This document shows, piece by piece, positions 1 to 64,000 of a DNA stretch of 64,000 nt. Below the pieces are notes generated by a model. The model was not told the DNA's origin, ran no database searches, and worked only from the letters and a program-made list of their open reading frames with translations. The position numbers and the translations under genes were made by a program. The stretch's first letter is position 1; every line of letters starts with the position of its first letter. Source of the stretch: Pseudodesulfovibrio sp. S3 (GTDB lineage: Bacteria > Desulfobacterota > Desulfovibrionia > Desulfovibrionales > Desulfovibrionaceae); contig NZ_QTZO01000014.1 of assembly GCF_004025585.1 (NCBI RefSeq), forward strand, positions 1 through 64,000. The letters are read 5' to 3'.

Positions 1-77
1 CGTCAGATGGTTATAATGGACAGTCCCCTCTCCCTTCCGAAACTTTTTGTAGCCGCTTCGCGGAAAACGTTCTTCAT

Positions 78-228
78 GGAGCGACTCGGAGGCCAAAGGC
101 ATCCGACAGCAACTATCCCTCTCCAATATCATTGGAGCGCCTTGGATGCCAACGGCATCCAACAGCAGCTCTCCCACCCCGACACATTGGAGCGATTCGG
201 GTGCCAAAGGCACCCGACAGCGGCTCTC
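78..228. repeat. Tandem array of three covarying hairpin units
   Basis: Three imperfect units of about 40 to 47 bp lie at 78-124, 134-174 and 189-228. Each begins GGAGCG and ends in CTC or CTCC, and each holds a hairpin with an AAC or AAA loop. The stem sequences differ between units but stay paired: TTGGATGCC with GGCATCCAA, and CGGGTGCC with GGCACCCG. The same layout recurs at 49225-49395. No long open frame covers the units convincingly. They sit directly beyond the 123-bp element at 245-367. Confidence 0.75.
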
Positions 229-244
229 TTCCCACTCACGCGAT

Positions 245-367
245 GAGGCTTGGGAGAGTGGTGCAGATGTGCATTTTCTCGGGCGCAGCCGACCCGCAGC
301 CGTATCCCAATACGGCGAGGACTCGGCAAGGCCGAAAAATGTGCAGATGCGCCGCTATCCCAAGCCG
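245..367 (-). repeat. Structured 3'-UTR-type repeat element, copy 1
   Basis: Read on the minus strand, this element begins one base after the TAG of the M48 protease gene. An outer 9-bp stem pairs 247-255 with 358-366. Inside are conserved motifs seen on the plus strand as CAGATGTGCATTTT and AAAATGTGCAGATG. The centre is a GC-rich hairpin containing CCGTAT-CCCA-ATACGG. A second copy lies at 49409-49533 and a diverged third at 26060-26175. It does not look like a simple terminator because there is no T-run. Confidence 0.7.
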
Positions 368-368
368 C

Positions 369-1700
369 CTACCTTACGTAGCCCCACTCCACCAAACGGT
401 TGTAGGCGTGCTGGGCCTGATCGCCCTTGTTCACCTTTTGCAGGAATTGATAATATTCGCGGGCGGCCTGATCGCGGTTGCCCATGCCTTCCTGGGAATA
501 CCCCTTGAAGAAGCCGACATACGGATTGCCGGGCAATGCCTTGTCGTATCCCGCAAAGCTGTCATAGGCCTGATCGTACTTCTTGGCCTGAACCAGGAGC
601 ACGCCGCTGACCTGATGGGCCTGGGCCTCGCCCGGATACACCTGCTCGGCCTTCTGGGCATAGGGCAAAGCCGCATCATACTTCTTCTGGGCCATGAGCA
701 GCTTGGACATGAGCAAAAGGCCGGTATAGTCGTTCGGCGCCGCCTTCAGTGCCGTGCTCATCTTTCCCTCGGCCTCGACATATTTCTTCTCGCCGCCGAG
801 CTTTTCCGCCTGCTGCATGTCCTTGATGGCCGGACCGAGCTTGCGCAACTCCGCAGTGTTGTCCATATACCGCTCGCGGTACACCGCATATTCTTTCTTG
901 CCGAGATATTTTTCGTTGGCGGTCTTGCGGGCCGTGGACAGCCTCTCGGAACTCATTGGGTGGGTGGCGAACATGACTTCCAGTGCGCTCGGCTCACGGC
1001 CATGCTGCTCGTTGAGCATCTCCATGAGTCCGATCATACCGTCGGGGTTGTACTGTGCCCTGGTCATGTACTCCATGCCAAGGGCATCGGCCTGACGCTC
1101 GTCGTCCCGACTGTAGGAAGCCAGAAGCAGACCCGCGCCCAGGCCGCCCAGGCCCCCGGCCAGTGAGCCCCAGGCCCCGCCATACTTTGCCCCGATAACC
1201 GCTCCGCCGAGACCGGCCACACCGCCTATCACCATTTGCGAACTCAAGCGAGAAGACGTGTGCCGGGCATTGACATGGCCGATCTCGTGCCCGAGCAAAG
1301 CGGCCAGCTCGGCCTCATTGTCCACCTCGAGCATGATGCCGCGCGTGCAGGCGATGGTCCCGCCCGGAAAAGCGTAGGCGTTGACATAGTTGGCGTTAAC
1401 CACATTGTAATTAAAGGGCATCTGCGGCCGGTGTGACTTTTCGGACAGGGACTTGCCCACCCCGTTCACATACTCATTCAAGGCCATGTCCTGGGTCGTG
1501 CCATAATCGTTTGAGAGCTGCTGGGGCGAGGCATCGCGATCCATCTGGACCTCCTGCTCCTCGCTGACCAGCATGAACTGGCTCTGCCCCGTAACCGGGT
1601 TCTTTGCGCACCCGCCCAAGGTCAGGGCGGCGGCGGTCATGGTGCCCGCCTTCAGAAATTCACGGCGACTCAGTTGTCCGTCCCTATCTCTTCGTTTCAT
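369..1700 (-). CDS. M48 family metalloprotease with C-terminal TPR repeats, Tat-exported lipoprotein
   Basis: This is a 443-residue zinc metalloprotease of the BepA/LoiP kind, expected at the inner face of the outer membrane or in the periplasm. The N-terminus carries a twin-arginine motif (SRREFLK, about residues 11-17) and a lipobox-like LGGC with Cys31. The catalytic HEIGH motif is at 138-142, and a downstream ERQAD segment supplies the third zinc ligand. Residues of about 280-440 are TPR-like. Start 1700 is chosen because GGAG lies six bases upstream; an ATG at 1712 is also in frame. A Tat signal together with a lipobox is less common but known. BepA-like quality control of outer-membrane proteins is an inference. 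Confidence 0.9.
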   Translation of the reverse strand: MKRRDRDGQLSRREFLKAGTMTAAALTLGGCAKNPVTGQSQFMLVSEEQEVQMDRDASPQQLSNDYGTTQDMALNEYVNGVGKSLSEKSHRPQMPFNYNVVNANYVNAYAFPGGTIACTRGIMLEVDNEAELAALLGHEIGHVNARHTSSRLSSQMVIGGVAGLGGAVIGAKYGGAWGSLAGGLGGLGAGLLLASYSRDDERQADALGMEYMTRAQYNPDGMIGLMEMLNEQHGREPSALEVMFATHPMSSERLSTARKTANEKYLGKKEYAVYRERYMDNTAELRKLGPAIKDMQQAEKLGGEKKYVEAEGKMSTALKAAPNDYTGLLLMSKLLMAQKKYDAALPYAQKAEQVYPGEAQAHQVSGVLLVQAKKYDQAYDSFAGYDKALPGNPYVGFFKGYSQEGMGNRDQAAREYYQFLQKVNKGDQAQHAYNRLVEWGYVR

Positions 1701-1766
1701 TGTCATCTCCATTACTTGCCCGCACGATACCGCAAACCAAGGGCAACATTCAAGTCCGCACCGCTG

Positions 1767-1795
1767 TTGACACTGAACGCAGTATGGGACATTAT
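1767..1795 (+). promoter_or_regulatory. Probable sigma-70 promoter for the glutamine amidotransferase gene
   Basis: A perfect -35 TTGACA (1767-1772) is followed by a 17-base spacer and CATTAT (1790-1795). This leaves about 40 bases to the ATG at 1838. The position and spacing fit a housekeeping promoter. The divergent M48 gene starts at 1700. Confidence 0.6.
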
Positions 1796-1837
1796 TTCTT
1801 TAACACACCAACTTAACTACATTTTTGTAGGACAATT

Positions 1838-2554
1838 ATGACAAAATTTCTGATCATAAAGACCGGTGGCACCTTTGAAGACTATGCCGCCGAACAGGGC
1901 GATTTCGAACACTGGACCGCCGAAGGCATGGGCCTGGACTCGGGCCAGTGGGAATGTGTGGATGTACAGTCCGGAGAACGCCTGCCGACTCCGACCGGAT
2001 ACATCGGATGCGCCATTACCGGCTCCCACGACATGGTCACGGACAACGCCCAGTGGATTCGGGACACATCCGCTTGGGTAGGCAAAGCCGTGGAAGCGGG
2101 GCTTCCCTTGCTCGGCATCTGCTTCGGGCATCAGCTCATGGCCGATGCCCTGGGCGGCAAGGCGGGATACCACCCCAACGGACTGGAAATAGGCACCGCC
2201 ACCGTGACTCGCACCGAAGCATCCGACAACGACCCAATATTTTCCACCCTGCCCAAGGTTTTTCCCGGCCACGTGACCCATTCCCAGACCGCACTGGAAA
2301 TCCCCCCCGGAGCCGTACTCCTGGCCACCGGCAGCCATGACCCGCACCAGGCCTTTCGAGTGGGCGAAAATGCCTGGGCCGTGCAGTTCCACCCCGAATT
2401 CGATGTGGCGGCCATACTCCATTACATTGACCTGCGGGAAGAAACCATTGCCGAACAGGGGCTGAACATAGACACCATCCGCAAGACCGTGAAGGAAACG
2501 CCGGACTCGGCGTCAATACTGAAGCTGTTCGCCGACTATTGCCGGAGCCTATGA
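1838..2554 (+). CDS. Class I glutamine amidotransferase-like protein
   Basis: This 238-residue stand-alone GATase1 domain resembles the YfeJ/GMP-synthase-like amidotransferases. The nucleophile elbow GICFGHQ puts the catalytic Cys at 95, and QFHPEF supplies His185 and Glu187, so the triad is complete. Such proteins hydrolyse glutamine or gamma-glutamyl substrates in the cytoplasm; the acceptor is unknown because no synthase domain is attached or adjacent. TAGGA lies before the ATG. The last six bases overlap the stop of the converging small membrane protein gene. Confidence 0.85.
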   Translation: MTKFLIIKTGGTFEDYAAEQGDFEHWTAEGMGLDSGQWECVDVQSGERLPTPTGYIGCAITGSHDMVTDNAQWIRDTSAWVGKAVEAGLPLLGICFGHQLMADALGGKAGYHPNGLEIGTATVTRTEASDNDPIFSTLPKVFPGHVTHSQTALEIPPGAVLLATGSHDPHQAFRVGENAWAVQFHPEFDVAAILHYIDLREETIAEQGLNIDTIRKTVKETPDSASILKLFADYCRSL

Positions 2555-2800
2555 GCAGGAACTCATCACCGCCCCGAGCAGGATCAGGCACAGAACAAAC
2601 CAGAAGATCGCTTTAGCGAAGGAAAGAACACTGTTCACACACCCCCTGATAATCGTGGGCCTGCATTCGCACCCCGCATCCAGCCATTCCGTGCTGTCGT
2701 ATCGATATTCCACATGAACCTTGCTTCCCTCGGGAACGTGCACGGCCACGTTTTCACCGTCTGACACGGTGATGCATATGTCCTGCTTCTCTTTGGGCAT
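2549..2800 (-). CDS. Small membrane-anchored protein of unknown function
   Basis: This is an 83-residue protein. The first ~50 residues are soluble and include a Cys-rich stretch (DAGCECRP). Residues ~61-80 form one hydrophobic helix (AIFWFVLCLILLGAV), so it is probably tail-anchored. AGGAG precedes the ATG at good spacing. I do not recognise the family. It converges with the amidotransferase gene, and the two stop codons overlap by six bases. Confidence 0.6.
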   Translation of the reverse strand: MPKEKQDICITVSDGENVAVHVPEGSKVHVEYRYDSTEWLDAGCECRPTIIRGCVNSVLSFAKAIFWFVLCLILLGAVMSSCS

Positions 2801-2928
2801 GGGCTGCTCCTGACCAAAGCATACACCCGATACCGGAAGAGGGTCAAAGGAACGTTGCCATCATCGACAGGCGGCTGTCGAACCAAACACACTTGCCTGA
2901 TTTCCCCTGCTCGCGTAAGGGACGGAAT

Positions 2929-3321
2929 ATGAAGCATTTTTTCTTCCTGCTCGCCATTGCCGGTCTGGTTGTCTTCTGGGGAATGGGCACAAACATCCCC
3001 AACCGCCTGTTCTGGAACAACCTGGATGTGACGGTCACGGCCTACAACTCCACCCGCGCCCAGACCAGCGGCAACCCCAATGTGGCCGCCTGGAACAACC
3101 GGCTCAAGCCCGGCATGAAATGCATCGCGGTTTCGCGCGACCTCATCCCCATGGGGCTGGACAACCAGACCGAGGTATATATCGAGGGGCTGGGCGGCCC
3201 GTACCTGGTACTGGACAAGATGAACCGGCGTTTCAAGCACCGCATCGACGTCTACTTCGGCAAGAACGTCAAGGCCGCCCGCGAGTTCGGCGAACGCAAG
3301 GCCACCATCTACTGGCGCTAG
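2929..3321 (+). CDS. 3D-domain (RlpA/MltA barrel-like) exported protein
   Basis: This is a 130-residue protein with an N-terminal signal anchor (MKHFFFLLAIAGLVVFWG) followed by a 3D-type domain. Recognisable parts are VTVTAYNST, AVSRDL, VYIEGLG and LDKMN-RRFKHRIDVYF, where the conserved aspartates give the family its name. The fold is shared with MltA and other cell-wall-active proteins; a peptidoglycan-related periplasmic role is inferred. An earlier in-frame ATG (2893) exists, but 2929 starts at the signal sequence with GGGACGG upstream. A paralogue with the same domain is at 62202-62696. Confidence 0.8.
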   Translation: MKHFFFLLAIAGLVVFWGMGTNIPNRLFWNNLDVTVTAYNSTRAQTSGNPNVAAWNNRLKPGMKCIAVSRDLIPMGLDNQTEVYIEGLGGPYLVLDKMNRRFKHRIDVYFGKNVKAAREFGERKATIYWR

Positions 3322-3337
3322 ACCGCCCCACTCTTGA

Positions 3338-3628
3338 TCATACTTCCTTGAATCCGGCCAGATCCGGGGCGGTCATGGACGGCAGGAATTCCACTATGTC
3401 GTATTCGGCCACCCCCTCCCGAAGGAACGGATCCTCGGCAATGATCCCTTGGACCTCGGCCAGGGAACCGGCCCGGGCCACGATGACCCCGCCCGTACGC
3501 GGCTCCCTGCGGCCCGAGAACAGGAACTGCCCGGATGCATAATGCTCTTTCAGGTAGGTGATATGGGCTGGTATGAGACGGTCGATCTCGGACAGCGGCT
3601 TGACGTAGGTGAGGTTGAGGATGAACAT
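3338..3628 (-). CDS. YciI family protein
   Basis: This 96-residue protein is the usual size for a YciI (YCII-related) domain, a dimeric alpha/beta ferredoxin-like fold. Visible family features are the N-terminal beta strand MFILNLTY, the conserved His in PAHITYLKEHY, GQFLFSGRREP and the late EDPF.REGVAEYDIVEF segment. The biochemical role of the family is largely undefined. AAGGAG precedes the ATG. It is followed downstream by a convergent 3D-domain gene with a 16-base gap. Confidence 0.85.
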   Translation of the reverse strand: MFILNLTYVKPLSEIDRLIPAHITYLKEHYASGQFLFSGRREPRTGGVIVARAGSLAEVQGIIAEDPFLREGVAEYDIVEFLPSMTAPDLAGFKEV

Positions 3629-3684
3629 GCGGCAGTCTCCTTTTTTACTGATGCTATTTCAAGGCAAGGGGGGGGGCCGCAGGG

Positions 3685-4032
3685 TCAATCATGAGCGGGA
3701 CGGCCGACCCCGTGATTTCTCGCCGGATATTCGATGATCCCCTTGTGGTCGTCGATGAAGGATGTAGCCCCGTAGGTTCGGACAGGCAGTCCACAGGCTT
3801 TGCCCGAATCGGCCGGGATCAGGCAGTGACAGGCCTGGTTTTCCTTGCCCAGGATTTCAATGATCGCCGGGCACGGACGCGGGAAATCGACCTTGACGAC
3901 GTCGATCATCCCCCTGACTTCGGGATAATAACTGAGCCGTCCTTCCAGGATCGCGCATTCCGGTCAGCAGAGAGGACCGCCCATGCCGTGCATGACCCCC
4001 CAGGAAGGGTGAAAAGAATGTCCTTCAGACAT
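3685..4032 (-). CDS. DUF3088-like thioredoxin-fold protein with in-frame TGA at the redox Cys; candidate selenoprotein or decayed gene
   Basis: The frame from the ATG at 4032 to the stop at 3685 is open for 115 codons except for one TGA at 3964-3966, codon 23. The context reads GGPLC-(TGA)-PECAILEG. From memory of DUF3088 proteins, this site is the first Cys of a CPxC motif, so selenocysteine would give UPEC. Flanking text matches the family: LSYYPEVRGMIDVVKVDFPR, LGKENQAC and a C-terminal NHGVGRPAH. Against an active protein, several family positions look altered: His for Pro after QAC, PRPC, and YPARN. ATG 4041 is an alternative start. After the TGA alone, only 74 residues would start at 3909. 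Confidence 0.5.
3936..3956 (-). promoter_or_regulatory. Possible bacterial SECIS stem-loop
   Basis: Starting 8 bases after the in-frame TGA, the minus-strand RNA can pair GC-CG-UCCU with AGGA-CG-GC, with single-base bulges and an apical GGA loop. The apical loop begins about 18 bases beyond the TGA and starts with G, which fits the spacing described for bacterial SECIS elements. The stem is short and could be chance, so it only supports the selenocysteine reading weakly. Confidence 0.35.
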
Positions 4033-4088
4033 CCATCTCATCGGAATAGAACGTCTTTTAAAACACAACCCCCGCTTTCCGGCAACAG

Positions 4089-4120
4089 AAAAGGCCCCGA
4101 AAACATGCTCGGGGCCTTTG
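4089..4120 (-). terminator. Rho-independent terminator after ald
   Basis: AAGGCCCCGA at 4091-4100 pairs perfectly with TCGGGGCCTT at 4109-4118. It lies 21 bases beyond the ald stop codon and ahead of the DUF3088-like gene. It is followed on the minus strand by a short T-rich run. Confidence 0.8.
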
Positions 4121-4140
4121 GTTTTCCGTATGCAGGACAG

Positions 4141-5253
4141 TTACATCTGGGCCAGGGCCTCTTCGGGAGTCAGGGACTCCAGGTTGAGGGCCGCGCCCAC
4201 GGCCGGGCAGGTCAGCTTGCCGTTCCAGGTGTTCAGACCGAGCGCCAGACCCGGATCGTCCTTGAGGGCGGCCAATCCCTTGGCAGCCAGACGGAGGGCA
4301 TAGGGAGCGGTCTGGTTGACCAGGGCAAAGGTGGAGGTACGGGGCACTGCACCGGGCATGTTGGCCACGCCGTAGTGGACCACGCCGTCCACGTCGTAGA
4401 CCGGATGGTCATGGGTGGTGGCATGGATGGTTTCCACGCAACCGCCCTGGTCCACGGCCACGTCGACGATGACCGAACCCTTCTTCATGAGCGGGATCAT
4501 GTCCTTGGTGATGAGGTTGGGGGCCTTTGCGCCGGGCAGGAGTACGGCACCGATGACCAGGTCGGCGCGGGCAACCATCTGGCGGATGTTCGGCTCGGTG
4601 GACATCATGGTGGTGATACGGCCCTGGAACACTTCGTCCAGGTACTGAAGGCGCTGGTGGGAAAGATCGAGAATGGTCACGCGGGCGCCCATGCCCATGG
4701 CGATGCGGGCCGCGTTGGTGCCGACCACGCCGCCGCCGATGACCAGCACTTCAGCCGGATACACGCCGGGCACGCCGCCCAGCAGGATGCCCTGACCGCC
4801 CTGGGTCTTCTCCAGGTAGTGCGCGCCCACCTGGGTGGCCATGCGGCCGGCCACTTCGGACATGGGGGTGAGCAGGGGCAGGGTGTGGTCCGGGGACTCG
4901 ACGGTCTCATAGGCGATGCCGGTGGTACCGGACTCCAGCAGGGCGTGGGTCAGGGATTCGGCGGCAGCCAAATGCAGATAGGTGAACAGGAGCAGCCCCT
5001 TGCGCAGGTACTTGAACTCGGACTCCAGCGGTTCCTTGACCTTGATCACCATCTCGGCGGCCCAGGCCTCTGCGGCGGAAACCATTTTCGCGCCCGCAGC
5101 GGTGTAATCGGCATCGGCCAACCCGCTGCCCAGGCCTGCACCGGCCTCGACCAGCACTTCGTTGCCCTGGCGAACCAGGGATTCAACAGCGCCGGGCGTC
5201 ATGGAAACACGATTCTCCAATGTTTTGATTTCTTTCGGGATACCTATAATCAT
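4141..5253 (-). CDS. ald: Alanine dehydrogenase
   Basis: This 370-residue enzyme has the normal length for NAD-dependent L-alanine dehydrogenase, which interconverts alanine with pyruvate and ammonia in the cytoplasm. The N-terminus [10 protein letters not shown] and [10 protein letters not shown] is the family signature. The Rossmann segment [20 protein letters not shown] is near residues 170-190, and the [10 protein letters not shown] motif is further on. AAGGAG stands in front of the ATG. An Lrp-type regulator gene lies 46 bases upstream on the same strand, which suggests amino-acid-responsive control. A strong terminator follows. Confidence 0.97.
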
Positions 5254-5299
5254 CTGCTGCTCCTTTGGAAAAACTTTCCGCCCGAAACCGGCGGGAACG

Positions 5300-5782
5300 T
5301 TATATGGTGAAAGTGTCGACCACGGCGTCGGGCAACAGAAGCCACTTGCGCCGGGATTTCATGACAACAAAGGACTCGGAGGCATTGATGCCGCCCACCT
5401 TGGACAGATCCTGATTCAGAAATTCATAGAGGTCGTCCATTTCGTCCTGACAAACGATCTCCACGAAGATATCGTAGCGTCCCGTGACCACCGCGCACCA
5501 GTTTACGCGCGGCAGGGAGCCTATCTGGTCCAGCTTCTCGCCGAGCTGCTCGTGGCTCATCAGGCTGATGCCCACCAGTGCCACGGTCAGTCCCTTGACT
5601 CTTGAAGGGTTGACCAGGCCGGCCACCTTGAGGGCCCCCGCCTTGATAAGATTTTGCATGCGCGAACGAACTGTGGGAGCGGTCACACCCGTGGCCACAC
5701 CGATCTTGCCCGGTGACAACTGCCCGTCGCGAGTCAGTTCGGCCACCAGCCGCTTGTCTTGGGAGTCCAAAGCATTCTTCAT
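5300..5782 (-). CDS. Lrp/AsnC family transcriptional regulator
   Basis: This 160-residue protein is a typical Lrp/AsnC regulator. An N-terminal winged helix-turn-helix ([12 protein letters not shown] ... [19 protein letters not shown], residues ~5-50) is followed by a RAM effector-binding domain (residues ~65-150, including [15 protein letters not shown]). Such proteins bind amino acids and form octamers on DNA. It is cotranscribed with ald, so control of alanine catabolism is the simplest role. A TTGACA -35 box lies in the AT-rich DNA upstream. Confidence 0.93.
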
Positions 5783-5824
5783 TTTGTTGCTCTAGTTTTT
5801 CTATTTTGAAAACTTGATATATTT

Positions 5825-5854
5825 TTTTTATCTAAAAAGTAAAAATGTTGTCAA
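5825..5854 (-). promoter_or_regulatory. Possible promoter of the lrp-ald operon
   Basis: The 5783-5880 stretch is strikingly AT-rich compared with its surroundings. On the minus strand it holds TTGACA (5854-5849) followed about 17-18 bases later by an A-rich -10-like hexamer. The -35 is perfect and the -10 is poor, as expected if an activator helps. Confidence 0.4.
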
Positions 5855-5936
5855 TAATATTTTTAAAAAATTCTCTTTCGGCGTGAAGAAAGAGCCGGAC
5901 ACGGGTGGCCGTCGTCAGAAGAAAGGATCCCGGTGA

Positions 5937-7376
5937 TCAGGAAGTCAGGCTGCTGATGAAAAGCGCGGTGCCGAACAGGCCGATGGCCCCTGCTCCGCAG
6001 ACGGACAGGGCCGCGTACATGACATTGAAAACCTTGCGGTTGCGGCCTGACAGCGTGAGTGTGGCGGATCGTGTCGAGACAGCAGCCCAGGCGAACAGGG
6101 TCGTGGTCAGCCCCATGCCCGCCGCCATGACGACCAGGGCGAGCAGCCCGATCCAGAAGATGTTCAGACCGATGGAGAAGGCCAGTATGACCGCGGCTCC
6201 GGGACAGGGAATCAGCCCGGTGACAAAGGACACGGCCAGGATGGATTTCACGTTGCCGGAGCCGTCCTGATCCAGCTGATGATCGCAGGACGGGTCGGCC
6301 AACATGCCCCCCTTGAGCACGTCGCGAACGGCCTTGATCAACAGGAACAATCCCATCAGGGCCAGGAGCGCGTAGCTGGCGGGTTGCAGGGCGCGGCTGG
6401 CAGCGGCGAATCCGCCCATGCCCGTGGAAAAAACCAGGTAGGCGATGCCCACTGCCACCGCCGCCGATCCCATGTGGACGAAGGTAATGGCGTTGCCCAT
6501 GAGCGCCCCGTGAAAGAACGATCCGGGATTGCTCAGGAAATAGGAGCAGACCACGGCCTTGCCGTGTCCCGGTCCCACGGCATGGACCACACCGTAAATA
6601 AAGGCCAATCCCAGGAACATCCACAGGGCCGGGCCAAAGGGGTCATCCTTGAGCTTCATGCCGAAACCGTTGAGGCGCTGGGTGAGCTGCTTCTGAGTGG
6701 ACCGCACCATGTCCATGGCCCTGGTCATGAGGCCGGGCGCTTCAACGGTCTGGAGAGACACGGCCTGGGGTGCCGTATCGGAAGAAGCGGACACGCTCAG
6801 ATGCACGGCATTGGGAACGATGTATTGCCAATAGGTATGATCCTTGGCGGGCTGAATGGAGTGACTGACCTGGATCAAGCCGTTCACCTCGAAACTGATT
6901 CCGCCCTCGGCGTACACGACATCGGAATAGTATTCCTTGTCGAACACGGCCATGCGGAAGCCCTGGATCTCGGCAAGAGGCAGGTTCAGGGGAACATCGA
7001 AGTCATAGACCAGGCGATCACCGGCCAGGGAGGCCTTGAATCCCCTGGCCTCCGTCACCGGAATACGGCGGCCCCCGGTCTCGATGAGCGTAAAGTAGCC
7101 GTAGTTGGCCAAGTACTCGAAAGCCCCCGTGCGGATTGTTTCCTGGGCTTCCGGGGAATTCAGGGTCGCGGCATCCAGTTCCAGCTCGCCCAGTATGGCC
7201 TGGGTGAATATCTCGTCAAAGAGCCAGTTCTGATGCACGCCGGTCAATCCTGTGTCGTCCAGCCTGAACAGCAGGGAGACATCCACAAAGACATGCGGAT
7301 GAGCCGATGCCGGGACAGGCAACAAGGCCAGGCAGAGTGTGACCAGCAGGGAAAGGGTGACCAGTGACGTGCGCAT
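5937..7376 (-). CDS. DUF1007 domain fused to NicO/RcnA-type nickel-cobalt efflux permease
   Basis: This is a 479-residue two-part protein. After a signal peptide (MRTSLVTLSLL...PASA) comes a periplasmic DUF1007 domain of about 190 residues, beginning HPHVFVDVS. A linker leads to a membrane domain of the NicO/RcnA type. Its first helix carries HAVGPGHGKAVV, the HX4-H-like metal motif, and a His-bearing cytoplasmic loop contains DPSCDHQLD. The family exports or imports Ni or Co. The two parts are often separate neighbouring genes, so this is a natural fusion. The start at 7376 is set by the signal peptide; no clear ribosome site is visible. Confidence 0.85.
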   Translation of the reverse strand: MRTSLVTLSLLVTLCLALLPVPASAHPHVFVDVSLLFRLDDTGLTGVHQNWLFDEIFTQAILGELELDAATLNSPEAQETIRTGAFEYLANYGYFTLIETGGRRIPVTEARGFKASLAGDRLVYDFDVPLNLPLAEIQGFRMAVFDKEYYSDVVYAEGGISFEVNGLIQVSHSIQPAKDHTYWQYIVPNAVHLSVSASSDTAPQAVSLQTVEAPGLMTRAMDMVRSTQKQLTQRLNGFGMKLKDDPFGPALWMFLGLAFIYGVVHAVGPGHGKAVVCSYFLSNPGSFFHGALMGNAITFVHMGSAAVAVGIAYLVFSTGMGGFAAASRALQPASYALLALMGLFLLIKAVRDVLKGGMLADPSCDHQLDQDGSGNVKSILAVSFVTGLIPCPGAAVILAFSIGLNIFWIGLLALVVMAAGMGLTTTLFAWAAVSTRSATLTLSGRNRKVFNVMYAALSVCGAGAIGLFGTALFISSLTS

Positions 7377-7528
7377 ATTCGTTGCCCGGAGGAATACTGG
7401 AGAGCCGTGGAGAATGCAAGACCGGTCCATGGCGTCTTGTGTTGAATCATAAAAAACAGGCTGACCTGTTGATTTTTATGTCGATGCATCATATCTGATA
7501 CGCTCTAATCGACTATCAGGATTCATTC

Positions 7529-8254
7529 ATGATGCGTTATTATCTGTTCTTCCTCTTGAGCTTGTGCCTGTTCCCGCTGTCGGTTTCCGCGGAGAGCCTG
7601 CATATCGCGACCATCGACTTACCGCCCTACGGCTTTCTCGACGGAAAGGAGGCAACAGGACTTTGCTACGAACTGGGCAATGCCATTGCCAGGGAGGCCG
7701 GTTTAGAGCCTGAGAACCAGCTTTTGCCCCTGGCAAGGGGCATGAAGAATATCGCCAACGGCAGCGCGGACATGATCATCATGCTCCCCAATAAGGAAAT
7801 CTCCGTTAGTGCTGACAATCTCGGCCCCATCCTGCCCTCGGAAATTGTTGTCTTCGGGCTGGCTCAAACGCCCCTGCGCACCGTCAAGGATCTCAGGGGC
7901 AAGGTCGTTGCCTTCGTGCGCGGGTCAAGGTATTTCACCTGTAATTTCAGCGAAATAGGCGCAATACTGTACCCCTTGCATGGGTATGAGCAAGGCCTCA
8001 AGATGCTTCTGAACAAGCGGGTTGATGCGGTCATGGGACCCAAATTGGGGCTGTACTATACGGCCCAAAAGACGGGATTGCCCCGGCGCGCCTTTGGCAG
8101 GCCACTCACACTGTGCGCGGCCCAGGGGAGCGTCTTCCTTTCAAAGAAAGTGGACAGTGCAGTGGCCGCAAGAATCTCGGCCGCAGTCGAACATCTGGTC
8201 AAAACAGGCCGGGTGCAACAACTCATCGACAAGTATTCCCTAGAACAAAGATGA
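7529..8254 (+). CDS. Periplasmic solute-binding protein, family 3-like
   Basis: This 241-residue secreted protein has a signal peptide (residues 1-21, ending SVSA) and a bacterial extracellular solute-binding fold (ATIDLPPYGFLDG, then GLCYELGNAIAREAG). The C-terminal end VEHLVKTGRVQQLIDKY is typical of the family. No permease or ATPase is nearby. Instead, a histidine kinase gene starts 85 bases downstream, so it may act as the sensor input for that kinase rather than in transport; this is inference. Confidence 0.8.
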   Translation: MMRYYLFFLLSLCLFPLSVSAESLHIATIDLPPYGFLDGKEATGLCYELGNAIAREAGLEPENQLLPLARGMKNIANGSADMIIMLPNKEISVSADNLGPILPSEIVVFGLAQTPLRTVKDLRGKVVAFVRGSRYFTCNFSEIGAILYPLHGYEQGLKMLLNKRVDAVMGPKLGLYYTAQKTGLPRRAFGRPLTLCAAQGSVFLSKKVDSAVAARISAAVEHLVKTGRVQQLIDKYSLEQR

Positions 8255-8339
8255 CAGCGGACGAGGAGTGGTGTAAAAGGATACGTCTACGAGAAGTGTT
8301 TTCGTGGCGATTCAATTTCCCCTTTTTTTCGGATAGCAG

Positions 8340-10271
8340 ATGTACGCAGACCAACCCAAGAGAACCCGGCCTCTCCTGACCAGCAGATCCATCTCGCGGG
8401 ACCTGACATTCAGCCTGGTGGTCATCGTTCTTGTCATTGCTACGGCCATGGGCGGCTATATCTATTGGCAACAATCCGAGGAAATGTGGGATACCGCCGA
8501 GAAAAAGGGAGAGGACACCATCTCCAGCGTGGCGGAGATCCTGGCCGTACCCATCTGGAACCTGGATTATGACAACGCCAGGCTGATCGGTTCCGTTTAC
8601 ACGCACGACGACATGGTCCAGGGGATTCGCATCTTCGGTTCGCGCAACGAGGTCGTATTCGCCCACGAAAAGTACTCGGGGGCCCCTCCTGATTTCAGCA
8701 ACGAACGCGCCATCGTCTTCGAGGGACGCACCATCGGCCGGGCAGAAATCGATTTCACCCTGGCCCGTGACAAGAAACGCCTTGACGAGCAGATGCTCGT
8801 TTCCATCATCATCATAGTGGTCTCCATTTCCGTCATCCTGGCCATTACCGGCCTGCTCCTGCGCGTATTCCTGAACAAGCCGCTCATGGTCCTGCAATCG
8901 GGCATCGCCCGCGTGGCAAAGGGAGATTTTTCCTATGATTTCGGAGAGGTCTACCATGCCGAACTGCTGGAGATAGCCAAACGATTCCGGCGCATGTCCA
9001 TCGAGATCGAAGGCCGCGAAAACAAACTCCAGACCATGAACAAGACCCTCCAGGACGCGGAGGAGAAGTATCGCGGCATTTTCGAGAATGCCATCGAAGG
9101 CATTTTCCAGGCCACCCCGGACGGGGTACTGCGCCGGGCCAACCCGGCCATGGCCCGTATTTTCGGTTACGAATCCCTGGATGAATTCCTGTCCAACGTG
9201 CGTTCATTAAGCTCCCGTATCGTGGTCAACCCGGAACACATGCAGGTTTTTTTCGACCAGGTACGGGACGACGGCGAGGTCAAGCGGTTTGAGGCCGAAT
9301 ACTACCGCCGCGACGGCAAGGCCATATGGGGGTCTCTCAACGCCCGCGCCATCTACGGCGACGAAGGGGAATTAATCTTCGTCGAAGGCATCCTGGAAGA
9401 CATCACCGACCGCAAGAAGGCAGAACAGGATCTGGCCGACCTGAACCGGCACCTGGAACAACTGGTCCGCGAGCGTACCGAGGATCTGGTCAACAAGGCC
9501 CGCGAGCTTGAGGAGGCCAACCAGCGGTTGAGGGAACTCGACGAGATGAAATCGGCCTTCCTTTCCTCGGTATCCCACGAGTTGCGCACACCTCTCACCT
9601 CCATTCTCGGTTTCGCCAAACTGCTGAACAAGGAATTCACCAAGAATTTTCTGCCGTTGGGCCTGGAGGACACGCGGCTCACCAAGAAAGGATTACGGAT
9701 TCAGCAGAACCTGGCCATCATCAGCCACGAGGGTGAACGGTTGACGCGCCTGATCAACGACGTGCTTGACCTGAACAAGATCGAATCCGGCTCCATGGGG
9801 TGGAGAGACGAACCTCTGGACATGCACGAGGTCATCAAGGTGGCTGCCAGTTCGGTCAGCGGCATGTTTGCCCAGACCACCCTGGACCTGATCACGGACA
9901 TCGACTCGGATCTGCCGCCCATCGTGGCGGACCGGGACCGCATGCAGCAGGTGCTCATCAACCTGCTCAACAACGCTTCCAAATTCACGTCACAGGGCAA
10001 GGTCACGCTCCGGGCCTTTCCCCGCTTCGGCCAACTTCGCGTGGAAGTGGTAGACACCGGCACCGGCATCCACCCCGAGGACACGTCGCAGATATTCGAA
10101 AAATTCCACCAGACCCACACCGACGACACCATGGTCAACAAGCCCAAGGGCACCGGCCTGGGATTGACCATCTGCCGCGAGATCATCGAGCACTACGGTG
10201 GCCGCATCTGGGTCGAATCCGAGGTAGGCGTCGGTTCCACCTTCATATTCACGCTACCTGCCGCAAGCTAG
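8340..10271 (+). CDS. Membrane sensor histidine kinase with HAMP and PAS domains
   Basis: This 643-residue kinase has a transmembrane helix at ~23-43, a periplasmic sensor of about 110 residues (IWNLDYDNARLIGSVY) and a second helix at ~157-185. HAMP and coiled-coil segments follow, then a PAS domain (EEKYRGIFENAIEGIFQATP, ~240-355). The HisKA site is SHELRTPLTS with His near 412. The HATPase has an N-box NNASKF (~543), DTGTGIHPE and GTGLGLTI (~604). No receiver domain is attached and no response regulator gene is adjacent, so its partner is elsewhere. GGATAG precedes the ATG. Confidence 0.93.
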   Translation: MYADQPKRTRPLLTSRSISRDLTFSLVVIVLVIATAMGGYIYWQQSEEMWDTAEKKGEDTISSVAEILAVPIWNLDYDNARLIGSVYTHDDMVQGIRIFGSRNEVVFAHEKYSGAPPDFSNERAIVFEGRTIGRAEIDFTLARDKKRLDEQMLVSIIIIVVSISVILAITGLLLRVFLNKPLMVLQSGIARVAKGDFSYDFGEVYHAELLEIAKRFRRMSIEIEGRENKLQTMNKTLQDAEEKYRGIFENAIEGIFQATPDGVLRRANPAMARIFGYESLDEFLSNVRSLSSRIVVNPEHMQVFFDQVRDDGEVKRFEAEYYRRDGKAIWGSLNARAIYGDEGELIFVEGILEDITDRKKAEQDLADLNRHLEQLVRERTEDLVNKARELEEANQRLRELDEMKSAFLSSVSHELRTPLTSILGFAKLLNKEFTKNFLPLGLEDTRLTKKGLRIQQNLAIISHEGERLTRLINDVLDLNKIESGSMGWRDEPLDMHEVIKVAASSVSGMFAQTTLDLITDIDSDLPPIVADRDRMQQVLINLLNNASKFTSQGKVTLRAFPRFGQLRVEVVDTGTGIHPEDTSQIFEKFHQTHTDDTMVNKPKGTGLGLTICREIIEHYGGRIWVESEVGVGSTFIFTLPAAS

Positions 10272-10337
10272 GCGACTCTCCGGAGCACTGCGGGAAAAGC
10301 GTTGCCGCCCCTTCCTGCCCCTCGCCAAAGGCGCACC

Positions 10338-11342
10338 CTATCCCCTCAGCGATTTGAAACTGACAAGCTTTTGCCGTTCCTCATCCCACAGGTTCAATCT
10401 CAGGGACCCCATGCTTTTCCGCAAGGTCAGCGGCGCAACCTTCTGCATGGCCGGAGTGGCGTCGTAACTCTCTTGAAGCCTGTAGTTCGGGATTCTCGGC
10501 AGCACATGATGCACGTGGTGCAGGCCGATGTTGCCCGTAAACCATTGCAGGACCTTGGGGAGCTTGTAGTAGGAACTTCCGTCCATGGCGGCCTTCACGG
10601 GATCCCATTCATCCTGGTGCGCCCAGTACACCCCTTCGAACTGGTGCTGTACATAGAACAGCCAAACCCCGACCGCCCCGGCGACGAGCATGATCGGGAG
10701 CTGGATCATCAGATAGGTCTTGAAGCCGATGGTCAGGCTGGCCACTGATATTATCGCCACAATGGCCGCATTGGTGATCATGGCGCTGAAGCGCTCCGGT
10801 TTCCCTTCCGTTCGGGACAGAAAGCGCTGGGTAACCAGAAACGAATACCCCGGACCGATTCCCAAAAAGACGAATGGATTGCGGTAAAGGACATAGGCCA
10901 GCCGCTTGAGCGGCGAGAGTGCCCGGTACTCGTTTACGGTCAATGTCCACAGGTCGCCCACCCCCCTTTTGTCCAGGTTCGCGTACGTACCGTGGTGGAC
11001 CAGATGGTGCCGCTGCCAGTAGGCGAACGGGGTGAACGTCAAGAATCCCGAGACATACCCGAGAATCACGTTGGCCCGGCGCGACGCAAAAAACGACCCG
11101 TGCGCGCAATCGTGGAAGATGATGAAGATGCGAACCAGCAGCAGGGCCGCCAGGACGAGAAGCGGACAAATGACCAAAACGGACGCCCCGTTCTTCAGCA
11201 GATAGACGAGCAGTCCCCAGAGCCCGAAATACGGCAGGAAGGTGTTCACGACCTGCCATACGGCCCGGACAACGTCCGGCTTTGCATACGGTTTCAGTGA
11301 AGTACGCAAAGACTGAATCGAGAGTGCGTTGGTATCACGCAT
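10338..11342 (-). CDS. Fatty acid desaturase family membrane protein
   Basis: This 334-residue di-iron membrane enzyme has the three histidine boxes of acyl-lipid desaturases: HDCAHGSF, HHLVHHG and HHVHH near the C-terminus. Hydrophobic segments alternate with them, as expected for four membrane helices. The family inserts double bonds into lipid acyl chains using oxygen and an electron donor. That is notable in a probable strict anaerobe, where it may relate to oxygen exposure; this is inference. AAGGGGG lies before the ATG. Confidence 0.92.
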   Translation of the reverse strand: MRDTNALSIQSLRTSLKPYAKPDVVRAVWQVVNTFLPYFGLWGLLVYLLKNGASVLVICPLLVLAALLLVRIFIIFHDCAHGSFFASRRANVILGYVSGFLTFTPFAYWQRHHLVHHGTYANLDKRGVGDLWTLTVNEYRALSPLKRLAYVLYRNPFVFLGIGPGYSFLVTQRFLSRTEGKPERFSAMITNAAIVAIISVASLTIGFKTYLMIQLPIMLVAGAVGVWLFYVQHQFEGVYWAHQDEWDPVKAAMDGSSYYKLPKVLQWFTGNIGLHHVHHVLPRIPNYRLQESYDATPAMQKVAPLTLRKSMGSLRLNLWDEERQKLVSFKSLRG

Positions 11343-11438
11343 GCCGATACCCCCTTGTCGCCCCCCGGGATGAAGCAGGGGGATGACCTGTCACTACTTA
11401 AAGCATAGCCCAATTGGGGAACCGCATCAAGGAGGGCC

Positions 11439-11486
11439 TGCATTTTTCCCGACAGGGCGGACTCGGGACTCTTCGGCCGAAATGCA
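11439..11486. other. Hairpin with nested stems
   Basis: TGCATTT (11439-11445) pairs with AAATGCA (11480-11486), and an inner TCCCGA pairs with TCGGGA. The layout (ATTT or AAAT edge, GC-rich core with CGGCCG) recalls the repeat elements at 245-367 and 49409-49533. Sequence identity is too low to call it a copy. Confidence 0.4.
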
Positions 11487-11543
11487 CGAGAAGGCTTTTC
11501 CTGCTTCCTTTTTTAACGCTTCGGATGCAGGTCCGCGGAAAGA

Positions 11544-11596
11544 GGGCTGTTTATGGCCTCCCCGCCGCCAGGCAGCGGCGCGGCCATAAACAGCCC
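11544..11596. other. Long perfect inverted repeat (15-bp stem) in an intergenic region
   Basis: GGGCTGTTTATGGCC at 11544-11558 pairs perfectly with GGCCATAAACAGCCC at 11582-11596, and the loop holds a second GCCGC/GCGGC stem. It lies in the 327-base gap between the desaturase and azlD genes, 74 bases beyond the azlD stop on the minus strand. No T-run follows, so it is not a standard terminator. The rest of the gap shows nothing else clear apart from the hairpin at 11439-11486. Confidence 0.7.
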
Positions 11597-11669
11597 GGGT
11601 CAAAAGAAGGCGAGAAAGCGCGGCACCGGGTTCGGGGCGCGGACACACCCCGTCGCGGGCACGGCGCGG

Positions 11670-11996
11670 CTACATCACGGCTTGCAACAGCCAGAGAACT
11701 CCCATCCCGCTGGCAATGGTAACGAAAGTATTCTTCGTCTTCCACGCCACAACCACGGCGACCAGGGCAGCAAGGAGCCGTTCCCACCCGGCAAAGGCGG
11801 CTTCGCCGTTCCTGCCGAGCAGCACCGCAGGCACGATCAGGGCGGTCAGCACCGAGGCGGGAATGAACCGGAGCATCCGGGTGACCGCGTCCGGGAAGGT
11901 CATCTTGTCCATGATCAGGATGAACGAGAACCGAAGGAGAAAAGTGCCGACGCCCATGGCCAGGGCCACGGGCCAGTAGATGGACATGTCAACCAC
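11670..11996 (-). CDS. azlD: AzlD-type branched-chain amino acid exporter subunit
   Basis: This is a 108-residue hydrophobic protein with four predicted helices and the AzlD hallmark FLLRFSFIL and RFIPASVLTALIVPAVL. Together with AzlC it forms a small amino acid exporter (LIV-E family). The likely start is GTG at 11996, seven bases after GGAGG inside the end of azlC. The two genes overlap by eight bases, which indicates translational coupling. Confidence 0.9.
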   Translation of the reverse strand: MVDMSIYWPVALAMGVGTFLLRFSFILIMDKMTFPDAVTRMLRFIPASVLTALIVPAVLLGRNGEAAFAGWERLLAALVAVVVAWKTKNTFVTIASGMGVLWLLQAVM

Positions 11997-12684
11997 GGGT
12001 CAGCCTCCTTTCGGCAAGGTAGCCGACCGCAATGCCGGACACGGCTCCGGCCATCAGTCCGAGATTGCAGGGAAGGGGGACGGCCAGCAACGCCACAATC
12101 CCGGCTGCCATGGCGGCCAGCACCGAAGGCCTGTCCTTGATGGCGGGCACGACCACGGCGATGAAGGTCAAGGGAATGGCGAAACCGAGATCCCACTCCG
12201 GCGGGATGAACGCGCCAAGGTACGCGCCCAGCACCGTGGTCCCGTTGAAGCAGGCCCAGACGGTCAGGGCCGTTCCGAGGTAATAGGGCGGCTTGTTGAC
12301 GGATTCGCCGTCCTCCCTGCCGTACCGGGCAATGGACAGGGCGTATGCCTGGTCGGTGAGCAAATAGGCGAACAGTCCTTTCCTGACCAAAGGAAGCCCC
12401 CTGAAATGCGGGGCCAGGGATGCCGAGTACATGAGCATACGCATGTTGATGAGCAGACCGGTCAGGATGATCACGAGCAGGGAGGCGTGTTCGGCCATGA
12501 GCTGATTGACCACCAACTGACTGGCCCCGGCAAAAATGATGGCTGAAAAACCGATGGAGGCCCATTCGGGCATACCGGTGCCCACGCCGATCGCGCCGCA
12601 AATCAGACCGAACGGCACGATGCCGATCAGAATCGGGCTGGCGTCCCGCGCTCCGGATACAAAGGCCTTGAAGCTGTTCGACAT
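11989..12684 (-). CDS. azlC: AzlC family amino acid exporter, large subunit
   Basis: This 231-residue integral membrane protein matches AzlC/YgaZ: SPILIGIVPFGLICGAIGV, FAGASQLVVNQLM and LLINMRMLMYSASLAPHF are the conserved helices. It is the large subunit of an inner-membrane exporter of branched-chain or related amino acids, working with the overlapping azlD product. GGGGATGATCC stands before the ATG. No regulator is adjacent. Confidence 0.92.
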   Translation of the reverse strand: MSNSFKAFVSGARDASPILIGIVPFGLICGAIGVGTGMPEWASIGFSAIIFAGASQLVVNQLMAEHASLLVIILTGLLINMRMLMYSASLAPHFRGLPLVRKGLFAYLLTDQAYALSIARYGREDGESVNKPPYYLGTALTVWACFNGTTVLGAYLGAFIPPEWDLGFAIPLTFIAVVVPAIKDRPSVLAAMAAGIVALLAVPLPCNLGLMAGAVSGIAVGYLAERRLTRG

Positions 12685-12803
12685 GGATCATCCCCTCATG
12701 ACATGGGGTACTTAGCCGCACCTCGCCCAGTCAACGGATTTATTGTCTGCCACACATTCTCCGCGCTGGACTTTTCAAGGCGAATGACGAGATACTCTCC
12801 ACC

Positions 12804-14126
12804 ATGAAAACAAAAGAAACGTATCGATGCGCCGCCTGCGGTGCGCAATCCCCCCGCTGGCAGGGACAGTGCCCTTCCTGCAAGGAATGGAACACTCTCG
12901 AAGCCGTGACCGTGGCAAAAAAGACCTCGGCTCCGGTGGGTGCCGCCGCAGCCCAGGATACGCCCCGCCCCCTGGAAGAACTGGAAAGCGAACATCTCGG
13001 CTCCCGCACCTCGGGCATGCCCTCCCTGGACGAACTGCTCGGTTCCGGGCTGGTGCCGGGCGCGGCCATCCTGCTCGGCGGTGAGCCGGGCATCGGCAAA
13101 TCCACCCTGCTGCTGCAACTGGCGGGCAGTCAGGCACGCCTGGGGCATACCGCAGTCTACCTGTCCGGCGAGGAATCCCTGCCCCAACTCAAGGTCCGGG
13201 CCGAACGGCTCGGCCTGCTCGGACCGGGACTGCTTGCCATGGCCACCAACAAGGTCGAAGACGGCCTGGCCGTGCTCGAAGGGCCGAACCCGCCCGAACT
13301 GCTTATCGTGGACTCGGTCCAGACCCTGGCCTCGCCCATGGCCGAAGGCATCCCCGGCTCTGTCAGCCAGGTGCGCGCGGTGGCTGCCGAGCTGGTGGAA
13401 AAGACCAAGAAGACCGGCACCACGCTCATTCTGGTGGGCCACGTCACCAAGGACGGCCAGATCGCCGGGCCCAAGCTGCTCGAACACATGGTGGACACGG
13501 TCCTGTACCTGGAAGGCGACCGCAAGCATTTTTCCCGCATCCTGCGCGTACTCAAGAACCGGTTCGGCCCCAGCGACGAGCTGGTGGTCTTCACCATGAA
13601 GGAGCAGGGGCTCGAAGTGGTGGAAGACCCGGCCACATTTTTCCTGGGCGCACGGGACCCGTCCCTGTCCGGTACAGCCATGGCCCTGGCCGTGGACGGA
13701 CAGCGACCCTTTGCCGTGGAGGTCCAGGCCCTGGTGTCCAAGTCCTTTCTGACCATTCCCCGGCGTACCGCGCTCGGCTTCGACACCAACCGTCTCAATC
13801 TGCTCCTGGCCGTGCTGGAAAAACGGCTGCGCATGAACCTGAGCGGCCACGACATCTACGCCAAGATCGCGGGCGGACTGGCCTACAAGGACCCCGGCCT
13901 GGACCTGGCCGTGGTGGCGGCCATCATGTCCTCGTTCTATGACCAGCCCCTGCCGGAATCCTCGGTCTTCTGGGGCGAGATCGACCTCAACGGCCAGGTG
14001 CGTCCGGTGGCCGCCCACGACGTCCGTCTGAAACAGGCCGGACGGCTGGGACACGACCCGGTATGCCACTCTGCGACCAGCCCGACCCTGGCCGACCTGC
14101 AACGCCTCCTGTTCGGCAAGCAATAG
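12804..14126 (+). CDS. radA: DNA repair protein RadA
   Basis: This 440-residue protein (usual length ~450) is the RecA-related branch-migration ATPase RadA/Sms. A zinc finger uses Cys9, Cys12, Cys23 and Cys26. The Walker A is GGEPGIGKST (~92-101) and the RadA-specific LKNRFG motif is at ~250. The C-terminal ~170 residues form the Lon-protease-like domain. It processes recombination intermediates in the cytoplasm. It heads a cluster with a small protein gene ten bases downstream and then pgi. Confidence 0.97.
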   Translation: MKTKETYRCAACGAQSPRWQGQCPSCKEWNTLEAVTVAKKTSAPVGAAAAQDTPRPLEELESEHLGSRTSGMPSLDELLGSGLVPGAAILLGGEPGIGKSTLLLQLAGSQARLGHTAVYLSGEESLPQLKVRAERLGLLGPGLLAMATNKVEDGLAVLEGPNPPELLIVDSVQTLASPMAEGIPGSVSQVRAVAAELVEKTKKTGTTLILVGHVTKDGQIAGPKLLEHMVDTVLYLEGDRKHFSRILRVLKNRFGPSDELVVFTMKEQGLEVVEDPATFFLGARDPSLSGTAMALAVDGQRPFAVEVQALVSKSFLTIPRRTALGFDTNRLNLLLAVLEKRLRMNLSGHDIYAKIAGGLAYKDPGLDLAVVAAIMSSFYDQPLPESSVFWGEIDLNGQVRPVAAHDVRLKQAGRLGHDPVCHSATSPTLADLQRLLFGKQ

Positions 14127-14136
14127 AGGAAAATAC

Positions 14137-14355
14137 ATGTTCGACATCGACGCCATGCGCGCCGTGGCCCCGTTCCAAGCGCTGTCGGAGACCACCCCGA
14201 TGGAACTGCCCCGGCCGACCGCCGACGCCTGGACCCTGGACGGCAAGGAATTGACCCTGGATTTTCCGGTCAAGGACAACTACCATCACATGGCGGGGCA
14301 CATTGACCATTACCGCAAACGGCTGGATGAAGCGGCAGCGTCCCAACACCCTTGA
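14137..14355 (+). CDS. Small conserved-type protein of unknown function, cotranscribed with radA
   Basis: This 72-residue soluble protein has no recognisable domain. The segment ELTLDFPVKDNYHHMAGHIDHYRKRL near the C-terminus is His-rich and probably helical. GAGGAAAATAC before the ATG and the ten-base spacing from radA support a real gene in the same operon. No function is assigned. Confidence 0.65.
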   Translation: MFDIDAMRAVAPFQALSETTPMELPRPTADAWTLDGKELTLDFPVKDNYHHMAGHIDHYRKRLDEAAASQHP

Positions 14356-14493
14356 GAAAAAGCGCGTCCGGCGCCGCTTCCATTTTCTGATAATAATGGT
14401 ATTGTCGCCATCAACATGCACTATGAGCATCTGGACATCTCCGGGCGCCGAAGCGACCTTGCGCTCAAATAGAAATCAATGCTGGAGGAAACC

Positions 14494-15834
14494 ATGCCTG
14501 ACATTCTGGACTGGACCAACTCGGACCTCGAAAAACTGGATATGGCCACCTATGAAGCCAGGGCCGATGAACTGGCCGCGCGCCTGCGCGAGGAAACCGG
14601 TGGGGGACGGCTGCCCTTCCTGACCATGCCCTATGCGGCGCAACTCAAGAAGGAACTGGATACTCTCAAAGACTTTCTCAAAGGTTTCGACCACATGCTC
14701 CTACTCGGCATCGGCGGGTCCGCCCTGGGCGCCCGAGCCCTGCAACAGGCGTTTTACCCCCAGCAGGACCAACCGGGCCACACTGGACCGTCCCTGTGGA
14801 TTGCGGACAACGTGGATGCCTATGCCCTCGAAGCCTACCTTGCCAAACTGCCGCCCGAAAAGACCGTGGTGGTCACAGTGTCAAAATCCGGCGGCACCAT
14901 CGAGACCGTGGGCCAGTACTTCATCCTCAAGAAATGGATGCAGCACCACCTGGGTGATGCCTGGTCCAAGCACATGCTGCTCGTGACCGACGAGAAACAG
15001 GGCTTCTTGCGCGGCGAAGCGGATTCCTTCGGCATCAAGTCCCTGCCCGTCCCCGACAACCTCGGCGGCCGCTACTCCGTTCTCTCTGCCGTGGGTCTGA
15101 TTCCGGCGGTGTTCCTGGGCATGGACACGGACGCCCTCATTGCCGGAGCCCAGGAGGTGGCCGCACCTCTGACCGATCCGAACCTGACCGGAGACGGACT
15201 GGCTTCGCACAGCGCATTCCGGCTGGCGGCCTGGGGCGCGGCCCTGCAGGACAAGGGATTTGCCGAGATGATCTTTTTCGCCTATATCCCCTTGTGGGCA
15301 AGCTTCGGAGACTGGTTCGCCCAGCTCTGGGCCGAATCCCTGGGCAAGGAAGGCAAAGGCAGCCAGCCCGTACCCGCCATCGGCGTCACGGATCAGCACT
15401 CCGTGAACCAGATGTTCATGGACGGCGTGCGCAACAAGGCATGCCTGTACCTGACCTGTCCGAACCTGCCTGCCGGGCCGAAGTTCCCGACAGACCTGCC
15501 CGACCAGTTCAGTTATGTCCGGGGAAAGGACTTCGGCGAATTGATCCAGGCGGAAGGACTCGGCAACCGCATGGCCCTGTCCATGAACGGTGTGCCGCTG
15601 GTAGAGTTGAAAATGGGTTCTGATGGCCCGAAACAGGCTGGCAAGCTGATCGCGCTGCTTGGCGCGGCCACCATCCTGACCGGCTGGTTGATGGGCATCA
15701 ATCCACTGGACCAACCTGCAGTGGAGTTGGGCAAACGATTGGCAAAAGCCCGCATGAACGCGGACGGCCTGACTGAGGAAAAGGCGGACCTGAACGCATT
15801 CCTCACGGCTGACAGAGATTTACGGGAGTTCTGA
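14494..15834 (+). CDS. pgi: Glucose-6-phosphate isomerase
   Basis: This 446-residue enzyme is of the shorter bacterial PGI type and converts glucose-6-phosphate to fructose-6-phosphate in glycolysis and gluconeogenesis. The sugar-isomerase motifs LLGIGGSALGARAL and SKSGGTIETV are intact. DQHSVNQMFMDG and a late lysine-containing segment complete the active site. The start at 14494 follows GGAGG by five bases; an in-frame ATG 15 bases earlier overlaps that ribosome site. The gene follows radA and the small protein. Confidence 0.95.
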   Translation: MPDILDWTNSDLEKLDMATYEARADELAARLREETGGGRLPFLTMPYAAQLKKELDTLKDFLKGFDHMLLLGIGGSALGARALQQAFYPQQDQPGHTGPSLWIADNVDAYALEAYLAKLPPEKTVVVTVSKSGGTIETVGQYFILKKWMQHHLGDAWSKHMLLVTDEKQGFLRGEADSFGIKSLPVPDNLGGRYSVLSAVGLIPAVFLGMDTDALIAGAQEVAAPLTDPNLTGDGLASHSAFRLAAWGAALQDKGFAEMIFFAYIPLWASFGDWFAQLWAESLGKEGKGSQPVPAIGVTDQHSVNQMFMDGVRNKACLYLTCPNLPAGPKFPTDLPDQFSYVRGKDFGELIQAEGLGNRMALSMNGVPLVELKMGSDGPKQAGKLIALLGAATILTGWLMGINPLDQPAVELGKRLAKARMNADGLTEEKADLNAFLTADRDLREF

Positions 15835-15838
15835 GTCA

Positions 15839-17260
15839 TTGCAAAAGCATCAAGAGGACGGCAGCAGCCCCCTCCAGTTCGTCAAGGTCATATCCTGGAC
15901 CCTGCTGGTCATCATCCTGGGGTTCAGTCTGCTGCTGTCCCTGTTTATATCCAAATACGCCGAGCAGACCCTGCTGGAAAAGCAGGAGGCGTTCGGCCTG
16001 CTCCTGGCCGAGAACGTCAGCCACCAGCTCTTCACCCGCTTCGTGATCCCCACGGTCCTGAAGTTCGGGGCCATCCGGCTGCGCAACGAGGACCAGGCCA
16101 ATGCCATGGACCAGGTGGTCCGCTCCACCATCCACAGTTTCCACGTTTCCAGCCTGCGCATCTACGACGCCAACGGGAGCATCACTTACTCCCTGAACAA
16201 GGACGAGGTCGGCGATCAGGGTAATGCGGGCTACATGGTCACCAAGACCTGGGAGACCGAGGACTTCAGTGCGGAAATCCTGGCCAGGGTCTCCAAGATA
16301 GCCTCCCTGTTCCGGGTCAACCTTGACCCGGGCTCCATGGTTCTGCGGGCATATTATCCCCTGAGGGCGGAACGCAGCCTCACCAACATCGCCCAGAACC
16401 CGATCATGGGCATCCTGGAATTTCAGCAGGACATAACCGCCGACTACCTGGCCATGCTCAATTTTGAACGATTGATCATCGCCTTTTCGCTGATTACTTC
16501 GCTGGTCCTCTTCTTCCTGGTGCTCACGGTGCTTCGACGGGCCGAACGGCTCAGCAACCGTCAGCTCCGGGAAAAGGAAAAACTCATCTCCGAGTTGCAG
16601 CAACAAGAGAAACTGGCGGGCATGGGCCGCATGGTTGCGGGGGTGGCCCACGAAATCCGCAACCCGCTCGGCATCATCTGTTCCAGCTCGGAACTGATCC
16701 TGAAAAAGGCCAGAAAGGAAAACAGCTCCCACATCCGCATCATGGAGGCCCTGCATGAGGAGGCCAAGAGGCTCTCGCGCACGGTCACTGAATTCCTCGA
16801 TTACGCCCGGCCCAAGAAACCCGCCATGATGCCGGTGGACATACGGTCCACCCTGGAACAGGTAATGGTCTTCATGGAGCCCGAATGCGAAAAGCTCGGC
16901 GTGACCATCGACAGCGATTTCGAAGGCGACATGTCGGCCAAGGGCGACAAGGACCTGCTCTACCGCGCCTTCTACAACCTGGTTGCCAATGCGCTCCAGG
17001 CCATGAACGGCCCCGGCGAGATATCCATCCGGGCGGCCAGGGGCGAGAAGGGGCTGCACGTGACCATTGTCGACACGGGTCCCGGTTTTACCCCGGAACA
17101 TCTCGACCAGGTGCGCGACCCGTTCTTCACCACAAAGGATACCGGCACGGGCCTCGGCCTGGCCCTGGTCTCCACCATCCTTGAGAGCCATGGCGTGGAT
17201 ATGGTCCTGAGCAACGCCGAAGAGGGCGGTGCGCGGGTGGACGTCATCTTTCCCGCCTAA
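15839..17260 (+). CDS. Membrane histidine kinase, NtrB/ZraS-like
   Basis: This is a 473-residue two-helix membrane kinase. Helices lie at ~17-38 and ~210-232, with a ~170-residue periplasmic sensor between them (VVRSTIHSFHVSSLRIYDANG). The phosphoacceptor is VAHEIRNPLGIICSS, the NtrB-type H-box. The HATPase region has NLVANALQAM, DTGPGFTPE and GTGLGLALV. The start is TTG at 15839, two bases after the pgi stop, with GGGAG upstream. No response regulator is adjacent; sigma-54 regulators usually pair with this class. Confidence 0.92.
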   Translation: MQKHQEDGSSPLQFVKVISWTLLVIILGFSLLLSLFISKYAEQTLLEKQEAFGLLLAENVSHQLFTRFVIPTVLKFGAIRLRNEDQANAMDQVVRSTIHSFHVSSLRIYDANGSITYSLNKDEVGDQGNAGYMVTKTWETEDFSAEILARVSKIASLFRVNLDPGSMVLRAYYPLRAERSLTNIAQNPIMGILEFQQDITADYLAMLNFERLIIAFSLITSLVLFFLVLTVLRRAERLSNRQLREKEKLISELQQQEKLAGMGRMVAGVAHEIRNPLGIICSSSELILKKARKENSSHIRIMEALHEEAKRLSRTVTEFLDYARPKKPAMMPVDIRSTLEQVMVFMEPECEKLGVTIDSDFEGDMSAKGDKDLLYRAFYNLVANALQAMNGPGEISIRAARGEKGLHVTIVDTGPGFTPEHLDQVRDPFFTTKDTGTGLGLALVSTILESHGVDMVLSNAEEGGARVDVIFPA

Positions 17261-17287
17261 CATCCGGGCAATACGGAGTCGAATCAG

Positions 17288-18058
17288 ATGTCGAAAGCGT
17301 GGATACAGGCAAAACACTCGGAATTCGTCCGCGACCTGTTCAAATTCTTCTGCCAGGCCTGTGAACAGATCGAAGAGCAGTTCATCCAGTTTGACGAGGA
17401 CGGAACCATTGAATTCGACGTGCTCAAGGATCTGGTCGGAAGCGAAATGAACAAGGGGCTGCTCTGGCGCATGAAGGATACGGCCCATCACGTTTTTCGC
17501 AACGATCCCCACTCCCAGCTCGGCGGCAAGTTTCTGGACTGGGCCATGGGCTACATCTTCCACGAAACCATCAAGCTCAAAGAGGACGCCTACCAGAAGC
17601 AGAACTATGCACCCTGGTTCCACAAGCTTTACGAAGGCAATCTCAGCGCCTCGGAAAAGGATATCACCGAACAACTCTTCCAGATCCTCAACCAGACCGA
17701 GGAATCCATGCGCCGGGAGATAGACCGCATCAGGTTCATCATCGCCAAATGCCGCCAGCTTTTGCCGTACTACCTGCACAGGTACAGCGACAACGTGCTG
17801 TTGGCTCGTTATATATTTTCACAAAACGATCTGGTCCGATCCGTCTTTGCCGATGAATACGCAGGCCTTATCTTTGCCATATACGGATCGGAACCTGAAC
17901 AGATGTACATACTTGCAAGCCAAAGCCTGCGTATGGGAGGATGGGTCGAGGAAGCAGCCCAGGCGGTGGCAAGGGCTATCGCCGAAAATCCGACAAGCAA
18001 AATGGTCTTGCAAGAAAAGAAAATTATTGATAATTGGTCTGATAAGATAGGAACATGA
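17288..18058 (+). CDS. Conserved-type cytoplasmic protein of unknown function
   Basis: This 256-residue, mostly helical and highly charged protein has no signal or membrane segment. Aromatic- and acid-rich stretches dominate (FFCQACEQIEEQFIQFDEDG; WFHKLYEGNLSASEKD). I do not recognise a domain. It starts 27 bases after the histidine kinase gene with GGAG upstream, so it may be part of that signalling unit. A LysM lipoprotein gene follows 56 bases later. Confidence 0.7.
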   Translation: MSKAWIQAKHSEFVRDLFKFFCQACEQIEEQFIQFDEDGTIEFDVLKDLVGSEMNKGLLWRMKDTAHHVFRNDPHSQLGGKFLDWAMGYIFHETIKLKEDAYQKQNYAPWFHKLYEGNLSASEKDITEQLFQILNQTEESMRREIDRIRFIIAKCRQLLPYYLHRYSDNVLLARYIFSQNDLVRSVFADEYAGLIFAIYGSEPEQMYILASQSLRMGGWVEEAAQAVARAIAENPTSKMVLQEKKIIDNWSDKIGT

Positions 18059-18114
18059 CCCAGTGAAACACTGGACGTTGTAAAAAAAAGAGATCTCATT
18101 TGAGGAGGCCTTTG

Positions 18115-18591
18115 ATGAAAAAACTGATTTTGATTGCAATCATGCTGTGCCTTGTGTTCGCTTGGGGTTGCTCCAAGAAAGTCCAGACCGAACCCGAAGT
18201 GGTGGTGGTCGAAGAAAAAGAAGTTATTGTCGAAGAAAAAATCGTTGAGCCGGTCGTTGATCCCATGGCTGTGTACAAGGCAGAATATGACGCTCTGCCC
18301 GTCACCCACACCGTGACCAAGGGCGAATGCCTGTGGTGGATCTCCGAGTACAAGCATGTCTACAACGATCCTTTCATGTGGCCCCTGATCTTCAAAGCCA
18401 ACCGCGACAAGATCAACAATCCTGACCTGATCTACCCCGGACAGCAGTTCGACGTGCCCCGCTACGGTTTTGACCTCGAAGAAGTCAAAGCCTCCCGCAA
18501 GGAAGCCGGTGCTCCCTGGAAGGCTCTCGAACCTGGCCAGGATGCCATGATCCCCGCAGAAATGCGTGCGGCTCTCGGCTACAGCTTCTAA
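18115..18591 (+). CDS. LysM-domain lipoprotein
   Basis: This 158-residue lipoprotein has the signal MKKLILIAIMLCLVFAWGC with Cys19 as lipid site. A Val/Glu-rich linker (~25-50) follows, then a LysM domain (HTVTKGECLWWISEYKHVY ... NPDLIYPGQQFDVPR, ~65-120). LysM binds peptidoglycan, so this is probably an envelope-anchoring protein. The double Trp resembles LysM proteins such as YgaU/SafA-like. AGGAGG lies seven bases before the ATG. A strong terminator follows. Confidence 0.9.
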   Translation: MKKLILIAIMLCLVFAWGCSKKVQTEPEVVVVEEKEVIVEEKIVEPVVDPMAVYKAEYDALPVTHTVTKGECLWWISEYKHVYNDPFMWPLIFKANRDKINNPDLIYPGQQFDVPRYGFDLEEVKASRKEAGAPWKALEPGQDAMIPAEMRAALGYSF

Positions 18592-18613
18592 GGTCAGCCT
18601 CACCAGCCATACA

Positions 18614-18650
18614 AGTCCGCCCTTCCATCTGGATGGGCGGACTCTTTTTT
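18614..18650 (+). terminator. Rho-independent terminator
   Basis: AGTCCGCCC pairs with GGGCGGACT across a 12-base loop and is followed by CTTTTTTT. It closes the radA-to-LysM cluster. Confidence 0.92.
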
Positions 18651-18767
18651 TATCAGGTGGCCGGAAACAGCCGGTAAGCCGGGGACAACCATGAATCCGG
18701 ATTACGCCGCAAAAAAAACGGTTCGTTGGGCGGTTACCGTACTCCTACGGACAGAGACACTGCAGAA

Positions 18768-19682
18768 ATGACCATCCAAACCATCAGACGCATGGGCCTG
18801 ATCGAATGGCTGATGCTCCTGACCCTCTCCATCATATGGGGCGGCTCCTTCTTCTTCAATGCAGTGGCCCTCCGCGGCCTGCCGCCCCTGCTGGTGGTCT
18901 TCGGACGCGTCTTCATAGGCTGCCTCGGACTTGTGGCCGTCATTGCGGTCACCCGGCAGGAGTTCCGCAAACACCTGCACCGCTGGCCCCGATTTCTGAT
19001 TCTGGGGGTGCTCAACACGGCCCTCCCGTTTTCCCTCATTGTCTGGGGCCAGCAGTACATAGACAGCGGATTGGCCGCAGTCATCAACGCCATCACCCCG
19101 GCCTTCACCATCCTTGTGGCAAACTTCTTCACCACCGACGAACGCGCCTCGGTGCGCAAATTCTCCGGCGCCATCATCGGGTTGAGCGGCGTGGCCGTGC
19201 TCATCGGCACGGATGCCCTGGCCGGGATCGGCGACCACGTCCTGGGGCAACTGGCCGTCATGGGAGCCACCTTTTCCTATGCCTGCGCCGCCACCTATGC
19301 CCGGCGGCTGGCCGGCATTCCCCCGCTGGTCGTGAGCTGCGGCCAATTGGCGGCATCAAGCCTGGTCATGCTACCGGTGGCGCTCGTGTTCACCCGCCCG
19401 TGGGAACTGGACATGCCCGGACTCGACGCCCTGGGCGCGGTGGTCGGACTCGGCCTGATCTGTTCCGCCTTTGCCTATATCCTGTTCTTCCGCCTCCTGA
19501 ACACATCAGGGGCCACCAACGTCAGCCTGGTCACCCTGCTCATTCCCTTCAGCGCCACCGGCCTGGGCATCGCCTTTCTCGGAGAAGCCTTCACGCTGCG
19601 GCTGCTCGCGGGGATGCTCATCGTTTCCACTGCCGCCCTGCTCATCGACGGCAGAGTCAGGTTCAGAAGGAACAGCCCATAA
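18768..19682 (+). CDS. EamA/DMT family transporter
   Basis: This 304-residue inner-membrane transporter has ten hydrophobic segments in two EamA repeats. The N-terminal LSIIWGGSFFFNAVALRGLPPLLVVFGR-type helix is typical, as is PAFTILVANFFTTDERAS closing the first repeat. Substrates of the family are small metabolites and amino acids; none can be deduced here. A longer TTG-initiated frame from 18726 exists, but ATG 18768 fits the family N-terminus better. Confidence 0.88.
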   Translation: MTIQTIRRMGLIEWLMLLTLSIIWGGSFFFNAVALRGLPPLLVVFGRVFIGCLGLVAVIAVTRQEFRKHLHRWPRFLILGVLNTALPFSLIVWGQQYIDSGLAAVINAITPAFTILVANFFTTDERASVRKFSGAIIGLSGVAVLIGTDALAGIGDHVLGQLAVMGATFSYACAATYARRLAGIPPLVVSCGQLAASSLVMLPVALVFTRPWELDMPGLDALGAVVGLGLICSAFAYILFFRLLNTSGATNVSLVTLLIPFSATGLGIAFLGEAFTLRLLAGMLIVSTAALLIDGRVRFRRNSP

Positions 19683-19786
19683 CTATTTTGACCGCCCAGA
19701 TCATGCCCTGACCGGCCGAACCCATTCCCATCCATTGGGCGCCCAGATCCGGCAAGCTGGCAGGCCCTCAATGGGGGCCGGACAAG

Positions 19787-19816
19787 AAAAAGCCCTGCTC
19801 GAAAACGAACAGGGCC
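19787..19816 (-). terminator. Rho-independent terminator for the RsbU/STAS operon
   Basis: On the minus strand GCCCTGTTCG and CGAGCAGGGC pair around TTTT and are followed by TTTTTC. The hairpin lies 30 bases beyond the STAS gene stop. Confidence 0.85.
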
Positions 19817-19845
19817 AAGTATGGAATTCGGAAGGGTATCGGTCG

Positions 19846-20178
19846 CTACATGGCGCCCAGGGCATCCGCCCGCATGGTGTACAGCGGAAAGATCTTGTCG
19901 TAACCGGACACCTCGAACACTTCCTGGATGTAATCCTTGACCCCGCAGATGGCCACAACGCCTTCTTTCTTCTTGAGACGCTGATAGGCAAGCACAAGCA
20001 CACGCAGGCCCGAGCTGTTGATGTAATCCAACCCGGAAAAATCGAACAGGATTTTGGTCTCTCCGCCTTCCAGCAGGGCCAGAACCTTTTCCTCCATGGT
20101 CTGGGTTCCCTCGGCGTCGAGGTTGCCGTTCACTGCGAGAATGGTGATACCGTTTTCATTGATGTGATTCAGTGCCAT
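19846..20178 (-). CDS. STAS-domain anti-sigma factor antagonist
   Basis: This 110-residue SpoIIAA/RsbV-type STAS protein contains the phosphorylatable serine motif DYINSSGLRVL. It is expected to be phosphorylated by an HPK-like kinase and dephosphorylated by a PP2C phosphatase, and to release a partner protein when dephosphorylated. Both opposing activities are encoded in the single gene starting upstream (stop 18 bases away). GGAGGTGTATA precedes the ATG. Confidence 0.93.
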   Translation of the reverse strand: MALNHINENGITILAVNGNLDAEGTQTMEEKVLALLEGGETKILFDFSGLDYINSSGLRVLVLAYQRLKKKEGVVAICGVKDYIQEVFEVSGYDKIFPLYTMRADALGAM

Positions 20179-20196
20179 TATACACCTCCATGCGCC

Positions 20197-22785
20197 CTAA
20201 CCCGAGACCGGGCAATGGGTCTTGCTGATATTTTTATGCAAAGTAAGAACGTTCTTGCCGCCCTTACGCTCGTAGCTGATGCCGTGCACCATGCTCTTGA
20301 CCAGATGAATGCCCATGCCCCCGACAGGCTTTAAACGATCCTCCAGCGGCACGTCCAATTCAGGCTCCGGGGCCTCCAGGATGTTGAACGGCTCGGAGTC
20401 GTCTTCCAGTTGAATGGTCAGGATATCGCCTTCAAGACCGATGGTCACGTCAATGGGATGCTCGTCAAAATCAGTGTAGCCATAGGAGATAATATTGGTG
20501 ATCAATTCGTCAAGGGCCAGCGTAAGGTGGAAGATGATCTTGGGATGCAGGGCATGGGCAAAGCCGAATTCCTCCACCTTGGGCTGGAAGCACTTGAAGC
20601 AGTTTTCCTTGTTCGTCATCCGAAAAGATATGGAGTGCCGGGCCATGAGATTATCACCTGCGTCCTTCTTGACCACGACGACGGTAATGTCATCCTCCTG
20701 GCCGTTGCCCTGAAAAGCTTCCACCGCAGCCATCATGGCCAAACGGATCGCCTCTGCTCTTTTATGGGCATTCTCGCGCACGATAGCAAGCATTCTCTTC
20801 TTGCCGAACATTTCACCCTGGGAGTTCTGCGCCTCCCAAACCCCGTCTGTGGCCAGAACCAATATATCGCCTGCCTCCAGCCGTGTCTCATTGGTCGCGT
20901 ACACGGCTTGCTCAACCACACCGAGGGGGAAACCCTCGCCCCACAGTTCACCGAATTCGTCCGTGACGGGATTGTAGCGAATGGCCGGATCATGCCCTGC
21001 CCGTACCCACTTTATGGAAGAGGAATTCTCCTGCAGGTGCAGGTAGAACATGGTCAGGAATCGGCCGGTCCCGTCCAGATCCCGGCTCAAAACCTTATTG
21101 ATGGAATCCATTCGTTCATGCGGGGCAAGATCGATATTCGCCAGGGCGTGCAACTGCCCCCTGGCAGCGGCCATGACCAGGGCCGACGGCACACCGTGCC
21201 CGGACACATCGCCGAGGACCACGGCCATTCCGGGCTCGCCGCCACAAATCCTTATAAAATCATAATAGTCGCCGCCGGTTTGATCGCAATAGGCAATGCC
21301 GCCCGAAACATCAAAGCCCGCCAGATCGGGTTCTGAACTGGGCAGCAGCAATCGCTGGACTTCCTGGGCCAGCTCCATGTCCTTGTTCAGTTGCATCAAC
21401 TCCTTGAGCTTGGGACCCATCTCGTTGAAGGCCTCGATGAGGTCGTCCCGCTCATCCCCGGCCCGATAGTCGATATGCGCGGCGAAGTCGCCCCGCATCA
21501 ACCGTTTGGCCACATCGACTATGCCAAAAATCGGCTTTGTAATGGCACGCGAGCCGAACCAGGCGATAAGCCCGGTGATGATCAGCATAACGCCGGAAAT
21601 GATGGAGGAGATGTTCCGTACTTCCTGGAACAAGGCATTGAGCAGGCCGGAGACCTCGTCGGGCAGTTTGGCAACCACTGTTTTGGGAGCAATGACCAAC
21701 ATGGCGTATGTGTCCACTGTGGCAAAGGCGCAAACCGAGGATTGGCCGTTGTAGGAAATTTTCATTACACCGGACTTCCGCGTATCCAGTGCGTGCAAAA
21801 GAACATTGTATCCCACTGGGTCGTCAAAAGTGAGCCATTCTTTCTCTGGCGCGCTCATCCAGTGCCGCCGCCCCCCTTCGCCGGATTCCGCCTGCACCAG
21901 AATGGCCAGCCCCCTGCCCGAAGACTCCTCCTCAGGGACCCTGGCTACCAAAAAGGTGCGCACATCTCCTTGCCACCGAGCTCCGAGTTCGTTGTCCGAC
22001 ATCATGGCATGGGCCGGAGTGTCGACAGATACGGCTCCGAGGAACCTGCCCTCACGGTCCCGGAGGGGAAACACCAACTTGTTCATGATAAACCGGGTGG
22101 CCGGGTCCACGGTGCTAAACCATTTTCCCGAATCCACGTCCCGGGCACTCCGGTACCAATCCTGGTTTCTGGGATCAAACATGTGCGGAAGACTGCCGTG
22201 TCCGGGGAACGTCATGAACACACCTGATTCCATGGCCACATTGATCCAGAATGGACCGGACGGCAATTCGCTGTAAACACCCCTTATAACGGGAGCCGCC
22301 AGAAGCAATTGGCGCAGTTCGCCGTCCACGTCCTCCAGCCGCACTCCGGGGGACAGATGGACCGTGGGATGCTCAAGGCTGACCCTGATGGACTGCTGTA
22401 CCTTAGACATGGTCCGCCTGACATACCCCTCACGCCTGGCTGCATCCGGAGGCGTCAAGTCGGGATCAGCAAAATCATTGGAAAAATAAGGCAAAGGAGC
22501 TGAAGAAAGAGCCGGTTGACCCAGGACGGAAACCACTTCACCGGCCACAGTCTGAGCAGCCAACTGCATTACATTTCCGGTCCGCTCCAGAATGGCAAGA
22601 AGTGACGAGGCTGTGTACTCGAATTCATCGGACACGATGTCGAGCAGTTCCTTACGGGTCTGCTCACGGGTTTTCTCGATGACCTCGCTGGAGGCCCGCC
22701 CCATGAGGCCGCGTGAAATGAATATGGGGGCCAGGCTGAAGGCCATCAGGACGACGAAAAATTTTATGCGAATGGATATTTTCAT
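20197..22785 (-). CDS. Membrane sensor with PP2C-type SpoIIE phosphatase and fused HATPase anti-sigma kinase
   Basis: This is an 862-residue protein. An N-terminal helix (~5-25) and a helix near 390 bracket a large Cache-like periplasmic sensor. HAMP follows (ITKPIFGIVDVAKRL). The RsbU/SpoIIE phosphatase core includes GGDYYDFIRI, VLGDVSGHGVPSALVMA and ATDGVWEAQN. The C-terminal ~140 residues are an RsbW-type HATPase (ALDELITNIISYGY, GGMGIHLV). One polypeptide thus carries both the phosphatase and kinase halves of a partner switch for the adjacent STAS protein. The start at 22785 begins at MKIS; a TTG 18 bases earlier is possible. Confidence 0.92.
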   Translation of the reverse strand: MKISIRIKFFVVLMAFSLAPIFISRGLMGRASSEVIEKTREQTRKELLDIVSDEFEYTASSLLAILERTGNVMQLAAQTVAGEVVSVLGQPALSSAPLPYFSNDFADPDLTPPDAARREGYVRRTMSKVQQSIRVSLEHPTVHLSPGVRLEDVDGELRQLLLAAPVIRGVYSELPSGPFWINVAMESGVFMTFPGHGSLPHMFDPRNQDWYRSARDVDSGKWFSTVDPATRFIMNKLVFPLRDREGRFLGAVSVDTPAHAMMSDNELGARWQGDVRTFLVARVPEEESSGRGLAILVQAESGEGGRRHWMSAPEKEWLTFDDPVGYNVLLHALDTRKSGVMKISYNGQSSVCAFATVDTYAMLVIAPKTVVAKLPDEVSGLLNALFQEVRNISSIISGVMLIITGLIAWFGSRAITKPIFGIVDVAKRLMRGDFAAHIDYRAGDERDDLIEAFNEMGPKLKELMQLNKDMELAQEVQRLLLPSSEPDLAGFDVSGGIAYCDQTGGDYYDFIRICGGEPGMAVVLGDVSGHGVPSALVMAAARGQLHALANIDLAPHERMDSINKVLSRDLDGTGRFLTMFYLHLQENSSSIKWVRAGHDPAIRYNPVTDEFGELWGEGFPLGVVEQAVYATNETRLEAGDILVLATDGVWEAQNSQGEMFGKKRMLAIVRENAHKRAEAIRLAMMAAVEAFQGNGQEDDITVVVVKKDAGDNLMARHSISFRMTNKENCFKCFQPKVEEFGFAHALHPKIIFHLTLALDELITNIISYGYTDFDEHPIDVTIGLEGDILTIQLEDDSEPFNILEAPEPELDVPLEDRLKPVGGMGIHLVKSMVHGISYERKGGKNVLTLHKNISKTHCPVSG

Positions 22786-22917
22786 AACATATGTCACGTG
22801 CAACTATAGATAGCTTTAACGCATCCTGCATTTTGACCACAGATCAAGGGCAAATGTCCACCGCCGAACAGGCAATTTCATTATAATACTTGGAAAGCAA
22901 ACCTATTCCGTTTATAT

Positions 22918-25479
22918 GTGCACAGATCAACCAACCTGAAAATGGACAGCCTCATGCCGCATCCCAACGACAACAAACGCATCACGAAAACATCCCTCTA
23001 CTCCTGGGTTCTCTATAAAAACATCTCCCTCCAGCTCATGGTGGTGGGAATCATCGTGGTCACCGTGGCCATGCGCGTCCTCCCGCTCGAGATGCAAAAG
23101 AGGATCATCAACGAAGCCATCGGCATGAAGGACATCCCTGCCCTGTGGCGTTACTGCGCCCTGTACATCGGGGCCGTCACCCTGGCCGGGATGCTCAAAT
23201 TCGCCATCAACCTGATGCAGGTACACATCGGCGAGAAAGCGCTCAAGATCATCAGGGAGCGACTATACGAGCACCTGCTCTCCCTGCCGATCCAGTTCTA
23301 CCGCCGCACCTCCCCGGGCAACGTCATCTCCTATCTCATCACCGAATTCATCCCTGTGGCCTCGTTCATCGGCCAGGCAGTGGCCGTGCCCGCAGTCAAC
23401 ATACTGACCTTCCTGGCCATGGCCTGGTACATGATCCACCTGAATCCGACCATCGGCCTCATATCCATATCCATCTATCCGATTGAACTGTTCGTGCTTC
23501 CGCGCATCCAGAAGTATTTCCGCCGGTCCAACCGGCGCCGCATCAAGCACACCCAGGCCCTTTCCGGGCTGGTGGGCGAAGCCGTGTCCGGCGTGCATGA
23601 GGTCCATTCCAACGCCTCCATTCCGCTGGAAAAGAAACGGTTCGTCACCATCCTCGACAAGCTCTACAAAGCCACGGTAATGCAGAACGGCATCAAGTTC
23701 GGCATCAAATTCATAAACAACTTCTTCATGAGTCTCGGACCGTTCGTGCTGTTTCTCATCGGCGGTTACTACGCCATCCAGGGACACTTCGACGTGGGCG
23801 CCATCGTCGCCTTCCTGTCCGCCTACGAAAAGCTCTACGATCCCTGGAAGGAACTCATGGAGTTCTGGCAGGTCTATCAGGACAGCTCGGTGCGCTATGG
23901 CCAGATCATGCGCGCCTTCGACCACACACCGGAGTTCAAACAGTACACCGAAGGGCGCGAACCCTACGTGCTCGACAACGATGTGGAGATTCGCAACCTC
24001 TCCTTCGTGATCGGCGGAAACATCCGGCTGCTGGACAACGTCTCCCTGAAGGTCAAGGGCGGCGAACATGTGGCTCTCGTGGGCTTCTCCGGCTCCGGCA
24101 AATCCACCCTGGCCCTGTGCGTGGCCCAGTTGTACAAATACACGAGCGGCAGCATCATGGTGGGCGGTCGCGAGGTCTCCGAACTGACCAAGCAGGATAT
24201 TTCCTACAACCTCGGCATGGTGGCCCAGCATCCGTTCATATTCGACGGCTCGGTCAAGGAGAACCTGCTCTATTCATGCAGGTCGCTGGCCATGCAGGGT
24301 GGCTCCTGCCCCGGAGGCGAGCCGGGTCTGGACGACCTGATCAAGATATCCCAGCAGGTGGGGCTGTTCACGGACGTACTGGCTTTTGCCCTTCGATCCA
24401 GGCTTGACGAGGAGAATCCGAATGAAGCGCTCATGGATGCCATCCTCGCTTCAAGGCAGGAGTTCCAGGAGGGGCAGGACGGCATGTATGCGGACGTGGC
24501 CGAGCACATCGAATTCTTCGACATGGACACCTACAGCCAATACATGACCGTGGCCGAGAACATCGCTTTCGGCGCGGCCAACACCGAACAGTTCGACCAG
24601 GAACACCTCCATGCGCACCCCCGGTTCATGGAATTCCTCGAAGGCCACGGCCTCCAGGCGCATCTGGTGGTTTTGGGAGAGACCCTGGCTCGGGTGGTCA
24701 CGGACGAAATGGGTCCGGAGCCAGTTCACGAAATGTTCGTGAACTGTCCCATTCCCGAGGCTGAATACGGCGAATACCAGAAAGTCGCCAACCGACTGGA
24801 TTCCGGCGAACCGCTGTCGGAGCATGAAAAGGGCCTCATTCTCAAGCTCGCCATGGCCTACATTCCCGGCGTCCACAAACAGGTCGACCTGGACAAGGGT
24901 TTTGCCAATCGCGTGGTCCGTTCGCGCCAGGACTTCATGGACGCCGTTGCCGCCGAGTATCCCGACGCTTTCACCTTTTTCACCCACGACAAGTACATCA
25001 ACTCACTGAATATTCAGGACAACATCCTGTTCGGTCGTGTTCGGACAGAGGCGCAGGGCGCCCAGGACGAGATCAACCACCGCATCATGCAGGCGTTGAT
25101 CATGCAGGGAGCCCTGGAACCCGTGGCCGAAATGGGCCTGAACTTCCAGGTCGGTTCCATGGGCGACAGGCTGTCCGGCGGCCAGCGCCAGAAGGTGGCC
25201 CTGGCCCGCACCTTCCTCAAGGTCCCGCCAGTGCTCATCCTGGACGAGGCCACCGCCGCCCTGGACAACAAGTCGCAGTCCCGGGTTCAGAATATCCTGA
25301 CCGACAACTGGAAAGGCAAATCCACGGTCCTGGCGGTCATCCACAGGCTGGACATGCTTCCCTATTACGACAAGGTGGTGGTCCTCAAGGCAGGCCGCAT
25401 CATGGAGCAGGGCGGCTACCATGAACTGCTGGAGAAAAAGGGTGCGCTCTACACGTTGATCCACGGCAAGGAAGATTAA
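22918..25479 (+). CDS. ABC exporter (fused permease-ATPase) with a ~250-residue insertion in the nucleotide-binding domain
   Basis: This is an 853-residue half-transporter; the normal length is ~580-600. The first ~330 residues are an ABC transmembrane domain with six helices. Walker A GFSGSGKST is at ~388. The Q-loop region MVAQHPFIFDGSVKENLLYS is at ~435-454, but the signature LSGGQRQKVAL comes only at ~752 and Walker B VLILDEATAALD at ~773. The insertion holds two more copies of the Q-loop-like pattern: YMTVAENIAFG (~540) and LNIQDNILFG (~697). Start is GTG 22918 or ATG 22942 or 22954; no clear ribosome site decides. Substrate is unknown. Confidence 0.9.
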   Translation: MHRSTNLKMDSLMPHPNDNKRITKTSLYSWVLYKNISLQLMVVGIIVVTVAMRVLPLEMQKRIINEAIGMKDIPALWRYCALYIGAVTLAGMLKFAINLMQVHIGEKALKIIRERLYEHLLSLPIQFYRRTSPGNVISYLITEFIPVASFIGQAVAVPAVNILTFLAMAWYMIHLNPTIGLISISIYPIELFVLPRIQKYFRRSNRRRIKHTQALSGLVGEAVSGVHEVHSNASIPLEKKRFVTILDKLYKATVMQNGIKFGIKFINNFFMSLGPFVLFLIGGYYAIQGHFDVGAIVAFLSAYEKLYDPWKELMEFWQVYQDSSVRYGQIMRAFDHTPEFKQYTEGREPYVLDNDVEIRNLSFVIGGNIRLLDNVSLKVKGGEHVALVGFSGSGKSTLALCVAQLYKYTSGSIMVGGREVSELTKQDISYNLGMVAQHPFIFDGSVKENLLYSCRSLAMQGGSCPGGEPGLDDLIKISQQVGLFTDVLAFALRSRLDEENPNEALMDAILASRQEFQEGQDGMYADVAEHIEFFDMDTYSQYMTVAENIAFGAANTEQFDQEHLHAHPRFMEFLEGHGLQAHLVVLGETLARVVTDEMGPEPVHEMFVNCPIPEAEYGEYQKVANRLDSGEPLSEHEKGLILKLAMAYIPGVHKQVDLDKGFANRVVRSRQDFMDAVAAEYPDAFTFFTHDKYINSLNIQDNILFGRVRTEAQGAQDEINHRIMQALIMQGALEPVAEMGLNFQVGSMGDRLSGGQRQKVALARTFLKVPPVLILDEATAALDNKSQSRVQNILTDNWKGKSTVLAVIHRLDMLPYYDKVVVLKAGRIMEQGGYHELLEKKGALYTLIHGKED

Positions 25480-25502
25480 CGCCTTGCCAACGACATGCAA
25501 AA

Positions 25503-25546
25503 ACGGCCAAGGACATTCAACAAAACATCCTTGGTCGTTTTTTTTG
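25503..25546 (+). terminator. Rho-independent terminator after the ABC exporter
   Basis: AACGGCCAAGGA pairs with TCCTTGGTCGTT (one G-T pair) and runs into eight T residues. Confidence 0.92.
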
Positions 25547-25667
25547 GATCTTTCCATAATAAAATTCTTCCATGAACAAGATTTACCCTTTTTTTTCCGC
25601 TTTACAGGCTGTTTTTTTGAATGTACCCAGTGGTCACCCAAATCGGGACTCTCTCCCTCTCATAGGC

Positions 25668-25696
25668 CCGGTCCAGGAGATGTTCTCCTGGACCGG
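25668..25696 (+). promoter_or_regulatory. Perfect 13-bp inverted repeat in the leader of the CMD-family gene
   Basis: CCGGTCCAGGAGA (25668-25680) pairs perfectly with TCTCCTGGACCGG (25684-25696) around TGT. It ends 23 bases before the ATG at 25720, just ahead of the real AGGAGG. The left arm also contains AGGAGA. It could be an operator palindrome or an mRNA hairpin that affects translation. Confidence 0.7.
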
Positions 25697-25719
25697 ACTC
25701 TACCAAACAGGAGGCTGCC

Positions 25720-26049
25720 ATGCCGGAACCCGCTGAAAAAGCAACTGAACTTTTCCGTCAGATGAACAAGAACCGTCGGGATGTCTTCAAGGCGTACCAG
25801 GGGTTCACTGCCGCCATCAAGAAAGGCAGCGCCATTGAGGACAAGTACCAGTCCCTGATCCTCATCGCCTGCTCCATCCTGACCCAGTGCGACATGTGTA
25901 TCTCGCTGCACGTGCAGAACGCCGTCACCCACGGCGCCTCCAGGGACGAGATCATCGACGCCGGGCTGTTGGCCGTGGCCATGGGCGGCTCGCCCAAGAT
26001 GATGTACATGCGGTACGTGTACGAGGAAGTGGACAAGCTCTACGAATAG
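25720..26049 (+). CDS. Carboxymuconolactone decarboxylase (AhpD-like) family protein
   Basis: This 109-residue all-helical protein has the CMD/AhpD active-site pattern Cys57-x-x-Cys60-x3-His64 (CDMCISLH), which marks a thiol peroxidase or redox role rather than lactone decarboxylation. AGGAGG precedes the ATG. It stands alone: a terminator lies upstream and a structured repeat element follows the stop codon by about ten bases. A peroxide-related function is inferred from the motif only. Confidence 0.9.
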   Translation: MPEPAEKATELFRQMNKNRRDVFKAYQGFTAAIKKGSAIEDKYQSLILIACSILTQCDMCISLHVQNAVTHGASRDEIIDAGLLAVAMGGSPKMMYMRYVYEEVDKLYE

Positions 26050-26059
26050 TATTTCCTGT

Positions 26060-26175
26060 GGGGACAGCGTGCGACAGCAGGCCGTGCCCACATCTTTCGG
26101 CCTTGCCTCTGCCTGCCGGGGCATGCTTGCGGAGCGGCCGAAGCCGGAAAATCGGCACATCTGCCCACTCTCTCC
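26060..26175 (+). repeat. Structured 3'-UTR-type repeat element, diverged copy 3
   Basis: This element begins ten bases after the stop of the CMD-family gene and is in the same sense. It keeps the paired conserved blocks (CCCACATCTTTCGG at 26087-26100, and GGAAAATCGGCACATCTG plus CCCACTCT at its far side). An outer stem pairs 26060-26067 with 26168-26175 through seven of eight positions using different bases from copies 1 and 2. The central stem TTCGGCC/GGCCGAA is also different but paired. Confidence 0.55.
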
Positions 26176-26216
26176 GACCTCCGGGTGTTGGTTGAAACAG
26201 GGGCTGGAATCGAATC

Positions 26217-26263
26217 GCGACGATAACGGCGCGTCATATTCAGATATGGCACGCCGTTGTCGC
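26217..26263. other. Long imperfect hairpin
   Basis: GCGAC and AACGGCG on the left pair with CGCCGTT and GTCGC on the right, with a three-base bulge. The inner CATAT and ATATG also pair around TCAG. It is 41 bases after the repeat element and 124 bases from the stop of the converging HD-GYP gene. No T-run follows. Nothing else is clear in the remainder of the 26050-26386 gap. Confidence 0.55.
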
Positions 26264-26386
26264 ATGGTCTTGCCAAGGGGGGCCGGATCAGATGAGCCTT
26301 GTCCTGGTCAGTGTTCTGCACGGGAGCAGCTCCGCTGTGCCGAGGATTCAACGCAACCGGGAAAGAGGGCCGTCCCAGGCGGGGAT

Positions 26387-27394
26387 TTACGTGAGGTCGG
26401 CCTTTGCAAGAACGGATATGAGCCGCCTGAGCATTTCCTTGTCATAGGCATTGCGCATGGACTTGATGTGGGTCAGGGCCTCGAACGGGGTCATTCTCCG
26501 GCCTTCCTTGCCACGGGTCAGGTTGTCGTATTCGTTGCACAGGCTCAAGACCTTGACGTAGGAAGGCAGCATCGCACCCGTGGACCCGGAGGGGTAGCCC
26601 AGTCCGTCCTCACGCTCATGATGGAACAGGATGCATTGCAGCGCTTCCTGGGGCAGGGGCATGGAGGAGCACAGACTCACGCCCAGAGCGGGATGGGACT
26701 TGACCAGGTCTTTGTCCGCCCGGCTCAGGTTGTCGAATTTCTTGGTGAACAGATCCTGCGGCAACTCCATTTTACCGATGTCGTGCAGGATGGCTCCCAT
26801 GCCCACAGCCACCAGTGTTTCGGAATCCTCCTTCATGAAGGAACACAGGGTGGTGATGGTCAGCACCATGACTCCGATACCGTGGCGATAGGATTCGTCA
26901 CCTTCTTTGATAAACCTGGACAGTTCCTTCAGGGCGTCCTCTCTCGCAAGGAATTTCAGCGAATTGGAAATAATCGCCCGGATGCGTTTGAACTGCCGTT
27001 TGTCTATGGGCGAAGGAAGGGACCGGTCAAAGGCTTCCCTGGCAATGGACACGGTGGCGTCGTTCCACACCCTGGCCCGTTCGGTCACGGGGATGGATTC
27101 GTTGTCCAACAGCTCCAGGATGTTGTCCTGAAGGTAGTTCATGAAGTGACGGTAGTCCGCACCCTTGACGTACAGATGCTTCACGCCGAGCAGGGACAAC
27201 CGCTCCTTGTGCTCGTCCGTGAACAGCTCGCCCTTTTCCGCATAGAGCACCAGCTTGCCTTCCTGCTTCAGATACAGGGAAAAGCCTCCCACCCTGGAAG
27301 GGATGACCATATAGGGGGACACCTTGACCAGGTTTTCGTCCAACGAAGGGGTTTTACTGATATTGCCGTTCCCGGCGGATGGAATGTTGCTCAT
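26387..27394 (-). CDS. HD-GYP domain protein, probable c-di-GMP phosphodiesterase
   Basis: This 335-residue protein has a ~130-residue N-terminal DUF3391-like region (LVKVSPYMVIPSRVGGFSLY...). The HD-GYP domain follows, with HD at 204-205 (LHDIGK), HHE at ~258-260 and DGLGYP ending at 268. All metal-binding positions I can check are present, so c-di-GMP or cGAMP hydrolysis is expected. The start at 27394 has AAGGAG six bases upstream; the longer in-frame extension covers the riboswitch and is not coding. The leader carries a c-di-GMP-I riboswitch, which implies feedback by its own substrate. Confidence 0.93.
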   Translation of the reverse strand: MSNIPSAGNGNISKTPSLDENLVKVSPYMVIPSRVGGFSLYLKQEGKLVLYAEKGELFTDEHKERLSLLGVKHLYVKGADYRHFMNYLQDNILELLDNESIPVTERARVWNDATVSIAREAFDRSLPSPIDKRQFKRIRAIISNSLKFLAREDALKELSRFIKEGDESYRHGIGVMVLTITTLCSFMKEDSETLVAVGMGAILHDIGKMELPQDLFTKKFDNLSRADKDLVKSHPALGVSLCSSMPLPQEALQCILFHHEREDGLGYPSGSTGAMLPSYVKVLSLCNEYDNLTRGKEGRRMTPFEALTHIKSMRNAYDKEMLRRLISVLAKADLT

Positions 27395-27461
27395 GCGTTC
27401 TCCTTGATGAAAGGCGGGGATGCCTGAGCGGTACGAAATCACGACGGACATCGGAAGAGCT

Positions 27462-27536
27462 GTGGCAACCCGGCTGCCTGCAAGAGGCCCGTGGCTTTCC
27501 GTCCCCGCCTCGCAACGGGTTTGGCTTTGTTTCAAC
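27462..27536 (-). promoter_or_regulatory. c-di-GMP-I (GEMM-I) riboswitch
   Basis: On the minus strand the core reads AAAGCCAAACCCGTTGCGA, then GGCGGGGACGGAAAGCCACG, then GGCC, a short loop and GGCAGCCGGGTTGCC. The P1b hairpin CCCGTT-GCGA-GGCGGG has a GNRA tetraloop. GGGACG.AAAGCCACGGGCC and AGCCGGGTTGCC are hallmark GEMM-I segments. It ends 67 bases before the ATG of the HD-GYP gene. I see no clear terminator in the expression platform, so translational control is possible. The rest of the 27395-27708 gap holds the promoter of the divergent gene. Confidence 0.88.
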
Positions 27537-27708
27537 GAATAACATACCCGCTGCCATACGGGCTGTAAAGGGCGGTCTCTCCTGCCGAGCCGGGCGACCA
27601 AGTCAAGGGAACTTCCCGGATGCAATGAACACTTGATTATCCTTTACTTGTATCTCTGTACTTTTCATAATTGGGCGTCAGTCATTTTGAGAATATTTAG
27701 GTAAAAAC

Positions 27709-28080
27709 ATGCCATGTCAGCTTGAATTCACGGATCGCGACGCGTTCCTGCAGGTCGATGCTCGGGGAAGTATCGATAATTTTGAAGACCTCGCCGGCTA
27801 TGTTGAGGCGGTTCTGGCCGAAGCGGAACGTCTGGGCAGCAAGTGCATCCTGCTTCAGGAGCAGGAATTGACAGGCCATGCTACCTGCTTCGATGCCGTG
27901 ATCCTGTCGAAAAGACTGACGGAATCTCTCAACGGTTTCCCCAGACGCCGCGTAGCAGTGGTATGCGCCCAGGACAACAGGCCTGTGGCTCGAACCTTCG
28001 AGACCGTGTTGCTGAACCGGGGGTTCAGATATCGGATGTTCACCGACGTGAAGAGCGCTTCCCATTGGCTGACAGCCTAG
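27709..28080 (+). CDS. STAS-like (SpoIIAA-like) small protein
   Basis: This 123-residue soluble protein resembles the SpoIIAA-like/STAS fold proteins that lack a phosphorylatable serine: the N-terminal strand DAFLQVDARGSID and the later VAVVCAQDNRPVARTFETVLLNRGFRYRMFTD with a closing ASHWL. The last part resembles the C-terminus of DUF-type STAS_2 proteins (SA..WL). The function is unknown. It is transcribed divergently from the HD-GYP gene and towards uvrA. Confidence 0.6.
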   Translation: MPCQLEFTDRDAFLQVDARGSIDNFEDLAGYVEAVLAEAERLGSKCILLQEQELTGHATCFDAVILSKRLTESLNGFPRRRVAVVCAQDNRPVARTFETVLLNRGFRYRMFTDVKSASHWLTA

Positions 28081-28153
28081 TGTTCGGCTTGATTATTCCC
28101 ATCATTTCTATCCCCATGCTTGCCTTCAACCTGAGAATGGTTACTCTCCCAAA

Positions 28154-30922
28154 ATGACCAAAACCACCGACAACAAAGTCATTCACATAGAAGGCGCCCG
28201 GCACCACAATCTCAAGAACCTGACCCTGGATATTCCCCGCGACCAGTTGGTCGTGGTCTGCGGTCCGTCCGGTTCGGGCAAGTCCACGCTCGCGTTCGAC
28301 ATCGTCTACGCCGAAGGCCAGCGCCGGTACGTGGAATCCCTGTCCGCCTACGCGCGTCAGTTCCTGCCGCAGATGGACAAACCGGATGTGGACAAGGTCG
28401 AGGGACTTTCCCCGGCCATCTCGCTGGAGCAGCAGACCGCCACCCGCAACCCGCGCTCCACCGTGGGCACGGTGACCGAGGTCTACGATTTCCTGCGCGT
28501 GTTCTATGCCCGGCTGGGCAAGTACTACTGCCCGTCCTGCGGCAAGCCCATCGAGGCCCAGACCACGGACGAAATCGTGAAGGCCATCCTGGCCATGGCC
28601 GAAGGCACCAAATTCATGCTCCTGGCTCCCCTTGTCGACCACCAAAAGGGCACCCACAAGGATCTGTTCGCCAAGCTCAAGAAAGAGGGTTTCGTGCGCG
28701 TACGCATCGGCGGAGAACTTTTCTCCCTGGACGAAGTGCCCGAGCTTGAAAAGCACAAGAAACACACCATCGAACTGGTGGTGGACCGGCTGGTCATCAA
28801 GGACAACATCAAGAAGCGGCTGGCCGACTCCGTGGAACTGGCCCTGGAACGCGGCGACGAACGCATGATCGTGTCCGTGGTCGGCGGGGACACGCCCGGC
28901 GACACCTTCATGTCCACGCTGTCCACCTGCCCTGCCTGCAAGATATCCATGCCGCGCCTGACGCCGCAGCTCTTTTCCTTCAACTCGCCCCAGGGGGCCT
29001 GCCCCAACTGCAACGGCCTGGGCTTCGTGGAATATTTCGAGCCGGACCTGATCGCGCCCAACAAGGGCCTTTCCCTGAATCAGGGCGGTGTCATCCCGTG
29101 GAAGTCCGCCTACCGCCAGGAACAGTACGGCCCGCAACTGAAGAAACTCGGCAAGCAACACGGCTTCACCCTGGATACGCCGCTCGAAGACTATTCCGAG
29201 GAGGCGTGGAGCGCACTCTTTCACGGCAGCCCGGAAACGGGCTGGCCCGGCATCGTGCCCATCCTCGAATACGGCCAGCAGCAGTCCGGGGTCTGGGACC
29301 ACTGGACCGCCCAGTTCCAGCAATCACGCCCTTGCCCGACCTGCGAAGGGGCGCGGCTCAAGCCCGAGGCCCTGGCCGTGCGCGTGGCCGACAAGAACAT
29401 GTTCGAATTCACGGACATGTCCATCCAACGCGCCCTGGACTGGTTGAATGACCTGACCTTCTCCGGCCACGACACCCTCATTTCCGAACCGCTCCTCAAG
29501 GAGCTGACCCACCGCCTCGGCTTCATGGTCAACGTGGGCTTGGAATACCTCTCCCTGGGCCGGAACATGGCCACCCTGTCCGGCGGCGAGGCCCAGCGCA
29601 TCCGGCTCGCCTCCCAACTCGGCTCCGGCCTGGTGGGCGTGACCTACGTGCTGGACGAGCCGTCCATCGGCCTGCACCCGCGCGACAACAAGCGGTTGCT
29701 CGATACCCTGCGGTCCCTTCAGGCGCGCGGCAATACCGTGCTCGTGGTCGAACACGACGAACCGACCATCCTCCATGCCGATCACGTCATCGAGATCGGT
29801 CCCAGTTCCGGCTGGCTCGGCGGCGAAGTGGTTTTTCAGGGGCCGGTGGACAAGCTGCTCAAGGCAGACACCCTGACCGGCAAATACCTGCGCGGGGACA
29901 TGTTCATCGAGCCGCCCGAGACCCGGCGCAAGGCCAAGGGGTTCATCACGCTCAAGAACGTCCAGACCAACAACCTCAAGAACCTGGACGTGGACATCCC
30001 GCTCGGGGTCATGACCTGCGTGACCGGGGTGTCCGGCTCGGGCAAGTCTTCGCTGGTCATGGATTCCATGTACAAGCATCTGCTCCTGCATCGCGGACAG
30101 AAAGCGAACAACCCCGGCAAGATCGGCGGCATCAACGGGCTGGACAAGATCGAAAAGGTCATTTCCATCGACCAGTCGCCCATTGGCCGAACCCCGCGCT
30201 CCAACCCGGCCACCTACACCAAGATATTCGATGAAATCCGCAAGATATTCACCGGGTCCAAGGAGGCCCGGAAGCGCGGCTACCAGCCGGGGCGGTTCTC
30301 CTTCAACGTCAAGGGCGGACGCTGTGAAGCGTGCAAGGGTGACGGCCAGATTCGCGTGGAGATGCACTTCCTGCCCGACGTCTACGTCACCTGCGAGACC
30401 TGCAAGGGCAAACGCTACAACGCCCAGACCCTGGAAGTAGAATACCGGGGCAAGAACATCGCCGATGTGCTGGACATGACCGTGCGCCAGGCGCGAGATT
30501 TTTTCGCCAACCATCCGGCGCTCATGCGCAAGCTCGACGTGCTCGCCCAGGTCGGCCTCGAATACGTGAAGCTCGGCCAGCCTGCCACCACGTTGTCCGG
30601 CGGCGAGGCCCAGCGCATCAAGATATCCCGCGAACTCGGCAAACGCAGCCTGCCCGGAGCGCTCTACATCCTGGACGAGCCTACCACCGGCCTGCACATG
30701 CACGAGGTCGGCAAACTCATCCGCGTACTCCACGCCCTGGTGGACAAGAACGCCACGGTCATCGTCATCGAACACAACACCGACGTCATCATGGCCTCGG
30801 ATCACGTCATCGACCTCGGTCCCGGCGGCGGCGAACACGGCGGCCGGATCGTGGCCTCGGGCACGCCTGAAGAGATCATCGAGAACCCCGAGAGCGTGAC
30901 CGGACAGTTTCTTGTCAGGTGA
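28154..30922 (+). CDS. uvrA: Excinuclease ABC subunit A
   Basis: This 922-residue protein (usual ~940) is the damage-recognition ATPase of nucleotide excision repair, working with UvrB. There are two ABC modules. The first Walker A is GPSGSGKST (37-45) and the second [10 protein letters not shown]. Both signatures, [14 protein letters not shown] and [15 protein letters not shown], are present. Zinc modules are CPSC...CPAC and [15 protein letters not shown] bidirectional-looking terminator follows the stop. Confidence 0.98.
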
Positions 30923-30943
30923 TTATTCTCTGATATATCGATT

Positions 30944-30978
30944 AAAAAAAGAGGGGCGCTGAGCGTCCCTCTTTTTTT
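30944..30978. terminator. Bidirectional rho-independent terminator
   Basis: AAAAAAAGAGGG(G)CGCT pairs with AGCGTCCCTCTTTTTTT, so both strands carry a T-run. It serves uvrA on the plus strand and the transglycosylase gene on the minus strand. Confidence 0.92.
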
Positions 30979-31061
30979 ATATGGATTGCCAAAACAGAAA
31001 GTGCCCCGATAAAAAGGCATGGCTCCGAGACAGGCGAAACAGCCAGCTCTCCACAATCCGG

Positions 31062-32186
31062 TTACTGGCTGACGCGCAGCGTCTGGCCGGGACGAATGGT
31101 GGATTTCTGGCTCAGGCCGTTGAGCTTGCACAGCTGGTACAGCGACATGTTGTGCCTGTGAGCGATGATCGTCAGGGAGTCGCCGCGTTTGACCACATAG
31201 GAATCTGGCTGGAGGGTCTCGCGGTACTTGGCCATGAGCGGCTGGTAGCGGTCGGAAAAATCCTCGGCCGCCCCCTCGGGCAGGAAGATGACATGCTGGC
31301 CCATGGGGATGATGTCGCTCAAGAGCTGCGGGTTCAGATCCCGGATATTCTTGTAATAGGTGTTGGCGGCCTTGGCCACGATGGTCAACGGCGTCGGGAA
31401 CTTGGCCTTGAGCTTGATGCGGTCGAACTTGGCCGGAGTGTAATAATCCTCGGGGCGGAGATCAAAGCCGTACCGTGCGGGATCGGTCAGGATGAGCTTG
31501 GCCGCAATGGCACGCAGGATGTAACGCTCGGTCTCATCCGGCAGGTGAAGGTGATAGTAGTCCTTGACCTCCTGCTTCTTGATCTGCCGCTCAAGCCCCT
31601 GTTCGCCCATGTTGTAGGCGGCGCAGGCCAGGGTCCAGGAGTCGAACTGGCCGTGCAGGTCTCTCAGATATTGAGAGGCGGCCCTGGTGGAAAAAAAGAA
31701 ATTCCGGCGCTCGTCGAAATAGCTGTCCACCACCAGATCGTAATTGCGCCCCGTGGAACTGATGAACTGCCAAACACCGCACGCACCCCGGTTGGAACCG
31801 GCCTCGGGTTTGAGCGCGGACTCGATGACGGCGATGAACTTGAGATCGTCGGGCATGTTCGCGCCTTTGAGCACGGTCTCGATATGCGGGAAATAGCGGC
31901 CCGTTCGCTTGAGCCAGAGGATGACCTGGGCCCGGTCCCAGAGCATGAGCAGGAGTTCCTTTTCCAGCCGCTCCCGCACCTCTGGCAGATGCAGCGGCAC
32001 GAATTCGCCGCAAAAATCAAGCGGACCCTTGATGCGGATGGCCGATTCCAGGGAGGGAAAGGCTGCAATCTGCATTGGGGAAAGCATGGCCGGCTGCTGG
32101 GCACTGACCCCGGCAGGAAACAGAAACGCCCAACAGAACAGGAAGAGGCCCGCTGCGAACGGGATGAGTGGAAGCCGTCTGGGCAA
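31062..32186 (-). CDS. MltD-like lytic transglycosylase with LysM domain
   Basis: This 374-residue exported enzyme has a signal peptide (1-29), an SLT goose-lysozyme-type domain and one C-terminal LysM. The catalytic Glu lies in AVIESALKPEA, followed by GACGVWQFI, and AAYNMGEQG forms the later active-site motif. LysM (YVVKRGDSLTIIAHRHNMS ... IRPGQTLRV) anchors it to peptidoglycan, which it cleaves to 1,6-anhydro muropeptides. The start is TTG at 32186 with GGAG ten bases upstream; no nearer ATG keeps the signal peptide. It lies 54 bases downstream of the PhoH-family gene. Confidence 0.93.
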   Translation of the reverse strand: MPRRLPLIPFAAGLFLFCWAFLFPAGVSAQQPAMLSPMQIAAFPSLESAIRIKGPLDFCGEFVPLHLPEVRERLEKELLLMLWDRAQVILWLKRTGRYFPHIETVLKGANMPDDLKFIAVIESALKPEAGSNRGACGVWQFISSTGRNYDLVVDSYFDERRNFFFSTRAASQYLRDLHGQFDSWTLACAAYNMGEQGLERQIKKQEVKDYYHLHLPDETERYILRAIAAKLILTDPARYGFDLRPEDYYTPAKFDRIKLKAKFPTPLTIVAKAANTYYKNIRDLNPQLLSDIIPMGQHVIFLPEGAAEDFSDRYQPLMAKYRETLQPDSYVVKRGDSLTIIAHRHNMSLYQLCKLNGLSQKSTIRPGQTLRVSQ

Positions 32187-32240
32187 GGAGGATTCTCCGT
32201 GATGCCCGCACCGGACCCGGTCCGGTGCGGGATTCTTTCA

Positions 32241-33431
32241 TTACAGTTTGGATTTCAGCACAATGTCCGTGATCGGGCCGCGCGAGCGGTCGCCCTTGAG
32301 AACCATATGCGCATAGTTCTTATACCCCTTGAGCTTGCGCACTGTCCAGTTAAGACCGTTGTTGGACTCGTTGAGGTACGGATTGTCCACCTGCCGGGTG
32401 TCGCCCAGGCAGATACACTTCACGCCTTCACCCATGCGGGTGAGCAGGGCGCGGGTCTCGCCGCGCGACAGGTTCTGCATCTCGTCCACGATGACCACCG
32501 CGTTTTCGATGTTCATGCCGCGCAGGAAAGCCACGGGCTGAACTTCGAACTTCTTGGGGTTGAACTTGAACGAGTCATTGTTTGCGTCCGCAAAAATACG
32601 GTTGGCGGGCCGGATGTCGTGCAGCTTGATGAGCAAATCCTGCACATACTTGATGTATGGCAGCATTTTTTCTTCGATGTCGCCGGGCAGATAACCCATC
32701 TTGGCGCCGATCTCCACCACCGGCTTGACCAGATAGATCTTGCGGTAGGGATTGTCCTTGCGCTCCAGCATCAGGTAGAGGGCGGCGGCCAGGGAAAGGA
32801 AGGTCTTGCCGTAGCCCGCTTCAGACTGGATGGAAACCAGATCGATGCCGTCGCTGAGCATCAGCTCCAAAGCGAGATTCTGATAGACGCTGCGCGGCTT
32901 CACGCCCCATATCTCATGGGTGTACCCGATCTCCTTGGGACCATCAGGCCCATGGAAGATCGGGGTGCCGTTCTCCCAGCGAAAGCAGTTGCGAACAATG
33001 TCCTCGCCCTCCTCCACAAAGCCGGTATAACGCTGGGATTCGGACCGGAACGGGTCGGAATCGAGATACTGCTCGGAAGGGATACCGTAGCACTTGGCCT
33101 TGATCTGGAGAATGCGGTCATTGGTGATGAGCGTGGCTTCTTCCGGCCCCACATGCATGATTTCCTTGAGAATGCGGTCGTCCAACACGTCGTCCGTGAG
33201 GGTCTGTGCAAAATCCGGGGGGAAGATGTTGACGTCTTCGTCTTCGAGAATGGCCCGCACCGCCTGTGAGACGATGTGGCCGATACGCGGGTCTTTCTTC
33301 AGTCCGTCCAGCTCGTGCAGGACGGTATACGGGATGTATATCTGGTTTTCCACCCCATTGCGCAGGGCGGTGATGCATTTGGGATTTTCAATAAGGACGT
33401 TGGTGTCGAGGACGAAATGCTTCTGGGCCAT
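32241..33431 (-). CDS. PIN domain-PhoH fusion ATPase (PhoH2-like)
   Basis: This 396-residue protein joins an N-terminal PIN ribonuclease domain to a PhoH-type ATPase. PIN acidic residues are visible at Asp9 (FVLDTN), Glu40, Asp85 and Asp105 (LITNDR). The PhoH part has Walker A QSEAGYGKT (~202-210) and Walker B VVIVDEMQN followed by TRMGEGVKCICLGDTRQVD. Characterised PhoH2 proteins are RNA helicase-ribonucleases, in mycobacteria linked to a toxin-antitoxin pair; no small antitoxin gene is seen here. GGGGGATT precedes the ATG. Confidence 0.93.
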   Translation of the reverse strand: MAQKHFVLDTNVLIENPKCITALRNGVENQIYIPYTVLHELDGLKKDPRIGHIVSQAVRAILEDEDVNIFPPDFAQTLTDDVLDDRILKEIMHVGPEEATLITNDRILQIKAKCYGIPSEQYLDSDPFRSESQRYTGFVEEGEDIVRNCFRWENGTPIFHGPDGPKEIGYTHEIWGVKPRSVYQNLALELMLSDGIDLVSIQSEAGYGKTFLSLAAALYLMLERKDNPYRKIYLVKPVVEIGAKMGYLPGDIEEKMLPYIKYVQDLLIKLHDIRPANRIFADANNDSFKFNPKKFEVQPVAFLRGMNIENAVVIVDEMQNLSRGETRALLTRMGEGVKCICLGDTRQVDNPYLNESNNGLNWTVRKLKGYKNYAHMVLKGDRSRGPITDIVLKSKL

Positions 33432-33715
33432 AATCCCCCGTCCGATGGGTTGAGATTGATTCCTGTTTTTTTATCACGACTCGGTCCACGTGGCCGGAAA
33501 TCAGTGAATCAACTTCATTGGCACCTCCATTGGGATTTCTGTTGGTAACGCAACCATGACCATTTTTCGAGAAAAAGTCTAGAACGAACTTGCCTGACAA
33601 TGCCCGGTCCTGCATGGCAAGTCCGTGACAATCGCGTTGAAAGGCACATGTCCGCGACAGGGGCTTGCCCCTGAAACCCATGCCGGATAAGGATACCGAC
33701 CATAAGGAGAAGATC

Positions 33716-34099
33716 ATGCCCCTGACCACCCTGACCATGCAGCCGGGCCGCACCGGTGAGCAGAAGCAACGGATTCTGGACGGTGTCCACGCCGCCCTTG
33801 TCCACGCCTTCGGCATTCCCGAGAACGACCGCTACCAGTTCATCAACGAGATTCCCCGCGAGAACTGGGATGTCTCCCGCAGTCCCAATGATATCCTTGT
33901 CGAGATCAAGGCCTTTTCCGGTCGAAGCGTGGAGGCCAAGCGGGAACTCTACCGGGCCGTTGTGCGCAATTTGGAGGCGTGCGGCGTGACACCGCAAGAA
34001 GTGTTCATCATCGTCAACGACCTGCCCATGGAAAACTGGGGCATCCGGGGCGGACAGGCCGCCTGCGACATCGATTTCGGGTTCAGGATAGACGTGTAG
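33716..34099 (+). CDS. Tautomerase family (4-oxalocrotonate tautomerase-like) protein
   Basis: This 127-residue protein begins Met-Pro-Leu-Thr, so Pro2 becomes the N-terminal catalytic proline of the tautomerase superfamily. The body fits the fused double-motif class (FGIPENDRYQFINEIPRENW, then EVFIIVNDLPMENWGIRGGQ). The start at 33716 has AAGGAG ten bases upstream and is fixed by the proline. The substrate is unknown. Its stop overlaps the converging glycosyltransferase gene by 17 bases. Confidence 0.9.
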   Translation: MPLTTLTMQPGRTGEQKQRILDGVHAALVHAFGIPENDRYQFINEIPRENWDVSRSPNDILVEIKAFSGRSVEAKRELYRAVVRNLEACGVTPQEVFIIVNDLPMENWGIRGGQAACDIDFGFRIDV

Positions 34100-35789
34100 G
34101 CTGTCCGCACACGGCCTTAGCCAACAGTCCCGACGGGTCGCGTCCCCTGAGCACCCGCATGAAAGCGGATTCCTGCCCCTGTTCTCGGGCGATCACCAGG
34201 GCGAGATGCAGTTCCTCAAGGCCGGATTCGAGCCGATAGGACTTCAGGTTGGCCAGGGCGATCTCCAGGGCCAACCGCCAATCCTTGCGCTCGAAAAGGG
34301 TCAGGATGGAGAGGAAACCGACCCGAGCCTGTTCCAACCCCATGACCGGGCGAACCAGGGAATCCAGCAAACGCAGCGTGGGCAGGTCTTCCGGCTCCCC
34401 GGACAAGATCATCAGCAAACATTCCACGGCCACGCCGGGAAGGTGGCGCTTGGCATCAAAGACGAAACCCGGCCGGACTCCCCTGCCCATGCGCTGCAAC
34501 TCCCTGGCCCAGAGCGTGAGAAGCTCCTTGGGGTTTGACGGCGGCAGCGTCTTGGCTCCACGCTTTTCAAGATGACGATACCAAAAGGTCTTGGCGCCGG
34601 AGAAATGACCTGTGCGCAGGGCGGCCATGGATGCGGCCAGGTTCAGGTCCGTAGAATGCGGAAGGGTCGGGCAAACGAGCAGTTCCTTGACATTTTCCTC
34701 CAGCACGGAATCCATGCCTGCGGCAGCCTGAAACCGAAGGGTCGCGGCCAGTACCGCCGCATCCTGCCCTACCCCGGCCAGAAGATTGGCAATGGACTTG
34801 ACGTCAATGGCGGACACTCCCGCTTCCCACATGGCACCGGCAGCAAGCGCGGTCCACTTGTCACTGTCCTTTCCCGTGGCCCGGTTACGCGTGGCGTCAC
34901 GGGCGTATTCCACGATACGGCGAACCCTGTGTTCCGGCAGGTGGTCGGCCAACACCCTGGCATGGGCGGCCCGGGCCATGACCCCGGTCAGACGGTCGTT
35001 TTTCAGGTACTTGTCGAGTTTTTCGCCGAATTCCACAACGTGCCCGTAGGTATCCATCTCCCGACCCGGCTCGAACAGATCTGCCTGCTCCTCGATGGCC
35101 TGGCCCACAACCAGGCAACCGCTGGACGCCCCCTCGAAAAGCCGGAAATTGACTTCCCCGAAGATGGACTCGTTGGGTATAACCCTGGAACGCCCATACA
35201 GGGCCATCATCTCCGGAAACGAAACCTCCCGAAGAATGGCCGGATTATAGGCAGCGGCCCGTTCCTCAAGGAACTCCACCATCCATTTGCGTGCCGGACG
35301 ATGGGCAGTGACCCGGCCCACAAATGCCAGCCCGTGTTCACGTTCTCCCCAGGGCTGTTGCGGCAGATTCTGACCGAACCACGGCAGCCAGCGGACATCG
35401 GCAGCACCCTGTCCGGCAATGGCAGGTATCCATGCCCGCTGGGTAGAACAAACCAGATCGAAAAGCCGGGCATACGCGCTGTGCCAAGAGGAGTTGAGAT
35501 GAGGATCAAGGCACCAGAAGAGCAACGGGCAATCCACTTGATCAAGGCCTGTCAGAATGGACCGATTCGCCAGTCGTTCCACCTGCAAGACAAGATCCGG
35601 GGAAAAATTCCGCTCTTTCAGGGTTTCAGACAAATCGAAAAACGGCTTGGGCGATGCCTTCAGGGAGAGAACCGTATATCCGACCGAGTGAAAGGCGTCC
35701 GCCAAAAGCGGAGGGGCGTCGACAAGACAGATGTGTGACATGTCAGCAGGCATGGACGGGGTATACACTTTTTTTTGTGCCTTTGTCAT
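34083..35789 (-). CDS. CgeB/Glyco_trans_1_2-like glycosyltransferase
   Basis: This 568-residue cytoplasmic protein contains a glycosyltransferase-B-like region of the CgeB type: LFWCLDPHLNSSW, WLPWFGQNLPQQPWG, LAFVGRVTAHRPAR and GEVNFRLFEGASSGCLVV (residues ~70-250). The second half is helical and repeat-like, with no assigned domain. Such proteins in Desulfovibrionaceae commonly lie near flagellar or surface glycan genes, and a FlgM-like gene starts divergently upstream. Modification of flagellin or surface polysaccharide is inferred. GGAGG precedes the ATG. Confidence 0.8.
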   Translation of the reverse strand: MTKAQKKVYTPSMPADMSHICLVDAPPLLADAFHSVGYTVLSLKASPKPFFDLSETLKERNFSPDLVLQVERLANRSILTGLDQVDCPLLFWCLDPHLNSSWHSAYARLFDLVCSTQRAWIPAIAGQGAADVRWLPWFGQNLPQQPWGEREHGLAFVGRVTAHRPARKWMVEFLEERAAAYNPAILREVSFPEMMALYGRSRVIPNESIFGEVNFRLFEGASSGCLVVGQAIEEQADLFEPGREMDTYGHVVEFGEKLDKYLKNDRLTGVMARAAHARVLADHLPEHRVRRIVEYARDATRNRATGKDSDKWTALAAGAMWEAGVSAIDVKSIANLLAGVGQDAAVLAATLRFQAAAGMDSVLEENVKELLVCPTLPHSTDLNLAASMAALRTGHFSGAKTFWYRHLEKRGAKTLPPSNPKELLTLWARELQRMGRGVRPGFVFDAKRHLPGVAVECLLMILSGEPEDLPTLRLLDSLVRPVMGLEQARVGFLSILTLFERKDWRLALEIALANLKSYRLESGLEELHLALVIAREQGQESAFMRVLRGRDPSGLLAKAVCGQPTRLS

Positions 35790-35926
35790 TGCCGCCTCCG
35801 AGGGAGTGAACCTCCCGGAATACTTGTAAGAGCGAGCGGATTTCGTCCGTTTTTCACATCAATAATTACGCATAGCAATCTGATATTAAAAGATAAAATT
35901 AATCACTCAAAAGTGCAGGCCACCCC

Positions 35927-35954
35927 TAAGCATTCCCGGCTCGGTGGCCGATAA
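35927..35954 (+). promoter_or_regulatory. Sigma-28 (FliA) promoter
   Basis: The -10 element GCCGATAA at 35947-35954 is a perfect match to the FliA consensus, and TAAGCATT at 35927-35934 is a plausible -35 with a 12-base spacer. It lies about 175 bases ahead of the FlgM-like gene in an otherwise featureless 339-base gap. Confidence 0.7.
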
Positions 35955-36128
35955 GAGTATCAACCGTGAACGCATGCACTGAATCCGGCATGCAATGCAA
36001 TCATCCACCGGTTGCGGGAGAGTTGGCCGCAGGGACGCGGACAGAGGCTGTCGCAACGGATGAGGGGAGACTTCGGGAAGGACGTGAGACATCCTTCCCA
36101 CTGACTTCAATAACCCAGGGAGGGGTTA

Positions 36129-36356
36129 ATGAAGGGTTATGATGACAGTCGCTCATCAACAGCGACCCATATAGAAACCGAACAGGTGTTCGACGATTTC
36201 GGAGCCACCGAGTCGGAACGGTCCCACAGGGATTCGCCCGCTGAACGTGCTCGAAAAATCGCCCGCCTCAAGGCGGAAGTGAACTCGGGCAGCTATGAGC
36301 CGGACGTCATGGACATCGCCAGGTTGCTGACCTCGGCCATGGACCCAACGCTTTGA
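36129..36356 (+). CDS. flgM: FlgM-like anti-sigma-28 factor
   Basis: This is a 75-residue protein. The N-terminus is polar and probably disordered. The C-terminal ~38 residues match FlgM: ERARKIARLKAEVNSGSYEP followed by DVMDIARLLTSAMDP, the sigma-28-binding helices. FlgM sequesters FliA until the flagellar hook is complete and is then exported. A sigma-28 promoter upstream gives the usual autoregulated loop. GGGAGGGG precedes the ATG. No other flagellar gene is in the window. A terminator follows. Confidence 0.82.
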   Translation: MKGYDDSRSSTATHIETEQVFDDFGATESERSHRDSPAERARKIARLKAEVNSGSYEPDVMDIARLLTSAMDPTL

Positions 36357-36380
36357 GCACTCCAGCATCAGCAGACTGAA

Positions 36381-36422
36381 GCGGCCAGCCCCGGAAGAAT
36401 TTCCCGGGCTGGCCGTTTCATT
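36381..36422 (+). terminator. Rho-independent terminator after flgM
   Basis: CGGCCAGCCC pairs with GGGCTGGCCG around a 14-base partly paired loop and is followed by TTTCATTT. Confidence 0.75.
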
Positions 36423-36519
36423 TCGCACAAGGCACTTCCTACCTCACAATACAGACATCGTCTCTGAACCCTTTATACGGACTGTTTCCAAGAACCTTCA
36501 ACTCAAACCGGCAACTTCA

Positions 36520-36882
36520 TCAGCCGCCGAACCAGCCCGGCGACAGCACTTGAAGGGCCTTGGTGTAATGGACCCTGAGGTCCTCCAACTTTCCGCCAAT
36601 TATCTTTTCCTGGCCCCCAAGGCTGCTCGGGCAGGTGGACTGCATTTCGGCTGCGATCGCTTCCAATTCCTTCACCGTTGACTTGATGAGGATGATCTCA
36701 TCCGCCAAATCACCGCTGCTCTCGGAAGCGAGCACGTCATACAATCTCGCCTTCCAAGTGTTGAGCTCCATCTCAAGCCCCTTGCAATAGTGGGCAACGG
36801 CTTCCTGCTTTCCGGCGTCGGTCGGACAACCGTCAATTCCCATGCAACTTGGGCAAGGCCCGGGATAATCCATGTTCGGCAT
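36520..36882 (-). CDS. Cys-containing helical protein of unknown function
   Basis: This 120-residue soluble protein starts with a cysteine cluster (CPSCMGIDGC within residues 9-19) that could bind metal. A predicted helical bundle follows (ELNTWKARLYDVLAS; STVKELEAIAAEM). GGAGGTATAGT before the ATG supports the start. I do not recognise the family. It stands alone between flgM and an MCP gene. Confidence 0.65.
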   Translation of the reverse strand: MPNMDYPGPCPSCMGIDGCPTDAGKQEAVAHYCKGLEMELNTWKARLYDVLASESSGDLADEIILIKSTVKELEAIAAEMQSTCPSSLGGQEKIIGGKLEDLRVHYTKALQVLSPGWFGG

Positions 36883-37063
36883 ACTATACCTCCATATGTT
36901 TGCAGGTTGATAAGCCTCCCCTGCATAACACGCTCTGACTTCTCACACCAAACCGTAATTTTATTTATAACATGAGCCTTCAGGCGGACGGCACAAAAGA
37001 GAAACGGATTCAAGCAGGCAGCGCCCGCTCGAATCCGCTCCTTATGCATTCTTTACGGGAACG

Positions 37064-38713
37064 TTAGAAACGCTCGAATTCTCCTTCCTCGCTTGTCGGC
37101 AACGCGGCAGGCGTATTCCGGACCACCTGCCGTCTGACCGATGCGCCCATGCCTGACTGCTCCACCTGGAAGAAGCTCACGGCCTGCTGAAGTTGTTCGG
37201 CTTCGCCTGCCAGGCTCTCGGAAGTGGCAGCCACTTCCTCGGACGCCGAAGCGTTTTGCTGCACAACGGTGTCCAGTTCCTGAAGAGCATTGTTGATCTG
37301 CGTCGCGCCTTCATTCTGTTCATTGGTGGCTGCGGCAATCTCCTGAACCAGCTCGGCGGTACGCTTGATGTCCGGCACCATCTGGACAAGCATACTCCCG
37401 GCCTGCTCGGCCACCCGGACGCTGGAGGCGGAAAGTTCGGATATCTCGCCTGCAGCCTGGCCGCTCCGTTCGGCGAGCTTGCGCACTTCAGCGGCGACAA
37501 CGGCAAAACCCTTGCCGTGCTCGCCGGCGCGGGCTGCCTCAATGGCCGCATTGAGCGCCAGCAAGTTGGTCTGCCGGGCGATTTCCTCGACGATGGATAT
37601 CTTTTCCGCGATCTGCTTCATGGATTCCACAGTGCTGGCCACAGCGGCACCGCCCTTTTCCGCATCCTCTGCCGCCTTGAGGGCGATCTTTTCCGTGGTG
37701 CGCGAATTGTCGGCATTCTGTTGGATATTGGAAGTCATCTCCTCCATGGAGGACGCGACCTCCTCAACTGCGGCCGCCTGCTGGACTGCGCCCTGGGACA
37801 GGCTGTCGGATGAGGAAGTCAGTTCTTCGCCACCAGCCGCCACGGTGGCGCTGCTGGCCTGAACATTTATGACCACGTTCTTGAGCTGGGTGAGCATGTC
37901 ATCCATGGCCCCGGAAAGCTGGGCAAGTTCGTCCTTGCTGGTGTCTCCAAGGGTCTTCCCGAGTTCGCCGCGAGCGATCTTCTCGGCAAACTGCACACAG
38001 ACCTGCATGGGGGAAATGATGGACTTGGCAATGAGGATGCTCAAGGGGACCACCACCACGGCCAGCCCGACAAGGATGCCGATGCCGATCCACATGACCA
38101 GGGAACGGGTAAAACCGTGCAGTCCTTCTCTGATCACCTCGGTCTTGCTCTTGATTTCATCAACGTAAATCCCGGTCGCGATCCACAGGTCGGTACCTGG
38201 AATCATCATTGAATAGGCCATCTTGGGCGATGCCTGACTTTCGCCGGGCTTGGGGAACCAGTAGGTGGTGAACCCTCCGCCGCCCTTGGCCGCCTGGATC
38301 ATATCCTTAACATATTCCTTGCCGTTCTGGTCCTTGTTGTCCAGATTCGATTTGCCGGGATAATCAGGCCTCAACGGGTGAGCTATGTTCACTCCCTTGG
38401 TGTCATAGGCAAAATAATATCCGTCCTCGCCATACCGGGACTCCTGCAACTCGGCCTGAATGGTCTTGACCCGATCTTCACCGTTGGCTTCGGCCTTGAC
38501 GATCGCATCCCCCACCTTGGTGGCCAGGGTTTGCACTGAATACTTCAATGTGCGCTCAAACCCTTCAATCATGGCGGTTTCAGCTTGATCGATTCCGGTT
38601 TCAGACAGGTTGACCATCCCCATCCAGAACGCTCCGCTGGCCAGCAGTGTTGACAAGATGAGCAGCACCAGCAGCGCGAAAATCCGTGTTTTTATACCAA
38701 AATTTCTCAACAT
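37064..38713 (-). CDS. Methyl-accepting chemotaxis protein with single Cache domain
   Basis: This 549-residue MCP has helix 1 at ~9-30 and a periplasmic sCache_2 domain ([42 protein letters not shown], ~35-185). Helix 2, HAMP and the signalling tip follow; the tip holds [35 protein letters not shown]. Such Cache domains often sense carboxylates. The start at 38713 follows AGAGGGG. No pentapeptide for CheR is evident at the C-terminus. Confidence 0.95.
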
Positions 38714-38833
38714 ATTCCCCTCTTGTGAGTACAGTTGCACTGAATTAGCACAGCCTAACTATCGTATTAATCGATCTATTCCGTTATAGATATTAGAATC
38801 TTCGATTTTCGCACAATACAGAAGTGTAAGCAC

Positions 38834-38872
38834 ATAAAAAAGTCCGAGCAGGTTTTGAACCTGCTCGGACTT
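38834..38872 (-). terminator. Rho-independent terminator after htpG
   Basis: AAGTCCGAGCAGGTT pairs perfectly with AACCTGCTCGGACTT around a three-base loop, with TTTTTATG following on the minus strand. Confidence 0.93.
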
Positions 38873-38899
38873 GCTGTTCTTTGAAGTTTTACGAGAAAA

Positions 38900-40789
38900 C
38901 TACTTGTTCGTTTCCACGTACCAGCCACTGGACTTGGTCAACAACTCCTGCACCCGGCCAACCAGTGCGTGAGGGTCTGTCAGGTAGCCCTCGAGCAACA
39001 AAGCAGATTCGAAAAGCTGATTGGCGGCCTGCTCGATGAAGGGATCATTCTCGTCCTTGTTGAAGATAGTCAACATGTTACGGACCAATGCATGGTCTGG
39101 GTTGATCTCCAGCACCTTCTTGGGGATGGAGGTATCCTTGCTCATGACACGCATGATCTTGTCCATGGATGAAGTCACGTTGCCGTCGGGGTTGGCCAGG
39201 CAGACCGGGGAATCCGACAGTCTTGCGGAGGCTTTGACCTCGGTGACGCTCTCGCCGAGCACTTCCTTGATGCGGGCCAGCAGCTTGCCCAGGGTGGTCT
39301 TCTGGTCTTCGGTCAACGCCTCGGGCCTGTCTTCCTTTTCGCTGGACTCGAACTTGTCGAGTTTGGTCATGTCCGCATGTTCTGCCGAAACCAGGGCAAA
39401 GCCGTCAAACTCGCGCAGGGCGTCCATGACAAACTCGTCGATGGGTTCAAACAGGTACAGCACCTCGATGCCTTTCCTGCGGAACACCTCCAGGTGCGGA
39501 GAAAGCTCAAGCGCCTGCCGACTGGGACCGTAAGCGTAGTAGATTTCCTTCTGCTCTTCCTTGGCCCGCGAGATGTAGTCGGCAAAGGAGGTCAAGCCCT
39601 TGTCGTCTTCGGAGGTCGAGGAATTGAACCGTACCAGGCCGCTGAACTTGTCCTTGTTCAGAAAGTCCATATAGCCCGCCTTGAACAGCTCGCCGTGGGC
39701 ATGCCAGAACTCGTTGTACCGCTCCGCATTGTCCTTGGCTATCTTGCCCAGATGATCCAGAACCTGCTTGACCAGGGTGGAACTGATCTTGCGTATGAGG
39801 ATGTTGTCCTGAAGCGTCTCGCGGGAAATGTTCAAGGGCAGGTCTTCGGTATCCACCACGCCCTTGACGAAGCTCAGGTATTCGGGGAGCAGATCCTTGT
39901 TCTGCTTCTCGATGAGCACCCGGCGCACGTACAGATCCAGGCCGCGATTTTCCCGGCCCAGCCCAAAGGGATCGTTACCGAACTTCGGAATGAACATGAG
40001 GGCGTTGAACTGCACCGGCGCATCCACAGAAGCATGCAGCGTGTCAAAGGGGGCCTCGGAATCAAAAGTCAGGAACTTGTAGAACTCGGCGTACTGCTCG
40101 GGCGTAATCTGGAACTTGGGTTCACGCCACAGGGCCGAAATGGTGTTGACCCGGTTCTCCCCAACGAAGATGGGGAAATTGATGAAGTTCGAATGCCGGT
40201 TGACCACGGCCTTGAGATGAGCCTCATTGGTGAACTGGCTTGCCAGGTCTTCCTTCAGGCTGACCGTGATCTCGGTTCCGTGCGGACGGTCCTCGTCCAG
40301 TTCCTGAAGCTTGTAGTCCGTGCGTCCGTCGGACGTCCAGGCCACGGCCTTGGCCTCGGGGTCGATGCTGCGGGTAATCACCGTGACCTCGTCGGCCACC
40401 ATGTACACGGAATAGAAACCCACGCCGAAGCGGCCGATAAGGGAATCCAGCGATTCCTTGCCCTCTTCTGCCAGACGCGCCAATTCCGCAGTGCCGGAAT
40501 GGGCGATGGTGCCGATGTTTCGCATCAGCTCATCGCGGGTCATGCCGATACCCGTATCCGTAATGGTCAGGGTCTTGGCCTCAGCGTCGACTGTAATGCG
40601 GATTTCCGGAGCAGCTTCATCGCTTGCACCGTCACTCTGAGCCTTGAAGCGGACCTTCTCCAAGGCATCGGACGCATTGGAAATGAGTTCGCGCAGGAAG
40701 ATTTCCTTGTTCGTGTACAGTGAGTGAACCAGGATATCCAGGAGCTGGCTGACCTCGGCCTTAAATTTATGGGTGGTTTTTTTGCCCAT
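38900..40789 (-). CDS. htpG: Molecular chaperone HtpG (Hsp90)
   Basis: This 629-residue Hsp90 has the normal bacterial length. The N-terminal ATPase has LRELISNASDALEKVRF, ITDTGIGMTRDEL, LIGRFGVGFYSVYMVA and GTEITVSL. Middle and C-terminal domains follow without gaps. It remodels client proteins in the cytoplasm. GGAGG lies eight bases before the ATG. A MerR-like regulator gene is immediately upstream on the same strand and may be cotranscribed. Confidence 0.98.
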   Translation of the reverse strand: MGKKTTHKFKAEVSQLLDILVHSLYTNKEIFLRELISNASDALEKVRFKAQSDGASDEAAPEIRITVDAEAKTLTITDTGIGMTRDELMRNIGTIAHSGTAELARLAEEGKESLDSLIGRFGVGFYSVYMVADEVTVITRSIDPEAKAVAWTSDGRTDYKLQELDEDRPHGTEITVSLKEDLASQFTNEAHLKAVVNRHSNFINFPIFVGENRVNTISALWREPKFQITPEQYAEFYKFLTFDSEAPFDTLHASVDAPVQFNALMFIPKFGNDPFGLGRENRGLDLYVRRVLIEKQNKDLLPEYLSFVKGVVDTEDLPLNISRETLQDNILIRKISSTLVKQVLDHLGKIAKDNAERYNEFWHAHGELFKAGYMDFLNKDKFSGLVRFNSSTSEDDKGLTSFADYISRAKEEQKEIYYAYGPSRQALELSPHLEVFRRKGIEVLYLFEPIDEFVMDALREFDGFALVSAEHADMTKLDKFESSEKEDRPEALTEDQKTTLGKLLARIKEVLGESVTEVKASARLSDSPVCLANPDGNVTSSMDKIMRVMSKDTSIPKKVLEINPDHALVRNMLTIFNKDENDPFIEQAANQLFESALLLEGYLTDPHALVGRVQELLTKSSGWYVETNK

Positions 40790-40821
40790 TGAAACAACCT
40801 CCGAATCAAATGATATGAACG

Positions 40822-40855
40822 CCCGCCGGAGGAGCCGCTTGGCTCTCCCGGCGGG
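40822..40855 (-). other. Strong hairpin in the htpG leader
   Basis: CCCGCCGG pairs with CCGGCGGG, and GAGCC with GGCTC inside a GCTT loop. It sits between the MerR-like gene stop (40906) and the htpG ATG (40789). With no T-run it may be an attenuator, a processing site or a weak terminator. Confidence 0.6.
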
Positions 40856-40905
40856 ACTTGCAGTAAGGAGAGAGTGTTCGGGAAAATCAGTCCCCTGAAC
40901 GGGGG

Positions 40906-41517
40906 TTAGGTAGATACGGATTTGATCTTGTCAAGGAGATACTTTTCCATTTCGCGACGATCCTTGCGCAACCGGACCATCTCCGCCTCCATGACCGCGA
41001 GCTTTTCCTTGAGTTCCCTGTTCTCGGACTTCAAGGCCTCGGTGTCTTCCATGGTCACCGTAATGCGCCGGGCCGCTTCTTCCAATCCCTGCCGGACCTC
41101 GGTCACGTCAGGCGACCCCATGCTTTCAGCATCAAGCACCGAACGGATACCGTCACCCACGGACTTGGCTATTTCCATGCCGATGGCCGCAGCCATCTTC
41201 ATGACCGGTTCCATGGACCCGGCGGACAGGGCCATGGGGACGTCGCCGCCACCGGAGACAGTCGGCATGGCATCGGCCTGGAGCGGATAGTTTTGGGACA
41301 GCTGGTCCATGACGTCGCGGGCGGTGTGGCCTTCCTTGAGAAGACGGGAAATGGCTCCGAACACCTCAACGGCTTCAGGCCTGAACCGTTTCTGGCGTCC
41401 CCGCCCCACGCTCGGCAGATGCTGGGAAAAACGGTTTTTCCAATAATGCACAGTGGACTCGGGCAGTTCCAGTTCGCGGGCGATTTCTGCCACGGAAAGC
41501 ACTTTCTTGCCAGTCAT
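40906..41517 (-). CDS. MerR-like HTH protein with C-terminal coiled coil
   Basis: This 203-residue protein has an N-terminal MerR-type winged helix (LSVAEIARELELPESTVHYWKNRF ... KRFRPEAVEVFGAISRLLKEGHT, ~7-66). A linker follows, then a C-terminal coiled coil (LKSENRELKEKLAVMEAEMVRL, ~160-200). No effector domain is seen. Its place directly upstream of htpG suggests that it may regulate that gene or itself; this is inference from context. Confidence 0.85.
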   Translation of the reverse strand: MTGKKVLSVAEIARELELPESTVHYWKNRFSQHLPSVGRGRQKRFRPEAVEVFGAISRLLKEGHTARDVMDQLSQNYPLQADAMPTVSGGGDVPMALSAGSMEPVMKMAAAIGMEIAKSVGDGIRSVLDAESMGSPDVTEVRQGLEEAARRITVTMEDTEALKSENRELKEKLAVMEAEMVRLRKDRREMEKYLLDKIKSVST

Positions 41518-41817
41518 GTCTCAACTCCCCTTGCTTGACTTGCCTACCTTGTTGTTCTTCATTGGAGTACAGAAAATTCCGCATTGAGACAAGTATTTTA
41601 TTTTCTCATCCTCCTAATTTTAAAGAAGTTTTCAACTACAACAAAGACTCCTGCCAGCGTTGTGGTTGATATTCTTGATTATTTCTAGACTTTTATTAGA
41701 AAAGCACGATAGCTGGCGGCGAATCTGCCCGGACGGTCCATTCCCTGTTTGCGCTTGCACGCAGAACCCATTATGTTCGTGCGGTTGTCACAAGCCATTC
41801 GCAAGGGGAAGCCGCCA
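41518..41817. other. Intergenic region between divergent merR-like and DoxX genes
   Basis: These 300 bases include an AT-rich core (about 41580-41710), presumably holding both divergent promoters. I see no strong hairpin, repeat or small gene. An in-frame ATG at 41749 could extend the DoxX gene, but the family N-terminus favours 41818. Confidence 0.5.
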
Positions 41818-42294
41818 ATGAAACCACTTTTCACCTCCAGACCCGCCTATATCGCGCTCAGGCTGATCATCGGCCTGCTGTTCATGTATGCCGGGGCCAT
41901 CAAGCTCGCCAACCCCGACGGTTTTGCCGTGACCATCAACATATACGGACTGGTTACATGGCGCATGGCCACAGCCCTCGCCTATGTCATCCCGGCCATT
42001 GAGATCATCACGGGGTTGGGGTTGGTGCTCGACGTCAAAGGGGCGTTGCTGACCGTTGTCGCACAGTTGTTGGGGTTCATGGTTATACTGCTGTACGCCC
42101 TGCATATCGGCCTGGATGCCGACTGCGGCTGTTTCGGCACACCCCGATCCACTGCCAACGCCCCCACAGGGCCCCTTGAAGCCCTTTTCCGCGACGGACT
42201 CATGCTGGCTGCCTGTGCAGCCATGTACTGGCAACGCAGCAAGGCCGGAAGAACTCCCCGCCCCATCACCCGCCTGTTTTCCAAAAGCGCATGA
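41818..42294 (+). CDS. MauE/DoxX-like redox-associated membrane protein
   Basis: This 158-residue protein has four membrane helices of the MauE/DoxX type. LRLIIGLLFMYAGAIKLANPDGF is the typical first helix and loop, and the Cys pair in DADCGCFG follows the last conserved helix. MauE-like proteins help form disulfides in periplasmic partners; here the partner is unknown. The start at 41818 is the ATG after AAGGGGAAGCC. A bidirectional terminator follows immediately. Confidence 0.88.
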   Translation: MKPLFTSRPAYIALRLIIGLLFMYAGAIKLANPDGFAVTINIYGLVTWRMATALAYVIPAIEIITGLGLVLDVKGALLTVVAQLLGFMVILLYALHIGLDADCGCFGTPRSTANAPTGPLEALFRDGLMLAACAAMYWQRSKAGRTPRPITRLFSKSA

Positions 42295-42322
42295 AAAAGG
42301 CCGCATTGCTGCGGCCTTGTCG
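42295..42322. terminator. Compact bidirectional terminator-like hairpin
   Basis: AAGGCCGCA pairs with TGCGGCCTT around TTG, between the converging MauE-like and glycine-zipper genes. A-run on the left and TT..TT on the right. Confidence 0.7.
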
Positions 42323-42342
42323 TTCCTGTTGCGGTCACCCGG

Positions 42343-42795
42343 CTACTGAACCAATTGCCAGGAACCGTCAGGCTGTCTGTAAGCCTTGGCGTAGACCGTC
42401 TGGGTGGAGCCGTCGGCCATGCGGGCCTTGAGCGTCACATCACGTTCCACACGTCCGTTGCCATATTGTCGAGGCGGTTCCGGAATGGCCTGATACTGGA
42501 CATGACTGTCCGGGTTGACCCACCGGGTTGCATGGCCCGAAGGAGCGGTCTCCAGGGTATTGTGTATCTGCCGTTCGTCGTAGGCATCATACTTGTCCAT
42601 CTCATTGCCCGCGATATAACCGACCAGCATACCTGCGCCCGCACCAATGGCTGCGCCGGATATCTTGTTCTTGAAAGTCAGTGCGCCCAGGGTGGCGCCG
42701 GCCAATGTGCCGAGTGCGGCACCGTTCTGCGCCTGGGTTGTCTGGCATCCCGTCAGCAGCGAAATCATCATTACCAATACGATTGCGGTTCTCAT
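42343..42795 (-). CDS. Glycine-zipper outer-membrane-type lipoprotein
   Basis: This 150-residue lipoprotein has the signal MRTAIVLVMMISLLTGC with Cys17 as lipid site. A glycine-zipper region follows (AALGTLAGATLGAL ... GAAIGAGAGMLVGYIAG, ~26-65), as in 17-kDa surface antigens. The C-terminal half is a surface-antigen-like beta domain (WVNPDSHVQYQAIPEP; DGSTQTVYAKAYRQPDGSWQLV). It probably sits in the envelope. GGAGG precedes the ATG. Confidence 0.9.
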   Translation of the reverse strand: MRTAIVLVMMISLLTGCQTTQAQNGAALGTLAGATLGALTFKNKISGAAIGAGAGMLVGYIAGNEMDKYDAYDERQIHNTLETAPSGHATRWVNPDSHVQYQAIPEPPRQYGNGRVERDVTLKARMADGSTQTVYAKAYRQPDGSWQLVQ

Positions 42796-43139
42796 GGTTA
42801 TATCCTCCTGTTCGGCCTACCCGGCCCTTGATGCTTCTCAGGCCGCATGGCCTTGCTCTCATGACCTTTTTTTGAGCAATGCGTATGCCACCACACAACA
42901 TCCCGATTCCATTGGCTTTCAACAAAACACAAACGCTCCAGCGCGCGCAAAAATACGCACAGGAACGCAATTATTGTCCACTGGAAGCAAGGGCTGGCGA
43001 TAAAAACCGGCAGGCGGTTTCAGACAGGGCAATAACAGTTGAACGCTCTTTGGAGACAAACAACAACGAACTACATCAGGGAAAAAACGGATTCATCCGA
43101 AAAAAAGATCGATGCAGTGCCATGGCAAACCCGGGACAA
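42796..43139. other. Intergenic region, nothing assigned
   Basis: This 344-base gap lies between the glycine-zipper lipoprotein start and the nitroreductase stop, both minus strand. It must hold the lipoprotein promoter. I see no hairpin with a T-run, repeat copy or credible small gene. Confidence 0.5.
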
Positions 43140-43946
43140 TCAATCCAGCCAGGCTATTTCCACATCTTTTCGCGCCGGGATGCGCTTGTAGCGATATTTC
43201 GGGTAGCCAAGCATGAGGGCTGCGTAGACGCCGTGCCCTTCGGGGATGCCGAGGGTTTCACGGATGGCGCAACACCCCTCGGCCACTTCCATGAGGAATC
43301 CGGCCCAGCATGCACCTATGCCGTGGGCATGGGCGGCCAGTTCGAGGTAGGCGGCGGCCAGGGAGCAGTCCTCGGCAGGGTTGAACCCGTCCTCTGGCGC
43401 GTGGGCCACGGCCACATGCGGCGCCCCGTGCAGGATCTTGTCCAACCCTTTGGACCAGTTCTTGACCACGCCGGGGAACACGGAATGGGTAGCCATGTAT
43501 TCCACGGTCAACCCGGCAAGACGACGGGTCGCCTGCGGGGTGCGGGTGATGATCCAGCGGGCCGGCTGACCGTTCTTGGCGCTGGGGGCAAACCGGGAGA
43601 TGGAGAACAGGCGGTTCAACACATCCTCGGGAATGACCTTGTCCCTGTAGGCGCGCACGGACCGGCGACCGCACAGGAACTGCTCGGCCTGATCCGGGGT
43701 GAGTTTCAAATCCCTGACCAGAGGCACGCACTGCTCGGGAGACAGTCCTTGGGACACGGCGGGCATCTCGGGCAGGGTGACGGCCCCAACCGGGCACACG
43801 GCCACGCAATGACCGCAGTTGATGCAGGTCTTTCTGGCAGCGGGACGAAGCTTGGGGAAGCCGTCCGCACCGTCCACGATCAAGTCAAAAGGGCACTCGT
43901 CCAGACAGGCGCCGCACTGCTTGCAGATATCCTTGTCAGCAAACAT
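43140..43946 (-). CDS. Ferredoxin-nitroreductase fusion protein
   Basis: This 268-residue protein has two N-terminal [4Fe-4S] motifs (Cys8, 11, 14, 18 and Cys41, 44, 47, 51) followed by an FMN nitroreductase domain (RRSVRAYRDKVIPEDVL, FAPSAKNGQPARWIIT, GIGACWAGF). The fused ferredoxin can feed electrons straight to the flavin, an arrangement common in anaerobes. The natural substrate is unknown. GGGAGCGATC precedes the ATG. Confidence 0.93.
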   Translation of the reverse strand: MFADKDICKQCGACLDECPFDLIVDGADGFPKLRPAARKTCINCGHCVAVCPVGAVTLPEMPAVSQGLSPEQCVPLVRDLKLTPDQAEQFLCGRRSVRAYRDKVIPEDVLNRLFSISRFAPSAKNGQPARWIITRTPQATRRLAGLTVEYMATHSVFPGVVKNWSKGLDKILHGAPHVAVAHAPEDGFNPAEDCSLAAAYLELAAHAHGIGACWAGFLMEVAEGCCAIRETLGIPEGHGVYAALMLGYPKYRYKRIPARKDVEIAWLD

Positions 43947-44010
43947 GATCGCTCCCTATACAGGATTACGCACCCGGCATGCAGGTGCGGAAAAAACAGA
44001 CAGTCGGTGT

Positions 44011-44568
44011 CTAGCGTGCGACGGCGGCGATGGCTGGAATGGCCTCGAGCATGACCCCGCGCAGGGCATCGGCCAGGATGTCCGACTCCGTGGAATATCC
44101 CGGCACGACCACGTCCTCCACCTCGCTCATGTACTTCTGGACATGCACCGTCTCTCCGCCCTTGGTAACCATGATCCTGACGGACACCTTGCCCTTGTAG
44201 GTGGTCACGCCGGTCTGGTTGAGCTCCACGCCCAGCACCTCGCCGGTCACGAGCAGGTCGTCCTCGGGCATGACCGTGGAGGTCCGGTACTTGGCCGTGC
44301 AACCGGCACTCTCAAGCTCGTCGAACAAGGCCCAGCCGACCCAGTCAGCGACATCGGAAAGCGAGGTGATGACACTGTTGTCGGTGGTTTTACCCAGGTT
44401 GGTAACAGTCCGCTTGTCCTCGAACCTGAAGACCACCACATTGCCCACGCACGGGGAATCCGTGCTGTTCAGGGCGTAACTGAGTTTGATCGCATTGCTC
44501 TTGGCGCAACCGGGAAGCAAAAACACCATCAGACACAAAGGCAGCAACCATTTGCTATATGTATTCAT
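44011..44568 (-). CDS. Lipoprotein of unknown function
   Basis: This 185-residue protein has a lipobox at LLPGC (Cys21). The body contains VVVFRFEDKRTVTNLGKTTD, reminiscent of flagellar/curli-type GNA1162 or LpoB-like proteins, but I cannot assign it. The start at 44568 follows GGAGAACCTCTG; an ATG 24 bases earlier overlaps the preceding gene. It is 13 bases downstream of another lipoprotein gene, so the two form an operon. Confidence 0.75.
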   Translation of the reverse strand: MNTYSKWLLPLCLMVFLLPGCAKSNAIKLSYALNSTDSPCVGNVVVFRFEDKRTVTNLGKTTDNSVITSLSDVADWVGWALFDELESAGCTAKYRTSTVMPEDDLLVTGEVLGVELNQTGVTTYKGKVSVRIMVTKGGETVHVQKYMSEVEDVVVPGYSTESDILADALRGVMLEAIPAIAAVAR

Positions 44569-44581
44569 CAGAGGTTCTCCA

Positions 44582-45001
44582 TCATATTTCATCCCCCTGC
44601 GGGGGCGTTTCCTTGTTTCCTTTCAAATGCTCGTCGAATTCCTTTTCCATCTTGTCCAACATCTTCCGGGTCAACTCCAGCAGTCGGTCCAGGTTCTCAT
44701 CGACAAAGGACTTGGCCTTGTCGTCCAACTCCTTGTCCGCCGAAGGGATGCCGGACTCGGCTTCTTCCCGGATCTTGGCCCGGCTCTCATCCACCTCAAG
44801 CAGCTTCTGGATGTTTTCAAGATTCTTGCGCACCACGATCAGCTCATCCTTGAAGGCCTGATCGCGCTGCTTGACTTCTTGCCTCAGGGCCGCGACCTCG
44901 GCCTCCAAAGCCTCAAGCCGTTGCGGGTCTGCGCCGGGTCCGTCGCAGGCACACAGAAAGAGCAGGGCCAAAACAAGGACCAAAAGAACGCTTTTTTTCA
45001 T
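44582..45001 (-). CDS. Small coiled-coil lipoprotein
   Basis: This 139-residue lipoprotein has the signal MKKSVLLVLVLALLFLCAC with the lipid Cys near 19. The mature part is almost entirely a charged coiled coil (RLEALEAEVAALRQEVKQRD; NLDRLLELTRKMLDKMEKEF). AAGGAGACGGTC fixes the start at 45001. It probably forms a periplasmic rod or oligomer; function unknown. It leads the operon with the next lipoprotein. Confidence 0.78.
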   Translation of the reverse strand: MKKSVLLVLVLALLFLCACDGPGADPQRLEALEAEVAALRQEVKQRDQAFKDELIVVRKNLENIQKLLEVDESRAKIREEAESGIPSADKELDDKAKSFVDENLDRLLELTRKMLDKMEKEFDEHLKGNKETPPQGDEI

Positions 45002-45178
45002 GACCGTCTCCTTCATATGGCGCGTGATACCACACAGACTTGCCGGATGACAATCCGAAGCGCCCCTTTTCCCGATCATGTCATAATACCATTCTCCATC
45101 TTGATTTTACCTCGATAGTCCGTACAATGAATTCATTCTGGACGACTCATACCCCTGACGCCAAAGAGAAAACCGGCT

Positions 45179-45637
45179 ATGAAATTTATCTGCACCCTGA
45201 CATTGACGCTCATCCTGGCAGCCACGGCCGTTCCGGCAATGGCTGCGGACTACGTAACAGCCCCGGCCCCGACGAGTTTTCGCGGACTGACCTGGGGGAC
45301 ACCCGTATCCGACATAACGGACCTCAGCCCGGTACAAAAACCAGGTTTCGAGGATACCTACTTTAGGCGGAACGAACCCATGACCCTCGGCAAGGCCGAA
45401 ATCGTTTCCGTGGCCTACTATTTCCAAAAGGACAAACTCTTCCGTGTCGGCGTGGCCTTTGCCGGACGGGTCAACCAGTTTTTCCTCAAGGAAATGCTGA
45501 TGCAAACATACGGACCGGGCAGGGGCGTGGGCTTCCGCTACGGTTGGATGTGGCCGCAATTCTCCATCGAAATCAATTATGATAACGACAAGAACACCGG
45601 CAGCCTCTATTACACGTATGAGGGTACCCTGGAATAG
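45179..45637 (+). CDS. Secreted protein of unknown function
   Basis: This 152-residue protein has a signal peptide cleaved after AMA (residue ~22). The mature part includes FRGLTWGTPVSDI near its start, a pattern of small periplasmic proteins whose 'GLTWG' begins the domain, and several aromatic beta-rich stretches. Its stop lies 24 bases before a degenerate GGDEF gene, so it may be a periplasmic partner of that protein. No function can be assigned. Confidence 0.72.
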   Translation: MKFICTLTLTLILAATAVPAMAADYVTAPAPTSFRGLTWGTPVSDITDLSPVQKPGFEDTYFRRNEPMTLGKAEIVSVAYYFQKDKLFRVGVAFAGRVNQFFLKEMLMQTYGPGRGVGFRYGWMWPQFSIEINYDNDKNTGSLYYTYEGTLE

Positions 45638-45661
45638 CCCTCCAGAGCCGACGGAATCCAC

Positions 45662-46447
45662 ATGAGCACGGAATCACCCCCATCCCGCAACCTCAAGACC
45701 CGCTACAAGGCGTTCTACATCCTGAGCGTCCTGTGCCTGGCCGCTTTGTTCTGCATCAACTTCGGGGTCATCTACACGCTGGTGCTGACCCCGCCGGAGG
45801 ACCCTGCAAAGCTGATGCGGCTGGTGTACCTGTGCATGGTGGCCGGGTTCTTCATCCTCGCGACCCAGGCCCTGCTGATCCTCAAACACGTCATCGCCAC
45901 CCTGGATCGGGATGCGGCAACCGCTGACGAGGTGTGCGGAAAACTGGAACAGCTCACGGTCATCGACACCCTGACCAAGGCCTACAACCGGGGTAAATTC
46001 GAAGAGGTGACGGCCAGGGAACTGGGCAATGTTCGCCGCTATGCACACGACCTCTCGGGCATCATCTTCGACGTGGACGATTTCAAGGCCATCAACGAAA
46101 CCCACGGGTACTGCACCGGCGACAGACTGCTGGCCAACCTGGCGCATTTCATCGACAGCAAGCTCAGAAACAACGACTACATGTTCCGCTGGAGGGGCGG
46201 AAAATTCATCATCCTGGCCCCGCACACGGAATTGGACCAGGCCGCCCTTGTGGCCGAAAAACTCCGGGAGCTCGTTGCCCACAAGATTTTCGGCGGCAAG
46301 ATCAAGATGTCCATCTCCCTGGGAGTCGTCCAGGCCACCCGGGACGACACCACGGACACCCTCATGCACCGCCTCCAGACAGCCCTTGCCGGGGCCAAGA
46401 ATTCCGGCAAAAACCGGGTGGTGGTTGACAAAGAATCCCTGCCCTGA
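45662..46447 (+). CDS. Degenerate GGDEF-domain membrane protein with retained I-site
   Basis: This 261-residue protein has two helices (~18-42 and ~53-78) and a cytoplasmic GGDEF domain (DTLTKAYNRGKFEE; FDVDDFKAINETHGY). The catalytic motif reads RGGKF (178-182) instead of GG(D/E)EF, so both acidic residues are lost and cyclase activity is unlikely. The allosteric I-site RxxD is kept at R169-D172, exactly five residues before it. It is more likely a c-di-GMP receptor. It follows the small secreted protein gene. Confidence 0.88.
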   Translation: MSTESPPSRNLKTRYKAFYILSVLCLAALFCINFGVIYTLVLTPPEDPAKLMRLVYLCMVAGFFILATQALLILKHVIATLDRDAATADEVCGKLEQLTVIDTLTKAYNRGKFEEVTARELGNVRRYAHDLSGIIFDVDDFKAINETHGYCTGDRLLANLAHFIDSKLRNNDYMFRWRGGKFIILAPHTELDQAALVAEKLRELVAHKIFGGKIKMSISLGVVQATRDDTTDTLMHRLQTALAGAKNSGKNRVVVDKESLP

Positions 46448-46593
46448 CCGGACTTCCGCAATTCCGAAACCTGGGCTGATTCCCCATCTCCGTGCAGCAA
46501 AGCTGCCTTTTCCGAATGATTTTCTTTTTTTCTGTTATAGGCTATACACAGGCTGGAAAGTCATTGCAAAACGGAGCAGGATGCCCACGGAAC

Positions 46594-49095
46594 ATGAGCC
46601 AGATCAAATCCACCAACTATTTGCGATACGCCCCTGTTCGCGTGTTACTGCCCTCCCTCACCATGCTCCTGCTCTTTGCCGGATCCATTTTCCTATACCT
46701 CATGCCTTCCCTCGAAAAGGCCTTCATGGACGCCAAGAAAGAAACCGTCCGCGAGGTGGCCAATTCCGTCATCAGCTCCCTTGAACATCTGAACGGTCTG
46801 GCGGAACAGGGAGAAATCACCCGCGAGTACGCTCAGGACTTCGGGATAAAAATCGTCCAGAATCTTCGCTTCGGCCCGGAATCAAAAGACTATTTCTGGA
46901 TAACCGACACAACTCCGCGCATGGTCATGCACCCTTTCCGGCCGGAGTTGAACGGTCAGGACCTGTCGAATTTCAAGGATCAGCAAGGCAAGTCACTGTT
47001 TTTGGAATTCATACGGGCCATCCGGCAAAACGACAACACGTTCATGGAGCACTACTGGCAGTTGAAGGAGCAGGGGCCCTCCGTCAAAAGGATTTCCCTT
47101 GTCAGGGAATTCGCTCCCTGGGGCTGGATAATCGGCACAGGACTATTCGTTGAAGACGTCAACCAGGAAATTGCCGTCTACCAAAACCGCATTTACACAA
47201 TATTCCTGGCCATCCTGCTCATCTTCACCCTGCTCTCCTTTTACGTCATCAGGCAGACCGCGCTGACCGAAAAGAAAAAGGCCCTCATACAGAGCCAACG
47301 CGAACGGCTCGTGCACGTGTTGCAGGAAAGCGAAGAACGCTACAGGACCATCGCGGATTTCGGCTACGACTGGGAAGCCTGGATCGGCACGGACAACAGC
47401 ATCCAGTACTGCTCCCCAGCTTGTCAGCGCATCACGGGCTATCCGCCGGAGCGCTACTTCGAAGACCCGAACCTGATCCGTGACATCATCATAACCGACG
47501 ACCTGGACGCCTGGGACGCATACCGGATCGAGGCCAGTTCCGACCGAGGCGATTCCCTGGATTTCCGCATCATCACGGCCGACGGGAAAACCCGCTGGCT
47601 GGGGGCGGTTGGACGATCGGTTTCCGGCATCGGCGGCAAGCCGCTGGGAATGCGTTTGAGCTTCAGGGACATCACCGACCGCAAAACCATGGAAGAACAG
47701 CTCAGGCACCAGGCCCTGCACGATCCCCTTACCAATCTGGCAAACCGCACCCTGTGCCTGGACCGCTTGCACCAGGCCATGCGCCGGGCCAAACGGCGTG
47801 AAAACTACTATTTTGCCGTCGTCTTTCTTGATCTCGACCGATTCAAGATCATCAACGACTCCCTCGGCCACCGCTTCGGGGACATGGTCCTGACCGAAAC
47901 CGCTGTCCGCTTGACCGAGGAAATGCGCGGTCTGGACACGGTATCCCGATTCGGCGGAGACGAATTCGTCCTGCTCCTGGACGAACTGTCCAGCCCCGGA
48001 GAAGCCATCCGCATCATCAAGCGCATCCGCCAAAAACTCTCCGAACCATTCCGGTTCAGCGGCAACGAAGTGCAGACCACGGCCAGCTTCGGCATCGTTC
48101 TCAGCCCGGTCGCGGACGCCAAACCCGCCGACGTGCTCCAGCACGCCAACATCGCCATGCACCGGGCAAAGGATTCCGGGCGCAACCGATTCAAGGTATT
48201 CACCGACAGGATGCTTGAAACCGCCGTGGACCAGCTCACCCTGGAAAACGACATGCGCCGCGGCCTGAACAACGGAGAGTTCCGAGTGGTCTATCAGCCC
48301 ATCATAGATCTCAAAAGCCCGAACTCCGGCGAACCGGACGTCATCGGCTTCGAGGCCCTGGCCCGTTGGGACCACCCCGACAGAGGCCCCATCACCCCTA
48401 CGGAATTCATCCCCATGGCCGAAGAATCCGGGCTCATCGTCCAACTCGGCGAATGGGTGCTGAGAGAAGCTCTGAAAACCTTGTCCCTATGGCGGGAAGA
48501 CACCGCCGGTTCGCAGGATATCTTCATGTCCATCAACCTTTCGAGCAAGCAATTCGCCCGCATGGAACTGGACAAAAAGGTCGTGGACATCCTGAAGGAA
48601 CTCAACCTGCCTGCAAGTTGCCTGAAGCTGGAAATCACGGAATCCTCCATAATGGACAACCCCGAATCCTCCATCCGCACCCTGAACAAACTGCGCCAGG
48701 CAGGGGTGCACTTCTCCATCGACGACTTCGGCACAGGATACTCGTCCCTGTCCCAACTCCAGCAGTTGCCGGTGGACACCCTCAAGGTCGACCGCACCTT
48801 CATCGCGCGCATGAAAACCGACCCCGAGAACATGGAAATAGTCAAGGCGGTCATCGCCCTGGCGCATTCGCTGGATCTCAACGTCATCGCCGAAGGCGTC
48901 GAGGAGCCGGAGCAACTCCGCTCCCTGCTCGATCTGAACTGCAACTGCGTCCAAGGCTTTTACTTCCATAAACCCATGTCCATGGACATGGCCCGAAAAC
49001 TCCTGCAAGCACGCGCCTCGACAACCGCAGACGACAACCGCGAAAAACTGAGCAAGGCCCAACGCAAGCGCCCCTCGGAAGACCCGGCGACCTGA
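46594..49095 (+). CDS. Cache-PAS-GGDEF-EAL dual c-di-GMP enzyme
   Basis: This is an 833-residue membrane protein. A helix (~17-38), an sCache_2 sensor (RFGPESKDYFWITDTTPRMV) and a second helix (~200-222) are followed by PAS (~240-360). The GGDEF domain has RFGGDEF (~452) with the I-site RGLD five residues before it. The EAL domain has FEALARW (~586) and DDFGTGYSSL. Both catalytic motifs look intact, so it could make and degrade c-di-GMP. Longer in-frame starts from 46492 lack support. The first structured repeat units lie beyond its stop. Confidence 0.95.
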   Translation: MSQIKSTNYLRYAPVRVLLPSLTMLLLFAGSIFLYLMPSLEKAFMDAKKETVREVANSVISSLEHLNGLAEQGEITREYAQDFGIKIVQNLRFGPESKDYFWITDTTPRMVMHPFRPELNGQDLSNFKDQQGKSLFLEFIRAIRQNDNTFMEHYWQLKEQGPSVKRISLVREFAPWGWIIGTGLFVEDVNQEIAVYQNRIYTIFLAILLIFTLLSFYVIRQTALTEKKKALIQSQRERLVHVLQESEERYRTIADFGYDWEAWIGTDNSIQYCSPACQRITGYPPERYFEDPNLIRDIIITDDLDAWDAYRIEASSDRGDSLDFRIITADGKTRWLGAVGRSVSGIGGKPLGMRLSFRDITDRKTMEEQLRHQALHDPLTNLANRTLCLDRLHQAMRRAKRRENYYFAVVFLDLDRFKIINDSLGHRFGDMVLTETAVRLTEEMRGLDTVSRFGGDEFVLLLDELSSPGEAIRIIKRIRQKLSEPFRFSGNEVQTTASFGIVLSPVADAKPADVLQHANIAMHRAKDSGRNRFKVFTDRMLETAVDQLTLENDMRRGLNNGEFRVVYQPIIDLKSPNSGEPDVIGFEALARWDHPDRGPITPTEFIPMAEESGLIVQLGEWVLREALKTLSLWREDTAGSQDIFMSINLSSKQFARMELDKKVVDILKELNLPASCLKLEITESSIMDNPESSIRTLNKLRQAGVHFSIDDFGTGYSSLSQLQQLPVDTLKVDRTFIARMKTDPENMEIVKAVIALAHSLDLNVIAEGVEEPEQLRSLLDLNCNCVQGFYFHKPMSMDMARKLLQARASTTADDNREKLSKAQRKRPSEDPAT

Positions 49096-49224
49096 CCCGC
49101 CCCGAGCGCCCAAACACCCGACGGCAGCGCTCCTCCCTCCTGCTTTCCCCATAAATGAAGCAAGGTTGACGAGGCGCGTCCCAAGCAGCTCTTCGCAGAT
49201 GAATATGGAACCCACATAGAGAAT

Positions 49225-49395
49225 GGAGCGCCTTTGGGCAAAACACCCCGAACAGCCGCTCTCATACAAAGCCCCCCCCCTCATAAAACGGAGTGCCTTT
49301 AGGGCGGCAAGCTCCAAACAACAGATCAGGCGAACACTGGGTCCTCGGGGAAATGGAGTGCCTTTGGGGCGAAACGCCCCAAACAACGGCTCTCC
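49225..49395. repeat. Second array of three covarying hairpin units
   Basis: Units at 49225-49263, 49290-49330 and 49355-49395 each begin GGAG(C/T)GCCTTT and, in the first and third, end GGCTCTC or similar. The third holds TTGGGGCG-AAA-CGCCCCAA with flanking GGAG/CTCC pairing. Stem sequences differ from those at 78-228 but the architecture is the same. The middle unit is degenerate. Confidence 0.7.
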
Positions 49396-49408
49396 TCCCC
49401 GACGCCGT

Positions 49409-49533
49409 GAGGCTTGGAAGAGTGGGTCAGATGTGCATTTTACGCGGGGGCGGCAGACCGCAGCGTAGTCCCTCTACGTGAGGATCTGACGGCCCCGCGG
49501 AAAATGTGCAGATGGCCCGCTATCCCAAGCCGG
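49409..49533 (-). repeat. Structured 3'-UTR-type repeat element, copy 2
   Basis: Read on the minus strand it starts two bases after the stop of the TrmJ-like gene. The outer stem pairs 49411-49417 with 49525-49531. The conserved blocks CAGATGTGCATTTT and AAAATGTGCAGATG match copy 1 exactly. The central hairpin differs entirely (CGCGGGG/CCCCGCG outside and CGTAG/CTACG inside) but remains paired. Confidence 0.72.
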
Positions 49534-49535
49534 GG

Positions 49536-50282
49536 CTACCCCTTCGGACCATAAGTCCGCACAAACCACTGCACTTGCCTGCAAATGCCCATGAGCAGAT
49601 TGAACTCGTTGCGCCGCAGGTCGATCTTGGAGAAGAACCGGCGCACAGGAAGCATCCAGTAGTCCGGGTTGTCGTCTTTGAGGAAATCGATGGCCAGCAG
49701 GCTCTCCTGGAGATTGCCGAACAGGGCTTCCTGTTCCTGCACCGTGGTGGGCCGTTCCTCAGGCGGACCGCCCGGAACGAAAGGCTCGGAAAACGACCGC
49801 TTGAAGCACTCGTACAAGACCACTACAACGGCCTGGGCCAGGTTTAGAGAGGTTCCTTCCAAACTGGTGGGGATGGTCATCAGGCCGGAACAGATCGAGG
49901 TTTCCTCATTGGTCAACCCCTTGTCTTCCGGACCGAATACAATGGCAACCCTGCCGCCGCCGCGAAGACGCTTGTCCACGACTCCGGCCAGCTCCTCGGG
50001 CACCATGAGACCTTTGCGCCACCCTCCGGTGCGGGCCGTGGTGCCGAACACCGCAGTGCAACCCTCCACGGCCTCGGCAAGGGTGTTCACAATGCGGGCG
50101 GACTCCAGGATATGACGGGCATGGGCCGTGGCCAGGGGCAGGGCCTTGTCCAGATTGAAATTGTAAGGATCGACCACAACCAGGTCGGACACACCCATAT
50201 TCAGGCAGGCCCGGGCCACGGACCCGATGTTTTCAGGGTATTTCGGTCGGAAAAGAACCACTACGAGATCGTCGAGCATCAT
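49536..50282 (-). CDS. TrmH/TrmJ-family tRNA or rRNA 2'-O-methyltransferase
   Basis: This 248-residue SPOUT methyltransferase resembles TrmJ, which methylates tRNA position 32. Motifs include RPKYPENIGSVARACLNMGV, VAIVFGPEDKGLTNEE and the knot sequence TSLEGTSLNLAQAVVVVLYE. The C-terminal ~80-residue extension is helical as in TrmJ. Start 50282 follows AGGAGGCGC. It converges with the GGDEF-EAL gene, and repeat copy 2 directly follows its stop. Confidence 0.9.
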   Translation of the reverse strand: MMLDDLVVVLFRPKYPENIGSVARACLNMGVSDLVVVDPYNFNLDKALPLATAHARHILESARIVNTLAEAVEGCTAVFGTTARTGGWRKGLMVPEELAGVVDKRLRGGGRVAIVFGPEDKGLTNEETSICSGLMTIPTSLEGTSLNLAQAVVVVLYECFKRSFSEPFVPGGPPEERPTTVQEQEALFGNLQESLLAIDFLKDDNPDYWMLPVRRFFSKIDLRRNEFNLLMGICRQVQWFVRTYGPKG

Positions 50283-50590
50283 GCGCCTCCTGATGAATGA
50301 CGTCCGGCATGTACCACACCCTCCACGGAAGTCAAAATGACGTGACCCGTACATCCCTGAAAGGCGCGGTACTGACTGATGGGTCAAAAAACCCAATGAT
50401 ATTAATTTTGTAATAAAATCAACATGTGAGGATGCGATCAGACGAGAAAAGACATTGAAAAAATTGTCATCTTGTGCAACAACTGGTTACCGGTAGGAAT
50501 CTTCTGCCGGGGTGTATTTTACCACGTTATAGATCGATGGTAAAAATAGTTGCGGTCCTTACTAACTTCTGTGGTCCTTTAGGAGGAAAC
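50283..50590. other. Intergenic region with leader hairpin
   Basis: This 308-base gap separates the divergent methyltransferase and TAXI genes. An AT-rich section at ~50397-50470 probably holds the TAXI promoter. CCGGTAG and CTGCCGG (about 50490-50511) form a small leader hairpin. Nothing else is clear. Confidence 0.45.
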
Positions 50591-51559
50591 ATGAAACGGA
50601 TTCTGATTCTGGCCTTGGCACTTGCCGTTGTTCTCGGCATGTCTTTCAGCGCCCAGGCGAAAAAACGCTATGTCTTCGGCGGCGGTCCTGCCGGCGGTAC
50701 CTTCCAGGTTGTTGCCAATGCCATTCAGGTCTTCGGCCCCATCAAGGATAATGCAAATTTCTCCATCAAAGCGCAGTCTTCCGGCGGCTCTACCGAAAAC
50801 CTTCGCACCGTCAATGCGGGCCGCAGCCAGTTCGGCACCGTCTACGCGGGTGAAGTGTTCCTCGGCCGGACCGGCAAGCTGACCGGCGACCCCAACAAGT
50901 ATGAGAATGTCCTGACCGTCGGCTATCTCTACGGTGCCCCGGCTCAGCTCGTTGTCCGCAAAGGTTCCGGCATCAAGTCCACCAAGGACCTGGCAGGCAA
51001 AAAAGTCGGCGTCGGCAACGCCGGTTCCGGCGCCTTTGCCAACTGCGAACGTTTCTTCACCCACATGGGCATCTGGGACAAGATCGAGCGCAACGCCATG
51101 GGCTACAACGATGCAGCCCAGGCCTTCGGCAACGAGCAGCTCGACGCCTTCTGGCTGCTGACCGCCTTCCCGTCCGGCGCAGTCATCATGGCCGCCCAGA
51201 CCAATGACATCGAACTCGTGGATGTCGGCGCCGATGCCGAGGCCTCCGGCTACTTCACGGAGTACCCCTACTTCGGCAAGCTGACCATCCCGGCCGGCGT
51301 TTACCGCGGCGTGGATCATGACACCCCGTCCTTCTTCGACTCCGCCCTGCTCGTGGCCAACTCCAATGTTCCAGCAGAGGACGTCTACGAACTCCTGAAG
51401 GCTGTATGGTCTGAAGCCGGACTCAAGCACATGGTCGAGCAGAAGAAGACCTTCAAGGCCATGAGCATCGCCGACGGCCTCAAGGGCGTGAACCCGGCCG
51501 CAACTCCCCTGCACCCCGGTGCCGTGAAGTTCTGGACCGAAATGGGCGTCCTCAAGTAG
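50591..51559 (+). CDS. TAXI-family TRAP transporter solute-binding protein
   Basis: This 322-residue periplasmic protein has a signal peptide (1-~23, ending SAQA). The TAXI core has FGGGPAGGTFQVVANAI, SSGGSTENLRTVNAG, AQLVVRKGSGI and VGVGNAGSGAFANCERFF. It delivers substrate to the fused permease encoded next. Members have been linked to carboxylates or glutamate; the substrate here is unknown. AGGAGGAAAC precedes the ATG. A hairpin follows, which may reduce permease expression relative to the binding protein. Confidence 0.95.
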   Translation: MKRILILALALAVVLGMSFSAQAKKRYVFGGGPAGGTFQVVANAIQVFGPIKDNANFSIKAQSSGGSTENLRTVNAGRSQFGTVYAGEVFLGRTGKLTGDPNKYENVLTVGYLYGAPAQLVVRKGSGIKSTKDLAGKKVGVGNAGSGAFANCERFFTHMGIWDKIERNAMGYNDAAQAFGNEQLDAFWLLTAFPSGAVIMAAQTNDIELVDVGADAEASGYFTEYPYFGKLTIPAGVYRGVDHDTPSFFDSALLVANSNVPAEDVYELLKAVWSEAGLKHMVEQKKTFKAMSIADGLKGVNPAATPLHPGAVKFWTEMGVLK

Positions 51560-51586
51560 GCATCCAACTCACGACAACATCCCGCA

Positions 51587-51614
51587 CGGGCGGGCCTCAC
51601 GGCCCGCCCGTTTC
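51587..51614 (+). terminator. Intercistronic terminator/attenuator hairpin
   Basis: CGGGCGGGCC pairs perfectly with GGCCCGCCCG around TCAC and is followed by TTTCAC. Its place between binding protein and permease suggests partial termination that lowers permease levels. Confidence 0.8.
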
Positions 51615-51792
51615 ACGATGTACGCAGGGTCAGTCTCTGTTTGCCCGACGCATGCCGTTTTGCAAAACAGCTCGCCTCGCATGATCGCCCGCAGTGTCCC
51701 CGGACCATGGAGCGAAACGGCTGCTGATGCCGGATACGTCCGGCGGCTTATTTTTCCAACCGCTGTCCTTCCGGGACAGTCACGAGTGCGCA

Positions 51793-53721
51793 ATGTACGA
51801 TAAATTAAATAAAATTGAACAATTCCTCTTCGACTTCCTGTCGGTGGGCATGGTCCTGTTCTACTCCTGGTCCGCCATCTTCGAACCGGCAGCCACCCAG
51901 TATCACCGGGGTATCTACGTCATCGTCACGTATATTCTCGTCTTCATGCTCTACAAATCCAAAACCCTGATTTTCAGGCTGCTCGACTATCTGCTCATGT
52001 TGGCGTCGCTTGCCTCCGTGGGATACTGGATATTGAATTTCGAAGTCATCAACTACCGCACCGGCATCGAAACTGATCTCGACAAATGGATGGCCATGAT
52101 CGGCGTCTTGCTGGGCATTGAACTGGCCAGACGCGTGGTCGGCAATGTTTTTGTCATCATCGGCGTGATCATGCTTCTGTTCGGCATGTACGGCGCCCAC
52201 ATGCCCGAGCTTATCGCCCATGCAGGAGCGAGCTTCCCGGACCTGTGCACCTCCATATTCTACCGCTCCGACGGCGTATTCGGCATCATGGCCAACGTAC
52301 TGGCCACCTACATCATCCTGTTCGTGCTCTTCGGCGCGTTCCTGGAAAAATGCGGGGCGCAGCGGTTCTTCATCGACTTCCCCCTGGCCGCGGTGGGCCA
52401 CAAAATCGGCGGCCCGGCCAAGGTCTCGGTCATCGCTTCCGGCCTGTTCGGGTCCATCTCCGGTTCGGCCATCGCCAACACCGTGTCCACCGGCACCTTC
52501 ACCATCCCCATGATGATCAAGGCCGGGTTCAAGCGCCACGTGGCCGGAGGCATCGAGCCTGCGGCCTCCATCGGCGGCATGTTCATGCCCCCGATCATGG
52601 GCGCAGGCGGCTTCATCATGGCGGAAATGACCGGTCTGCCCTATTCGCGCATCATGCTCATCGCCATCTTCCCGGCGGTCATGTACTTCTTCTCGGTCTT
52701 CGTCATGGTCCATTACGAAGCCAAAAAGAACAACATCGTGGGCGAGCGTTACAAGCACAGCGCCATGGAAATCCTGAAAAATGAATGGCTGTACACCCTG
52801 CCGCTCATCTTCATCACCATCTTCATGCTCGCAGGCTACTCGCCGGGCTACTCGGCCATCGTCGGGCTGGCCACCTGCATCGGTCTCTCGTTCAAGGACG
52901 ACGGCCAACGCATCGACCCGACCCTGCTCTTCATCATGGCCTTCATGGTCCTGTGCCCGTGGCTGGTGAAGCTCATCGGATTCGTCGGCGGCGCAGAGGT
53001 CAAGGCGACCATCAAACCGTTCCTGACCGGCCGCGTCCTGCTGCTTTACGGCCTCATCGCTGCTGCCGCGGTCTTTGCCTATCGCAGACAGACCGTGGCC
53101 GGACTGAAGAACGAAATGGGCGGCTTCGTTGCCGCAGCCCGCGAGGGTACCATCAACTCGCTCAAGATCGGTGCCACGGTCGGCGTCATCGGCGTCATCA
53201 TCGGCGTCCTGACCTATTCCGGCCTGGTGCTGACCTTTGCCGACATCGTCATTGAGTTGGCCAACGGCAACCTTGTGGCGACCATCTTCCTCATTGCCCT
53301 GGCATCCCTGGTGCTCGGCATGGGCGTCCCGGTCACCGCAGCCTACCTGATCACCGCGGTCGTGGCTGTCCCGGCCCTGACCCACCTGGGCGTCAACGAG
53401 GTTGCGGCCCACATGATCGTGTACTGGCTGTCCCAGGACTCCAACATCACGCCGCCGGTCTGCATCGCGGCATTTGCAGGGGCGACCATCGCAGGGGCCA
53501 ACATGTGGCGCACGGCATTCACTTCGTTCAAATTCGCCAAGTTCCTGTACCTGGCCCCGTTCCTCTTTGCCTATGTCCCGGCATTTTCACTGGATGCGGA
53601 CGTCCAGGAAATCGCCATCTGGTTTTCGATCATCACGGTCGTGGTGTTTGCATACGCCTGGTTCATGAGCTTCATCTGGTTCAAACCGCTGAAGCGCATG
53701 TTCGGGGGATCGCCAGCCTGA
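51793..53721 (+). CDS. TRAP transporter fused permease (4TM + 12TM)
   Basis: This 642-residue membrane protein is of the TAXI-associated fused DctQM type. The N-terminal ~170 residues are the small Q-like part and the rest the M-like antiporter part. Diagnostic stretches are GLFGSISGSAIANTVSTGTFTIPMM, EPAASIGGMFMPPIMGAGGFIMAE and GMGVPVTAAYLITAVVAVP. It imports organic acids with Na+ or H+. A longer in-frame extension to 51694 lacks support; 51793 (MYDKLNKIEQF) fits the family. A second TAXI gene lies 180 bases downstream. Confidence 0.95.
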   Translation: MYDKLNKIEQFLFDFLSVGMVLFYSWSAIFEPAATQYHRGIYVIVTYILVFMLYKSKTLIFRLLDYLLMLASLASVGYWILNFEVINYRTGIETDLDKWMAMIGVLLGIELARRVVGNVFVIIGVIMLLFGMYGAHMPELIAHAGASFPDLCTSIFYRSDGVFGIMANVLATYIILFVLFGAFLEKCGAQRFFIDFPLAAVGHKIGGPAKVSVIASGLFGSISGSAIANTVSTGTFTIPMMIKAGFKRHVAGGIEPAASIGGMFMPPIMGAGGFIMAEMTGLPYSRIMLIAIFPAVMYFFSVFVMVHYEAKKNNIVGERYKHSAMEILKNEWLYTLPLIFITIFMLAGYSPGYSAIVGLATCIGLSFKDDGQRIDPTLLFIMAFMVLCPWLVKLIGFVGGAEVKATIKPFLTGRVLLLYGLIAAAAVFAYRRQTVAGLKNEMGGFVAAAREGTINSLKIGATVGVIGVIIGVLTYSGLVLTFADIVIELANGNLVATIFLIALASLVLGMGVPVTAAYLITAVVAVPALTHLGVNEVAAHMIVYWLSQDSNITPPVCIAAFAGATIAGANMWRTAFTSFKFAKFLYLAPFLFAYVPAFSLDADVQEIAIWFSIITVVVFAYAWFMSFIWFKPLKRMFGGSPA

Positions 53722-53744
53722 TCCCATTTGACAGGAAACCTTCA

Positions 53745-53777
53745 GGGGGCCGGTTTATCCGGCCCCCCCTTTTTTTC
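53745..53777 (+). terminator. Rho-independent terminator after the TRAP permease
   Basis: GGGGGCCGG pairs with CCGGCCCCC around TTTAT and runs into CCTTTTTTT. Confidence 0.93.
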
Positions 53778-53901
53778 CCAGTCCGCCGGAGGCCCAACTC
53801 GTTATAATATGCTGCACTGCACACTCGTTGCGTTGAATTCGCGACTGAGCTGTGTCATATTTCATGGTGAATATTCCTGAATACCTACTGACGGAGGACC
53901 G

Positions 53902-54927
53902 ATGCCCCTCTTGCGCACGCCCCTGATCCTTTTGAGCGCCCTGTGGCTGCTCCTCATGCCGGGCTGCTCTTCCGAACCGCCCCCGGAGACTCAAACTCCG
54001 AAACCGTCCCCGCCTCCGAAAAACCTTGCCCTGTCCTTCAACGGCGGCCCCATGGGCGGAACCTTCAATTATTTCGCCAACAAAATGGCAAACATTATTT
54101 CCGACGAAGTCGAATGGCTGAATATCATAACCAAAATATCCGGCGGTTCCTTTGAAAACCTGGCAGAACTCGACGAATCCATGACGGACATGGGCATCGT
54201 CTATGCCGGTGACGCCTTTCTGGGACGCAGGGGCAGTCTGCCCGGAGACCCGAAACGGTATGATCAGACCCGGGCACTGGCCTACCTATACGGCGCACCT
54301 GCACAGCTCGTGGTCCGCAAAGACCTGGACATCGAATCCGTTCAAGACCTCAAAGGCATGACCATAGCCATCGGCAACCCAGGTTCGGGCGCTGCCCTGA
54401 GCGCAGAGCGATTCTTCCGGCACTTGAACCTATGGCATTCCATCGAACCGCAGACCGTGGGCTATTCCCGGGCAGCAGGCGATTTTATCGCCGGAAAAGT
54501 GGACGGATTCTGGGTTCTGGTGGGGTATCCCAACGTCTCCATCATTGAAGCGGCCAGCCGCACCGAGATCACCATCATGGACCTGCACCCGGCCGCCGTG
54601 GCCTCCGATTTCTACAATCTCTACCCCTTCTACACCGAGGTCGTCATTCCGGCGGACACCTATGCCCACCAGACAGAACCCGTATTTACCTTCCAAGATT
54701 CGGCCCTCTGGTGCGCGCGCTCAGATCTGAGCGAAAACGCCGTCTACGAAAGCCTGAAGGCCATTTTCTCCGACAACGGCCTGAAAAAACTGCAGCGCAC
54801 CCACAGGGCAGCCCGGTCCATCTCCCTGAAAACCGGAATTCAGCACCTGCCCATCCCGCTCCACCCCGGCGCGGTCCGGTTCTGGTCCGACCACGAGATA
54901 GCAATCCCGCCGATACTGCTGCCCTAG
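53902..54927 (+). CDS. TAXI-family solute-binding lipoprotein
   Basis: This 341-residue paralogue of the first TAXI protein has a lipobox at LMPGC (Cys22) and a Pro-rich linker (PPPETQTPKPSPPPK). The core then begins FNGGPMGGTFNYFANKM, with AQLVVRKDLDI and IAIGNPGSGAALSAERFF. It is membrane-tethered, unlike the soluble first copy, and separated from the permease by a terminator. It may serve the same permease with other specificity or act as a sensor. GGAGG precedes the ATG. Confidence 0.93.
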   Translation: MPLLRTPLILLSALWLLLMPGCSSEPPPETQTPKPSPPPKNLALSFNGGPMGGTFNYFANKMANIISDEVEWLNIITKISGGSFENLAELDESMTDMGIVYAGDAFLGRRGSLPGDPKRYDQTRALAYLYGAPAQLVVRKDLDIESVQDLKGMTIAIGNPGSGAALSAERFFRHLNLWHSIEPQTVGYSRAAGDFIAGKVDGFWVLVGYPNVSIIEAASRTEITIMDLHPAAVASDFYNLYPFYTEVVIPADTYAHQTEPVFTFQDSALWCARSDLSENAVYESLKAIFSDNGLKKLQRTHRAARSISLKTGIQHLPIPLHPGAVRFWSDHEIAIPPILLP

Positions 54928-55286
54928 AGACGGCCCGGGGTTTTCCGTAAAAGGAACTGCAGCAAGTTGCCCCGCAAAGACTTCCATCGACCTGCTCCGC
55001 CCTTGGAATATTCTTTTAGATCCAGGATTGCGCATCCAACCCTTTGATTTGATTGAACGCTCAAACAATCGGTATCTTTCAGGCGCTTTGATTGCCCTCA
55101 AAGTGTTGTCGCACAAGGACAAATACTACTTGACTGAGACTGAAAATCCCCCGTACCAAAGGAGTCTACATTGCGGTCAAATCCAGAGTGTTGAACGGTT
55201 GCCGGTCACAGAAGCGGTCAATGCAGTGATCCTGCCTTCTGACATTCAACAGTTTGGGGTACAACAGATTCAAGGGAGGCCTAATC
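54928..55286. other. Intergenic region upstream of malic enzyme
   Basis: This 359-base stretch separates the TAXI lipoprotein and malic enzyme genes. It holds the malic enzyme promoter but no feature I can place firmly. CAAAGGAGTCTACATTG at about 55157-55173 looks like a ribosome site, but the TTG frame after it ends after seven codons. No terminator with a T-run is seen. Confidence 0.4.
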
Positions 55287-56606
55287 ATGGCACTGTTCAC
55301 GAAACAAGAGGCATTGGACTACCATTCCGACAAACGCAAGGGCAAGCTGGAGGTCATCTCCATCAAGCCGTGCGACAACCAGAAACACCTGTCCATGGCG
55401 TACAGCCCGGGCGTGGCCGAAGCTTGCCGCGCCATCCATGCCGAAACGGAACTCGTCTACGAATACACCAACAAGGGCAACCTGGTGGCGGTCGTGTCCA
55501 ACGGCACCGCCGTGCTCGGTCTGGGCAACATCGGCCCTGAAGCGGGCAAGCCGGTCATGGAAGGCAAGGGTGTCCTCTTCAAGATTTTCTCCGACATCGA
55601 TGTCTACGACCTGAACATCAACGCCAAGACCCCCGACGAAGTGGTGGCCTTCTGCAAGATGCTCGAACCTACCTTCGGCGGCATCAACCTGGAAGACATC
55701 AAGGCCCCCGAGTGCTTCGAGATCGAGACCCGCCTCAAGGCTGAGATGGGCATTCCGGTCTTTCACGATGACCAGCACGGCACGGCCATCATCTCGGCGG
55801 CAGGCATCATCAATGCCCTGGAAATCTCCGGCAAGAAGATCGAAGACATCAAGATCGTGGTCTCCGGCGCCGGTGCGGCGGCCATTGCCTGCTCCAATCT
55901 CTATGTCCACATGGGCGTCAAACGCGAGAACATCTTCATGTTCGACTCCCGCGGCCTGATCCACGCCGGTCGTGAAGGACTGAACGAGTTCAAAAAAGCC
56001 TATGCCCAGGCCGAAGACAAAGGCTCCCTGGCCGACTGCATGGTCGGTGCGGACATGTTCCTCGGACTTTCCGTCAAGGACGCCATCAATCAGGACATGG
56101 TCAAGACCATGGCCGAAAATGCCATCATCTTTGCCTGCGCCAACCCCGACCCCGAAATCCCCTACCCGGACGTCAAGGAAGTGCGCCCCGACATCATCAT
56201 GGGCACGGGCCGTTCCGACTTCCCCAACCAGGTCAACAACGTGCTCGGCTTCCCCTTCATCTTCCGGGGTGCGCTCGATTCCCGCGCCACCACCATCAAT
56301 GAGGAAATGAAGATCGCCGCTGCCGAAGCCCTGGCAAAACTGGCCAAGGAGCCTGTAGCCCAGGATATCTGCGACGCCTACGGAGTGGACACCCTGGAGT
56401 ACGGCATCGACTACATCATTCCCAAGCCGCTTGACCCGCGTGTGCTGACCTGGCTGGCACCGGCCGTGGCCAAGGCCGCCATGGACACCGGCGTGGCCAA
56501 GATCAAGCTCGACCTGGATCAGTACGCCAAGGACCTCGAAGCCCGGATGAAGGCCTCCAAGGCCCGCACCAAGGCCGTGGTGGATACCTTCGGCTACAAC
56601 ATCTAG
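55287..56606 (+). CDS. Malic enzyme (malate dehydrogenase, decarboxylating)
   Basis: This 439-residue enzyme converts malate to pyruvate and CO2 with NAD(P). It is the MaeB-type catalytic part without the phosphotransacetylase extension. Motifs are [55 protein letters not shown] and [16 protein letters not shown]. The start at 55287 has GGGAGG upstream; an in-frame extension to 55254 adds nothing recognisable. A strong terminator follows. In context it may feed pyruvate formed or used by alanine dehydrogenase. Confidence 0.96.
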
Positions 56607-56623
56607 TTCTTCGCACTGCATAA

Positions 56624-56662
56624 AAAGCCCTGCCCCGGAATTCGAGGCAGGGCTTTTTTTTA
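56624..56662 (+). terminator. Rho-independent terminator after malic enzyme
   Basis: AAAGCCCTGCC pairs perfectly with GGCAGGGCTTT and runs into eight T residues. Confidence 0.95.
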
Positions 56663-56703
56663 CGCACATTGCCTGGAAAGGCATTGTCATCTATATTGAC
56701 GCC

Positions 56704-56883
56704 ATGGACGAAACCACCCGCCAAGAAATCATGGAACTGGCCGAACGGAACAACATCGACCCGGAACAACTCCTGGCCATCGCCACAGCCGACGGCCTGC
56801 CCGAAGACCTTCAGACGGCCATGGCTGCCGTACTCGGCGACATCTCCATCTTCGGCCAGGCCCTGGATAAGCTGGAACGGTAA
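56704..56883 (+). CDS. Small acidic helical protein of unknown function
   Basis: This 59-residue frame starts MDETTRQEIMELAERNN and ends GQALDKLER. It is leucine- and acid-rich and probably forms two or three helices. Its stop is six bases before the ThpR gene and the third-position GC bias matches neighbours, so cotranslation is likely. I see no strong ribosome site upstream (ATTGACGCC). Function unknown. Confidence 0.6.
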   Translation: MDETTRQEIMELAERNNIDPEQLLAIATADGLPEDLQTAMAAVLGDISIFGQALDKLER

Positions 56884-56889
56884 ACAACC

Positions 56890-57471
56890 ATGCCGCGCCT
56901 GTTCATCGGCATCAACTTACCGAAATCTTACCGAAAAGATCTCAAACCATTTACATCAAGACTTTCTCTCCTGACCGATGCCAACGTGAACTGGTCCAGG
57001 CCCGAGACATGGCACCTGACCCTGAAATTCCTGGGGGACACGGAACCGGATCAGATTCCCGCCATCATTGAATCCCTGGCTGCCATCGTATTTCCCGCCT
57101 TCACCATGCAGGCCGGGAGCGCAGGAGCCTTTCCCAACCCAAGACAAGCGCGCATTCTCTGGCTCGGCCTTGAACAAGGAGCCGAGGAATGCACGGGCCT
57201 GGCCGCAGCCGTGGAGGACACCCTGGGCGGCATCGGAATCCCCCGCGAAAAAAAGCGGTTCCGCCCACACCTGACCCTGGGAAGAGTCAGAAAACCGGGT
57301 CCGGGAAACTGGCAGACGGTTCTGGATGCAGCGAGCCAAAACCCATGGCCACAGTTCACTGTGGATAGATTCATCCTGTGGCGGAGCCAACTTGCCCCCA
57401 CGGGAGCGGTGCATACCCCGCTTACAGAATTCCCGCTCTCCGGCAGCATAAACCACACACGTTACCGCTGA
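56890..57471 (+). CDS. thpR: RNA 2',3'-cyclic phosphodiesterase
   Basis: This 193-residue 2H phosphoesterase has the two HxTx motifs HLTL (TWHLTLKFLGDT, ~39-50) and HLTL (RFRPHLTLGRVR, ~128-138), the usual 90-residue spacing and the family N-terminus PRLFIGINLP. ThpR-type enzymes hydrolyse 2',3'-cyclic phosphate RNA ends and can also act as ligases. It is paired with the small protein upstream. Confidence 0.94.
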   Translation: MPRLFIGINLPKSYRKDLKPFTSRLSLLTDANVNWSRPETWHLTLKFLGDTEPDQIPAIIESLAAIVFPAFTMQAGSAGAFPNPRQARILWLGLEQGAEECTGLAAAVEDTLGGIGIPREKKRFRPHLTLGRVRKPGPGNWQTVLDAASQNPWPQFTVDRFILWRSQLAPTGAVHTPLTEFPLSGSINHTRYR

Positions 57472-57707
57472 AGGCGAGCCATACATGCTTGAGAAAAATG
57501 GCGTGGAGAGGCACTTATCAAAACAACTACCGCCCCCAGAAGCCCAGCCCCTGCAGTGCGCTTCGACATGACAGGGAGTTGCTATTGATTGGCTCTCTTG
57601 GTCAAAACGATTATACAACGGGCAGAACAAACTGAAGTCATTCAACTGTACAAAAGCTTGAAGGATAATCGCATTACAAGTTATAAGAAATTAAAGGAAT
57701 CTCGTAT

Positions 57708-59027
57708 ATGCTGAAACATGATATTCTTCAGGACTTCTTTTCGGAACAAAAAGGACAGATCGTATGCATTACGGATGACCTCTCCCTGTTCCGGTCCTTG
57801 CGCTATGCGATCGGGGCCCACACACAAGTACCCGACGATCTTATCCACTTCTTTTCTGAGCCTGAAGCAGCAACACAAATCTTGGAAGAACTCCATAAAG
57901 ACAAGACCCCGACAATCGTGCTTGTTGAACGAAAGATTGAAGGGGAAAAAAACACGGACATGATTCTCCGCATAAGCCGACTGTATCCGACGGCATGCAT
58001 GCTTGTTGTCGGATCGGACATAACCAAGGATATGGTTGCATATTTTTATGAAATTGGTGCCAAGGCAGTCATAAGCAAGCCGGTCTCCGCCGATGCAATC
58101 TTCAGCAAGCTCACTTTATGCCTGACAACATCCAAAGAGCAGCACCTCAAATCCTATGTCTGGGACCTTATCGCCTCCGCCAGTTCGGAAGAAGCCCTGG
58201 AAGCCGTGGAGACGTTCATCGTCAACAACCCGAACAGCTGCCTGGCCTACAGCCTGAAAGGGGATGCGCTTCTCGCCAACGGGGACTTGCTAAAAGCACA
58301 AGAGGCATATGAACACGCCAATGAAATCAATCCATATTTCACTGAACCTCTCAAACGACTGGCCGCATTGCACAAACACATTGACGATAACAAGGCTCTT
58401 GAGTTGCTGCAGAAGGTTGACAGGATAAGTCCATTCAACCCCAACAGAAAGCTTGAGATGGCCGAAATTCATCTTCGCAAAGACGACACGGCTCAAGCCA
58501 CACTTCTGCTCGAAAAGGGTTTCAAGCAAGCCTCACAAGAATTCTCCCTTTTCCTTGGCGACATGGCCGAAAGAATATCTGCACTTGTCGCTGACAAGAT
58601 CCCTCATCTGGCCGAGGAGTATCTTGAAAAGGCAATGAGAGTAAAAAAGAACTTCACCCTGCTAGATATTCACATGTTTAACAAACTCGGAATAATCTAC
58701 AGAAACAAGGGCAACTGGAAAGAAGCTGTCGAAGTATACAAGAAGGCTCTGGATATAACCCCCAAGGACCCTGCATTATATTACAACATGGCGCTCGCAT
58801 ACCATGACGGCGCAAAGCGGGATGAAGTACGGCGATGCTTCAACAAGGCCTTTGACCTTGATCCGGTTTTTTACAGGGACAATGCAGGTGTCGCCTATAA
58901 CATCGGCTCAATCTACCTGGGATACGGGGACAAGGATATTGCCCGGCCATTCCTGGAGCATGTTCTGGAAATCCAACCCGACAACAAGAAGGCGAAAGAG
59001 AAGTTGAAGCGATGTGGGAAGGATTGA
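57708..59027 (+). CDS. Pseudo-receiver domain with TPR repeats
   Basis: This 439-residue protein has an N-terminal receiver-like domain (1-~135). The acidic pocket DD (23-24) and Lys124 (VISKPV) are present, but the phospho-acceptor position in IVLVERK is Glu74 instead of Asp, mimicking a constitutively phosphorylated state. Residues ~165-435 are TPR repeats (AYSLKGDALLANGDLLKAQEAY; MFNKLGIIYRNKGNWKEAVEVY; YNIGSIYLGYGDKDIARPFL). It is probably a scaffold in signalling. Base use here is slightly more AT-rich than neighbours. Confidence 0.85.
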   Translation: MLKHDILQDFFSEQKGQIVCITDDLSLFRSLRYAIGAHTQVPDDLIHFFSEPEAATQILEELHKDKTPTIVLVERKIEGEKNTDMILRISRLYPTACMLVVGSDITKDMVAYFYEIGAKAVISKPVSADAIFSKLTLCLTTSKEQHLKSYVWDLIASASSEEALEAVETFIVNNPNSCLAYSLKGDALLANGDLLKAQEAYEHANEINPYFTEPLKRLAALHKHIDDNKALELLQKVDRISPFNPNRKLEMAEIHLRKDDTAQATLLLEKGFKQASQEFSLFLGDMAERISALVADKIPHLAEEYLEKAMRVKKNFTLLDIHMFNKLGIIYRNKGNWKEAVEVYKKALDITPKDPALYYNMALAYHDGAKRDEVRRCFNKAFDLDPVFYRDNAGVAYNIGSIYLGYGDKDIARPFLEHVLEIQPDNKKAKEKLKRCGKD

Positions 59028-59095
59028 TATCCTGAAAAGCACATCCGTCAGGTTCTTTCCAATGGCTGGCGAACCGTGAAGGCCGTCGATTTTCC

Positions 59096-59863
59096 CTATA
59101 TATCGACCTCAACGCCGATGGGGCAGTGGTCCGAACCAAGAACATCAGGCTCAATCCAGGCCCTGACCACCTTGTCCTTCAGTTCATCGGACACGAAGAA
59201 ATAGTCGATGCGCCACCCCGCGTTGTTCTTGCGGGCGTTGAAGCGGTAGGACCACCAGGAGTAATGGTTCGGGCCTTCTTCGAACAGGCGGAAGGTGTCC
59301 ACGTATCCGGCGGCAATGAACTTGTCGATCCAGGCCCGTTCCTCGGGCAGGAAGCCGGACCGTTCACTGTTGGCCTTGGGATTCTTGAGATCGATTTCGG
59401 TGTGGGCCGTGTTGAAATCGCCGCCCACCACAATGGGCTTGGATTTGCGCAGTTCCTCTGCATGGGCCAGGAAGCAGTCGTAGAAGCCCATCTTGAAATC
59501 CAGACGCTCGTCCGACATCTGGCCGTTGGGGAAATAGATGTTGAATAGGTGAAAATCCGGGTATTCGAGATGGAGCACCCGGCCCTCGTCCCGATAGAGC
59601 GGATCCGGCAGCCCCGTGGACACGGCCAGGGGCTCGGGGTTGGCAAAGCAGGCCACCCCGGAATAGCCCTTCTTTTTCTTGGACCAGTTCCAGTAGTGAT
59701 TGGAATACGAATCCGGTTCACGGTCTTCGTCATCGATCTGGTCCGGATGCACCTTGGTTTCCTGGAGCATGACCACATCTGCGCCGCAACCGTCCAGCCA
59801 GTCGCGAAAATCCTTCTTGAGCACAGCCCGATAGCCGTTGACGTTCCACGAATAGATGATCAT
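59096..59863 (-). CDS. xth: Exonuclease III family protein
   Basis: This 255-residue Mg2+-dependent nuclease is of the ExoIII/ExoA type used in base-excision repair at abasic sites. Catalytic motifs are SWNVNGYRA, MLQETKVH, YFPNG, GGDFNTAH, WRIDYFF and the C-terminal SDHCPIGVE. Start 59863 follows GGAGAACGCG. Upstream on the same strand are a 29-codon membrane peptide gene and its terminator. Confidence 0.94.
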   Translation of the reverse strand: MIIYSWNVNGYRAVLKKDFRDWLDGCGADVVMLQETKVHPDQIDDEDREPDSYSNHYWNWSKKKKGYSGVACFANPEPLAVSTGLPDPLYRDEGRVLHLEYPDFHLFNIYFPNGQMSDERLDFKMGFYDCFLAHAEELRKSKPIVVGGDFNTAHTEIDLKNPKANSERSGFLPEERAWIDKFIAAGYVDTFRLFEEGPNHYSWWSYRFNARKNNAGWRIDYFFVSDELKDKVVRAWIEPDVLGSDHCPIGVEVDI

Positions 59864-59870
59864 CGCGTTC

Positions 59871-59914
59871 TCCGTAAAAAAACAAGGGGGAACCGGTTTG
59901 AGCCGATCCCCCTT
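59871..59914 (-). terminator. Rho-independent terminator between the 29-residue peptide gene and xth
   Basis: On the minus strand AAGGGGGA and TCCCCCTT pair, with inner CGGCT/ACCGG partly paired, and TTGTTTTTTT follows. It closes the short membrane peptide transcript; its tail overlaps the xth ribosome site, so xth needs readthrough or its own promoter. Confidence 0.8.
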
Positions 59915-59939
59915 TTCAAACCGCCTCAGCGGCAAAAAA

Positions 59940-60029
59940 CTACCCTTCGGTCGGGGAGCTGACCTTGATCATCACCAGAGCTCCGATGGTCAGGAACAAC
60001 CCCAGAAAAAACCAAAAATACCCCATCAT
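59940..60029 (-). CDS. 29-residue single-helix membrane peptide
   Basis: The frame reads MMGYFWFFLGLFLTIGALVM and then a short polar tail IKVSSPTEG. GGAGG lies nine to twelve bases before the ATG pair, and a terminator begins 25 bases after the TAG, so it has the full layout of a monocistronic gene. One hydrophobic helix covers residues ~3-22. No family is recognised. The second ATG (60026) is an equally good start. Confidence 0.7.
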   Translation of the reverse strand: MMGYFWFFLGLFLTIGALVMIKVSSPTEG

Positions 60030-60099
60030 ACTCGCATCCTCCGCTTAAAAAACAATTGATCAAAACCACATAGCAGAATCTTTCGCAGATGAAAAGTGG

Positions 60100-60129
60100 A
60101 TGCGGCCCACGGATATCCATGGGCCGCAT
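60100..60129 (-). terminator. Palindromic terminator-like hairpin after the DJ-1/PfpI gene
   Basis: ATGCGGCCCA pairs perfectly with TGGGCCGCAT around a GGATATCC-containing loop. The minus-strand tail is only CCACTTTTC, so termination may be weak. Confidence 0.5.
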
Positions 60130-60168
60130 TAAAGCCGGCGGTACGACCGTGCGTTTTTCCGGCTCCGG

Positions 60169-60756
60169 CTATGGCTCGATGGTGGAGCCGAGCACTTTCA
60201 GAAAGGCACGCATCCACTCGGGATGGGCAGGCCAGGCCGGGGCAGTGACAATATTGCCGTCAGCGCAGGCGTTGGAAGCAGTCGCATTGACCTCGCACCA
60301 GGTGGCCCCGGCCGCATCGATATCCGGCTTGACCGCAGGATAGGCGGTGCACTTCTTGCCCTTGATCACATCGGCAGCGGTCAGGATTTGCGGACCGTGG
60401 CAGATGGCCGCAATGGGCTTGTTCGCCTTGGCGAAATGCTGCACGCACTCGATGACCGCCGGGTTGAGGCGAAGGTATTCCGGGGCGCGGCCGCCGGGGA
60501 TGACCAGGGCGTCGTAATCCTCGGCCTTGATCTCCTCGAAGGTGGTGGTGATCAGGAAATTATGTCCGGGTTTTTCCGAGTAGGTCTGATGCCCCTCGAA
60601 GTCGTGCACGGCTGTGGCCACGGTTTCGCCCGCTTTTTTACCGGGACAGACCGAATGGACCGTATGGCCGACCATCAGGAGCATCTGAAAGGGAACCATG
60701 GCCTCGTAGTCTTCCACGAAATCTCCGACCAGAAGCAGAATTTTCCTTGCTGCCAT
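60169..60756 (-). CDS. DJ-1/PfpI family protein
   Basis: This 195-residue cytoplasmic protein has the DJ-1/PfpI fold: [31 protein letters not shown] with the conserved Glu, and the nucleophile elbow AAICHGPQ (Cys119, His120). Relatives act as chaperones, glyoxalases or deglycases. AGGAGGATACA precedes the ATG. It is divergent from the flavoprotein gene. Confidence 0.93.
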
Positions 60757-60878
60757 TGTATCCTCCTAGGCATGATGTTTGATATTCAAATGTGGGCCGG
60801 AGCATGGGTTTTGTCAACACGGTTGTGTGACGATTCACGCCGCTTGCACTGTGCACCGGTCTGCCGTAGAACCGGCCC

Positions 60879-62051
60879 ATGGAAACACATGACGTCATCA
60901 TCCTCGGAGCCGGGGCCTCGGGCCTTTGGTGCGCCATGGTCGCAGCCGGACAGGGTCTCAAGGTCGCGGTGATAGACCACGGCCCCAAGGCGGCGCGCAA
61001 GGTGCGCGTGTCCGGCGGGGGCAAGTGCAACTTTACCAACCTGCACGTCACGCCCGCCAACTATATCTGCCACAATCCCCATTTCGTGAAATCCGCGCTG
61101 GCTCGCCTCTCTCCATGGGACGTGATCGGTTTCCTGGCCGAACACGGCATCACGTATGAAGAGCGCGAACACGGTCAGCTCTTCACCGACCAGGGTGCGG
61201 GCAAGGTGGCGGGAGCGTTGCTTGAACGATGCAACAGATTGGGCGTGGACATACTCTTGAACCGCGAAATCAGGAAGGTCTCGGGAGCAGGGTCCTTCAG
61301 CGTGGACACGGCTGGAGAAAGCCTGAGCTGCGGAAAGCTGGTCCTGGCCCTTGGTGGCCCGTCCTGGCCCCAGGTGGGGGCAACGGACCTCGGCTTCAGG
61401 CTGGCAAAACAGTTCGGGCTGAAGCTCGTCACACCGCATCCGGGACTGGTCCCGCTGGTGTTCCCCAAAAAACAGCAGCCCATGTGCGTGGAAATGGCGG
61501 GCAATGCCCTGCCCGTCACCGTGGAGACCGGCGGCATGCGCTTCACCGACCCCCTGCTCTTCACCCACAAGGGCATTTCCGGCCCGGCCATCCTGCAGGT
61601 ATCCTCCTATTGGCGGGAGAACCGCCCCGTGGTCATCGACTTTCTGCCGGGCCAGTCAATCCATGATGTCGTGGAGGAAAACAGAGGGTCCAATGCGCAG
61701 TTGCGCAACCTGCTGGCCCGCATCCTGCCCAAACGGCTGCCCGGCCTGATCCTTGAACAGGCCATGGCCGACACCGTGGTCAGCCAACTATCCAGACAGC
61801 AGATGGAAATCCTGGAAAACCGCATCCACCGGTTCACCGTCACCCCTGCCGGGACCGAAGGCTACGCCAAGGCCGAGGTCTGCGTAGGCGGCGTGGACAC
61901 GGATCAGATCTCCTCCAAGACCATGGAGTGCAGGAATGTACCAGGCCTGTTCGTCACCGGCGAGTCCCTGGATGTCACCGGCCACCTCGGAGGCTTCAAT
62001 CTCCATTGGGCCTTCGCCTCCGGCGCGGCCTGTGGTCACGGCCTAGCATAA
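60879..62051 (+). CDS. BaiN/HI0933-like NAD(P)/FAD-dependent oxidoreductase
   Basis: This 390-residue flavoprotein has an N-terminal FAD-binding Rossmann motif (VIILGAGASGLWCAMVAAGQG) and the family hallmark KVRVSGGGKCNFTN. LVLALGGPSWPQVGATDLGF follows in the middle, and the C-terminal GLFVTGESLDVTGHLGGFNLHWAFASGAACG closes the FAD site. Members include YhiN/HI0933 and bile-acid dehydratase-type BaiN; the substrate here is unknown. Confidence 0.93.
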   Translation: METHDVIILGAGASGLWCAMVAAGQGLKVAVIDHGPKAARKVRVSGGGKCNFTNLHVTPANYICHNPHFVKSALARLSPWDVIGFLAEHGITYEEREHGQLFTDQGAGKVAGALLERCNRLGVDILLNREIRKVSGAGSFSVDTAGESLSCGKLVLALGGPSWPQVGATDLGFRLAKQFGLKLVTPHPGLVPLVFPKKQQPMCVEMAGNALPVTVETGGMRFTDPLLFTHKGISGPAILQVSSYWRENRPVVIDFLPGQSIHDVVEENRGSNAQLRNLLARILPKRLPGLILEQAMADTVVSQLSRQQMEILENRIHRFTVTPAGTEGYAKAEVCVGGVDTDQISSKTMECRNVPGLFVTGESLDVTGHLGGFNLHWAFASGAACGHGLA

Positions 62052-62153
62052 CGCCCCTTCTGCTCCGCCATGAAGCAACAGCCCCCGGACGCTTGACGGC
62101 GATTCCCGCTTGAAGGTGTCCCATCCCAGTTCGACACCAGTGCCACAAAGTAC

Positions 62154-62191
62154 CAACAAGAAAGGCCCCGCAAGCGGGGCCTTTCTTGTTG
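62154..62191. terminator. Strong bidirectional terminator
   Basis: A perfect stem pairs CAACAAGAAAGGCCCCGC with GCGGGGCCTTTCTTGTTG across AA. It lies between the converging flavoprotein and 3D-domain genes. Confidence 0.88.
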
Positions 62192-62201
62192 GCTCACCCC
62201 C

Positions 62202-62696
62202 CTAAATCTCGAGGAGGGCGGCCTTGATGTTTTTCCTGCCGAATTCCCTGGCTTGGGATTCGTCCCACATGAAGATGTCGATGCGCTGGGTGAAGCGCTT
62301 GTTCATGAGGTCGTTGATCTCGAAAATGCCGTACCCCTCGATGCGCACCTTGCGGCCGAATACCCAGCCCTGGTCGAAGAGGTCTCGGGAAACGGCGATG
62401 GTGCCGGATCGGACCTTGCGCATGGAGGCGGCTATGAGCGGATCATCGTCACATTGGTCAGTGGACGGATTATATGCTGTCACCGTTACCGTGCGAACGG
62501 GTGACATATTCTTGGCCTTCTGGAGAAGGCGGGCCTCTTCCACGAAGTTCTTGCGAGCCTCGGAAGTCTTTTGCACCAGCTGAAGCCGATGGGTGAGGTC
62601 GTCTATCTTCTGTTGTTTGACAACTACGACCACAGCCATGATCACGATAGCCGCGCACAGGACCGGGGTTAGAGTGTAGTTGAAGAATACTTTCAT
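62202..62696 (-). CDS. 3D-domain exported protein, second paralogue
   Basis: This 164-residue protein has a signal anchor (residues ~8-26, PVLCAAIVIMAVVVVV) and a short coiled segment. The 3D domain follows (VTVTAYNPS, AVSRDLF, VRIEGYGIFEINDLMNKRFTQ, RIDIFMWDESQAREFG). It aligns over its last ~95 residues with the product of 2929-3321. GGGAG precedes the ATG. A much longer frame runs on upstream of this start, but it is the mirror of the next plus-strand gene and is not coding. Confidence 0.82.
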   Translation of the reverse strand: MKVFFNYTLTPVLCAAIVIMAVVVVVKQQKIDDLTHRLQLVQKTSEARKNFVEEARLLQKAKNMSPVRTVTVTAYNPSTDQCDDDPLIAASMRKVRSGTIAVSRDLFDQGWVFGRKVRIEGYGIFEINDLMNKRFTQRIDIFMWDESQAREFGRKNIKAALLEI

Positions 62697-63002
62697 CAGT
62701 GGATTGCTCCCTTTTTGATTTTTGGTTTGTGGCATATAATGGGCTGTTTTGACCTTGTCAACGTGTAATTTGGCTCGTGCAAACTTCGGACCTCTCAACA
62801 ATAACTGCTTGTTTTTAAAGACATAAAACAAAGACCGCCTGCAGCACCTACCGGGAAACAGAACATAGAAACGAAAAATATCAGCCCCTTGCGAGTGAAG
62901 GGAAATATCGCAAAAATAATTATAACGATATAGATTGACACCTTCGATATAGTATGGCCTAACTTTCCCTGTAGCTCGAAACAATAAAGGGATTAGAATA
63001 GG
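62697..63002. other. AT-rich intergenic region with divergent promoters
   Basis: This 306-base gap is markedly AT-rich at 62750-63000. TTGACA occurs at about 62934-62939 on the plus strand, followed by TATAG-containing DNA, a candidate promoter for the MBL-like gene. Base composition differs from the flanks, which would fit transferred DNA. No repeat or RNA gene is evident. Confidence 0.45.
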
Positions 63003-64000
63003 TTGACACAATTCAGGGCCCTTCCCGTACGCCAGGGCGACGCATATCTGCTGAAGAGCAAACGGGGAAGTTATCTCATAGACGGCGGCACCATATCCGG
63101 ATTCCTGCCCGAAATGCTTCGGGAGAGGCAAGTGGGCAAATTGCGGGCCGCAGTGTGCACGTTTGCGTGTCCAGAACGGCTTGGCGGCATTGTCGATCTC
63201 ATGGACGTCGGCTACCCGACAGGGGAATACTGGCTGCCGGAAAGCCTCAGGAACGTTGCCGAGACCGCTCGCGGTTTCAACGGCGACTGGCCGGCCTGGT
63301 TTGCTTTGTGTGGCCGACCGGTCCCGAAGGCCCTGCCGCCTGTCCTGCAAAGATTTCCGTCCGACCCCCTGGAAAAAGAACTGGTCGGATGCGCCATGCT
63401 CGCCATATTGGCCAGTTCCTGCTGTGTCGGAAAACTGCCTGAACAAACGCCTCTTCCCCTTCTCCCAACCCAAGCCATTGGCGCGGTCCTGAAAATCCTG
63501 ACCGACCACACGGCCGAAAACTGGAGCGGAACTCTTTCCTCGCTCCTCCGGGATGTTGGGACACACTTCGTCTCCGGCGGCGGACCGGCAGATTTGGCCC
63601 TGCTCTGCGGCCGGCTGCTGTTTCGTGCGGGAAATACCCTGAAGGTCAAACATCACAAAGGATGCAGGACCGCGGCAAGAGGCCTGGCCATGGTCATCAT
63701 GATCGAGGCATTGCGGGTCAGGGACAACCACCGGATACGTTTTTTCAGGCGGACAGACCAATGGGAGGACAAGCTGATTCCCAAGCACCCCTTCAAATGC
63801 CTCAACGGCATTGAGGTTTCCGCTCTCGGTCGGAAATACGACTCCGTCAATGCCCGGACCATGCACGAAGCGACTTCAGCCCTTACCGAGCCGGGCGGAG
63901 GGCTCGTATACCAATACGGAGACCGCCACTGCGGCGCGCTCTTTTGCGGAAACACCAAAATGTCCTTCCTGCACCGACAGAACCCCACACTCATCCGACG
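63003..64000 (+). CDS. Metallo-beta-lactamase-fold protein lacking metal ligands, truncated by the window end
   Basis: An open frame of 332 codons starts at TTG 63003 and has no stop before the window ends. The opening FRALPVRQGDAYLLKSKRGS and SYLIDGGT resemble the first strands of ComEC-like MBL proteins. Where TH-x-H-x-DH-x-GG is expected, it reads TFACPERLGG (53-62), so all ligands are missing. Near the end GGGLVYQYGDRHCGALFCGN resembles the 'vLFtGD' strand, with Asp replaced by Asn. The middle ~200 residues are unassigned. The first in-frame stop upstream is close before the TTG, so no earlier start exists. Confidence 0.6.
   Translation, partial: MTQFRALPVRQGDAYLLKSKRGSYLIDGGTISGFLPEMLRERQVGKLRAAVCTFACPERLGGIVDLMDVGYPTGEYWLPESLRNVAETARGFNGDWPAWFALCGRPVPKALPPVLQRFPSDPLEKELVGCAMLAILASSCCVGKLPEQTPLPLLPTQAIGAVLKILTDHTAENWSGTLSSLLRDVGTHFVSGGGPADLALLCGRLLFRAGNTLKVKHHKGCRTAARGLAMVIMIEALRVRDNHRIRFFRRTDQWEDKLIPKHPFKCLNGIEVSALGRKYDSVNARTMHEATSALTEPGGGLVYQYGDRHCGALFCGNTKMSFLHRQNPTLIR

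Follow-up and report, generated by a model that had tools for sequence, protein, structure and literature searches.

An interspersed palindromic repeat family at gene ends in Pseudodesulfovibrio, probably a DNA element

Directly behind the stop codons of unrelated genes in Pseudodesulfovibrio sp. S3 lie copies of a structured sequence of about 125 nt, and the question is whether this sequence acts in the transcript of the gene that it follows or is a repeat of the DNA itself. It is raised here by a stretch of 64,000 nt (the window), contig C14 of a genome (G000) of 3.68 Mb, in which the original prediction had seen three copies. In what follows, unit A is the ~125-nt core, A′ is its better-folding strand (opposite to the sense assumed in the prediction) and B is a shorter hairpin that often accompanies A.

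Copies in the window and in the genus

The predicted repeat family is real. A covariance model, built from 30 copies of three genomes (with one of two identical MIC098 copies, one shortened copy and the decayed window copy omitted), recovers 23 strong copies of the ~125-nt unit in the own genome at E<1e-21, plus weak ones, and a BLAST search with copy 1 as query gives 21 hits at E<1e-6, of which one is the query, one is copy 2 (E 1.3e-19) and 19 are further sites. Within the window, copies 1 and 2 are full members, with both 14-nt motifs intact, whereas copy 3 is a decayed relative (Table 1) whose motifs carry 3 mismatches, and matches of that quality are no commoner in the window than chance predicts. 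The predicted distances from the stop codons hold for all three: 1 nt behind an M48-peptidase/TPR gene (369-1712, minus strand) for copy 1, 2 nt behind a SpoU-methylase-family gene (49536-50282, minus strand) for copy 2, and 10 nt behind a CMD-family gene (25720-26049, plus strand) for copy 3. Copies 1 and 2 are each accompanied, on the side opposite from the abutting gene, by three B hairpins (77-226 and 49224-49394, delimited partly by eye); no clear B hairpin was seen beside copy 3.

Table 1. Units A and B in the window, with strand and support
Feature	Position	Strand	Support or remark
Unit A, copy 1	242..368	+ (strand A′; sense of the original prediction = -)	covariance model E 2.7e-30
B hairpin adjoining copy 1	188..226	-	
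Second B hairpin, copy 1 side	133..173	-	bounds taken from sequence
Third B hairpin, copy 1 side, diverged	77..118	-	bounds taken from sequence
Unit A, copy 2	49406..49533	+ (strand A′)	covariance model E 6.6e-27
B hairpin adjoining copy 2	49354..49394	-	bounds taken from sequence
Second B hairpin, copy 2 side	49289..49328	-	bounds taken from sequence
Third B hairpin, copy 2 side	49224..49263	-	bounds taken from sequence
Decayed unit A, copy 3	26064..26184	- (strand A′)	partial BLAST E 0.0047; model E 0.96

Among the matches listed (most copies appear once per strand), 26 of 36 genomes of the genus match the model at E<=1e-3 and the other 10 have no match at that level. Matches at E<=1e-14 number 42 in G007, 35 in G014, 32 in G006, 24 in G019, 13 in G009, 12 in G033, 4 each in G016 and G031, and 2 in G034, and copy number in the genus, from 0 to more than 40, is patchy between species. 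At the family level, matches at E<=1e-5 occur in 25 of 247 genomes, and the genus contributes 22 of these genomes. Exact pattern matches in named genomes include Pseudodesulfovibrio sp. OB3 (7 stretches) and the Desulfovibrionaceae MAG MIC098Bin4 (3 stretches). Carriage of copy 2 by phages or plasmids was rejected, a search of such records having given no match; two viral-contig pattern matches do not extend into the A sequence. Judged from listings, searches of open-licence papers on Desulfovibrio and Pseudodesulfovibrio repeats gave no apparent report of this family.

Anatomy, pairing and strand

Unit A consists of two conserved, imperfectly inverted arms of ~31 nt each, which enclose a stem of variable sequence and a small hairpin that is conserved; mean column identity is 0.91 and 0.92 in the arms, 0.73 in the variable middle and 0.90 in the small hairpin within it. 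A spacer and at least one B hairpin usually come next, a B starting no more than 100 nt behind A in 17 of 22 own-genome copies, and in one region between two convergent genes (L078) the order is stop-A-B-terminator-B-A-stop. Other recurrent pieces lie near B. Nine contig ends of the own genome (L245, L249, L252, L254, L255, L258, L261, L262, L263) carry a B hairpin followed by a few-hundred-base repeat that recurs within the same end, which is perhaps the reason why the assembly breaks there. By eye, a further piece, AAGTTT-GGAAGGGAGAGG, often ending in GCCGCCGGAGGC, recurs beyond B at gene 3′ ends (L074, L075, L077, L086, L089, and 20-60 in the window).

The pairing of A is kept by paired changes, as the claim of covarying stems had held: 20 of 49 pairs are altered on both sides, and cells with both-sided changes number 122 against 42.9 in shuffles, with none of 500 shuffles reaching 122. 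Pairing stands at 91.9% and drops to 34-43% when the structures are slid along the alignment. Such covariation favours a reading of A as a cis-acting 3′-UTR RNA that would protect or process the 3′ end and would share the sense of the preceding gene or, when read as A′, that of the gene on its other side. The strand that folds better is, however, the one opposite to the prediction, as 32 of 33 copies reach a lower minimum free energy on A′ (on average -74.3 vs -58.4), and DNA-parameter folding also prefers A′ (29 of 30 copies). On A′, the motif described as mismatched forms tandem G.A and U.G/G.U pairs. The predicted arrangement of loop and stems is right for two copies, but pairing is better on the opposite strand.

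The kinds of pair also count against the RNA reading. Over all pairs on A′, G.U (130) exceeds A.C (45) because of three near-fixed wobble columns; without these the figures are 48 and 45, so that the variable pairs show no RNA-like preference for either strand and resemble those of a DNA palindrome, while the fixed pairs mark the strand. As set out in PMC8794818, template switching during DNA replication can also yield covariation. Template switching would be expected to erase the fixed mismatches, yet these are kept in most copies, and they are therefore probably recognised by something.

Placement at gene ends and dispersal

Gene context was read from 64 copies with ~1.5-2 kb of flank in seven genomes (17 from G000, 12 each from G006 and G007, 7 from G014, 6 each from G019 and G033 and 4 from G016), a sample that omits the window copies, own-genome copies near contig ends, the second L078 copy and near-duplicate loci of G009 and OB3. 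Genes were called by a codon-score script (some calls are uncertain), and 62 copies had two called neighbours; the resulting table supersedes one of 30 loci from crude longest-ORF calls, which often disagreed with the codon-score calls. A lies between convergent genes in 33 of the 62 cases, where sense with either gene is therefore arbitrary, between codirectional genes in the predicted sense in 17, between codirectional genes in antisense in 8, and between divergent genes in 4, i.e. 58 copies are in non-divergent settings. On the A side, the gene turns its 3′ end toward A in 50 of 62 copies. This tendency agrees with the predicted gene sense and supports the RNA reading, but the sense is not fixed: contrary to the original prediction, copies occur in both orientations, an outcome that the prediction itself had named as refuting it, and 8 of the 25 codirectional ones are antisense (17 vs 8, p 0.11). 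In two firm antisense cases both flanking genes have Pfam matches (L074 with trpA and a PMT-family gene; L089 with tyrS and a Vut_1 gene); in a third the neighbours, of the FtsX and LysR families, are 462-502 nt distant. An earlier, overlapping set of 33 copies, some with weak gene calls, had 6 sense and 7 antisense among 13 codirectional copies.

Copies tend to lie just behind stop codons or terminators. The distance from A to the neighbouring gene end is at most 17 nt in 28 of 52 cases, 18-64 nt in 1, 65-91 nt in 18 and larger in 5. Of 62 rows, a set different from the 62 copies of the gene-context table, 28 have a terminator-like hairpin with a T-run within the 80 nt preceding A and 7 within the 80 nt that follow it, compared with 4 of 300 random window 80-mers; orthologous repeats make up 11 of the 62 rows, and without these (removed by hand) the count before A is 21 of 51, while a stricter scan gives 14 of 62. 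The two-peaked distances, together with the terminators before A, indicate that A often separates a stop codon from the terminator or else directly follows the terminator. The closeness to stop codons favours the RNA reading, as do the terminators seen by eye beyond A and B in L078, L082 and L084. Against it, the strong terminator before A in the 28 rows means that A probably lies outside the transcript of that gene. An RNA element would be expected to hold to a single strand within a single transcript, whereas here orientation varies, terminators often intervene and the opposite strand folds better, which disfavours the RNA reading. The neighbours themselves have little in common: among the 25 most frequent of 123 Pfam families, none occurs in more than 3 of 92 flanking proteins and none is a transposase (the survey covers 92 of 124 called neighbours, the others being mostly cut by the locus end).

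A is a multicopy family whose nearest same-genome copies have unrelated upstream flanks. The closest such pairs are L063/L066 (100% identical), the window copy at 49409 with L017 (96%) and L011/L015 (95%); in the first the likeness extends through the spacer, and in the other two mainly a common B follows. That duplicates carry other flanks also speaks against a 3′-UTR RNA, as does a Zip-family locus at which G000 has one strong and one decayed copy and G009 has none; this orthologous A-less site is too diverged for the junction to be read, and no target-site duplication was established. Unrelated upstream flanks also disfavour a family of independent small-RNA genes transcribed from promoters of their own, for which the strong strand-specific fold and the many copies behind terminators could be cited; many copies abut stop codons, and A has no Rfam match in the window at the gathering score, with only two miRNA matches below threshold, at copy 2. 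Such a family is highly improbable. The one Rfam match in the window at the gathering score lies elsewhere, a c-di-GMP-I-GGC riboswitch (27460-27534, minus strand, 65.3 bits) just upstream of an HD-domain gene (26387-27451, minus strand).

Where copies of A adjoin homologous genes of distant species, identity is 70-87% in 14 of the 16 comparisons that could be used and 57-58% in the remaining 2, both of which involve L174, a copy carrying an insert; these values fit the same sites having been occupied repeatedly, or sequence exchange among copies. Similarity and genome of origin do not always go together, since window copy 1 matches copies of the G009/G033/OB3 group at 95% identity. In the closely related G009 and G033, most compared copies are common to both and five comparisons give 92-98% identity. 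Differences are seen there too, as a tandem of three diverged A units in G033 has one unit as its equivalent in G009, and a second A beside L155 in G033 is absent at the G009/OB3 equivalent. At five loci compared between these two genomes, identity is 97.1% for A (604/622), almost as high (96.3%) for the 100 nt that precede it and 91.5% for the upstream flank beyond 150 nt. Copies are also kept, then, as expected of something useful, and the identity of A at these loci counts in favour of the RNA reading. With the orientation, terminators, strand, pair types, duplicates and A-less site taken together, the original interpretation is supported only in part, and a cis-acting 3′-UTR RNA is unlikely.

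Chromosome position and nature of the repeat

The copies are clearly clustered on the chromosome in all six genomes tested (approximate Rayleigh p 6e-7 to 7e-3, computed with rounded lengths for G006 and G007). The clusters lie around the change of GC skew from minus to plus (noisy in G006), and in the four genomes checked dnaA stands beside a DnaN-family gene at this switch (Pfam-checked in two loci). Within a quarter genome of dnaA-dnaN lie 12/12, 12/13, 23/24 and 31/35 copies, 78/84 in total. A terminus at the centre was considered, since about two thirds of the called coding sequence of G033 points toward it, and was set aside; the pattern is absent in G009 and G014. An origin is favoured over a terminus because of dnaA with the DnaN-family gene and because the leading strand is usually G/T-rich. 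The tRNAs were few and a search with the SSU rRNA family found no 16S in four near-complete genomes (G014, G033, G009, G019); the origin at the cluster centre is therefore probable, not proven. As for the empty rRNA search, the stretch is perhaps masked in these four genomes, or a first look may fail. Each of four genomes has two DnaA-like genes (L225-L232), of which the 436-443 aa form adjoins the dnaN-like gene near the GC-skew switch, and the G009 record starts at the other form.

Such clustering raises the possibility of a chromosome-organising DNA site, a hairpin bound or extruded around the origin with its orientation set by replication. Apart from the clustering about the skew switch and dnaA-dnaN, its support comes from the best orientation splits (A′ toward the centre) of 12/12 in G033, 12/13 in G009 and 25/32 in G006, which were equalled by 0, 12 and 4 of 300 shuffles, respectively. 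The splits of 25/35 in G014, 29/42 in G007 and 16/24 in G019 were, however, equalled by 39, 49 and 207 of 300 shuffles, and about dnaA-dnaN itself the split is only 10/12 in G033 and 11/13 in G009 (25/35 in G014, 16/24 in G019). Orientation polarity is not general across these related genomes, which share ancestral sites and hence are not independent. The copies are, furthermore, tied to gene ends, and the 10 genomes of the genus mentioned above have no match. An organising role of this kind is quite improbable.

As described in PMC3733652 and PMC3116915, REPINs and BIMEs, which are RAYT-associated REP doublets, resemble A in their inverted conserved arms, variable middle, hairpin and tandem arrays, and in being intergenic, near ORF 3′ ends and mostly between convergent or codirectional neighbours; REPs elsewhere show the same 3′-end placement (section 15 of PMC3733652). 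Specific differences are that (i) the A arms alone fold weakly on A′ (mean about -4.8 kcal/mol), (ii) only 15 of 62 copies have GTAG or GGAG in the 12 nt preceding A, (iii) none of the fetched Y1/RAYT loci carries A, and (iv) A copies are clustered, whereas most REP families are spread throughout the genome, according to PMC3733652. With regard to the third point, six genomes rich in copies (G006, G007, G009, G014, G030, G033) gave no Y1_Tnp match at E<=1e-3, and the 34 fetched loci (6 + 28, a subset of the Y1 matches) hold only a 13-nt B match (L143) plus 10-11-nt chance matches; a RAYT/Y1 transposase as the present partner of A is unsupported. The own genome has near-identical Y1-transposase genes of ~220 aa at L092, L093 and L095, two neighbouring on contig C7 and one on C2.

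ERIC/IRU (127 bp) and MITE-like elements share with A their length, the imperfect palindrome of the whole unit, intergenic location and tens of copies, as ERIC is described in PMC2229807. A has the traits of this type, i.e. ~100-200 bp, a whole-length hairpin, terminal inverted repeats and dispersal. It differs in that TA precedes it in 0 of 62 copies, in being usually composite with B, and in that no duplication was established and no similar phage or plasmid record was found. CGTC-tagged REPs, as described in PMC3733652, are likewise hairpins behind genes with no dedicated transposase, and the A-B spacer, as read from the sequences, often has GCGTC; A is far longer than their stem of 8-9 bp and loop of 4-5 nt, and its GCGTC is in the spacer, not at the foot of the stem.

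On balance, A likely forms the core of a composite DNA repeat, palindromic and interspersed, in the genus to which Pseudodesulfovibrio belongs; the repeat is REPIN/BIME- or ERIC-like without the tested hallmarks of either. A small dispersed palindrome explains the copy number, the patchiness, the duplicates with new flanks and the 3′-end placement. In such a scheme the arms, with their fixed non-Watson-Crick positions, would be what an enzyme acting in trans recognised as it handled A in the form of a single-stranded hairpin. Insertion at gene ends would be tolerated or favoured, and insertions inside terminators lost; pairing might be upheld by hairpin selection, by repair in which the template switches from one arm to the other, or by the two together. 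Any use to the host (transcript-end protection, protein binding) would come second and might vary from copy to copy. Several points weigh against a mobile repeat: no mobilising enzyme was found in the Y1 searches (six genomes, 34 loci), no target-site duplication was established, A is conserved at loci common to G009 and G033, window copy 1 closely resembles copies of other genomes, and the gene-sense bias on the A side (50 of 62) exceeds what random insertion needs. A rather doubtful, more specific version would have a single-stranded DNA hairpin element placed by a non-Y1 enzyme at the ends of transcription units, around the origin and in replication-linked orientation, with the tandem G.A/G.U marking the active strand.

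For this lineage, a composite interspersed repeat is the likely reading of a repeat family with tens of copies, a two-site placement behind genes and clustering about a probable origin, a combination for which no counterpart was found in open-licence papers. The family also illustrates that covariation in a bacterial hairpin is not proof of a functional RNA, and its loci could serve to distinguish selection on an RNA from selection on a DNA hairpin and from repair by template switching.
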